Assembly (NCBI GenBank): GCA_022565335.1
Contig: JAIUMY010000020.1
Span: 1-41,173 of the forward strand
DNA length: 41,173 nt
Direction of reading: 5' to 3'
Origin: Opitutales bacterium
Lineage (GTDB): Bacteria > Verrucomicrobiota > Verrucomicrobiia > Opitutales > T3Sed10-336
Below are positions 1 to 41,173 of the stretch, one piece after another (position 1 is the first letter of the stretch; each line of letters starts with the position of its first letter). The notes beneath the pieces were generated by a model. The model was not told the origin of the DNA, did not search any database, and worked only from the letters and a program-made list of their open reading frames with translations. The translations under genes were made by a program, and so were the position numbers.

Positions 1-113
1 TCCGTAAAATGTAAGCGTTTTCGTTGCATACCCCTATAAAACCAAAATCCCCCTTACCGTCAACTACTAAGTCCAAAAATCTTAAAAATTGTTGGTGGGG
101 GGAGGATTGGGGT

Positions 114-141
114 TTGAAGGTTGGGGAGGTTTTGGTAGGGT
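114..141 (+). promoter_or_regulatory. Putative promoter, possibly leaderless
   Basis: TTGAAG-16 nt-TAGGGT, 7 nt before ATG 149. Confidence 0.3.
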
Positions 142-148
142 GGGGGAT

Positions 149-1669
149 ATGAGGTGTTTTGTGTGTCGATGTTTTTTCTCCGTATTTTTTGCGGTGGCTG
201 TTGGATTCTTTTTGGCGGGTTGTGGAGAGCCGGAGGTTGCGGAGGTTGCGCCTGTTGAGAATGAAGTGCCGGAGGAGGGGGGAGAGTCGGATGGTTCGAC
301 CGAAACGCCGGAAGAAGAACCTGAGGTTTCGCAGGATTTGGTTTCGGCTCCGGAAGTGACACGGGAGGTTCCGGAGGGGGATTTCGCGGAGAAATTGGAT
401 CATTTGGATGAACTTTACCAAGAGGGGGAGTTTTTTGAAGCGTGGCAATTGGCGCGTGAATGGAGCAGGGAATACACCGGCGGGGCGGAAGCGGAGGCAT
501 TGTCGGATCGTTTGCGGGTTTTTACGCAAGCACGCCGGGAAGTTTCGGAGTTGTCCTTTGCGATTGAGAATTTGGGGTCTGATGACCCGATGGTGAAAGA
601 TGTGGCCCGCCGGGAAATACGGAATGCAGGAGAAGTCGGCATTATTCTTTTGCGTCGTAGTATTGGGAACGCGACGTTGGATCAAATCCCGGAAATTTTC
701 GCTTTGTTGGAAAATGCCGGTGATGAGCGTCGGGTAGCTGCCATTTTCCGGCGGATGCAGTCTGATGATACGAAAGAAATCCGGCTTGCGCTGGCCGAGG
801 GATTACGCCGGGCCTTGCAGGAGAACCTTCCTGGTGCTTATGAAGCGGTGGTCGCCGAAATTGGTGATCTTCCACCGGAGGAGGTCACTCCGGTCTGGCC
901 GGCATTGGTACAAGAATGGCGGGCGGAAGGGCGCGGAGAGTCTTCGGTTAAACGAATGATCGAACTCTCACTGGTTCGGGCTGCACAGCGCCTGCCGGAG
1001 GAGCGGGAAACGGAGCGAACGGAGGTGTTTCAGGCGGCGGTTATACTTCGGGATCAAGAGGTGCTGAATCGAGTAATGGACCTTTTGGGTTCGGATGATT
1101 TGAACATTCAAGGACTTCCCCCGGGGTGGAAGAATGTCGATATCGGCGAAGTCGGAGAACCCGGGTCCGCGGTGTTTGAAGGGGGACGTTTTGTGGTACA
1201 TGGAGCGGGAGATGATATTTGGGGTGGAGACGATGAGTTTCATTTTGTTTGGCGGGAGGTGTCCGGGGATACAACGATGGAGGTCTTGGTGCATGCCCAG
1301 GAAAATACTGCGACTTATGCCAAATCAGGTTTAATGATCCGGCAGAGTTTGGATCAGAATGCTCCTCATGGAATGGTTGTCGTTTCACCCGAGGGAAGGC
1401 GGATTGCGTTTCAATATAGAAAAGAGGCGGGAGGGGATATGTCCAGTGACAGTTCGGACGATTATGAGTTTCCGGTTTGGTTGAGGCTGAGGGTCGAAGA
1501 TGGCCTTGTTTCGGCCGCCCGATCGTATGACCGGGAGGAATGGGAGGAGCTTGGGGAAGCGGAAATTCCGCTTGGAGACACCTTCTACTTTGGCTTGGTG
1601 GTTTGCAGCAACGTTCGTGGAACGTTAAACCGGACGGAGTTCGAAATTCCATTGGAGGATTTGTTGTAA
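149..1669 (+). CDS. Lipoprotein with helical-repeat-like middle and C-terminal DUF1349/concanavalin-like domain
   Basis: ORF 89..1669; internal ATG at 149 gives MRCFVCRCFFSVFFAVAVGFFLAGC, a signal peptide with lipobox LAGC; C-terminal SGLMIRQSLDQNAPHGMVVVSPEGRRIAFQYR resembles DUF1349-type domains. Confidence 0.7.
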   Translation: MRCFVCRCFFSVFFAVAVGFFLAGCGEPEVAEVAPVENEVPEEGGESDGSTETPEEEPEVSQDLVSAPEVTREVPEGDFAEKLDHLDELYQEGEFFEAWQLAREWSREYTGGAEAEALSDRLRVFTQARREVSELSFAIENLGSDDPMVKDVARREIRNAGEVGIILLRRSIGNATLDQIPEIFALLENAGDERRVAAIFRRMQSDDTKEIRLALAEGLRRALQENLPGAYEAVVAEIGDLPPEEVTPVWPALVQEWRAEGRGESSVKRMIELSLVRAAQRLPEERETERTEVFQAAVILRDQEVLNRVMDLLGSDDLNIQGLPPGWKNVDIGEVGEPGSAVFEGGRFVVHGAGDDIWGGDDEFHFVWREVSGDTTMEVLVHAQENTATYAKSGLMIRQSLDQNAPHGMVVVSPEGRRIAFQYRKEAGGDMSSDSSDDYEFPVWLRLRVEDGLVSAARSYDREEWEELGEAEIPLGDTFYFGLVVCSNVRGTLNRTEFEIPLEDLL

Positions 1670-1747
1670 CGCAGAGGGCATTTATCCTTACCCGATACGC
1701 TTTTCGCTCTTGTCTCTTAGGGGGCATCTTGCTTTTACTAGGCAACT

Positions 1748-2164
1748 ATGGAAAAAACTCTTATTCTTCTTAAACCGGACTGTGTGGAAAAGCGCTCGAT
1801 GGGCGAGGTTATCAGCCGTTTTGAAAAAGCGGGATTTACCTTGGTGGCTTCCAAGATTCTGTCGCTAACGCCGGCCTTGTTGCGTGAGCATTATGCGCAT
1901 GTTGCCGATAAGCCTTTCTATCCGGAGATTGAAGCTTTTATGGGGTCCCGCCCGGTTATGGCCTTGGTTTTGGCTGGTGATGGCGTAATTGACCGGGTTC
2001 GTCTTTTGCTGGGGCCCACCGATTCCACCCAAGCGGCCGCTGGTACGATCCGTGGAGACATGGGGCAGGATAAGATGAGAAACATGGTTCATGCCTCCGA
2101 TAGCGCGGAAAATGCCGAGGCGGAAATCAAACGATTCTTTCAGGCTAGCGAGTTGGTCTCCTAA
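1748..2164 (+). CDS. ndk: Nucleoside diphosphate kinase
   Basis: MEKTLILLKPDCVEKR...GPTDSTQAAAGTIRGDMGQDKMRNMVHASDS; catalytic His region recognisable. Confidence 0.96.
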   Translation: MEKTLILLKPDCVEKRSMGEVISRFEKAGFTLVASKILSLTPALLREHYAHVADKPFYPEIEAFMGSRPVMALVLAGDGVIDRVRLLLGPTDSTQAAAGTIRGDMGQDKMRNMVHASDSAENAEAEIKRFFQASELVS

Positions 2165-2178
2165 ATAACGGTTTTTGT

Positions 2179-2808
2179 GTGCCTGCCGATCTGACGGTCA
2201 TTTTATGTACTTACAACCGGGCCTCTTTTTTGCCCAGGGCGCTAAAATCCTTGCGAGATCAGACTGAGCATGGTTTTCGGGTGCTCGTTGTTGATGACGG
2301 CAGCACCGATGAAACTCTGTCGGTGTTGGCGGAGGCGGTAGCGAAATTTGCCTCGACAGAGGTATGCTCTCTCGGGGAGAACGGAGGTATCGGGGCGGCC
2401 CGCAATGCCGCTCTTGGCCGAGCCAGGACGGAATGGGTGACCTTTCTCGATTCGGACGATGCTTACGCGCCGCATCATTTGGCGGAGTATTTCCGCGCCA
2501 GGGAAACGCATCCCGAGGTGGATTTATTTCATGGTTCCGCGGAAGTCATTGGAGACAGGTGGGTTCGGGACAAGAATGACCCTACGAAGAAGGTCGATAT
2601 TGCCGATTGCATAATCGGCGGAACCTTTCTTCTCCGACGGGAAAAAGCCTTGGCTTTGGGAGGCTTTCCTGAAGACTGCTATGGGGATGATTCCTTTTTC
2701 TTTGCCCAGGCCCGGGAAGCCGGCTGGAAGATTCATTTTCTTGGCCCAACCGGTTACCGGTATCATCGCGATCACGAAAGCAGCCTTACCAAAACCACCT
2801 CGATATGA
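2179..2808 (+). CDS. Family 2 glycosyltransferase
   Basis: GTG start; LTVILCTYNRASFLPRALKSLRDQT..VLVVDDGSTDET...FLDSDDAY typical GT-A fold motifs. Confidence 0.9.
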   Translation: MPADLTVILCTYNRASFLPRALKSLRDQTEHGFRVLVVDDGSTDETLSVLAEAVAKFASTEVCSLGENGGIGAARNAALGRARTEWVTFLDSDDAYAPHHLAEYFRARETHPEVDLFHGSAEVIGDRWVRDKNDPTKKVDIADCIIGGTFLLRREKALALGGFPEDCYGDDSFFFAQAREAGWKIHFLGPTGYRYHRDHESSLTKTTSI

Positions 2809-3659
2809 AGCGTACTTTGAAAATCCTATGCACCGATCTTGACCGGACTCTTTTTCCCAATGGCCAGCAAGCCGTGGAGCCGGAGGGAATGAATAATTTT
2901 GTTGAGTTTGTTCGGGACCGAAACTTTCGTTTGATTTATAACAGTGGTCGGTGCAAACAAGAGATTCTTGAGGGGGTGAAAGAGTTTGGTGCGCCCGCGC
3001 CGGATATTATGATCGGGGAAGTCGGAACGAAAATTTATTTCCGGGAGGGTGAGGAATATCGTGAAGAAAGGGAATGGCCCAAGTGGTTGGGGGAAAATAC
3101 TCCCGATTGGGATGTCGGTTTACTTCGAGACCTTGTTCTGCGTGAGGCGGGGGCACGTTTACAACCAGAATACCATCAAAACCCCTTTAAGGTTAGTTTC
3201 TTTTTGGAGCCTCTCTCGACCGCTCCGGCAATGGCGGACAAGCTTTCGCAGGAAATCCGACAAAAAATCCCGGGGGCCACGACTGTTTATAGTGTGGATG
3301 AGACAGAGGGCGAAGCGCTTTTTGATATTTTGCCGGCGGCGGCGACGAAATTGCATGCATTGGAGTATGTTCGTCGAAAACTCGGAGAAAAACGCGAGGA
3401 AGTCTTCTTCTCGGGCGACAGTGGCAATGACCTGGAGGCGCTTACGGGCGGGTATTGTGGGGCTCTGGTGCGAAATGCCATTCCGGAAGTAAAGGAGGCT
3501 CTTATGGAAAGAGCCCAAAAGGCAGGGGTGGAAGACATGATTTATCTCTGCCAGGGCGATGGGCCCTGGGGCAATGGATATTTTGTTTCCGGTATCATGG
3601 AGGGGTTGGCGCATTTTGGCTGGGCGCCCTCAAGAAAAGAAAAAAGGGCCGATAAATGA
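2805..3659 (+). CDS. HAD-superfamily hydrolase, sucrose-phosphate-phosphatase-like
   Basis: CTDLDRTLFPN (motif I DxDxT), FFSGDSGNDLEAL (motif IV); ATGA overlap with upstream GT2. Confidence 0.85.
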   Translation: MKRTLKILCTDLDRTLFPNGQQAVEPEGMNNFVEFVRDRNFRLIYNSGRCKQEILEGVKEFGAPAPDIMIGEVGTKIYFREGEEYREEREWPKWLGENTPDWDVGLLRDLVLREAGARLQPEYHQNPFKVSFFLEPLSTAPAMADKLSQEIRQKIPGATTVYSVDETEGEALFDILPAAATKLHALEYVRRKLGEKREEVFFSGDSGNDLEALTGGYCGALVRNAIPEVKEALMERAQKAGVEDMIYLCQGDGPWGNGYFVSGIMEGLAHFGWAPSRKEKRADK

Positions 3660-4462
3660 GTTTCTGGGATGCGATAATCATGGGTTTGGTGCAGGGGCTT
3701 TCGGAGTTTCTGCCGATTTCCAGCACGGCGCACATCATGATTGCGGCCCGGCTCCTTGGCTTGGAAACTCCCGGGTTGGCGCTGGAAATTTGGCTGCATA
3801 TGGCCTCGGTCCTGGCGGTAATGTTGTATTTCCGAAAAGATTTACTGAAGGTCATCGGCGATTTCACCCGTTTTCTTTTACATCGCCAACCGGAGGATAA
3901 GGTGGGGTTTTGGTTTGGGGTGTATATTCTCATCGCCACGGCGATCACTGGTGGCCTGGGAGTTCTTCTCTCCGATTCCCTGGGGGATAACCTCCGGAGT
4001 CCGTTGGTCATTGGTATTGCCCTGTGGGTGACGGCGGCATTTCTGGTTTTTATAGAAAAGGGGGTCGTATATGGTCAGCGAACGGCGGAGAAGATGACCT
4101 GGCGTGATTCCGTCCTGGTTGGTTTAGGACAAACGGTTGCGGTACTGCCTGGAATTTCCCGTTCCGGTGCCACTTTGGTGACCGCGCTATGGTGTGGTTT
4201 GGAGCGCGAAACGGCGGTCCGGTATTCCTTTTTGCTAGCGATACCGGTAATTCTGGGTTCTTCGGTCTTAGGGATCCGCGATGCGAATATGGAGTGGATT
4301 CAGTCGATGAGCTACGTCGGATTGATTCTTTCCTTTGTGGTTTGTTTTTTCGCCTCGTGGGTAAGCATCGTGTGGTTGATTGGATTTTTGCGTTCAGGGC
4401 GGCTTTATTGGTTTGCGATTTACTGTTTTTTGCTAGGAGGGCTCAGTCTTTTCTTTCTTTAA
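3656..4462 (+). CDS. uppP: Undecaprenyl-diphosphate phosphatase (BacA/UppP)
   Basis: MGLVQGLSEFLPISSTAHIMIA and LPGISRSGATLVTALWCGLERETAVRYSFLLAIPVILGS are hallmark motifs. Confidence 0.96.
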   Translation: MSFWDAIIMGLVQGLSEFLPISSTAHIMIAARLLGLETPGLALEIWLHMASVLAVMLYFRKDLLKVIGDFTRFLLHRQPEDKVGFWFGVYILIATAITGGLGVLLSDSLGDNLRSPLVIGIALWVTAAFLVFIEKGVVYGQRTAEKMTWRDSVLVGLGQTVAVLPGISRSGATLVTALWCGLERETAVRYSFLLAIPVILGSSVLGIRDANMEWIQSMSYVGLILSFVVCFFASWVSIVWLIGFLRSGRLYWFAIYCFLLGGLSLFFL

Positions 4463-4665
4463 AATAGGGGAATAAGTCTTCATTTGGACGAAAAAGGTTG
4501 TCGTCTCGCCGGCTGCCCCGCAAAAAGGGGTTGTGCGAGGTTATTCCGGAAACCATTGGGTGAATTTCTGATTTTAGGCTTTCCGCCGCGGAGAGTTTAT
4601 TTTTATATAGATACTTTTTGCTTACGCCCTGATCCGGGCAAAGGCTACGGAACTCATTTTTATTC

Positions 4666-6582
4666 ATGGACAAGAAGAATTTTCTAATCGGGATGACCCT
4701 GTTGATGGCCGCTTTTATAGCGCTGTTCATTCAGAGCTATCAGCAGGAACAACGAAGGTTGGCCGAGCAGGGGCCTACCCCGGCGGAAACCGAACCCACT
4801 ACGGACCAGCCTGAGGTAGGTGAGGTTGCCCCGCCGCCAGAGCCAGAGGAGCAGAGAGAGTTGACCGAAGAGGAAATCACACCAGAGGCCGAGGAGCCCA
4901 CGCCCGCCGTGCAAGAAGCTCCGCGTCCGGATGATTTTGCCGAGCAGGTATCGGATGAGCCCGAGGAGGAAATCATTCTGGAGAATGAATTTATGCGTGT
5001 GCATCTGACGCGGCAGGGTGGAGCCATTCGCCGGGTAGAGATGATCGAGGAGCGGGAGGACGGAAGTTTGGTTTACCCGCGGGAGTTGGACTCCGATGAG
5101 CCCTTTATTTTCAATAGGGCCGGGTTTGCCCCGGCATTGTCGATTATCGGTCTGCAAGAATTTGACCCGCTTAACGAATACTCCATTCGGCATCAGGACG
5201 AGCGGTCCGTGACCTTTTCCCTTCGTTTGGCCAATGGCTTGGAGATTCGCCGGGCTTTTATGCTTTTGGATGTCGAAGGTCGCCGGGACCCCAATGCGTA
5301 CATGATTCACCACCAGACCCGCTTTTTAAACCGGTCGGATGCGGGCTATATTCCGTTGGATACTTTTGGGGTCAATCTGGGGACCTCGGGACCGTCCAGT
5401 GAGCGCGAAAGCCGGATTGCTTTGCATCACTTAACGTTTGGTCATTATGACGGGAACCGGGCTCGTTTTATTGGAACTCATCGTTTTCGTGGAGGAGGAT
5501 TTTTGCACTCCATTGGAGTTCGCACCAATCCTGCCCGTCCGGAAATCGGGGAGGATCAGCCGGTGGTCTGGGGGGTGGTGAAGAACCAGTTTTTTGCCGG
5601 TTTACTGACTCCCGAGGAGCCAGCGGTTGGCTACGTTAGCCGCCCTTTCCGTTTGCCCGGCATTGATGGTGGGGACCGTCGGGAAGGCATAACCGGAGAG
5701 TTGCTATTCGATTTGCGCGGAGTTTCTCCCGGCGAGGCGGCCGAGTTGAATCTCGATTATTATGTGGGGCCGAAGGAGTTTTCCCGGTTGGACCGCTTGG
5801 ATCAGCGTCAGGACCTCGTCATGCAGTTTGGGATTGTCGGCTTTTTCAGTAAAATCCTTCTGGCCATGATGATCGGCATTCAGAGTTTACCGATGATCAG
5901 TTATGGATTGGCGATCGTAATCACCACGATCATCATCAAGGCGATTCTCTGGCCTCTGACGGCCAAGGTAGCCAGGAGCTCCAAGAGGATGGCCAAAATT
6001 GCCGAGCCGATGAAGGCTTTGCGGGAAAAGTACAAGGACAACCCGCAGAAGATGCAGATGGAGACGATGAAGCTTTTCAAGGAGAACAAGGTGAATCCGT
6101 TTGCCGGATGTTTACCGATTTTCATCCAGCTTCCCATCTTCTTCGCCCTGTTCCGCATGCTGCAAAGTTCGGCGGAGTTGCGGTTTGAGAATTTCCTGTG
6201 GGTCGACGATTTGTCGGCGGCTGATACAATCGGGTACATTTTTGGTCTGCCGATCAACGTGATGCCTGTTTTGATGGGGGTGACGATGTTTTTGCAGATG
6301 AAAATGATGCCGATGAGCACGGCCAATCCGATGCAGCAAAAGATCTTTTTGTTCATGCCGCCGGTGATCACCATCGTCCTATACAATTTCTCCGCTGGTT
6401 TGACTCTCTACTGGACAGTGAACAATCTTCTGACCATTCTACAGCAATACCTCATTAACAAACAAAAGGATCCCGAGTTGGAAAATCTTCCGGCGGTCAC
6501 CGGCGAAGAGGAGGGGGATAAAAAGCCTTCCACGGGAACCAAGAAGGGGGCACACCCAACCCGTAAAAAGAAAAGGAAATAG
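4666..6582 (+). CDS. yidC: Membrane protein insertase YidC
   Basis: MDKKNFLIGMTLLMAAFIALF...; C-terminal KMAKIAEPMKALREKYKDNPQKMQMETMKLFKENKVNPFAGCLPIFIQLPIFFALFRML. Confidence 0.97.
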   Translation: MDKKNFLIGMTLLMAAFIALFIQSYQQEQRRLAEQGPTPAETEPTTDQPEVGEVAPPPEPEEQRELTEEEITPEAEEPTPAVQEAPRPDDFAEQVSDEPEEEIILENEFMRVHLTRQGGAIRRVEMIEEREDGSLVYPRELDSDEPFIFNRAGFAPALSIIGLQEFDPLNEYSIRHQDERSVTFSLRLANGLEIRRAFMLLDVEGRRDPNAYMIHHQTRFLNRSDAGYIPLDTFGVNLGTSGPSSERESRIALHHLTFGHYDGNRARFIGTHRFRGGGFLHSIGVRTNPARPEIGEDQPVVWGVVKNQFFAGLLTPEEPAVGYVSRPFRLPGIDGGDRREGITGELLFDLRGVSPGEAAELNLDYYVGPKEFSRLDRLDQRQDLVMQFGIVGFFSKILLAMMIGIQSLPMISYGLAIVITTIIIKAILWPLTAKVARSSKRMAKIAEPMKALREKYKDNPQKMQMETMKLFKENKVNPFAGCLPIFIQLPIFFALFRMLQSSAELRFENFLWVDDLSAADTIGYIFGLPINVMPVLMGVTMFLQMKMMPMSTANPMQQKIFLFMPPVITIVLYNFSAGLTLYWTVNNLLTILQQYLINKQKDPELENLPAVTGEEEGDKKPSTGTKKGAHPTRKKKRK

Positions 6583-6585
6583 ATC

Positions 6586-7341
6586 ATGGCTGGACATAGT
6601 AAATGGGCAACGACCAAAAGGCATAAGGCCGCAGTAGACGCCAAGCGCGGCAAAATTTTCAGCCGTATCGGCAAGGAAATCACGATGGCCGCCCGCGAGG
6701 GCGGCGGTGATCCCGAGATGAATCCGCGTTTGCGGACGGTGCTTTTGAAGGCCAAAGGGTCAAATATGCCTGCCGATAACATTGACCGGGCGATTAAAAA
6801 AGGGACCGGCGAAGTTCCCGGGGTGACCTACGAGGAGTTTACCTATGAAGGCTATGGCCCTGGCGGGGTAGGTTTTATTGTTGAGGTCACCACTGATAAT
6901 AAAAACCGCAGTGCATCCGATGTGCGTTCTACTTTTACCAAGGCTGGTGGAAATCTGGCGGGAGCCGGGGCCTTGGCGTTTCAATTTCAACGGGTTGGAC
7001 AGTTTCTTTTCTCCAGTGAGAAAACCACTGAAGAGCAGTTAATGGAAGTGGCTCTCGATGCCGGGGCGGAGGACATTAAGGCGGCGGATGACCATTTTGA
7101 AGTGATTTGCCCGGTACCGGCGTATTATTCCGTAAGTCAGGCTTTGGAGAAAGCTGGGCTCGAGCCCGATTCCTCTGAGCTCGCCTGGGTGCCCAGCAGC
7201 TATGTTCCGGTGACTGATCCGGGGGTAGCGAAGCAGGTTTTGCGTTTGGTTGATACCTTGGAGGATTTGGATGATGTGCAAAATGTTTTTGCGAACTTTG
7301 ACATCGATGATGCGGTGATGAGCGAAGCGCAGGAATCCTAG
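6586..7341 (+). CDS. YebC/PmpR-family transcriptional regulator
   Basis: MAGHSKWATTKRHKAAVDAKRGKIFSRIGKEITMAAREGGGDPEMNPRLRTVLLKAK. Confidence 0.97.
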   Translation: MAGHSKWATTKRHKAAVDAKRGKIFSRIGKEITMAAREGGGDPEMNPRLRTVLLKAKGSNMPADNIDRAIKKGTGEVPGVTYEEFTYEGYGPGGVGFIVEVTTDNKNRSASDVRSTFTKAGGNLAGAGALAFQFQRVGQFLFSSEKTTEEQLMEVALDAGAEDIKAADDHFEVICPVPAYYSVSQALEKAGLEPDSSELAWVPSSYVPVTDPGVAKQVLRLVDTLEDLDDVQNVFANFDIDDAVMSEAQES

Positions 7342-7357
7342 GTTTGTTGTCAAAATC

Positions 7358-8497
7358 ATGAACGATGCGGAGCAGGAACCACTTTGGGAAGGCCCTGGCG
7401 AGGTCGGTTTAGTGGAGCCACGGGATTTTGTCTATGGGGAACCTTTTACTTTTGAGAGTGGGCAAACGTTGCCGGGGTTTCAAATCCGCTATGAAACATA
7501 CGGTCATCTTAACGAAAAAGGCGACAATGCTATTTTAATTTGTCACGCGCTCAGTGGGGACCATCATTGTGCCGGGATTCATCATTTGGAGGATCGCAAA
7601 CCCGGTTGGTGGAACAATATCATCGGGCCGGGCAAACCCATCGATACCCGGCGTTTTTTTGTCGTTTGCTCCAACTGCCTGGGGGGGTGTCAAGGATCCA
7701 CCGGGCCCTCCAGTCTCAATCCCGAAACCGGAAAGCCCTACGGTCTGAGTTTTCCCTTTGTGACCATCCGGGATATGGTGCGGGCGCAGCGCCGATTGAT
7801 TGACCATTTGGGGATCCAGCAGTTATTTGCGGTCATTGGTGGTTCGATGGGCGGGATGCAGGTTCTGCAATGGGGGATCGAATATCCTGACCGGGTACGC
7901 CGGCTTATTCCACTCGCGACCACTGCCCGGCAGAACGCCCAGGCCATTGCTTTTAACCAAGTTGGCCGACAGGCGATTATTACCGATGAAGGTTGGTGCG
8001 GCGGTGAGTATGAGCCCGAGAAAGGCCCTCGGGTTGGTCTTCGTATCGCCCGGATGATGGCGCATATCACCTATCTTAGTGATAAGGGGATGGAGCGTAA
8101 ATTTGGCCGTCGGCGCCGGCAAGGGGAAAAGGTCAATTACAGTTTTGAAACTGATTTCGAGGTGGAGAGTTATCTGCAATACCAGGGGAAGTCATTTTTG
8201 AATCGGTTTGATGCCCGGAGCTATGTGTATTTCACCCGGGCGTTGGATTATTTCGATCTGCCGACCCAATACGGTTCGCTGGAAGATGCCTTTGCCGGCT
8301 TGAAAGCCCGCTGTCTGGTGATCGGGTTTACCTCGGATTGGCTTTTCCCGCCGGAGCAAAACCGAAAGATTGTGCTCGCCATGCTGAATCGCCGCAAGGA
8401 CGCCAGTTATGCCGAAATCCCCATGGATTTCGGCCACGATTCCTTCCTCATTGACGCGCCGGAACTCTATGAATTGGTGCGTGCTTTTCTGGAGTGA
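7358..8497 (+). CDS. metX: Homoserine O-acetyltransferase (MetX family)
   Basis: ILICHALSGDHHCAG..GWWNNIIGPGKPIDTRRFFVVCSNCLGGCQGSTGPSS..AVIGGSMGGMQVLQW alpha/beta hydrolase; C-terminal GHDSFLID. Confidence 0.95.
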   Translation: MNDAEQEPLWEGPGEVGLVEPRDFVYGEPFTFESGQTLPGFQIRYETYGHLNEKGDNAILICHALSGDHHCAGIHHLEDRKPGWWNNIIGPGKPIDTRRFFVVCSNCLGGCQGSTGPSSLNPETGKPYGLSFPFVTIRDMVRAQRRLIDHLGIQQLFAVIGGSMGGMQVLQWGIEYPDRVRRLIPLATTARQNAQAIAFNQVGRQAIITDEGWCGGEYEPEKGPRVGLRIARMMAHITYLSDKGMERKFGRRRRQGEKVNYSFETDFEVESYLQYQGKSFLNRFDARSYVYFTRALDYFDLPTQYGSLEDAFAGLKARCLVIGFTSDWLFPPEQNRKIVLAMLNRRKDASYAEIPMDFGHDSFLIDAPELYELVRAFLE

Positions 8498-8543
8498 AAA
8501 AGCGGGAAGGTGGATTCCCCGGTGTTTGGTTCGGCAGATTTCT

Positions 8544-10103
8544 TTAGGGTTGGATAATTTTGCGGAGGCTGGCGGCCACGGGGTGAAATAAGGTTTCCAC
8601 GGGAATGGCTTCCGGGTTTTGGGGATCGTAAGCCCAGCGCTGATACAGTTGGCGACCGTTGGAACGGGTGAAATACCGATCTGCCCAGAGTGGGGCTTCA
8701 GCGGATCCAGTGCGTTCGAAAGCTTTGATGCTTTGCTCAATTTCTTCCCGACTCAAGGCTTGGTCGGGATTTTCCTCGAATTCCCGGACCATAAAAAAGG
8801 CTTTGCGGTAGGCTTCGAGAAGGCGGAGGTAGGAGTCGAGCATACGGAAGCCATCCTGCCAGCGATCGGCGGCGGGGTGGGTTGGGGCGAGGTTTTTGGC
8901 GAGAAGATCGTGTGCCTTGGCGAAAATTGCCTGAGCTTCACGGGCCTCTTCCTCCAACTCCAACCGGAAAGCGCGGGGGAGGTTTCGGAGGTTCTCTTCG
9001 ATCTTTTGGTGTTCCGGGGCATCGGTCCACATGGCCAGGCGATCGGCATTCCCGTCTACCAAGTGGCTTTTGGCATAATTGTAAAAGGGGATGGCGCAAT
9101 GGTTGGCGAGCCAGTTTTTCTTCGGGAAAAGCATTTTCTGGAGGCTGGAGGTCGCCAATTGAACTGCTTCGGCGGCTCCGGGAAAATGGTTCTTTTCCCA
9201 ATTCCGGTAAATCTCTTCCAAGGGAGTTGCCGGGTTTTTTTCCCAAGCCCGGAAGGCGGAAATAAACAATTGTCCCCAAGGCGTGGTGAGCGCGGATTGG
9301 CCTTTTTCCCCGTCGTATCGGTCGAGTCGCAGACAAAAATGCCGGATACCTTTTTTTCGGGCCGCTTCATACCAAGCCGCCGTTTGTTCCAAATTGGCGT
9401 AAGGAAGCATTTGTTGCCCTTCGTATTCGAGTCCCAGATCGAATTCGGCCCATTGTTCACGATTACCGCAGGCTCCGAGAAGGGGGTTCGGGGGGTAAAA
9501 TGGTTGCCAGTCGTGGGGAACCGCCTTGCTCATCACCGCCACCTCCTTGGGGAGATTGCGAATGGCCTCGGCCATGGACTGAACCTCCTGCAGCCGGTAA
9601 ACGAAATCCCGTACGGCAACGCGTACCCCATGTTCGCGGCAGATATCGACGAGAACATCCATTAAGAGCCGGAGACGTTCAGCGGGAGAATGCCGGGACA
9701 CTACCTTATGGTCTTTGTAAATTTCAAAATCCGTTTCGGCGAAGGTAAAAATCAGCCCGGTAATGCCCGGGATGGTTTCGTTGAGGAACTTTTGGTATTT
9801 TTGCCGCAGGTGCCCGGCCCAATCGGCCTCGTCAAAAAGCAGGTGGCCTTCGTCGTTTAAAAACTCCGGCGGAACCCGGTGCAATTCATGGGTCCAAATC
9901 CAGATTTCGCGTTCCCGTTGGCGAAGGTCATCGACCCACTGCCGGGCCTCGGCCGCCCCGTGAGGGTGGTCCAGAAGATCGTGCGCATCATGGCAAAGGC
10001 GATGGGAAAAATGGACTGCTTCGAAGCCCAGTTTTTCAGCTTGTTCCCAGCAAAAGGGGGTGTATTCGGGGTCCCTGGTTAGAGGTAAGGCGTGCAAGGG
10101 CAT
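8544..10103 (-). CDS. Putative divergent GH67-like (alpha-glucuronidase-related) TIM-barrel protein
   Basis: 519 aa; VAVMSKAVPHDWQPFYPPNPLLGACGNREQWAEFDLGLEYEGQQMLPY resembles the GH67 stretch NGPIDFQ..P.hPLfGa..t.Q..EFQvtQEYlG. Confidence 0.55.
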   Translation of the reverse strand: MPLHALPLTRDPEYTPFCWEQAEKLGFEAVHFSHRLCHDAHDLLDHPHGAAEARQWVDDLRQREREIWIWTHELHRVPPEFLNDEGHLLFDEADWAGHLRQKYQKFLNETIPGITGLIFTFAETDFEIYKDHKVVSRHSPAERLRLLMDVLVDICREHGVRVAVRDFVYRLQEVQSMAEAIRNLPKEVAVMSKAVPHDWQPFYPPNPLLGACGNREQWAEFDLGLEYEGQQMLPYANLEQTAAWYEAARKKGIRHFCLRLDRYDGEKGQSALTTPWGQLFISAFRAWEKNPATPLEEIYRNWEKNHFPGAAEAVQLATSSLQKMLFPKKNWLANHCAIPFYNYAKSHLVDGNADRLAMWTDAPEHQKIEENLRNLPRAFRLELEEEAREAQAIFAKAHDLLAKNLAPTHPAADRWQDGFRMLDSYLRLLEAYRKAFFMVREFEENPDQALSREEIEQSIKAFERTGSAEAPLWADRYFTRSNGRQLYQRWAYDPQNPEAIPVETLFHPVAASLRKIIQP

Positions 10104-10296
10104 GGTGATTTGGGTTAAAAACCCTCTTATTTACCGAAGCGGCAGAGCCAGGGCAACGCTTAAAGGGCAATCTTCGCAAGGAACGGTGAAGGGGCCGCGA
10201 AAAAGTTATCGCGGGAAAGAACGGTTATGGTTGCCCGGAAAACTTTTGGTGAAAATGGCGCTTGTCCTTCGTTTTTCCCGGTGTTGCTATAGGGGC

Positions 10297-11277
10297 ATGA
10301 AAATTCTGGCCGTTGAATCTTACGGGCAAAATGCCGAACTGTCTTTATTGGAGGCCCCTGAGCCTTCGCCGGGGCAGGGTGAAGTAAAGATTCAGGTTGA
10401 GGCGGTGGGTTTGAATCCGGTGGATGCTTATATCTTGTCCGGAAATTATGCGTTGCGCCCGGAGCTTCCCTTTGTCCCGGCGTTTGATGGAGCGGGAGAA
10501 ATTGTGGAATGTGGTTCCGGGGTTAGTTCCTTCGAAATTGGTCAAAAGGTTTTCTTCCTGCGGCCCTACCCGGGTGCGGCTGCGTCCATGGTTGTCGTGC
10601 CAACGGCTTGTGTCGCCCCTTTGCCCCGGGGCCTTTCTATCGAACAAGGGGCCTGCCTGGGGATTCCCTATACAACTGCGTACACGGCGTTGAAAAAAGT
10701 GGGAGGTTGGCAAAGCGCAGACAGTGTCTTTATCCACGGGGCGACGGGTGCGGTGGGGGGAGCCGCCATAGACTGGCTTGAATTTTGGCGGGACAACAAA
10801 AATGACGCGCATCCCCCGATCATTGCCTCGGCCGGTTCGCGGGAAGGGTTGGAGCGTTTATTGACGCGCCCTTCGGTGTCGATTGTCGACCATCGTGATC
10901 CCGATCATTTGTCGCAGGCAGGCCGATTGGGTAACGGGGAAGGGATTGATTTGATCCTGGAAATGAACGCGCACTGGTATCTGGGGAAGTTGCCGAATCT
11001 TTTAGCTAAAGAGGGCCGGGTGGTGGTGGTGGGAAACCAGGGTAGTGCAGTCCTGAATGCGCGGGATTTGATGGTGCGCCACGGATCGATCTCGGGGGTT
11101 TCATTATTTTTGGTAGACCCTGAGGAAAGGAAAGAAATCCTCTCCGACATTGCCACTGCGCCTATGGGGACCTGGAATCCGGAAGTAGGGGAGGTGGTGC
11201 CTTTGGCCCAGGCGGGTAAGGCATTCCGCGGGTTGACCAGCGGGGAGACTCATCCAAAGTGGATTCTGAAACCTTGA
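10297..11277 (+). CDS. Medium-chain (quinone/zinc-type) NAD(P)H oxidoreductase
   Basis: ORF 10060..11277 but homology-like start at ATG 10297 (MKILAVESYGQNAELSLLEAPEPSPGQGEVKIQVEAVGLNPVDAYILSGNY); SVFIHGATGAVGGAAI Rossmann motif. Confidence 0.88.
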   Translation: MKILAVESYGQNAELSLLEAPEPSPGQGEVKIQVEAVGLNPVDAYILSGNYALRPELPFVPAFDGAGEIVECGSGVSSFEIGQKVFFLRPYPGAAASMVVVPTACVAPLPRGLSIEQGACLGIPYTTAYTALKKVGGWQSADSVFIHGATGAVGGAAIDWLEFWRDNKNDAHPPIIASAGSREGLERLLTRPSVSIVDHRDPDHLSQAGRLGNGEGIDLILEMNAHWYLGKLPNLLAKEGRVVVVGNQGSAVLNARDLMVRHGSISGVSLFLVDPEERKEILSDIATAPMGTWNPEVGEVVPLAQAGKAFRGLTSGETHPKWILKP

Positions 11278-11329
11278 ATCGTTGGGATTGCCTTAGTGAG
11301 GGGGCCTTTCCCGGAGTAACGAAGCCGAC

Positions 11330-12196
11330 TCAGAGCATGGTGCCTTCGCGGATCACCCGTTGGTGAAAGGCGTCGAGGAACCGGTTGGTGAATTCGCCGA
11401 CTTTACCTTGGCCGATGACGCGGCGGTCAACGCTGACCACGGGAACCAACTCGGCTGCGGTGCCGGTAAGAAAACACTCCTCGGCATTCCAGATGTCATA
11501 GCGGGTGAGGTTGGTCTCAATCAGCGGAACATTCAATTCCTCGGCGACGGAAATCACTGCATCACGGGTGATTCCTTTCAATGCCCCCGCACTGGCGGGT
11601 GGGGTGTATAGTTTCCCTTTATGGATGATAAAGAGATTGTCGCCTGTGCACTCGGCAACGTATCCCTGATCGTTGAGCATGATCGCTTCGACCACTCCGG
11701 CGGTAGTTGCTTCAATGCGGGCAAAGATATTATTGAGATAGTTCAGGGATTTGATTGCCGGGTTGAGGGCGGCGGGATTGATGCGTCGGGTGGGGACGGT
11801 AACGATGTCCAAGCCCTTTTCGTAGAATTCTTTGGGGTACAGCTGGATTTTGTCGGCAATGCAGAAAACGGAAGGTTTAGGGCAGCTTTCCGGAGCCAAC
11901 CCCAAATTGCCGACCCCCCGGGTGACCACCAGGCGGATGTACCCATCGCGCAAATTATTCAGGCGGCAACATTCGCATACAATTTCGGCCATTTCAGTCC
12001 GGGAATAGGGAATTGTGAGGAGAATCGCCTTGGCGGAATACTCAAGTCTTTCCAGATGTTCCTCCAGACGGAAAACACAACCTTCATACAGTCGGATGCC
12101 CTCGAAAATTCCGTCACCATAGAGCAACCCGTGGTCGAAAACGGAAATTTTCGCATCTTCTTGTTCAACATAGGAACCATCTAAAAAAATCTTCAT
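11330..12196 (-). CDS. ilvE: Branched-chain amino acid aminotransferase (class IV)
   Basis: MKIFLDGSYVEQEDAKISVFDHGLLYGDGIFEGIR...SLNYLNNIFARIEA...AECTGDNLFI. Confidence 0.9.
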   Translation of the reverse strand: MKIFLDGSYVEQEDAKISVFDHGLLYGDGIFEGIRLYEGCVFRLEEHLERLEYSAKAILLTIPYSRTEMAEIVCECCRLNNLRDGYIRLVVTRGVGNLGLAPESCPKPSVFCIADKIQLYPKEFYEKGLDIVTVPTRRINPAALNPAIKSLNYLNNIFARIEATTAGVVEAIMLNDQGYVAECTGDNLFIIHKGKLYTPPASAGALKGITRDAVISVAEELNVPLIETNLTRYDIWNAEECFLTGTAAELVPVVSVDRRVIGQGKVGEFTNRFLDAFHQRVIREGTML

Positions 12197-12260
12197 GTCA
12201 GGCGAATAAAGGAGAAATGTGGGTTATTTGTCTAGTCCGAAATCCCGGCTGGAAGAAAAG

Positions 12261-12683
12261 TTATTTTTTGGCGAGGCCGCCCATTTGACAGATTTTCTTG
12301 AATTCTGGAGCGGTGAGAGGCATGACGGAGAGACGGCTTTGCTTGATAAGGGCGATTTCGGCCAAGGAAGCCTCTTCTTTTATGGCGGCCAAAGTAACGG
12401 GCTGGGGCAAGGTCTCCCGGGGCTCCATTCGGACCACCGACCATTTTCCGGATTCGTCCCCCGGTTCGGGAAAAGCTTCTTCGGTTACTTCGGCCACGCC
12501 CACCACCTCGCGGGGGCCAACACTGTGATAAAAGAGAACGCGGTCGCCCTTTTTCATCTTCCGCAAATTGTTGCGCGCTTGATAGTTGCGAACGCCGTCC
12601 CAGAGGGTTTGGCCCTTTTGGGTGAAGTCCTCCCAAGAGAAAGCCTCGGGTTCTTGTTTAACCAGCCAATAATTTTTTTTCAT
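12261..12683 (-). CDS. EVE domain-containing protein
   Basis: NYWLVKQEPEAFSWEDF..GQTLWDGVRNYQARNNLRKMKKGDRVLFYHSVGPREVVGVAEV. Confidence 0.93.
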   Translation of the reverse strand: MKKNYWLVKQEPEAFSWEDFTQKGQTLWDGVRNYQARNNLRKMKKGDRVLFYHSVGPREVVGVAEVTEEAFPEPGDESGKWSVVRMEPRETLPQPVTLAAIKEEASLAEIALIKQSRLSVMPLTAPEFKKICQMGGLAKK

Positions 12684-12779
12684 TTTGATAGCCTTTGAAG
12701 AAACATTTTTTTAAAATCGCTTGTATAAAGCCAATACGCTAGAGTTCCCAAGAGGCAACCGTAAACCCAAATTTTTGTT

Positions 12780-12986
12780 TTGAAATCATCTCCCGTAGAA
12801 TCCTCTTCTGAGAAAGGTTCCGGTCCTTCCGGACCGGAAGACCGGAAGGAGGGTGCGGACTCTTATGAGTATGGAGGTGAATTGGATGCCAAGGCGCGCC
12901 GGGCGCGGAATATCATAATTGCCGTGGCGGTGTTGTTTTCCTTAATGCCGGGCATCTTGTTTCTTATCATAACCTTTCTCCGGTAA
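12780..12986 (+). CDS. Small single-pass membrane protein
   Basis: TTG-start 68 aa ORF, charged N-term then RRARNIIIAVAVLFSLMPGILFLIITFLR; ends just before the PIN/TRAM gene. Confidence 0.55.
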   Translation: MKSSPVESSSEKGSGPSGPEDRKEGADSYEYGGELDAKARRARNIIIAVAVLFSLMPGILFLIITFLR

Positions 12987-12991
12987 CTGTC

Positions 12992-14011
12992 ATGGACCGA
13001 AAAAACATCCTCATTCTACGCATATTCTTTCTACTTCTTTGTGGAACCGGCAGTTGGTTGTTGGCGCATTCCACGGGAGACTGGGATCATTTGCGCAGTA
13101 ATTTTCTAATTGGAGGGCTTTTGTTGGGGGGATTGGTCATTCTCGTGGATATTCTGCTGAAGGGCTTTTCCCTGCGTGGTCTGACGGCTTTGACCTTTGG
13201 CCTGGCGGTGGGGGCTTTGGTGGCGTTTTTGCTGTCGGCATCCCCGCTTTTCGAGGGATTCGATGAGGAGTCTGAGCAGATGGTTTTCCTGGTGCGGCTG
13301 GGGTTATTTGTCATTTTATCCTATCTTGGAGCGGTGATTGCCCTTCGTGGTAAGGATGAATTTAATTTGATTATTCCCTATGTGCGTTTTGTCCCGCACG
13401 ACGTCGACGTGCCGATGATCATTCTCGACACCAGTGCCTTAATCGATGGTCGCATCGCCAAAATCGCCCGGACCCGTTTTTTGTCCAACGCTTTCGTGAT
13501 TCCCCGTTTTGTCCTGAATGAATTACAGTCGGTTGCTGATTCACCTGATCCCGAGAAAAAGGCCCGCGGGCGTTATGGCCTTGCGGTTCTCAATGAGCTG
13601 CGAAATATGGATTTCATTGATTTGCGGATCGAGGAGAGCAGTGTTTCGGACATTAAGAATGTCGATGCGAAGCTGGTGTTTTTGGCCCGGCAGTTGCGGG
13701 CGAAGCTGCTGACCATTGATTATAATCTCAATAAAATGGCAGAGTTCCAGGAGGTGCAGTGTCTGAATATCAACGATCTGGTAAAGTCTTTGACGAAAGA
13801 TTGGACGACGGGCGAAGTGTTGGAAATCTATTTAAACAAGGAAGGTCGTGAACCTGATCAAGCAGTCGGGTATATGGCTGATGGGGCGATGGTGGTGGTC
13901 AACGACGCACGCGAACACATGGGCAAGATGGTGCAGGCGAAAATCGTCAGCGCAATCCCCAGTGCGGCTGGCCGGATGATTTTCGCCAATTTTGTCAAAG
14001 TCCTGGATTAA
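12992..14011 (+). CDS. PIN/TRAM-domain membrane protein (YacL-like)
   Basis: N-terminal TM helices; ILDTSALIDGRIAKIARTRFL..FVIPRFVLNELQSVADSPDPEKKARGRYGL; C-terminal TRAM-like segment. Confidence 0.92.
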   Translation: MDRKNILILRIFFLLLCGTGSWLLAHSTGDWDHLRSNFLIGGLLLGGLVILVDILLKGFSLRGLTALTFGLAVGALVAFLLSASPLFEGFDEESEQMVFLVRLGLFVILSYLGAVIALRGKDEFNLIIPYVRFVPHDVDVPMIILDTSALIDGRIAKIARTRFLSNAFVIPRFVLNELQSVADSPDPEKKARGRYGLAVLNELRNMDFIDLRIEESSVSDIKNVDAKLVFLARQLRAKLLTIDYNLNKMAEFQEVQCLNINDLVKSLTKDWTTGEVLEIYLNKEGREPDQAVGYMADGAMVVVNDAREHMGKMVQAKIVSAIPSAAGRMIFANFVKVLD

Positions 14012-14056
14012 GGCTTTGCCCTGGCGATTGGGAAAGGTTAGGAAAAGAAGGCGTCT

Positions 14057-15232
14057 ATGAATCCCTTTCTCCTCCTGCACCGTTTTATTTTCCGGAATCT
14101 TCTCCTGGCCATTGTGTTGGCGGTGGGGATTTTTTCCTTTTTGCTGGTCAGCGGGCGGGCCATGGAGGATGTGCTGATGCTCTTTTCGGATGGGCGCCTA
14201 TCCCCCGCTCTTTTTGGGCAACTGGTTCTTTTGCTGATTCCTTATTTAATTGCTTTCGCCTTGCCTATGGGGATTCTGACGGCGGTTCTTTTGGTGTTGG
14301 GGCGTTTGTCTTCGCAACTAGAGCTTACGGCGATGCGGGCGGCGGGAATGAGTTTGTGGCAGATTTGTCGACCGGTTTTTCTTTTAGCTTTCCTGGGCGC
14401 GGTCCTGACCATATCGATCAATTTGTATTTTGCTCCCCAGGCCAGGGAGCAATACCGTCACGTGCTGCACCAAACCATTCAGGAAGATCCTTTGATTTTC
14501 GTACAAGAGGGGGTTTTCGTGCGAAATTTCCCCGGTTTTATTATTTATGTCGATGAGCGGGTGGGGAATGAGCTGCGGGGGATTCGCATCTGGGACATGG
14601 ATGAAAATAACGAGGTGGTACGAATGCTGAGAGCGGAGTCCGGGGGGATGGCTTTTGACGAAGTAAGTGGTGAAATGGTGCTGAGCCTTTATCAGGGGTT
14701 GGCGGAATGGCAGCGTGATGCAGGGGAAGAACAAAGAATTCCCCGGGTACAGTATGGGACGTTCGAGGAAACCGGGATTCGCCTTTCTTTGGTGGGGCTT
14801 TTGGGGGAGTCTGGTCCGACAACCCGTCTTTCGCGCATGGACATCTTTGGTCTTTGGACCGAGATGGAGTTGTTTTCGGCGGGAAAAGAAGGCCGGGATC
14901 ATCCGGATTTTGCTCGCTGGGTAAGTATTCGAACAGAGTTGAACGAGCGTTTGGCGATGGGCGTGGCGGTCTTTTCGTTGGCGTTACTGGGTGTTCCGAT
15001 GGCCATTGAAATTCGGCGGCGGGATACCTTTGCCAATCTGGTCATTGCTCTTTTGTTAGCGCTGTTTTTTTACCTGCTAATGATTCTTTTTGCCGCCCTT
15101 GAGGTTCGACCGGAGTGGCGCCCGGATTATTTGATTTGGGTTCCGAACGTACTCTTCATCGCCTTGGGTGGGTATCTATTCTACCGGGCCGAGAAGGGGC
15201 TGGGCTTACCCTTGGCCTTTTGGCGGAAATAA
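14057..15232 (+). CDS. LptF/LptG-family permease
   Basis: FIFRNLLLAIVLAVGIFSFLLVSGRAMEDVL; LELTAMRAAGMSLWQICRPVFLLAFLGAVLT; typical YjgP/YjgQ layout. Confidence 0.9.
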   Translation: MNPFLLLHRFIFRNLLLAIVLAVGIFSFLLVSGRAMEDVLMLFSDGRLSPALFGQLVLLLIPYLIAFALPMGILTAVLLVLGRLSSQLELTAMRAAGMSLWQICRPVFLLAFLGAVLTISINLYFAPQAREQYRHVLHQTIQEDPLIFVQEGVFVRNFPGFIIYVDERVGNELRGIRIWDMDENNEVVRMLRAESGGMAFDEVSGEMVLSLYQGLAEWQRDAGEEQRIPRVQYGTFEETGIRLSLVGLLGESGPTTRLSRMDIFGLWTEMELFSAGKEGRDHPDFARWVSIRTELNERLAMGVAVFSLALLGVPMAIEIRRRDTFANLVIALLLALFFYLLMILFAALEVRPEWRPDYLIWVPNVLFIALGGYLFYRAEKGLGLPLAFWRK

Positions 15233-15292
15233 CGATCAACGGGTAAAGGGATCCTGCTTGCCGGATCGGATGATTTGCGGTAAATTGCGGTT

Positions 15293-15640
15293 ATGGCTTC
15301 TAGAGATTGGAAAAGTTATGCGACAGAATTGGAAAAGCTCTTCGGCGGAGTGATGAAAGGTCAGCCGGAGGTTGTCAAAGGCTTCGCCCAAATGGGGAAA
15401 GCGGTCAAGGCTGACGGCGCCCTGACGGAAAAGACCAAAGAGCTGATCGCTTTGGGAATCGCGATTTCCATTCGTTGCGAAAGCTGTATTGCTTTTCATG
15501 CCCGCAATGCGGTCAAAGCCGGGGCCTCGAGGGAAGAGGTGCTGGAGACCGTCGGCACCTGTATTTACATGGGTGGCGGCCCTTCCTTTGGCTATGGCGC
15601 CCAGGCTCTGGAGGCTTTTGATCAGTTCTCGGCTGATTGA
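15293..15640 (+). CDS. Carboxymuconolactone decarboxylase/AhpD-like protein
   Basis: LTEKTKELIALGIAISIRCESCIAFHARNAVKAGASREEVLE with CxxC. Confidence 0.92.
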   Translation: MASRDWKSYATELEKLFGGVMKGQPEVVKGFAQMGKAVKADGALTEKTKELIALGIAISIRCESCIAFHARNAVKAGASREEVLETVGTCIYMGGGPSFGYGAQALEAFDQFSAD

Positions 15641-15646
15641 TTTCGC

Positions 15647-15919
15647 TTATCTTTTTCGGCTTAGCAATCCGACCACCACAACAAAGGCCACCGCTCCGAT
15701 GATCGACCAGATAATGGGAAAGTCCTTATCCCCAATCTGAACGGTCAACAATTCCGGTAGTCCGAGATGCGAGCTCATCCAGGATCCGAGAAGGGCACCG
15801 ATAAAACCAACGACAATCGAAACGATAATGCCTCCGCGAGAATAGCCAGCGATGGTCTGGCCAATGGCTCCGCAAAAGCCAGCAATCAAAACCAGGAGAA
15901 GAAATTCCAATATAGTCAT
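15647..15919 (-). CDS. GlsB/YeaQ/YmgE-family (transglycosylase-associated) membrane protein
   Basis: LVLIAGFCGAIGQTIAGYSRGGIIVSIVVGFIGALLGSWM. Confidence 0.85.
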   Translation of the reverse strand: MTILEFLLLVLIAGFCGAIGQTIAGYSRGGIIVSIVVGFIGALLGSWMSSHLGLPELLTVQIGDKDFPIIWSIIGAVAFVVVVGLLSRKR

Positions 15920-15962
15920 AATCTTCAGTCTATTGGAGTAGAGAGCTAATCACAAAGGTATA

Positions 15963-15982
15963 TTTCGGCATTGAGGCCGAAA
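15963..15982 (-). terminator. Possible hairpin downstream of the TolC-like gene
   Basis: TTTCGGC-ATTGAG-GCCGAAA stem-loop between convergently placed ends; no strong T tract. Confidence 0.35.
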
Positions 15983-15995
15983 CAATTGATTTGCT

Positions 15996-17561
15996 TTACA
16001 TCCGCTCCATGAGCAATCCGTAGGCGGAGAGGTTGAGGCCTTCGAAGCGTTGGAGGCGTGACAGGGCTTCGCGCAAGTCGCGTTGAGCGCGCAGTTGCTG
16101 TAGGCGGGCGCTTTCAAAGTCCTCCTGGGCGTCGAGAACATCCCGGCTGGTCCCGGCGCCGGCTTGATAGCGTTCCCGTTCCAGTTCCAGTTGCTCCTCG
16201 CTGAGGCTGGTGCCCAGTTGGCTGACCTGCAGACGTTCCTGGGCGGTTTCGACAGCCCGGATGGACCGCCGGGCCTCGACGAGGAGGCTTTGGTCAATTC
16301 TTTGCAGGAGAACATTTTCCCGTTGTAGATTGAGGCGTGCTTGACGATAGCGGGCCCGTTCTTCGCGGAATCCCCAGGGCATACTGAGGGAAAGGTTAAC
16401 TTGCCAGAAATAGCCGCGGCCATCGGCGAGTTCGTCGATAGCCTTGCCGAAGCCTTCCTCGCGACCGGTGAAGGAGACGTTCCCCCCGAGGTCTAAATTA
16501 GGCAGGCGGCGGTTTCGGGCAACGGTCTCGTCGATCGAAAGTTGCTCCAGCCGAAGTTCCGTTCGCTCCCTTTGAGGGTCGTTGGCCATGGCTTTTTGCA
16601 GGGAGCGGGTTACCTCGGTTTCGATATTTTCCGGCACTTCCAAAGGGGCTACGCGAAAATCCCGGGAAAAGTCTTCCTCGTTGTCAAGGGTGCCGATCAG
16701 GTCGAGTAATTCGTCCCTTCGGTTTTGCAGGCTTTGCTGGGACTGCAGGAGACTTTCTTTATTGTTGGCTACCCGAACCTCGGCGCGAAGCATGTCGAGG
16801 CGAGTCCCGGCTCCGGCTTCGCGGCGCAAGCGGCTATCCTCCAGGAGCTGTTCGGAAATCTGCAAATTCAGCTCCCGCAAGCGAACCTCTTCCTTGGCGA
16901 CCGCAATACCGTAATAGGCGATCTCAACTTCCAGGGCGAGATCCATCGCCCGGGCTTGGAGGTTTTTCCAGGCGCGGTCCTGTTCGAGTAAGCTTTTCTC
17001 GATGTCGGCGCGATTGACGGCGCGGCCCCGGTTGCGCAGCAGAGGTTGGGTGATGTCCAGGCTGACATCGGCGTCCGAGGCGGGGTTCAGGGTTGCCCGG
17101 TCGGAGTTGGTGTCCCGGCGGTTGAGGGTGGTGGTGAGGGAGAGTTGGGTTCCCGGAGTGGTCCGTTGGCGCAAAATGGCCCGGGTGTTAAAGGTTTCGT
17201 CCCGGGGACGGGAGGAGCCGTCGAGTTCCGAAGCGGCCCGGCTTTGTTGGCGGGTGGATTGACTGGCCCGGACTTCGACCCGGGGGTCAAAGGGGGCCCG
17301 GGCAATGATTTCGTCCTCCTGAACCCGTTGTTCGACCAAACGTTCGGCTTCGAGGTCGAGATTGTTGGCCAAGGCTTCAGTCAGCGCATCGTAAAGCGAG
17401 AGAAAGGGTGGTTCTCCTCGGGCCGTTGGGGTTTCCTCCGGGGAGGACATTAGCAGAGGAGAAAAGAGCAGGCCCAAGAACAGCGAGGAGGCCAGTTTAC
17501 TGGCGTTCGTATTCGCCTTTGCTGGATTTTTTATAGACGGTGAAGCCGGACGTTTTTGCAT
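15996..17561 (-). CDS. TolC-like outer membrane efflux protein
   Basis: ORF extends to 17960 but likely start is MQKRPASPSIKN...KLASSLFLGLLFSPLLM (signal peptide) at 17561; repeated coiled-coil RLREAGAGTRLDMLRAEVRVANNKESLLQSQQSL / RYQAGAGTSRDVLDAQEDFESARLQQLRAQRDL. Confidence 0.88.
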   Translation of the reverse strand: MQKRPASPSIKNPAKANTNASKLASSLFLGLLFSPLLMSSPEETPTARGEPPFLSLYDALTEALANNLDLEAERLVEQRVQEDEIIARAPFDPRVEVRASQSTRQQSRAASELDGSSRPRDETFNTRAILRQRTTPGTQLSLTTTLNRRDTNSDRATLNPASDADVSLDITQPLLRNRGRAVNRADIEKSLLEQDRAWKNLQARAMDLALEVEIAYYGIAVAKEEVRLRELNLQISEQLLEDSRLRREAGAGTRLDMLRAEVRVANNKESLLQSQQSLQNRRDELLDLIGTLDNEEDFSRDFRVAPLEVPENIETEVTRSLQKAMANDPQRERTELRLEQLSIDETVARNRRLPNLDLGGNVSFTGREEGFGKAIDELADGRGYFWQVNLSLSMPWGFREERARYRQARLNLQRENVLLQRIDQSLLVEARRSIRAVETAQERLQVSQLGTSLSEEQLELERERYQAGAGTSRDVLDAQEDFESARLQQLRAQRDLREALSRLQRFEGLNLSAYGLLMERM

Positions 17562-17745
17562 CAGAGATAGATAAGGGTTTGAGAATACGAGGGGTATGGA
17601 CGCTCGTTTGAGAAAGACGTTCCACGGTTTGTCCGCACTTTGGGCATTCTTTGAGAGGAGAGTCTCCAGCAGGTTGGAACTGTTCAAAGCTACCGTGGCA
17701 AATACGACACTTCCCGGAGATTGGCTGGTAAGGATACAAAGGCAT
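17497..17745 (-). CDS. FmdB-family zinc-ribbon protein (82 aa)
   Basis: Within ORF 17497..18708; MPLYPYQPISGKCRICHGSFEQFQPAGDSPLKECPKCGQTVERLSQT..., two CxxC pairs. Confidence 0.82.
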   Translation of the reverse strand: MPLYPYQPISGKCRICHGSFEQFQPAGDSPLKECPKCGQTVERLSQTSVHTPRILKPLSISDAKTSGFTVYKKSSKGEYERQ

Positions 17746-17847
17746 AGTGAATAGAATGACAAAATTCGCGGGGGAGGGAAAAAGAAAAATGACGGGATTT
17801 TTTTTTGCCGATTGCCACGGGGGGGGAGAATCGGCAGGTTGGTTTTC

Positions 17848-18678
17848 ATGCCAAAAGTGTTCTTTATCGGAGATATTGTAGGACGGCCGGGGCGAGCGGT
17901 GGTGCGGGAGGTTTTGCCCGGATTTCGTCGGGCGGAAAAGATTGATATGGTGGTGGCCAACGCCGAGAATGCTGCCGGAGGGTCTGGCTTGACGGGGCGT
18001 CTGGCGCGGGAACTTCGCGAGTGGGGGGTTGATGCGATTACCTTGGGTGACCATGTGTGGGATCAGAAATCCTTTGCCGCGGAAATTCCGGGCTTGGATT
18101 GGGTGTGCCGTCCGGCGAATTTGCATCCGGATTGTCCGGGAAGGGATCATTTGGTCATTGAGAAAGATGGGTTTCGGTTGGGGGTTTTTACGGTTTTGGG
18201 AAGAAATTTTCTGCCTCCCCGCGATTGTCCTTTTCAGGTAGCCAAGACAAAGTTCGATATGCTGGGAGAGTCGTGCGACGCGATTTTGCTGGAGGTTCAT
18301 GCCGAGGCCACTTCGGAGAAAGTAGCCCTGGGGTGGTTTGCCGATGGTAAGGCAGCACTTGTGGTGGGCACGCATACCCATATTCCTACGGCCGATTCCA
18401 CGTTGCTGGAGCAGGGGACGGCCTATTGCACCGATGCCGGCATGACGGGTCCGTACCGGTCGGTGATCGGTCGTGAGGTGGAGCCGATCATTGGGCGATT
18501 TATCGATGGGATGCCCCGGCGTTTTGAGGTGGCCCAAAAGGATGTTCGATTGTCCGGAGTTTTGGTGGACATAGATGGGGCCACCGGCCGGGCCAGAGAT
18601 CTGCGCCTGGTGCATTTGCGGGAAAACGAATGGCGGCAATACTGCAGCGATGGAGAATCCGAAAAGAACGGAAGCTAG
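17848..18678 (+). CDS. ymdB: YmdB-family metallophosphoesterase
   Basis: MPKVFFIGDIVGRPGRAVVREVLPGFRRAEKIDMVVANAENAAGGSGLT...LGDHVWDQK...GTHTHIPTADSTLLEQGTAYCTDAGMTGPYRSVIG. Confidence 0.95.
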   Translation: MPKVFFIGDIVGRPGRAVVREVLPGFRRAEKIDMVVANAENAAGGSGLTGRLARELREWGVDAITLGDHVWDQKSFAAEIPGLDWVCRPANLHPDCPGRDHLVIEKDGFRLGVFTVLGRNFLPPRDCPFQVAKTKFDMLGESCDAILLEVHAEATSEKVALGWFADGKAALVVGTHTHIPTADSTLLEQGTAYCTDAGMTGPYRSVIGREVEPIIGRFIDGMPRRFEVAQKDVRLSGVLVDIDGATGRARDLRLVHLRENEWRQYCSDGESEKNGS

Positions 18679-20971
18679 CGGCAAAGGGTCCGGGGGAAGG
18701 GACCGCATTGTGACGAAGCATCCTTTTCTAAGGTGGCCGCTGTCGGCCTTTGGGGTTTTTGGCCTGGGCCTGGCCTTAGTGTGGTTTTGGGTAGGTCAGC
18801 CTTTGCCCTTTGCGGCCACTCCGGGGGATTTGTTGCAGGAAAACCCCTTGCATGTTTCGACTTTGGAGCGAGTGGAGGCCGTGAGCCCGGTAGGCGATAT
18901 GCTGGTGGTGAATGTCGAGAGTGACGAATTGTTTTCGGAACCGGTTCTGGGGATCGTAGAGGATTTGAGTGATAATTTGCTGAAGGCTCTTCCGGTCCGC
19001 ACGATCAAATCCCTGACGCATGCCGTAATGCCCGTAAGGGAGGGATTTCGGCTGCGTTTTGAGCCTCTCATGCCTCCCGCGCCGAGGAGTGCGCAGGAGC
19101 TCGGGGAGTTCCGCGAGCTGACCACCACTCATCCCCTGATGCGAAACGTGTTAGTCAGTGAAAACGGTCAGCATACCTTGATAACGCTGGAGTTGCGCGA
19201 AATGCCGCCGACGGGCGAGTTGAGAGAAACGGTGGACGAAGTCATCGCCAATGCCTTGGCAGGCCAGGAGGGCTTGGTGCGGGTTGACTATCTGACGCTT
19301 CCCCTGGCGCTGGAGGAAATGGTTCGGTTGGCGCAGCACGACAGCCTGAAACTCTCGCTACTGGGGTTTCCCCTGGTTCTTTTGTTTTTGGTTTTGGTTT
19401 TCCGTTCAGTCCGTTTGATCGGATTCTTATTGGCCGGGGTGCTTTTGTATGGATTGGGGTTGGCTTTGGTTTTGCCTTTGGTGGTGGAGGAATTTTCGCC
19501 GTACAACCTCGCCATTCTCCCTATCCTGCTGGCGATTCAATTGGCTTTGCTGGTGCATCTGGCCTGGGGGCTAAAGCAGGAACGGAGGAGCGATCCGGAA
19601 GGCCAGCCTCGGGAAATTGCGGGACGGGTGATGCAGCGTCTTTGGCGCCCCTGTCTTTTTGCGGCCTTAACCAGCGCGGGGGCCTTGTTCTCCTTTGTCT
19701 TGGCGCCGATGGAAGAGATTCGTCAAGTTGGGCGGGTCGGAGCGGTGGGTGTTTTGTTGGGATGGCTTTTGGCATTTGGTCCGGGGGCCTGTTTTCTCTA
19801 TTGGGCGGTGGGGCGGCGACCCGCGTCCGAAATGGGAGCAGAGGGCCAATCCTTGTTCTGGGCTTGGGTGGTTTCGCCTAAAGCTCTGAGGTGGAAAGGT
19901 AAGGCCATTTTGGGGGTCCTTTTGTTGGTCAGTCTCCCCGGCCTTTGGGGGTTGCGTCCGGATATTCACCTAAGCCGCTTCTTGGATCCGGAAACTGATA
20001 CCGGCCGGATGTTTTCTCTCATGGAGGAACAGTACGGGGGGTATACGTTATTTGAAATTAGCGTGGACAGTGGCCAGAAGGGAGGGCTTCATGATCTTGA
20101 TTTTTTGCTTTGGTTGGAGGAAAGGGTCGATGTATTGGCCGGTTTGGAAGGGGTTTCAGCAGTATACGCTTATCCTCAGGTCTTGGGATTATTGCATGAA
20201 ATTTGGCAGGGAGGGGCAGAGGAGTCACGGAAGGTGCCGCAAAACGCGACGGTCCGCAGGGTTTTTACCACTGCTCTGCAAACACAACGACAATTTGCTC
20301 TTTTTGATTTGCTGGTGGATGAACATTGGCAAAGCACCCGGGTCTATCTGCGCAGTCGGGATCAAACGGCGGCGGAATACCTTGGGTTGTTGGACGAGGT
20401 GGCGAAAACGATGCAACAGGATTCGCCGGCGGGCGTTTCGGTGACCATGGAGCAGGGGCGGCAAAAGGTTCTAGAAGCGGAGCGCCGCATTACCGGTGCC
20501 TTGGTGCGCAGTCTGGGGGCCAGTTTACTTGGCATAACGCTGATTCTTTGGGTTTTATGGCGAAGCCTGTCGATGGCTTTGATGGCGGTGGGTACAGTGG
20601 CGGCTCCTTTGTTGTGTCTCTTTGGGGTAATGGGGTATGCCGGGATTCCGTTAAATGTGTCCACGGTGCTGGCGGCCACCCTGATCCTCGGGGTGGCGAT
20701 TGACGATGTGGTGCATTTATTTACCTCCTGGAAGCGTTATGTACGGGAAGGTGAGACTCCGTTGTCAGCCTTAGGGCAGGCCTGGCGCAGAAAGGGGCCA
20801 GCCATCCTAACCACCACCGGGGTCTTGGTTTTGCTTTACCTGATGTTGCCCTTGAGTCGCTTTCCTCCGATCCGCGATCTTGGCTGGTTGCTGGCTTGGG
20901 GATTTATTATCGTGCTGGCTTTGGTCTGGCTCCTGCCCCGGTGTTTTCGACCCGGACTTGGCCCGCGTTAA
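18650..20971 (+). CDS. RND-superfamily exporter (MMPL domains)
   Basis: Two TM blocks; VLAATLILGVAIDDVVHLFTSWKRYVREGETPLSALGQAWRRKGPAILTTTGVLVLLYLML; likely ATG 18650. Confidence 0.88.
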   Translation: MENPKRTEASGKGSGGRDRIVTKHPFLRWPLSAFGVFGLGLALVWFWVGQPLPFAATPGDLLQENPLHVSTLERVEAVSPVGDMLVVNVESDELFSEPVLGIVEDLSDNLLKALPVRTIKSLTHAVMPVREGFRLRFEPLMPPAPRSAQELGEFRELTTTHPLMRNVLVSENGQHTLITLELREMPPTGELRETVDEVIANALAGQEGLVRVDYLTLPLALEEMVRLAQHDSLKLSLLGFPLVLLFLVLVFRSVRLIGFLLAGVLLYGLGLALVLPLVVEEFSPYNLAILPILLAIQLALLVHLAWGLKQERRSDPEGQPREIAGRVMQRLWRPCLFAALTSAGALFSFVLAPMEEIRQVGRVGAVGVLLGWLLAFGPGACFLYWAVGRRPASEMGAEGQSLFWAWVVSPKALRWKGKAILGVLLLVSLPGLWGLRPDIHLSRFLDPETDTGRMFSLMEEQYGGYTLFEISVDSGQKGGLHDLDFLLWLEERVDVLAGLEGVSAVYAYPQVLGLLHEIWQGGAEESRKVPQNATVRRVFTTALQTQRQFALFDLLVDEHWQSTRVYLRSRDQTAAEYLGLLDEVAKTMQQDSPAGVSVTMEQGRQKVLEAERRITGALVRSLGASLLGITLILWVLWRSLSMALMAVGTVAAPLLCLFGVMGYAGIPLNVSTVLAATLILGVAIDDVVHLFTSWKRYVREGETPLSALGQAWRRKGPAILTTTGVLVLLYLMLPLSRFPPIRDLGWLLAWGFIIVLALVWLLPRCFRPGLGPR

Positions 20972-20973
20972 GG

Positions 20974-21327
20974 TTAGCTTTCCTTTTGATAATCGGCGAC
21001 GATACGGGAGCGAAAGCCCCCGCGGGGATTCCAGTCGGTTTCGACCTCCATCCAGCGAGGTTGGCAGGCCGCCACCAGATCGTCGAGGATCTGGTTGGTG
21101 ATGGCCTCGTAAAAAATCCCCTCATTACGGTAGGCGTTGAGATAGAATTTCAGCCCCTTCAACTCCAGGCATGTTTGGTCGGCCACATAGCGGATGGTGA
21201 TTTCACCAAAGTCCGGCTGGCCGGTTTTGGGGCAATTGGAAGTAAATTCCGGGAAGAAATGTTCGATTTCATATTCCCGTTCCGGCTTTGGATTAGGAAA
21301 GGTTTCCAGGTGCTTGGTTTTGTCCAT
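20974..21327 (-). CDS. queF: NADPH-dependent 7-cyano-7-deazaguanine reductase
   Basis: FTSNCPKTGQPDFGEITIRYVADQTCLELKGLKFYLNAYRNEGIFYEAITNQILDDL matches the QueF Cys and ELK..K.Y..AYR motifs. Confidence 0.96.
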   Translation of the reverse strand: MDKTKHLETFPNPKPEREYEIEHFFPEFTSNCPKTGQPDFGEITIRYVADQTCLELKGLKFYLNAYRNEGIFYEAITNQILDDLVAACQPRWMEVETDWNPRGGFRSRIVADYQKES

Positions 21328-21474
21328 GTCTTACCCAATGCGTCAGCTCCGGCTCCAGGGCAAGCGGAAAGAGTAAAAAAGGTAGGCTGGTGACGGGAAA
21401 TTTGCCGAAACCGCATCTTCGGGTTTGCCAAGGCGGAATCGATCGATCAACATCTGAAAAAATCTAATCTCTCT

Positions 21475-22191
21475 ATGCTTTCTTGCCCCCGCAAAGGATT
21501 TACTCTGATTGAACTGCTCACGGTTATTGCCATTATCGGCATATTGGCGGGTATTCTTATTCCAGCGGTCAATCGGGTGCGGGTCATGGCACGGCAATCC
21601 TCTTGTGCCTCAAATATGCGCCAGTTGGGGATTGCGATGCACAATTTTGCCAACGACAACCGGGGACGATTGCCAAGAACCTCGGCCGACGGGGCGGAGG
21701 AATCCTGGGCGATTACCCTGCAACCTTATGTGGATGGGGACCGCCGGGTATTTCTCTCTCCATCGGATCCGGAGTTTGATTTGAAGCTCGGAGGCGATTT
21801 TGGATTTAGCTATGTGGCCAACGATTATGTTTTTGAGGTGCCTACGGACCGTTTTGGCAATCCTCTGGGAGAGGACCGTTCGGATTTATGGAAGATGAAT
21901 CAACCCAGCCAGACTCTTTTGCTGGCAACGATACGCGAAGGCCGGGGCCGGGTTATTGGAGACGATCGCACCCGCAATGCTGCGGACTGGGGAGGGGATT
22001 GGAATTCGGTTCTTTCGGATATTAGTCCGGACTGGCACCGTCAGGGAGAGCGTAGTGAAGAGCGCGACAAAGGCGGGGCCAATTATCTTTTTGCCGATGG
22101 TCGGGTTGAATCAATAACCGCCAGCGAACTGCGGCAACGAATAGAAAACGGCGAGGATTTTGCCTTGCCGCCGGGCGATCGAAATCAATGA
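21475..22191 (+). CDS. Type II pseudopilin-like protein (DUF1559/H-X9-DG type)
   Basis: [57 protein letters not shown]...[13 protein letters not shown]. Confidence 0.88.
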
Positions 22192-23285
22192 GGGGTAGCG
22201 GGATCATCGCCAGTCTTTGTGCTTCCCTTTGGTGTCTCGGAAGTAGTTTCGGGCTTTCGGCCTCAGATTTCAGGGTATTGTTTGAAGGACCTGTGGAAAT
22301 TCGAGCCGATTGGTCTTCCGCAGAAGGGTTTTCGGTTAGGGTTGAACAAAACGGGGCGACCTATCCGCTAGAGGAAGTTATCTTCTATATTGGGGAAGCC
22401 AATTTGGTTACGGATGACAGTATAATTTCGGGATTTTGGGGCTTAGAGGACGATGATATCTACGAAATTCCCGACAGCTCTGCCTCCAATGATGAATTTG
22501 CTGGCTTTATCTTAAGTCGTGATGGCAATATCGGTTCGGGAATTTTTGACCCCAACGTCGTCGAGTGGAAAATCATCGATGATGCGTCATTAGATCTTCC
22601 CGTAAACGGGCACTTTTTAATGGCCACCAACCAGGTCCATTGGGATACTGAGGATTTTGATGAGAAAGCGACGTATTCGGAGGATGGTGCCAACCCTTCT
22701 TTCTTTTGGGCTTTTACTGAACCGGGCTTGTATTCCATTCCCTTTGAGTTATCTGGAACGGTGGACGGTGAGCTCAAAGAAGGAGGACCCTTTTACTTGC
22801 ATTTTTATGTCGATCCCCCTGACGTGGCCCCATGGCAACGATGGGCGGTTTATTCCCTGGGCGCGATTCCGACCAATGATCTGGCTGCTCTTGAACCCTT
22901 GGAGACTTTTTCCGGCAGCGGCGTCATGAATCTGCTTTCCTATGCATTTGACATACCGCTGGGGGTTGGAACCAACGGATCTTTGCTGCCCCAATCGGTC
23001 ATCGTCGAGGATAATGGTGATCAGTATCTGGGGATTTCCTTTCGCGAACCGGAAGGAAATCTTTTTGCCCCGCGGGAGGATCTGGAGTGGGTGCTTGAAG
23101 GATCGACGGACCTGGACAGTTGGGACAAGTTGGACAAAGGGACGGAGCTGGATTTTCAACTACTTTCTGATGGGCTCGACGAAGACGGCGTTCCCCGCAA
23201 AATTGCCCGTTTGAACGAATCACTGTCTGAAAGCTCCCGCCGGTTTCTACGCCTGCGCTTCGAGCTAACTACGGAGGAGGATTAA
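22188..23285 (+). CDS. Secreted protein with choice_anchor_M (surface-anchored)-like domain
   Basis: [73 protein letters not shown] overlap with upstream pseudopilin. Confidence 0.65.
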
Positions 23286-23320
23286 GTCTTTCTGAGTCTT
23301 TGGTATCACTTTAGAGCTTT

Positions 23321-23629
23321 ATGCCGACTTACTTGTATCAGGAAATTCTTCCCGATGGGACGACGGGCGAAATGATCGAAATTTCGCATCCGATGGATGA
23401 GCGTCCGCCCAAGATCCACCCGCGCACGGGTTACCCGATTCGGCGGGTTTTTACGGCGCCGAGGCTTGGTTTGAAGCATACTCCGGGGAAATCTAAAAAC
23501 CTAACGTCGGACCAAAATCTGGAAAAATCCGGATTTACCAAATTTGTCCGCGACAAAGTGACCGGTGAATACCACCGGACGGTGGGGAAAGAAGGGCCCA
23601 AATCGTTTAAGCCGCCAGACCATGAGTGA
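23321..23629 (+). CDS. FmdB-like protein lacking the zinc-ribbon cysteines
   Basis: MPTYLYQEILPDGTTGEMIEISHPMDERPPKIHPRTGYPIRRVFTAPRLGLKHTPG follows the FmdB pattern MPTYeY...E..qsM.d.P...cP.cG.pv.R but contains no Cys. Confidence 0.7.
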   Translation: MPTYLYQEILPDGTTGEMIEISHPMDERPPKIHPRTGYPIRRVFTAPRLGLKHTPGKSKNLTSDQNLEKSGFTKFVRDKVTGEYHRTVGKEGPKSFKPPDHE

Positions 23630-23651
23630 CGACAATGAAAGGTGGTTTTGT

Positions 23652-23704
23652 CCACAAACTTTCCACGAAAAGGGAACTTATTGAAAGTATTGTGGGTCTT
23701 TTTT
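23652..23704 (+). terminator. Intrinsic terminator
   Basis: CCACAAACTTTC ... GAAAGTATTGTGG (one A bulge) followed by GTCTTTTTT. Confidence 0.75.
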
Positions 23705-23745
23705 AGGCTAAGCCCCTTTCAAACAACCCCTTCACCCTTTTGGCA

Positions 23746-24399
23746 ATGAAGATTTTTCTTTTTGCGGTTTTCGTTTCTTTTCTTGGTCTTGAATTTTCGC
23801 TGACCGCTCATGCCCGGGTTGGCGAGAACCGCGGAACGATTGAGGGCCGTATTTTGCAAAGGGAGATAGGGGTGAAGCTGGAGGGAGACCGAGCGGCGCA
23901 TCAACGCAACCGGGCCCCCTACCATCGTTATTTGAGTATTCCCAGAGAGGATGGCCGGAGTTTTTATGAGATGGGCGAAGTGGTGGTTTATTTCAAGACC
24001 GACGAGCCTACTGATGACCGGGTCAGAGCTCCTTCCGGAAACAGAATCAATGAGGGATGGACCTTGCATGTTTTCTACGTCGGAAACCAGTCCATGCTGG
24101 AATACTACAATCGCCATGGTGGAAATCTTTCGGAGTTTGAACGCAATGCGATTCTGGGCTTGCATCGCGACTCTTCGGGGTGGCGCGAACTGGAAGAAGA
24201 GGAAGAGCCGGAAGAAAGCGCCTTCGGGTACAATTTCGAAAGAAATGATGGAGCCATGCGGGCCCGGGTGGGCTCGTCGGGAATGATGATTTTTACATCG
24301 TCCCTGGACCGTTCGGTTTACGAGCGGCGCAAAGCGGAACGGGAATTTCGGCGCTCCGAGGAACGGCAAGCGGCCCCGGTAAGTGTGCGCGGATTTTGA
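23746..24399 (+). CDS. Secreted hypothetical protein
   Basis: MKIFLFAVFVSFLGLEFSLTAHA signal peptide; no recognised family; alternative TTG start at 23740. Confidence 0.65.
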   Translation: MKIFLFAVFVSFLGLEFSLTAHARVGENRGTIEGRILQREIGVKLEGDRAAHQRNRAPYHRYLSIPREDGRSFYEMGEVVVYFKTDEPTDDRVRAPSGNRINEGWTLHVFYVGNQSMLEYYNRHGGNLSEFERNAILGLHRDSSGWRELEEEEEPEESAFGYNFERNDGAMRARVGSSGMMIFTSSLDRSVYERRKAEREFRRSEERQAAPVSVRGF

Positions 24400-24453
24400 G
24401 GGTGGGGGGAAATGATTGAACCGCGGCGATTGTCGTCGAGACGAGATTGCGGG

Positions 24454-25506
24454 TTATTCCTTCAGGCGGGATTGCCAGCGCGAGGGGGTTTCCCAAATTG
24501 TCCGGCAATCCTTAATCAATTTTTCCAAAACTTCCGGGGTGATAGCTTGTTTGGGATCGTCACCCAAGCCTTCCCTGGGCTTTAGATGGCATTCCAGGCA
24601 GAGGCCATCGGCGCCGTAGGCCATGGCGGCGAGGGAAGCGGCCGGCACATAGAGGGCTTTGCCAACCGAATGGGAGGGATCCACGACAACCGGAGCCCAG
24701 GTCTTTTCCTTCAGCAATGGGGTGATCGACTCATCGGGATGATTGCGGTAGCCATCGAGTGGAGGGGTGGTGCCCCGGGGGCAAAGAATAATATCGGGCG
24801 TTCCCGCGGCGGTCAGGTATTCCGCCGCGGAGAGAAATTCGTCAATGGGGGCCATATGGCGGCCTCGCTTCAAGAGCACCGCTTTTCGATGTTTGGCCGC
24901 CGATGCCCCAATCGCTTTAAGGAGGGAGTAGTTCAAAGCGTTGCGAGTCCCGATCTGGTAGATTGCGGTAGGGGTGGATTCCACCTCCTTAAGCTGGGCC
25001 TCGTCCATGATTTCAGTAATTACCGGTAATCCGGTACGCGCTGAACCCTCCAGTAAAATGTCCAGAGCAGCCCGATCCCCCTGGTAGGAATGTGGGGTGG
25101 TTCGGGGTTTCCAGACTCCGCCCCGCAGAGCGTGGGCGCCCACCTCCTTGATGGCCGCCGCCGTCTCGTAAAAAAGGTTGGGGTTCTTGGGGTCGATGGT
25201 GCAGGGGCCGGCAATAAAGACCGGTTCAGAGCCCAGTTGTGCCTTGCCTATGGTGACTTTATGTCCGGCCAGGGAGGAGCGGAAATCCATCAATTTATAG
25301 GGCGACTGAATGGTGTCCACCCGGTCAATATAGGAAAGCCCTTCAATTCTGCTGATCATCAACTCCCGGCGCTCGTCACCCAGGATAGCGTAAATTTCCT
25401 GATGGGCTCCGGTGATAACCTGAATGCGGCAACCGAACTCGGTTACGATGTTTTCGATCTCCTGCAGTTGGGGGGAGGTCAGTTTGCTTTTTTTGGGAAT
25501 TATCAT
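24454..25506 (-). CDS. aroF: 3-deoxy-7-phosphoheptulonate synthase (DAHP synthase)
   Basis: VFIAGPCTIDPKNPNLFYETAAAIKEVGAHALRGGVWKPRTTPHSYQGD...LKRGRHMAPIDEFLSAAEYL...VVDPSHSVGK. Confidence 0.95.
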   Translation of the reverse strand: MIIPKKSKLTSPQLQEIENIVTEFGCRIQVITGAHQEIYAILGDERRELMISRIEGLSYIDRVDTIQSPYKLMDFRSSLAGHKVTIGKAQLGSEPVFIAGPCTIDPKNPNLFYETAAAIKEVGAHALRGGVWKPRTTPHSYQGDRAALDILLEGSARTGLPVITEIMDEAQLKEVESTPTAIYQIGTRNALNYSLLKAIGASAAKHRKAVLLKRGRHMAPIDEFLSAAEYLTAAGTPDIILCPRGTTPPLDGYRNHPDESITPLLKEKTWAPVVVDPSHSVGKALYVPAASLAAMAYGADGLCLECHLKPREGLGDDPKQAITPEVLEKLIKDCRTIWETPSRWQSRLKE

Positions 25507-25520
25507 CGCCGGACAGAATG

Positions 25521-25550
25521 AAAAAGCGGCTCTCCAGAGAGGCCGCTTTT
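25521..25550 (-). terminator. Intrinsic terminator downstream of the small bS22-like gene
   Basis: Minus strand AAAAGCGGCCTCTCTGGAGAGCCGCTTTTT, strong stem with flanking A/T runs. Confidence 0.75.
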
Positions 25551-25577
25551 AAAGATTCGACAAGGTAAAATCTCGCC

Positions 25578-25673
25578 TTACCAGACCCGCTTCTTGTGGC
25601 GGTTGGATTTTGAACGCTTACGGCGCTTGTGCTTGGAGATTTTTAGACGGCGTTTTTTCTTAAGATTGCCCAT
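25578..25673 (-). CDS. bS22/mS38 (AURKAIP1/COX24)-type small ribosomal protein, 31 aa
   Basis: Manually translated minus strand: [31 protein letters not shown]; absent from the ORF track because of its size. Confidence 0.85.
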
Positions 25674-26048
25674 AGGTTAAGACGATTGTGGTAAGAGTTT
25701 AATTTGTGAAAAGGAGCATTTTGCCTTCCCAAGACTTTGAAGACAAGCAAAAAATCCTTTCCGGATTCTGTTTTTTCAGGCAAAACGAAAAAATGCGCAA
25801 AAAGTAAGGCCCGAAGCTCTTCTCCAATTTCTTTCCATATTTTGCTGAAACCGTGGGGAAATTATCCAGGTAATTGCCTTTCAGGGATTTAAAAAGTCAA
25901 TATTGCAGGGGCGTTAGCAAAAGAAATAAAGTCTGCATTAGTGCAATAAATAAGCTGAACGGAATTTTGGAAATGAGGGCGAACTTATGCAGCTTATGGT
26001 GTTCAATAGAACGTCTAACCAAAACAAAAACACAACAAATACATCATT

Positions 26049-26555
26049 ATGAAAATGAAAAAACTCACTTCCCTCCTGCTCGTAACTTCCTTGCTCTCGG
26101 GGTCCGCGGCCCTGGCCCATCAGCACGTCTCCGAGGAGGCCGATCAAAATATCGTCGAGGTTGCCGCCGGTAACGAAAATTTCTCCACTTTGGTGGCTGC
26201 GGTGGAAGCTGCCGGTTTAGTGGAAACTTTGAGCGGCGAGGGGCCTTTAACGGTTTTCGCACCTACCAACGAAGCCTTCGGTGCTCTTCCTGAGGGAACT
26301 GTCGATTTTCTCCTGCAAGAGGAAAACCGGGATATGTTGATTGATATCCTCACCTACCATGTTGTGCCGGGTAAAGTCATGGCCGCGGATGTGGAAACTG
26401 GTTCGGTAACCACGGTTAACGGGGCTGACCTGACCTTGGTGGTTTCTGATGAAGGAGTGAATGTCGGCGCTGCGACGGTAGTCGACACGGACATCGAAGC
26501 CTCCAATGGAGTGATCCATGTAATCGACGCGGTGATCCTTCCTCCGGAGGAATAA
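26049..26555 (+). CDS. Secreted fasciclin (FAS1)-domain protein
   Basis: Signal peptide MKMKKLTSLLLVTSLLSGSAALA; NENFSTLVAAVEAAGLVETLSGEGPLTVFAPTNEAFGALPEGTVDFLL...YHVVPGKV...IEASNGVIHVIDAVILPP. Confidence 0.96.
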   Translation: MKMKKLTSLLLVTSLLSGSAALAHQHVSEEADQNIVEVAAGNENFSTLVAAVEAAGLVETLSGEGPLTVFAPTNEAFGALPEGTVDFLLQEENRDMLIDILTYHVVPGKVMAADVETGSVTTVNGADLTLVVSDEGVNVGAATVVDTDIEASNGVIHVIDAVILPPEE

Positions 26556-26576
26556 GCCCGGACCTGATTCGTAGGG

Positions 26577-26609
26577 AAAAGCTCCCTGGGCCTTGCTCAG
26601 GGAGCTTTT
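26577..26609 (+). terminator. Intrinsic terminator after the fasciclin gene
   Basis: AAAAGCTCCCTG-GGCCTTGCT-CAGGGAGCTTTT perfect 12-bp stem. Confidence 0.88.
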
Positions 26610-26689
26610 CTTCGTCTGGTCGTTGACCTCAAGCCCGGGTGATTCTTTGTTTTCTTCCGCCGTGTTACAATTTTCAATCTGAGTGAGTC

Positions 26690-27238
26690 ATGTCTAAAAA
26701 TCCAAATCCGCAAGGAAAAGGCAACCTGCCGGTCCTCCGCGAACTTAGCAAAAGCTCTGCGGTCCTTTCCCGGGTTCTGCCCAAAAAGTGGGAGCAAGTA
26801 TCCCGTGAGCTCTTCACCTCGCTCTTTGTGTTGGAAAGTAATTTTCGCTTTCAGCCGGTCTCCGAACAGGAATACTGGCTTTATTACCAGGATGAGGATT
26901 TTTGCCTGTCCCTTTTATCTCCTGCGGAGAAGCTCAAAAAAGCGCTGCCCGTGGGAAAGTGTTATTTGCAAAGCGATTTAACCTGGAGCCTGGAGTTGAC
27001 TGATGAGGCAATAGCCGATCGAAATCTGCAGAGTTTGCTGGAGGAACGGCAAGAGAGGTTCGCGGAAAAATTGGCGGCAAAGGGCGGCCTTGATGAGCTA
27101 TTGCCACATTACCAGGAAAGCATTCCGTTTACCCAAAGGGTGATGCTCTTTGCCTTGGGGCATTCCCTTCGCGCTTCCCTGGAGCGTTCCGGAGAAAAGG
27201 AAAGGTATACCCTTACCAGTGGTCCGGCATCTGCTTAA
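26690..27238 (+). CDS. Conserved-looking hypothetical protein (182 aa)
   Basis: Long ORF with ATG, co-directional, followed by terminator; MSKNPNPQGKGNLPVLRELSKSSAVLSRVLP...; family not confidently recognised. Confidence 0.7.
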   Translation: MSKNPNPQGKGNLPVLRELSKSSAVLSRVLPKKWEQVSRELFTSLFVLESNFRFQPVSEQEYWLYYQDEDFCLSLLSPAEKLKKALPVGKCYLQSDLTWSLELTDEAIADRNLQSLLEERQERFAEKLAAKGGLDELLPHYQESIPFTQRVMLFALGHSLRASLERSGEKERYTLTSGPASA

Positions 27239-27250
27239 GACTTGCACCGA

Positions 27251-27280
27251 CAGACTATTTTGCTAGTCTGGGGCTTTTTC
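27251..27280 (+). terminator. Intrinsic terminator
   Basis: CAGACTA-TTTTGC-TAGTCTG followed by GGGCTTTTTC. Confidence 0.7.
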
Positions 27281-27302
27281 GTAAACCCTATTCTCAATCT
27301 CT

Positions 27303-29510
27303 GTGATTCTAGCCAAAACCGACCTGCAACGCCTCCTTGAAGGCAAAGAAGCCAATCCGCATTTTTATTTTGGAATGCATCCCCATACCAAGGGGCGAAA
27401 AAAAGGTCAGGTGATCCGCTGTCGTCTGGCTAATGCCAAGCGTTGTTTGGTAGTCCATGCTGGGAAGCCCACGGAAGAAGGAGTCGAGTTGGAAAGGATT
27501 ACTGAATGTGGATTTTTTGAAGGGTGGATACCCGAAAAGAGCTCCTTTCCTTACCAATTTCGCATCGAGGATTACAATGGGCAGTTTCGGCAGATTTATG
27601 ACCCGTATTCCTTTGCTTCGCTTTTCAGCCCCGATGATTTATACCTGTTTAATCAAGGCAATGACCACCGTTGTTACAACAAACTGGGGGCGCACCTTAA
27701 GGAAATCGACGGGGTGAAAGGGGTATCTTTCGCGGTTTGGGCGCCAAACGCCGAGAGAGTCTCCGTGGTGGGTGATTTTAATCAGTGGGACGGCCGGTAT
27801 CATCCGATGCGTCGCATGGATCGCTCCGGGGTTTGGGAAATTTTTCTGCCGGGACTGGAAGAAGGAGAAAAATACAAATACGAAATTTTCGGCCGGGATG
27901 GTCATCTGCGACTAAAAACTGATCCTTACGCGACTTATTATGAGGCCCCGCCCAACAATGCGTCTATTGTCTATGATCTGCGCGGATACGACTGGGGAGA
28001 CGAGGAGTGGATTCGCGCCCGCGACGAGGGCAAGGCTCCGGTTGATCGCCCCATTTCGGTCTATGAAATACACTTGGGTTCCTGGAAGCGTCACGAAGCA
28101 GACCACCGTCCGCTGACGTATCGTGAGTTGGCTCATCAATTGACCGATTATGTCCTGGAAATGGGATTCACCCATGTCGAAATCCTGCCTGTTGCGGAGC
28201 ATCCTTTTACCGGTTCGTGGGGTTATCAGGTTTCCGGATTTTTTGCCCCGACCCATCGTTTTGGCGACCCCAAGGACTTCATGTATTTTGTGGATTACCT
28301 GCATCGCCATGGAATCGGGATCATTGTCGACTGGGTTCCGGGACATTTCCCCAAGGACACCTTTGCCCTGGCGCAGTTTGACGGCACTCATCTTTATGAG
28401 CATGCTGATCCCCGCCAAGGCGAACACAAGGATTGGGGGACTTTGATTTTCAACTATGGGCGGGAGGAAGTGAACGGGTTTTTGGTCTCCAATGCCCTTT
28501 CCTGGATGGATCGTTACCATATCGACGGCTTGCGGGTGGATGCGGTTGCCAGTATGTTATATCTCGACTATTCCCGTGAAGAGGGGGAATGGATCCCGAA
28601 TCAATATGGAGGGCGGGAGAATATCGAGGCCATTGAATTTCTGCGTAAGACCAACGACGTGGTGCATAAGTACCATCCCGGGGTTTTGATGATCGCGGAA
28701 GAGTCCACCTCCTGGGGGGGCGTGACCAAGCCGACTTCCGAATATGGTTTGGGTTTCGACTTGAAATGGAATATGGGCTGGATGCACGATACCCTGGAAT
28801 ATTTCGCCAAGGATCCCCTGTACCGAAAGCATCACCATAGTGAGCTCACTTTTGGGATGCTCTATCAGTATTCGGAGAAGTTTATCTCGGTCTTCTCTCA
28901 CGATGAAGTGGTTCATGGCAAAGGCTCGATGTTGATGAAAATGGGCGCGGGAACGATTGCCGAGAAGGCTGCTCATCTGCGCTCCCTTTATGGTTACATG
29001 TGGATGTATCCGGGCAAGAAGCTGCTTTTCATGGGATCAGAATTCGGGCAGTCGGAGGAGTGGAAATACGATGACCAATTACAATGGCATCTGCGGCAAT
29101 ATCTGGACCATGAGGGACTGCGCTTATTGGTCAAAGACCTCAATCACCTTTATCAAAAGGAATCCGCTCTTTCCTGCCGGGACCTTACCCCGGAGGGCTT
29201 CCGCTGGGTCAATGGCGGAGATACGGAGCAGTCGGTTTTAACCTTTTTGCGACAAGGCGAAAAAGCCGAAGATATTTTTCTAATCGTTTGCCATTTCACG
29301 CCCATTGAGCGGCGTCCCTATCGCGTGGGCGTACCTTTCGGAGGTTACTGGGAGGAGATTCTGAATACCAACGCCTCCTGTTACGGGGGAACCGGCTTGG
29401 GGAATATGGGAGGCGTTCAGGCCGAGTCCTATGCCTGGGACGGCTTTGAGCAATCACTCAACTTATACATTCCTCCCCATTCCGTTAGTGTTTTCCGCTG
29501 GAAAGCTTGA
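27303..29510 (+). CDS. glgB: 1,4-alpha-glucan branching enzyme
   Basis: GTG start; VSFAVWAPNAERVSVVGDFNQWDGRYHPMRR; DGLRVDAVASMLYLDYSREEGEWIPNQYGGRENIEAIEFLR; SHDEVVHGKGS. Confidence 0.98.
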   Translation: MILAKTDLQRLLEGKEANPHFYFGMHPHTKGRKKGQVIRCRLANAKRCLVVHAGKPTEEGVELERITECGFFEGWIPEKSSFPYQFRIEDYNGQFRQIYDPYSFASLFSPDDLYLFNQGNDHRCYNKLGAHLKEIDGVKGVSFAVWAPNAERVSVVGDFNQWDGRYHPMRRMDRSGVWEIFLPGLEEGEKYKYEIFGRDGHLRLKTDPYATYYEAPPNNASIVYDLRGYDWGDEEWIRARDEGKAPVDRPISVYEIHLGSWKRHEADHRPLTYRELAHQLTDYVLEMGFTHVEILPVAEHPFTGSWGYQVSGFFAPTHRFGDPKDFMYFVDYLHRHGIGIIVDWVPGHFPKDTFALAQFDGTHLYEHADPRQGEHKDWGTLIFNYGREEVNGFLVSNALSWMDRYHIDGLRVDAVASMLYLDYSREEGEWIPNQYGGRENIEAIEFLRKTNDVVHKYHPGVLMIAEESTSWGGVTKPTSEYGLGFDLKWNMGWMHDTLEYFAKDPLYRKHHHSELTFGMLYQYSEKFISVFSHDEVVHGKGSMLMKMGAGTIAEKAAHLRSLYGYMWMYPGKKLLFMGSEFGQSEEWKYDDQLQWHLRQYLDHEGLRLLVKDLNHLYQKESALSCRDLTPEGFRWVNGGDTEQSVLTFLRQGEKAEDIFLIVCHFTPIERRPYRVGVPFGGYWEEILNTNASCYGGTGLGNMGGVQAESYAWDGFEQSLNLYIPPHSVSVFRWKA

Positions 29511-29518
29511 GGAATGGC

Positions 29519-29562
29519 ATGGGGCAGTTCGGGGCCACTGGCGGCCCCTTGCTTTGCCCCAT
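29519..29562. other. Bipartite hairpin between convergent glgB and A2M genes
   Basis: ATGGGGCA-GTTC-GGGGCC-ACTGGC-GGCCCC-TTGCTT-TGCCCCAT. Confidence 0.65.
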
Positions 29563-29573
29563 TGACCTCCTGT

Positions 29574-32500
29574 TCAACGGCGGTCGGTAATACCGAGACG
29601 GAAGCTGCTGGAGTTCGCCCGGACTTCGGGCACATACATGGCATGACCGAGTACGGGCAAAGCGGTGAAACGACCCGGGGTTTCAGCGCGCAGGTTGTAG
29701 CGAATCTCGTGAAGACCATTGGGAAGGCGATCGATGAAGAAGGCCGTGTGTTTGTCCCGGATCTCCATGTGAGCAAAGGTGCGGTCGTCACCAAAGGAGC
29801 CATCGGCCCGTTGGGCCACGGCATAGGTGCGTTCCCCACTGCGCTGTTGTTCCGGTTCCAGACCGGCCGCCTTTTGGTCCTCAAAAACCAGGTATTCCAA
29901 ATCGACCGGGACCTCCAGAAGTAGTCTAACTTCCACGCGGTCACCAGCTTCAATCAGCTCATTCTCCTCAAGTTCCATCCATTCGCGCCGGAAGCTCCCA
30001 TCCAGGCGCTGGACGCGTCGTTTCACCCGATACTCCCGCTCGACGAAGACTTCGTTCCCCTTCGCTTCAATAGGGACTTCACGGCTGAAATACTCCACCC
30101 CCATCGAAGCATACAGACGACCCTCTCCACGGGTCCGGAAAGTTACCTCGTTTTCCCCGAAAAGCAGTTGGTCTCCGGGGATTTCCAGGGTGTGAACGCC
30201 CAAGGCCTCTTCGCCTTCCAGTCTGATGGAATCGCGAACTTCACCGTTTACCATCACCTCCACTTCCAGATCGGCATCAAGTTCGCCGGAAACTTGCAAA
30301 TAATCGTTCAGCGCCATAAGGGCCAGGGCAGAGTCCCGGGTGTTCGACCATTGGGCGCCCCGGCGTTGGCGCACCAGCCATTGCATGGCCTGGTCCGCAC
30401 GGGGGTGGTCCGGTTCAACGGCCAAAAAGGCGCGCAGCGCCCAGGCGGTGGACTCCACGCCATTGCGGTTCCAGCGAAGGGTCGGGCCTTCTTCGCCCCA
30501 GTGAACGCCCCATACCTCACCCGGTTCGCCATCCAGTAGAGCGGAACCTTCCCGAACTTCCCGAAGACCGTTTTCAAGGGTTCCGAGCAAGCTCTTCGCG
30601 CGGTCCGCATAGACCTCGTTTTCCTGCTCGCGATGATGGAAAACAAGAGTCAGTAAACTGCGCCCGTAGGAGCGCAAGAGGCCGCGGTTTTCCCATAAAT
30701 ATGCGGCATTGGCGGAGGACCGGTCATCCCAGGAAGCGTGCTCATTGAGGGCAACGGCATAAAGCATCCACGCCAGTAAGTCGGGACGGTTCCGATAATT
30801 GATCATTTCGCTTTGCAGCCAATCACTGGAGCGATTCAAGGCGGAGCGCGGCACTGAGAGGCCGTTTTGTTCAGCCAGGGCCAGGCCCATGGCCGCATAG
30901 GCGGTCATCCAGGCATTCGGGCGGGAATGACGCCACCAACCCCAGGACCCGTTTCCTTTTTGCAAATCAAGCAAACGGCGGAGACCTTGTGCGACCATTT
31001 CATCCAACTGCTCCAGCGTGTGTTCGCGTTCGGGTAAATGATCATCGCGGTAAGTTTGTTCGATCCCGCCAAAAATCCGATTGGCCACTAATCCGGGGTC
31101 CAGGTCCAAGTCAGCGAGGGTGGATTGAACGAGCAGGCTGGGCAAAAAGCGACTGAGTGTTTGCTCGGTGCAGCCATAGGGGAAATTGGCCAAATAGGGG
31201 AGGGCATCCAAGGCTGTTGAGGCCAGCGAGGCGGAGGTCCGGATTTCCAGCGAAGCACGGTCCGGATATTTTTGGGGTGGAAGATCAAAGGCGAGAACGG
31301 ATTCCGTAATCTCTTTTCCCGCTTGGGTAATGAGGCTGTCCCCGTGGTATTGAAGAATTCCATACTCGATAACCGGAAAAGTTGCCTCCATGGCATCACT
31401 GCCCGCCGCGGAGCGAAGTTCGCCGGTAACCTTCACCTCATCCAGGGGGCTTTCGGTATGGAAGCCGCGGTCAATGCGCACTTGTGCTCCCGGTGGAAGA
31501 GAATGTCTTTCAAAACCTTCCCGCTCCGGTACGAGATTTTCGGTACGGAGGTCCATGCCGGCCTCCAATTCCCCGGCGGTCAGGTTCTGGGCAACTCCCG
31601 AAAGAATGGCATAATCGCCCTCTACCAAAAAGCGTGGGGTCTGCACCCGCATCGCCACCGGAATGGAAGTAGTGATATGGGTGACTTCCTGGCCAACCTC
31701 GGTATTACGGGTGATTCCCCGGGCGATGATTTCCCATTGGGTCAGGTTTTCGGGAAAGGTTAGGGTAACCTTCCCGCGGCCATCTTCACCGGTCAAAATC
31801 CCCGGGGACCAGTGGGCCGTGGAGCGAAAGTCGCTTCGAACCAGAGCTTCCGCGCCGAGATCTTCCCCGCCAAAAGGCTCGGTAGGCGTATCGTCGGTTT
31901 CCCCGGCAAAGCCCGAACGATGTTGGCGGATTGACTCACCCCCTCTTCCTTCGCTATCAACCGATGGCAAGTGAATTTCGCGGATTGGCTCCATTCTCAA
32001 TCTATCGGGCTCTACCGATGGCGCGAAAGGATCTGCCGGTGCTGGACTGTGCATTTTTACGATCCTACTGTCCTCACGAGACGACCGAATAGAAATTCTT
32101 AAGTAACTGAAGCCTTGCCTTTGGGTAATGGTAAAGGAGTAATGCAGTCCTTGTTTTTGGGTGAGCAAATCCAGTAGTTGGAAAATGGTCATCTCGCGAA
32201 CCTGCAGGTGAAGAAGATCTCTTCCTCCGGTATGGTCGGTTACGCTAATGCCGACATTGGGGAAGGCCTCGCGAAAGTCTTCGCGTTGCCGGATTGCGGT
32301 AAAGGCATTCCGCAGGGTCATTCCTTCGATTCGGAAATCATCAATGCGCCATTGTTGCAGGAGTTCCAATACTTCGCTTTCATCGGCGGTCTCCGGAATT
32401 TGTATTCGTTTTCCCGATTCCTTTTCACGCCAAAAACTCTCCCACCCGTCCAAATCGGTTCCGTAATGTATTTCCAGTTGCTTCGGTATAGCGCTGTAGT

Positions 32501-35500
32501 CTGAGGACCCGTAGGAAGGGAGATGAACCCCTCCCGGTTGGGGATGGCGAAAATCGTGAAAGAACGCCCGAATATCTTTTTCCAAGCGCGGTTGAATCGC
32601 TTGAATCGCCCGGTCGCTGACCCCGAGGGCAAAATTGCCGGATACGGGTTGGCCCTGGTGATCCTTTACCGTAAAGCCGATTTCAGTTTCCTCGCCGGGC
32701 CGGAAATTTTCGGGCAGATCATCAAAGCTGATCTGCAAAAATTCCTCTACCGGAGGGATCTCCCATTCGATCTCGGCTTTTTGCAGAATGCGGTCGCGGA
32801 GCATTAACGCCCGCAAGTGAAGGTTCGGTACGGACTCATCCCCCAGAGGGATGTCAACCACCCGGACATTGCCTTTGAGTCGAAGAAGTTGGTGGTCCAA
32901 AAGATCCTTGCCAAAGGTGGTGAGCAGGACGAAATTATCCTGCTCATAGGGCGAAACGATTACCAAGCGGCCGGTTTCGCCTCGGCGGAAAGAATGGGAC
33001 TCGGAGTATATTTGCAAACGCCCCACCTCCACTGCAAGACGATGGGTTTCGCGGGTGGCAACCAGAATGGTATGCTCTTTGGTGATCTTCCCGTCTGGAC
33101 TGACGGTGCGGAGTCGGTAAAGGCCAGGCTCGGTTGGGCGAAAACGGTAACGGGCCACGCCCTGCTCGTCGGTAGTGAAAGAACTCTCCTCCAGCAGAGA
33201 CCATCGCCAGCCCCGGTCCACCACTTTGGTCTCACCGGAAATTGAATCCCGGCGAATTTGTTCGGCCTCTACCTGCCGGGCCACTTCAATGGTACCATCG
33301 GTAGGGAAGGGGCGGTTCAGGGCGTCAAAAGCCTCGATATCCAAAACCACTTCCGCTCCGGGACGGTACACTTCTCCGGGAGTTTCCAGATGCCACTGGA
33401 AAGGCTCCCGCGTGACCCGTAGGGCGCCTGAGCCTTCGGCCGTTCGGCGGGAGGCATCGGTGGCCGTGACTTCGACGAGGTATTCCCAACCATGAGGCAA
33501 ACCACTTCTGTTCCAGTCCCGCCTGAGGGTGGGACCATGCGTTGTGGTAAAAGAGATGCGGGCCATACCGTTTTCATCGGTAGTGGTCGTTCCTTCGTGG
33601 GCCAGACTTGGGTCAACCGGTTTGGGGCGGTTTGGCGGTCCGGTTTTCAACCAGGGATAAGGAGTGGAAGCCTGGCGGTGCCAGACAAAAGGCCGACGGG
33701 TGATGCGGTACTCAACCCCCGCTTCAGGGATTGCTCCGCCGGCATAGTAAGACACCGCAACTTTCACTTCGACTTCATCGCCGAACGAAAAAACTTTCGG
33801 TTTCCCGTTTTCCCGGGGTGGCTGTACCTTGACCTGGAATTCCGGCGTACGGAACTCCTCGACCCGAAAAAGAGACTTGCTGGCCGCACCGCTGCGCCAT
33901 TCCTCGTTTTGTCTTGAATAGCCTGGGAAGCGGGCTTCGAAAAGGCCCAGGGGAACATCTTCGGGTAAAACAAATTCCGCTACCCCCACGCCATAATCGT
34001 CGAGGGTAAAGGTGAGGGCCTTTACCAAATTGCGCCGGGGGTCCATAACTCGAACGCTTACCTCCTCCCCGGCCCGGGCATTATCCCAGCCCTCCTGGCC
34101 GGGCGTTCTCTCCACATAACGCAGGTGGACGGTATCGCCCGGACGATAAAGCGGGCGGTCAGTGGTAAGGTAAGGCCGATGAGGAGGGGGGCGGTTATCC
34201 CTGCGGGAATTTCGACCATCGAATAAAATCACCGGACCCTTGGGCGTTTCCGCCCAAAGCAATTCCACGCCGGAAGACCGTTTCAGGTGGGCTATCCCGT
34301 CTTCATCCAAATCCTCTTTTTCGCCGACCATAATCTCGTAGTGTCTTTCGCCTTGGCGTCTTGTCTGTTGGCGGTAGAAATTCATGACCGACCCGGACAA
34401 TGGGGCACCGGTTTCCATGTGGGCCACATACACCAAATTTCCCTCATTCGATTTCTGTTCGACAATGGCCGCATCGGTTACCGCAAAGAAGGCGCCGCCG
34501 TGGGCCACCTCTTCGCCGTCGGCCCGACCGGAAAGCTGTATCCAATAGGCTCCATGGGGGAGAGGGGCGCGGCGGTCGGTGAGTTCGGTTGGGTCGTGCG
34601 CTTGAGTTGGTTCCACCGAAAGGGACCAGGTATCGACAGGCTCTTGGTCAGCATAAACGGGGCTATTCTCGCCCCGTGGCACAATCTGGCGAACGCCTCG
34701 GAAAAACCAGTTTTCCGGGTCGGCAAAAGTTTCGGGACCATTTATGCGGTAAACCGAGAATTTCAGTTCATCGACATTACGGGTCCGCAGGGAGAGGGGA
34801 ATGATGGTTTCCGGGCGGATTGTGTCGGGCACGGAGACCCGTACCGTTTGTTCAAGCAAACGTTCACGGGCTCTTTGAATTCTTTGAAAGAAAAGGAGCC
34901 TTCCTTCGAATTCGGGTTCTTCCGCGACCAGATTAAAAACCTCCAACGCGGCAGCAAAATCCGGATAGGCCGAGCTGGTTTTTGCATACCAGTTCCCGTA
35001 TTTTTGCAAAAAATCTCCATGATTATAAACCAGTAACCCAAACCACGGATCCTCGGGGGAGGTTTCCTTTTGTAAGCGCGCATAACCCTGCAGGAACTCC
35101 TTATGCTTTTCGGCCTCGCCCCGGTGTCTGCGGAAATAATCTGAGGTCCGTTGCATGAGCAGGAAAAGGTCGATGATGAATTCCTCTTCGCGCGTCTCGG
35201 CCAGGGTGCGGGCCAGCGCGAGTTGCTCGGCTTCGAAAGCGGGGCGGCTCCAAAAACTGTTCCGGGCTGAATCCTCGGCGAGCAAAGGGGAGTCGGGATG
35301 GATGGTATGGATTACCATATCGCGAAATTCGCGGCGATTTTCGGGAGTGTCATCCTGCTGACTCCAGGCGTTGAAGGCGTCCCGGAAGTGGTTTCGGGCG
35401 GTCTGCGTCAGGCGGCCCCGATGGCTTTCCACTTGGATCGAGTATTCAGCCAGTGAATGGTGTGCCCGGGCCGCCCAGGGGTCGGGTTCATGGATGCTGG

Positions 35501-35792
35501 TGAGGCTCCGGAGATCACGGGTATAGGGGGCAAAAATGCTCTTGTCCCTCTGGGTGGTGCCGGCAAGAGCCCGCCAACGGGCATCGGCCAATAAAAAGGT
35601 CAGTTCCCGCCAGCGTTCCGATGATTTTTCCGGGTTTTCGCTGGCCAAAATCTCTTGTAGGATATCCGCCGCCTGAGCGAAGGCGGCATCTTCATAATAT
35701 TTCCTGGCTGCATTTTCATCCTCCGCGAAAAGAGAAAAGGTAGTAAGGCAGAAGGCAATACAGGCGAATCGCCGAAGGGTTTGGGATATCAT
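29574..35792 (-). CDS. Alpha-2-macroglobulin family protein with thioester motif
   Basis: ORF to 35885; likely start at 35792 gives MISQTLRRFACIAFCLTTFSLFA signal peptide; YLTTDRPLYRPGDTVHLRYVER; thioester PYGCTEQTLSRFLPSLL; C-terminal bacterial A2M features. Confidence 0.93.
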   Translation of the reverse strand: MISQTLRRFACIAFCLTTFSLFAEDENAARKYYEDAAFAQAADILQEILASENPEKSSERWRELTFLLADARWRALAGTTQRDKSIFAPYTRDLRSLTSIHEPDPWAARAHHSLAEYSIQVESHRGRLTQTARNHFRDAFNAWSQQDDTPENRREFRDMVIHTIHPDSPLLAEDSARNSFWSRPAFEAEQLALARTLAETREEEFIIDLFLLMQRTSDYFRRHRGEAEKHKEFLQGYARLQKETSPEDPWFGLLVYNHGDFLQKYGNWYAKTSSAYPDFAAALEVFNLVAEEPEFEGRLLFFQRIQRARERLLEQTVRVSVPDTIRPETIIPLSLRTRNVDELKFSVYRINGPETFADPENWFFRGVRQIVPRGENSPVYADQEPVDTWSLSVEPTQAHDPTELTDRRAPLPHGAYWIQLSGRADGEEVAHGGAFFAVTDAAIVEQKSNEGNLVYVAHMETGAPLSGSVMNFYRQQTRRQGERHYEIMVGEKEDLDEDGIAHLKRSSGVELLWAETPKGPVILFDGRNSRRDNRPPPHRPYLTTDRPLYRPGDTVHLRYVERTPGQEGWDNARAGEEVSVRVMDPRRNLVKALTFTLDDYGVGVAEFVLPEDVPLGLFEARFPGYSRQNEEWRSGAASKSLFRVEEFRTPEFQVKVQPPRENGKPKVFSFGDEVEVKVAVSYYAGGAIPEAGVEYRITRRPFVWHRQASTPYPWLKTGPPNRPKPVDPSLAHEGTTTTDENGMARISFTTTHGPTLRRDWNRSGLPHGWEYLVEVTATDASRRTAEGSGALRVTREPFQWHLETPGEVYRPGAEVVLDIEAFDALNRPFPTDGTIEVARQVEAEQIRRDSISGETKVVDRGWRWSLLEESSFTTDEQGVARYRFRPTEPGLYRLRTVSPDGKITKEHTILVATRETHRLAVEVGRLQIYSESHSFRRGETGRLVIVSPYEQDNFVLLTTFGKDLLDHQLLRLKGNVRVVDIPLGDESVPNLHLRALMLRDRILQKAEIEWEIPPVEEFLQISFDDLPENFRPGEETEIGFTVKDHQGQPVSGNFALGVSDRAIQAIQPRLEKDIRAFFHDFRHPQPGGVHLPSYGSSDYSAIPKQLEIHYGTDLDGWESFWREKESGKRIQIPETADESEVLELLQQWRIDDFRIEGMTLRNAFTAIRQREDFREAFPNVGISVTDHTGGRDLLHLQVREMTIFQLLDLLTQKQGLHYSFTITQRQGFSYLRISIRSSREDSRIVKMHSPAPADPFAPSVEPDRLRMEPIREIHLPSVDSEGRGGESIRQHRSGFAGETDDTPTEPFGGEDLGAEALVRSDFRSTAHWSPGILTGEDGRGKVTLTFPENLTQWEIIARGITRNTEVGQEVTHITTSIPVAMRVQTPRFLVEGDYAILSGVAQNLTAGELEAGMDLRTENLVPEREGFERHSLPPGAQVRIDRGFHTESPLDEVKVTGELRSAAGSDAMEATFPVIEYGILQYHGDSLITQAGKEITESVLAFDLPPQKYPDRASLEIRTSASLASTALDALPYLANFPYGCTEQTLSRFLPSLLVQSTLADLDLDPGLVANRIFGGIEQTYRDDHLPEREHTLEQLDEMVAQGLRRLLDLQKGNGSWGWWRHSRPNAWMTAYAAMGLALAEQNGLSVPRSALNRSSDWLQSEMINYRNRPDLLAWMLYAVALNEHASWDDRSSANAAYLWENRGLLRSYGRSLLTLVFHHREQENEVYADRAKSLLGTLENGLREVREGSALLDGEPGEVWGVHWGEEGPTLRWNRNGVESTAWALRAFLAVEPDHPRADQAMQWLVRQRRGAQWSNTRDSALALMALNDYLQVSGELDADLEVEVMVNGEVRDSIRLEGEEALGVHTLEIPGDQLLFGENEVTFRTRGEGRLYASMGVEYFSREVPIEAKGNEVFVEREYRVKRRVQRLDGSFRREWMELEENELIEAGDRVEVRLLLEVPVDLEYLVFEDQKAAGLEPEQQRSGERTYAVAQRADGSFGDDRTFAHMEIRDKHTAFFIDRLPNGLHEIRYNLRAETPGRFTALPVLGHAMYVPEVRANSSSFRLGITDRR

Positions 35793-36043
35793 AGCTGTTC
35801 GGGGGGTGAGGGTAACTTTTTGCGACTCGTAAAGGTATACCGCATCGCTTTTCTTAATGCGAGGATTCTCTAAAAAAAATTCCAACAGGAAAATGGATAA
35901 GATGAATCCGGGCGGTTGTTGGAGTTTGAAACCTGGCCGCGTAATGGGGTGAATTCTCCCTGAAATGGGCAGTTCCGGAGAGACTGCTCACCCTCGTTTG
36001 ATGGGCCTCCCGGCTTTTATCCTTTCCCTCTATGGTTGGTCTT

Positions 36044-37834
36044 TTAGTCGTCGCTGCCGAGGGTTTTGATAGCGGAGGCGAGGGGGTGGTCCAAATCGAT
36101 GCGGAGACGATGGTCGGAGTTATATTGGAGCAATAATTCCTCCTGTTCGCTTTTAAGTTCTTGCAGCGATTTTTGGATACGCCGGGGAGCAAGCAAAAGA
36201 GAGTGGAGCAGAGTGATGTACAAAAGCATCGGGAGAAGAGCCAGGAAGAAGGTGGTCAGGAAAGTGGAGCCCGCTCCGGAGGGAAAGGTGGCCCAGGATC
36301 CCTGTTCGTTTCCCTGCAGCAAATTGCTGACGGCGTGGAAATGATCGGCATAGAGCCCTACCAGAGGCCAAACAAAAATACCCCAAAAGATAAAGAACCC
36401 AAGCAATCCGGACATCCCGGCCAGAATTCTTCCGGGTTGGTGGCGGGCGAGATTCTTTTCCATGACTTGTTCGTTTTGACGCAGGAATGGTTTTAAGCCG
36501 ACGATGCTTACGCTTGGTTTTTCCGGTTTGCCATCGGTGAGAGTCCTTAACGGTTGCCCCAAATCCAAGGCTAGCGCGCGGTCCAGTTGGTTGAGAGCGG
36601 GGGCGAGTTCTTCCGATACCTCCTGGTGCAAACTATCGCTGGGATCGCGTGAGACAAGGCCTTTCCAGGCTTTTAGCGAGGCCGTGTTGCGGATTGCCTG
36701 ATAGGCCGAAGCAGCCGCGGAAGGCAGGCTGCCCATAAACAGAAAAGGGATTTTGGCCAAGGCTCCACGCAGGATGGTGGCAACCCCTAAAAGTCCTTTC
36801 CAGGGGAAGAGAAAGCCGGGACTGTGCGCCCAAAACCTGGAAAGGACCTGCATTTGGTAGTGGTAGCGAAAAGCCGCATCCTGGGTGAACAGAAGACGGG
36901 ACAGATTTTGTGGCAGTTCAGCCTCGCGCGAAGTCAGCTTTTCGATGAGCGGCAAAGCATGGGGAAACTGGGTGCCCCAATCACGCACCCAGGCTTTTTG
37001 GAAATTCTCCCATCGACCGGTTCTTTCGGGGGCGAGAATCGCTTCCTCGGAAAGATTGGCCAAGTGCGCGGCAAGGGTTTTCTGTATGGCTTGGGTGGTT
37101 TCGGCAAGAACCTTTTCCTTTGGCCTTTCAGCTTTGCTCAGAGCCCAGTCCGCGGCAAGGACTGGTGGAAGGACTTGGGCGGGGTCGTGCGTTTCGTGGA
37201 GACTTTCCAGCAGGTGGGTCACCAGCTCTTGTTGCTCCTCGGTCCGCAGGAGATTGAGTACTGGCAGCACCCAGCCTCCACGGGCATCCTGCAGATATTC
37301 GCTCCAATCCCTGTCTTCCACCTGATTGGCCGGAACAACGAGGACTTTTACCGCAGCCCGCTGTAAAATCCTCCGGGCGGAGAGCGCGCGGGCGGCCTGG
37401 AGCTCGTTTGAACCGGGTACATCGGCCAAGCGTATTTCCTTATCCGGAATAATATTGGTCAGAGGGGCGGTTTCGACGAACGATTCGGTTTTCGGATCGA
37501 AGCTGGAAGGAGGGGTGTGGGCATACCAGGTAAGGCGATCCGTTCCCGCAGCGGAAGCCAGCCCGGACGGGGGGTGGGGACTCTCGCCGGAAAGACCTGC
37601 CAGGGTTTGCGTGAGAAGGGTTTTTCCGCCGTTCTTGGGCCCGACAATGGCGATTTCAATAGAATTTGCGGTGACGCTTCCGGAAAGATTTTCCCATTCC
37701 CGGGCGAAAGTCTTCAGGCGGTTTTGCCAATACCCTTTTTTATTCCATTCCGAGGGCAAACTCTCCAGCGCTTTTTCCCAGAGCAGAAAGCGTTGCGGTA
37801 AAGGCGGAGCGGATGGAGGGGCAGGGTCAGGCAT
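36044..37834 (-). CDS. Membrane-anchored P-loop NTPase/GTPase-like protein
   Basis: Walker A IVGPKNGGKT (37619..37642), DVPG switch-like motif, C-terminal hydrophobic segments ILAGMSGLLGFFIFWGIFVWPLVGLY and FLTTFFLALLPMLLYITLLHSLLL. Confidence 0.75.
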   Translation of the reverse strand: MPDPAPPSAPPLPQRFLLWEKALESLPSEWNKKGYWQNRLKTFAREWENLSGSVTANSIEIAIVGPKNGGKTLLTQTLAGLSGESPHPPSGLASAAGTDRLTWYAHTPPSSFDPKTESFVETAPLTNIIPDKEIRLADVPGSNELQAARALSARRILQRAAVKVLVVPANQVEDRDWSEYLQDARGGWVLPVLNLLRTEEQQELVTHLLESLHETHDPAQVLPPVLAADWALSKAERPKEKVLAETTQAIQKTLAAHLANLSEEAILAPERTGRWENFQKAWVRDWGTQFPHALPLIEKLTSREAELPQNLSRLLFTQDAAFRYHYQMQVLSRFWAHSPGFLFPWKGLLGVATILRGALAKIPFLFMGSLPSAAASAYQAIRNTASLKAWKGLVSRDPSDSLHQEVSEELAPALNQLDRALALDLGQPLRTLTDGKPEKPSVSIVGLKPFLRQNEQVMEKNLARHQPGRILAGMSGLLGFFIFWGIFVWPLVGLYADHFHAVSNLLQGNEQGSWATFPSGAGSTFLTTFFLALLPMLLYITLLHSLLLAPRRIQKSLQELKSEQEELLLQYNSDHRLRIDLDHPLASAIKTLGSDD

Positions 37835-38332
37835 TTAAGGAACAGCAAAATGGGCTTCGGTCCATAGGTCAAACTCCCGTTCCTGGCGGAATCCCCCGGC
37901 GGCCCAAGAGGCCAGAAAGGGCTCGGAAGACCCGTCGGGGAAAAAACGAACGCGTTCGATCGCACGGGTATCGACCAATTGACCCCGAATAAGAATCATT
38001 TCCGTGCGGGCGCGGCGTTGCTGAAATTCAAATTCCACAGGGAAGTCCTCCGTTCCGACGGGACCAAATTCATGGGTGCCGGAGGGGTTTCTAACGATGA
38101 ATTTGCGGTTTTCTGAATCAAAGCGCAGGTGGGTTTCCTCATTGTTAGCGAGGGCGCGGTAGCGGGCCTCCATGATGGCGTTTTGCAAATGGGTTTCAAC
38201 GCTTCGGTCTTCGTCGAAGTCGATTATCACGTTAATAGCCACGATGGACAGACCACCCACCAAGGCGATAAGCGCCATCACCAGAATCAGCTCCAGCAGC
38301 GTAAAACCCGCGTGTAAACTGCGCAAAATCAC
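37835..38332 (-). CDS. GspH-like type II pseudopilin
   Basis: HAGFTLLELILVMALIALVGGLSIVAIN; adjacent to gspG. Confidence 0.85.
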   Translation of the reverse strand: MILRSLHAGFTLLELILVMALIALVGGLSIVAINVIIDFDEDRSVETHLQNAIMEARYRALANNEETHLRFDSENRKFIVRNPSGTHEFGPVGTEDFPVEFEFQQRRARTEMILIRGQLVDTRAIERVRFFPDGSSEPFLASWAAGGFRQEREFDLWTEAHFAVP

Positions 38333-38796
38333 CAGTTGCCGATGTTTTGGTCGCTATCCACCCCATCCGGGCCGAAGGAGAAAACGTCGGGGCCGGTGTC
38401 ATTCCGCTGGCCGGGATAACGGTATTGGTATTCATTGCCCCAAGGGTCCTTGGGGACCGAATTGGCATTCAGGTAAGGCCCCCGCCAATTGCCGGACCCT
38501 CCCGTGGGATCGGTGATTAAAGCCTGCAGTCCCTCCTCGGTCGTCGGGTAACGGCCCATGTGAATGCGAAAGGTGGTCAGGGGCGCTTGAATAGAGTCTT
38601 CCACCCAGATCTCCGCAGCTTGCTCACTGGAGCCTTCGAAAATGCGGGTTACCTGAGTAATGCCCAGTGATATGATAAGGACGATGATGGCCAGGACCAC
38701 GACTACCTCCAGGATGGTAAAGGCGCTTCGGTGCGTTGTTTTGCGGTCGAGGGGGTAGCTCTGAAAAGCCGAATGGGGAGATAGCGATAGATTCAT
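38329..38796 (-). CDS. gspG: Type II secretion major pseudopilin GspG
   Basis: AFTILEVVVVLAIIVLI...GRYPTTEEGLQALITDPTGGSGNWRGPYLNANSVPKDPWGNEYQYRYPGQ. Confidence 0.95.
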   Translation of the reverse strand: MNLSLSPHSAFQSYPLDRKTTHRSAFTILEVVVVLAIIVLIISLGITQVTRIFEGSSEQAAEIWVEDSIQAPLTTFRIHMGRYPTTEEGLQALITDPTGGSGNWRGPYLNANSVPKDPWGNEYQYRYPGQRNDTGPDVFSFGPDGVDSDQNIGNW

Positions 38797-38911
38797 GGTG
38801 AAAATATAATAAGATTCCCACTTTAAGACAATTCCAAAGAAGGATTGTTCAAAGGCCGTAAATTGGTTTCTTTGTATCTTTACTGAAAAACCAGAAGAAT
38901 CTCAATTAGAC

Positions 38912-38939
38912 TTGCCCGATGGCGGTTATTTGCTAGGGT
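38912..38939 (+). promoter_or_regulatory. Putative promoter of cysI, possibly leaderless
   Basis: TTGCCC-16 nt-TAGGGT, 6 nt before ATG 38946. Confidence 0.35.
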
Positions 38940-38945
38940 GAAACT

Positions 38946-40622
38946 ATGATATCCGACTCATCTGCACCGAAAAAGCTTGCGCACAACGAAGAGGTCAAAA
39001 AGGCCAGCCATTATTTGCGGGGGACCTTGCTGAAAAGCATGGAAGACCCGGTTACCGGCAGCATTCCTGATGACGATGCGGGTTTGACGAAGTTTCACGG
39101 TCTTTACTTGCAGGATGATCGCGATTTGCGTCAGGACCGGCGCAAGCGCAAATTGGAAAAGGCCTTTTGCTTCATGATTCGCATACGGGTGCCCGGCGGG
39201 GTTGCGACGCCGGAGCAATATTTGATGATCGATGATCTGGCCCAACGTTACGCCAACGGGACGATCCGCTTGACCACCCGGCAGGCCTTTCAGTTTCACG
39301 GTTTGTTGAAAGGGAACGTGAAGCCGGTGATCCAACATTTGGATAAAGTGTGCATGGATTCTTTGGCCGCCTGCGGTGATGTGAATCGCAACGTTATGTG
39401 CAACACCCTGCCGGAAAAATCGGCGGTTCATCGTGAGGTTTATGAAACGTCCTGTGCGATTAGCCAGCATTTGACCCCCCGCACCCGGGCCTATCATGAA
39501 ATCTGGTTGGATGAGAAACCCGTTGCCGGAGGAGATGATGAGCCCATTTACGGCGAGACTTATTTGCCGCGGAAATTCAAAATTGGAATCACCGTTCCGC
39601 CGGACAATGATGTGGATGTGTTTTCCCAGGACCTGGGCTATATCGCGGTTGTCGAAGATGGCCAGTTGGTGGGTTTCAATGTCGTTGTCGGCGGTGGCAT
39701 GGGGCGGACCCATGGCAATGCCAAAACCTATGCGCGCTTGGCCGATGTGCTCGGTTTTTGTACCCCTGATCAAGCGGTGGCAGTGGCCGAAGCGGTGGTT
39801 AAGGCGCAGCGCGATCATGGAGACCGCAGTGATCGCAAGCATGCCCGGTTGAAATATACCATTGATGACCATGGAATCGATTGGTTTCGCCAAGAGGTGG
39901 AAAAACATTTGGGGTGGAAACTGGATAAGGGGCGGGAAGTCACCCTGACCCATAATTCAGACCGCTATGGCTGGCAAAAAGACGAAGATGGGTTGTGGTA
40001 TTTTACGCCTTTCATTCTTTCCGGTCGGATCAAGGATACCGATGAAGCAAAATACCTCACGGGATTGCGCGAGATCGCGAAAATTCACCAAGGGGACTTT
40101 CGCCTGACGCCCAATCAAAATATTATGATTGGGCGGGTTTCGGAAGAGGAAAAACCGCGTATTCAGGCCTTGTTGGAGGAGTATAAATTGGACCAGACCC
40201 ATGAGCGCTCGGGGCTTCGCCTCAACGCGATGGCCTGTGTCGCTTTACCGACTTGTGGCTTGGCTTTGGCGGAGAGTGAGCGTTTTCTGCCGCGAATGAT
40301 TGAGCGATTGGAAACCGAGTTGGAAAAGGTCGGTTTGCAGGATGATGAAATCAGTCTGCGAATCACCGGTTGTCCCAACGGGTGTGCTCGTCCCTATTTG
40401 GCGGAAATCGGCCTGGTCGGTAAGGTTCCGGGGAAATACAATTTGTATCTCGGTGCCAAGCATGACGGTTCACGTCTCAACGAGGAATATGGAAGCAGTC
40501 TTACCGAAGAGGAAATCGTCGAAACCTTGAAACCGATTTTCCGCTCCTACGCTGAGGAGCGTGAGAAGGGTGAACGTTTCGGGGACTTTTGCGTTCGCCA
40601 GGGTCTGATTACCCCGCGTTAG
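38946..40622 (+). CDS. cysI: Assimilatory sulfite reductase hemoprotein subunit
   Basis: LTKFHGLYLQDDRDLRQDRRKRKLEKAFCFMIRIRVPGGVATPEQYL..GTIRLTTRQAFQFHG..AACGDVNRNVMC; ACVALPTCGLALAESER; ITGCPNGCARPYLAEIG. Confidence 0.96.
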   Translation: MISDSSAPKKLAHNEEVKKASHYLRGTLLKSMEDPVTGSIPDDDAGLTKFHGLYLQDDRDLRQDRRKRKLEKAFCFMIRIRVPGGVATPEQYLMIDDLAQRYANGTIRLTTRQAFQFHGLLKGNVKPVIQHLDKVCMDSLAACGDVNRNVMCNTLPEKSAVHREVYETSCAISQHLTPRTRAYHEIWLDEKPVAGGDDEPIYGETYLPRKFKIGITVPPDNDVDVFSQDLGYIAVVEDGQLVGFNVVVGGGMGRTHGNAKTYARLADVLGFCTPDQAVAVAEAVVKAQRDHGDRSDRKHARLKYTIDDHGIDWFRQEVEKHLGWKLDKGREVTLTHNSDRYGWQKDEDGLWYFTPFILSGRIKDTDEAKYLTGLREIAKIHQGDFRLTPNQNIMIGRVSEEEKPRIQALLEEYKLDQTHERSGLRLNAMACVALPTCGLALAESERFLPRMIERLETELEKVGLQDDEISLRITGCPNGCARPYLAEIGLVGKVPGKYNLYLGAKHDGSRLNEEYGSSLTEEEIVETLKPIFRSYAEEREKGERFGDFCVRQGLITPR

Positions 40623-40851
40623 ACATTTGCATCAGAGGTTGGCCTGTCCGGCCGATGCCGAACCGCCGCAGGTAGCTTCGACTGGAGATTGCGGCAAAAC
40701 CCTTACCCCAGTCCAAAGGTCCTGCGGCCGTTACGCTATACAAGTTTTCCCTCAAAGTATTTCCAGCTCAGACTCAGGACACTTGATTCCAGTGAAGTAA
40801 AGGTGACACCAGTGGAATTTTTTTAAGGTAAAAGGCGTACGCATTTGGTAA

Positions 40852-40973
40852 GTCCCAGAGGGACGGCAAGAGGATAGCCGTGGATGAAAATCCACGGAAT
40901 AGGCTTTTCGATGTCGGGTTTCCGGGAAAGGTGGGGCAGTCCGGAGACTGCGGCTGGAGAAAGCGGCTGCCGC
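40852..40973. other. Cluster of short perfect hairpins in noncoding DNA
   Basis: GTCCC-AGA-GGGAC (40852..40864), CCGTGGAT-GAAA-ATCCACGG (40878..40897), GCAGTC-CGGA-GACTGC (40936..40951), GCGG-CTG-CCGC (40963..40973). Confidence 0.7.
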
Positions 40974-40992
40974 GCGGTGTGGTGGGGCGTGT

Positions 40993-41162
40993 GTTTATGT
41001 CCCTGGCTTGAAGCACTCCGCGCAGGGACACGAGGTCCCCGCTTGGCACAAAAAGCGAACGGGGGCCTTGCGCCCCTGTGCGCAATGCTTCGGAAAACGG
41101 AAATGTACGCCCCTTTTCGACAGCGAGCGGGGACTTCATGTCCCTGTGCGCAACACTCCGGA
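40993..41162. repeat. BIME/REP-like cluster of ~40-nt palindromic repeats
   Basis: R1 (41011..) inverted relative to R2 (41055..41094) and R3 (41123..41162); partial R0 at 40993..41021; cores GGGAC-ACGAG-GTCCC, GGGGC-CTTGC-GCCCC, GGGAC-TTCAT-GTCCC. Confidence 0.75.
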
Positions 41163-41173
41163 GGCCACGGAAA

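Follow-up and report, generated by a model that had tools for sequence, protein, structure and literature searches.

A secretin-type domain in the bait region of a bacterial alpha-2-macroglobulin from Opitutales

Type I bacterial alpha-2-macroglobulins (A2Ms), which have a thioester, such as ECAM/YfhM of Escherichia coli and SaA2M of Salmonella, share with the protein described here the MG2, BRD, and PF00207 domains, a thioester domain (TED) with a CxEQ motif, a bMG10 domain, and a bait located before PF00207. Their bait is disordered (PMC4498604), whereas the present A2M has a longer bait containing a folded (predicted) secretin-type domain and, by eye, no evident lipobox. In animal A2M, the strand that follows the bait (R732 and F735) threads a channel, and retraction of this plug after cleavage triggers the change; in the human protein, extension of the bait by 10 to 20 unstructured residues favors collapse (PMC9352918). 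For ECAM, another model, based on competition, has been put forward (PMC4498604). As for the N0 fold, the paper on VirB7 of Xanthomonas states that it was at that time confined to a limited range of transport systems (PMC3093366). In VirB7, an N0 domain is grafted on a small lipoprotein, which sets a precedent for N0 in a nonsecretin; unlike A2M, however, VirB7 is part of a transport machine.

The A2M gene and its bait region

The window, i.e., the whole 41,173-nucleotide stretch of contig JAIUMY010000020.1 that was analyzed, contains a minus-strand open reading frame of 2103 aa at positions 29574 to 35885. Its features are listed in Table 1. The frame encodes a type I bacterial A2M with a thioester: MG2, TED, PF00207, and bMG10 score above the Pfam cut-offs, and A2M_BRD falls marginally below. 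An NCBIfam search of this protein returned zero matches. By Pfam, the C-terminal secretin domain PF00263 is absent from the A2M; it occurs at four other loci of the same genome.

Table 1. Features of the A2M gene in the window
Feature	Position	Strand	Basis
A2M gene from likely ATG start at 35792	29574..35792	-	ORF; Pfam MG2, BRD, A2M, TED, bMG10; frame open up to 35885
Probable Sec signal peptide MISQTLRRFACIAFCLTTFSLFA, without evident lipobox	35724..35792	-	By eye from sequence
MG2 domain	33906..34172	-	Pfam MG2, residues 572-660, E 5.6e-17
A2M_BRD match (MG domains before bait)	32604..33017	-	Pfam, residues 957-1094, E 6.6e-4, slightly below cut-off
Bait linker 1, residues 1113-1164	32394..32549	-	Alignment with orthologues and secretins
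STN/N0-like domain, secretin type, residues 1165-1270	32076..32393	-	HMM, hhalign, PDB profile search, predicted fold
Bait linker 2, residues 1271-1346	31848..32075	-	Alignment
APADPFAP motif, residues 1282-1289	32019..32042	-	Same in congener's A2M and congener's own secretin linker
VRSDF, probable counterpart of alpha'NT plug (human R732, F735)	31827..31841	-	Kept in orthologues; equivalence inferred from VRxxF pattern
A2M domain PF00207	31560..31820	-	Pfam, residues 1356-1442, E 7e-12
Thioester domain (TED) match	30810..31211	-	Pfam, residues 1559-1692, E 1.6e-16
Thioester motif GCTEQ, residues 1571-1575	31161..31175	-	Sequence
bMG10	29625..30029	-	Pfam, residues 1953-2087, E 8.5e-25

An earlier note on this DNA had quoted a peptide as a centrally placed, STN/secretin-like insert of the A2M. 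The peptide is indeed encoded in the A2M frame (residues 1182 to 1269, minus strand), and the insert does lie within the A2M, but "central" is too loose a wording. Residues ~1165 to 1270 lie between A2M_BRD and PF00207, so that the site is exactly the bait region, which the insert replaces or interrupts, a point overlooked in that note. The bait stretch before PF00207 is present, with two flexible-looking linkers and a folded (predicted) domain between them. In ten orthologues from the order's other families (27 to 44% identical to the query), this site is occupied by a low-complexity bait. A matching insert is found in the A2M (L003) of the sole other genome of the genus, which is 49% identical overall. 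An assembly chimera was ruled out because the arrangement recurs in this second genome, on a contig unrelated to that of the window.

Secretin homology of the inserted domain

Direct scoring against Pfam STN (PF07660), the family named earlier for an HHpred check, gave 14.4 bits for the insert, below the cut-off of 28.4, and is by itself insufficient for an STN assignment; sister secretin domains do pass, including a member of the secretin N-domain family in genome G055. In hhalign, the insert aligned to the N-terminal domain of a PilQ-like secretin of ~900 aa that occurs across the order, with a probability of 96.7% and a score of 59.3; 400 column shuffles peaked at 21.0, and the highest score among 69 further windows from the same two A2Ms was 16.6. 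An HMM built from 30 secretin domains scored the insert at 16.9 bits and the congener's copy at 14.9 bits (best of 10,000 shuffles, 11.0), and among the A2Ms tested it matched only the two insert-bearing ones, at the insert. Furthermore, a domain profile (A5) recovered the window's A2M at E 5.4e-24 and that of the congener at 2.0e-23, both sequences being included in the profile, and matched the PF07660 domain of an own-genome secretin (G000:C10) at E 9e-6. When A5 was searched against PDB sequences, the four best matches were all PilQ chains, the first at E 0.0075. Identity between the insert and individual secretin domains is 12 to 24%, with 16% to the own-genome domain.

An AlphaFold model computed from a 30-row alignment with secretin sequences (pLDDT 73.7) displayed the element order b-a-(a)-b-b-a-b-b; as the alignment itself includes secretin rows, the model does not support the secretin hypothesis independently. 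Its best PDB match was PilQ (prob 0.98; weak E of 0.03; query TM-score 0.41), and the next matches were a putative anti-sigma factor and VgrG, the latter being among the proteins said to share the N0 topology (PMC3093366). From the two A2M sequences alone, the element order was the same at a pLDDT of 49.5, too poor to count. The predicted beta-alpha-beta-beta-alpha-beta-beta fold of the insert thus has moderate support, and the structure check suggested in the earlier note came out with the STN/N0-type order and PilQ as the closest structure.

Altogether, residues ~1165 to 1270 form an STN/N0-type domain of the secretin kind and no MG domain, and the original STN/secretin-like reading is borne out by hhalign with its controls, the PDB profile search, and the predicted fold. 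That the segment could be an ordinary MG domain or a disordered linker that merely resembles STN fits its subthreshold direct Pfam score; nonetheless, the HMM shuffles, the hhalign controls, the best match to PilQ by both PDB sequence profile and fold, and the absence of the segment from orthologues outside the genus make this very improbable, and the shuffle and window controls refute it for practical purposes. The likeness to PilQ-type secretins (the own-genome protein and Neisseria PilQ, 4ar0/4av2) covers the profile, the strand/helix order, the DPFA tail, and the preceding segment, which in the alignment resembles a W-R segment in bait linker 1. Unlike in these secretins, no further secretin domains stand behind the insert, and the host protein is an A2M.

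Distribution, relatives, and genomic neighborhood

A2Ms were surveyed in the order and in many phyla (103 proteins), and the bait stretch was readable in 98, a set that includes a few genomes entered twice. The measured bait interval, mostly low-complexity, spans 105 to 192 aa in 95 of the 98; the three exceptions are the window's A2M (278 aa), L003 of the congener (262 aa), and L171 (270 aa). Only the window's A2M and its congener's homologue carry a secretin-type domain in the bait (2/98). Searches with an insert-region profile found the insert only in these same two A2Ms, both among 373 genomes of the order and among 384 genomes class-wide. When 241 genomes of the phylum were searched with the domain profile, the matches listed (to ~1e-11) included no frame of >1600 aa besides that of the window, and matches weaker than this may include further cases. 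The insertion is restricted to one genus among the sampled genomes. The earlier remark that no standard bacterial A2M architecture has this insert therefore holds in the present survey, across the 98 baits and the order, class, and phylum searches, and searches of the open-licence literature yielded no A2M described as having an STN or N0 domain.

The bait of L171 (Chitinophagales, JAHDIA010000018.1) contains a CarboxypepD_reg-like domain and, after it, a collagen-like stretch rich in Met and Gly, and is a second instance of a folded domain at the A2M bait site, in another phylum. It resembles the window's A2M in having a folded domain inside the bait; it differs in that the domain is of the beta-sandwich type and that its match (E 1.7e-5; 25.2 bits) lies under the Pfam cut-off of 32.2. 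TonB plug domains are possible in Bacteroidota A2Ms.

Outside A2Ms, the order-wide insert-profile search gave a single match, in the N-terminal portion of a secretin of 682 aa (G097). The window's genome has the same domain in a secretin of ~900 aa (G000:C12, 22625 to 23002), and it was found in 80 of 103 genomes from the order. This secretin has a TPR-plus-secretin layout resembling that of Akkermansia Amuc_1098/PilQ, which, judging from its length and layout, is probably of the same kind and is the most abundant outer-membrane protein of its organism (PMC4960237). DPFA occurs in the post-domain linker of 18 of 30 secretins and in 2 of 98 A2M baits, namely, the two with the insert, and both insert-bearing A2Ms share the 8-mer APADPFAP, letter for letter, with the congener's own secretin. 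This secretin linker motif came into the A2M together with the domain.

Three small secreted proteins (L253, L254, and L256; open frames of ~180 to 210 aa) contain little beyond an STN-like domain, and two of them end in DPF(R); standalone secreted STN-like proteins with a DPF tail occur in the same family. Elsewhere in the class, a protein of ~1500 aa (L257, G499:C151) has two STN-like domains near its C terminus, DPFA after the second, and a hydrophobic C-terminal end. The donor of the domain could be either a secretin or a standalone or two-copy STN-like relative, because both carry the domain and a DPF tail, and identities of 12 to 24% are too low for a choice between them.

Between the two congeneric genomes, the window's A2M is 49% identical, while the other proteins compared are 61 to 98% identical: the paralogous A2M 89%, the secretin 85%, GspH 93%, the GTPase 61%, and the N-domain of the secretin, nearly unchanged, 98% over 126 aa. 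Within the A2M, the insert is the least conserved part (20%, versus 62 to 68% for the C-terminal half). Despite 20% identity, both copies retain the outline of the fold, its length, and its hydrophobic pattern, and this persistence through divergence suggests selection. The two congeners also differ in where the A2M gene is located. Thus, since its identity is low and its locus differs, it is a fast-evolving gene that has been moved or exchanged. The congener's copy adjoins a REP/IS200-like transposase gene in G001, and an 87-base stretch at window positions 1 to 86 is 85% identical to sequence overlapping the start of that transposase gene. Both genomes also have a second A2M (L047 and L048; G000:C1 and G001:C16) of 2001 aa with an ordinary bait and without the GCxEQ motif.

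Upstream of the A2M gene, positions 36044 to 38796 contain the GspG and GspH pseudopilin genes and then a GTPase-like gene that matches the slr1306 family only weakly. A tie of the A2M to a secretion system through these genes was considered and rejected because the SiR-GspG-GspH-GTPase block is conserved in G001 without an adjoining A2M. Comparison of the loci of both congeners revealed no conserved partner gene beside the A2M.

Proposed role of the domain

GCTEQ and VRxDF are intact in the window's A2M. Because both the thioester and the plug residues are kept, the protein is probably still a working bait-triggered trap. We lean toward the reading that this putative trap is a type I A2M with a secretin N-domain captured in its bait, where the domain would serve as a compact spacer and bias triggering. 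A PilQ-type secretin N-terminal domain (STN/N0-like, ~100 aa, with a DPFAP tail) would have been captured into the bait of a periplasmic or secreted A2M, and proteases would cut the flexible linkers on both sides of it. Being compact, the domain would add ~100 residues with little end-to-end length and the native state would survive, while an unstructured chain of equal addition would be expected to collapse native A2M. A cut in linker 2 would free the plug (VRSDF), which would retract through the MG2-MG3 channel and fire the trap. After a cut in linker 1 alone, the domain would stay on the plug strand and hinder retraction until removed. If the domain is unable to pass the channel, an argument that derives from animal A2M, linker 2 cuts should fire the trap and linker 1 cuts should do so slowly or not at all. 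The domain would in this way gate the response to bait cleavage. It may also have retained a binding face from its origin in secretins and use it to anchor the bait to a partner in the envelope.

Several other roles were weighed. The domain may be a gate or sensor that, through docking to an envelope partner or jamming of the plug, decides the time and place at which bait cleavage fires the thioester trap, so that triggering is conditional rather than a response to any bait cut; this is possible but doubtful. Docking could also be the main purpose, with the domain tethering the A2M to a partner of the secretin, such as the pilus or the secretion machinery, or to the secretin ring, which would keep the trap ready at sites of possible protease entry into the periplasm. 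The cell's own secretin carries a homologous domain, its Akkermansia counterpart is highly abundant, as noted above, and the main role known for N0/STN domains is that of interaction modules in outer-membrane transport systems (PMC3093366). However, a shared binding face is unlikely to have been kept, since the A2M copies diverged between the two species while the secretin domain hardly changed, and no conserved partner gene adjoins the A2M; we regard docking of this kind as unlikely.

The homology and the linker motif in common with the cell's own secretin family would also suit a decoy, i.e., a bait imitating the periplasmic part of an abundant secretin so that secretin-directed proteases spring the trap. 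Nonetheless, 16% identity to the own-genome domain makes for poor mimicry, and we know of no protease directed at secretins in this way, which leaves the decoy quite improbable. A neutral passenger, that is, a secretin fragment retained for spacing at most in a bait that tolerates insertions, draws on the very divergence that counts against the favored reading: the domain is the fastest-evolving part of the A2M, occurs in one genus only, and, as its least-conserved segment, also fits a tolerated passenger. On the other hand, two highly diverged copies that keep their fold outline, length, and hydrophobic pattern are unexpected for a useless insert, and bait lengthening is harmful in human A2M (PMC9352918); a mere passenger is accordingly not likely.

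What is new here is a secretin-type domain located exactly at the bait region of an A2M. Bait regions have been taken as disordered, and trigger models assume a floppy strand that is threaded or released. An A2M that naturally has a folded (predicted) domain in its bait strand allows the plug-in-channel model to be put to a direct test. Those who proposed the model call for a full channel block (PMC9352918), and a cut beyond the folded domain would be such a test. These data also indicate that secretin N-domains are transferred as modules to proteins that do not belong to transport machines.
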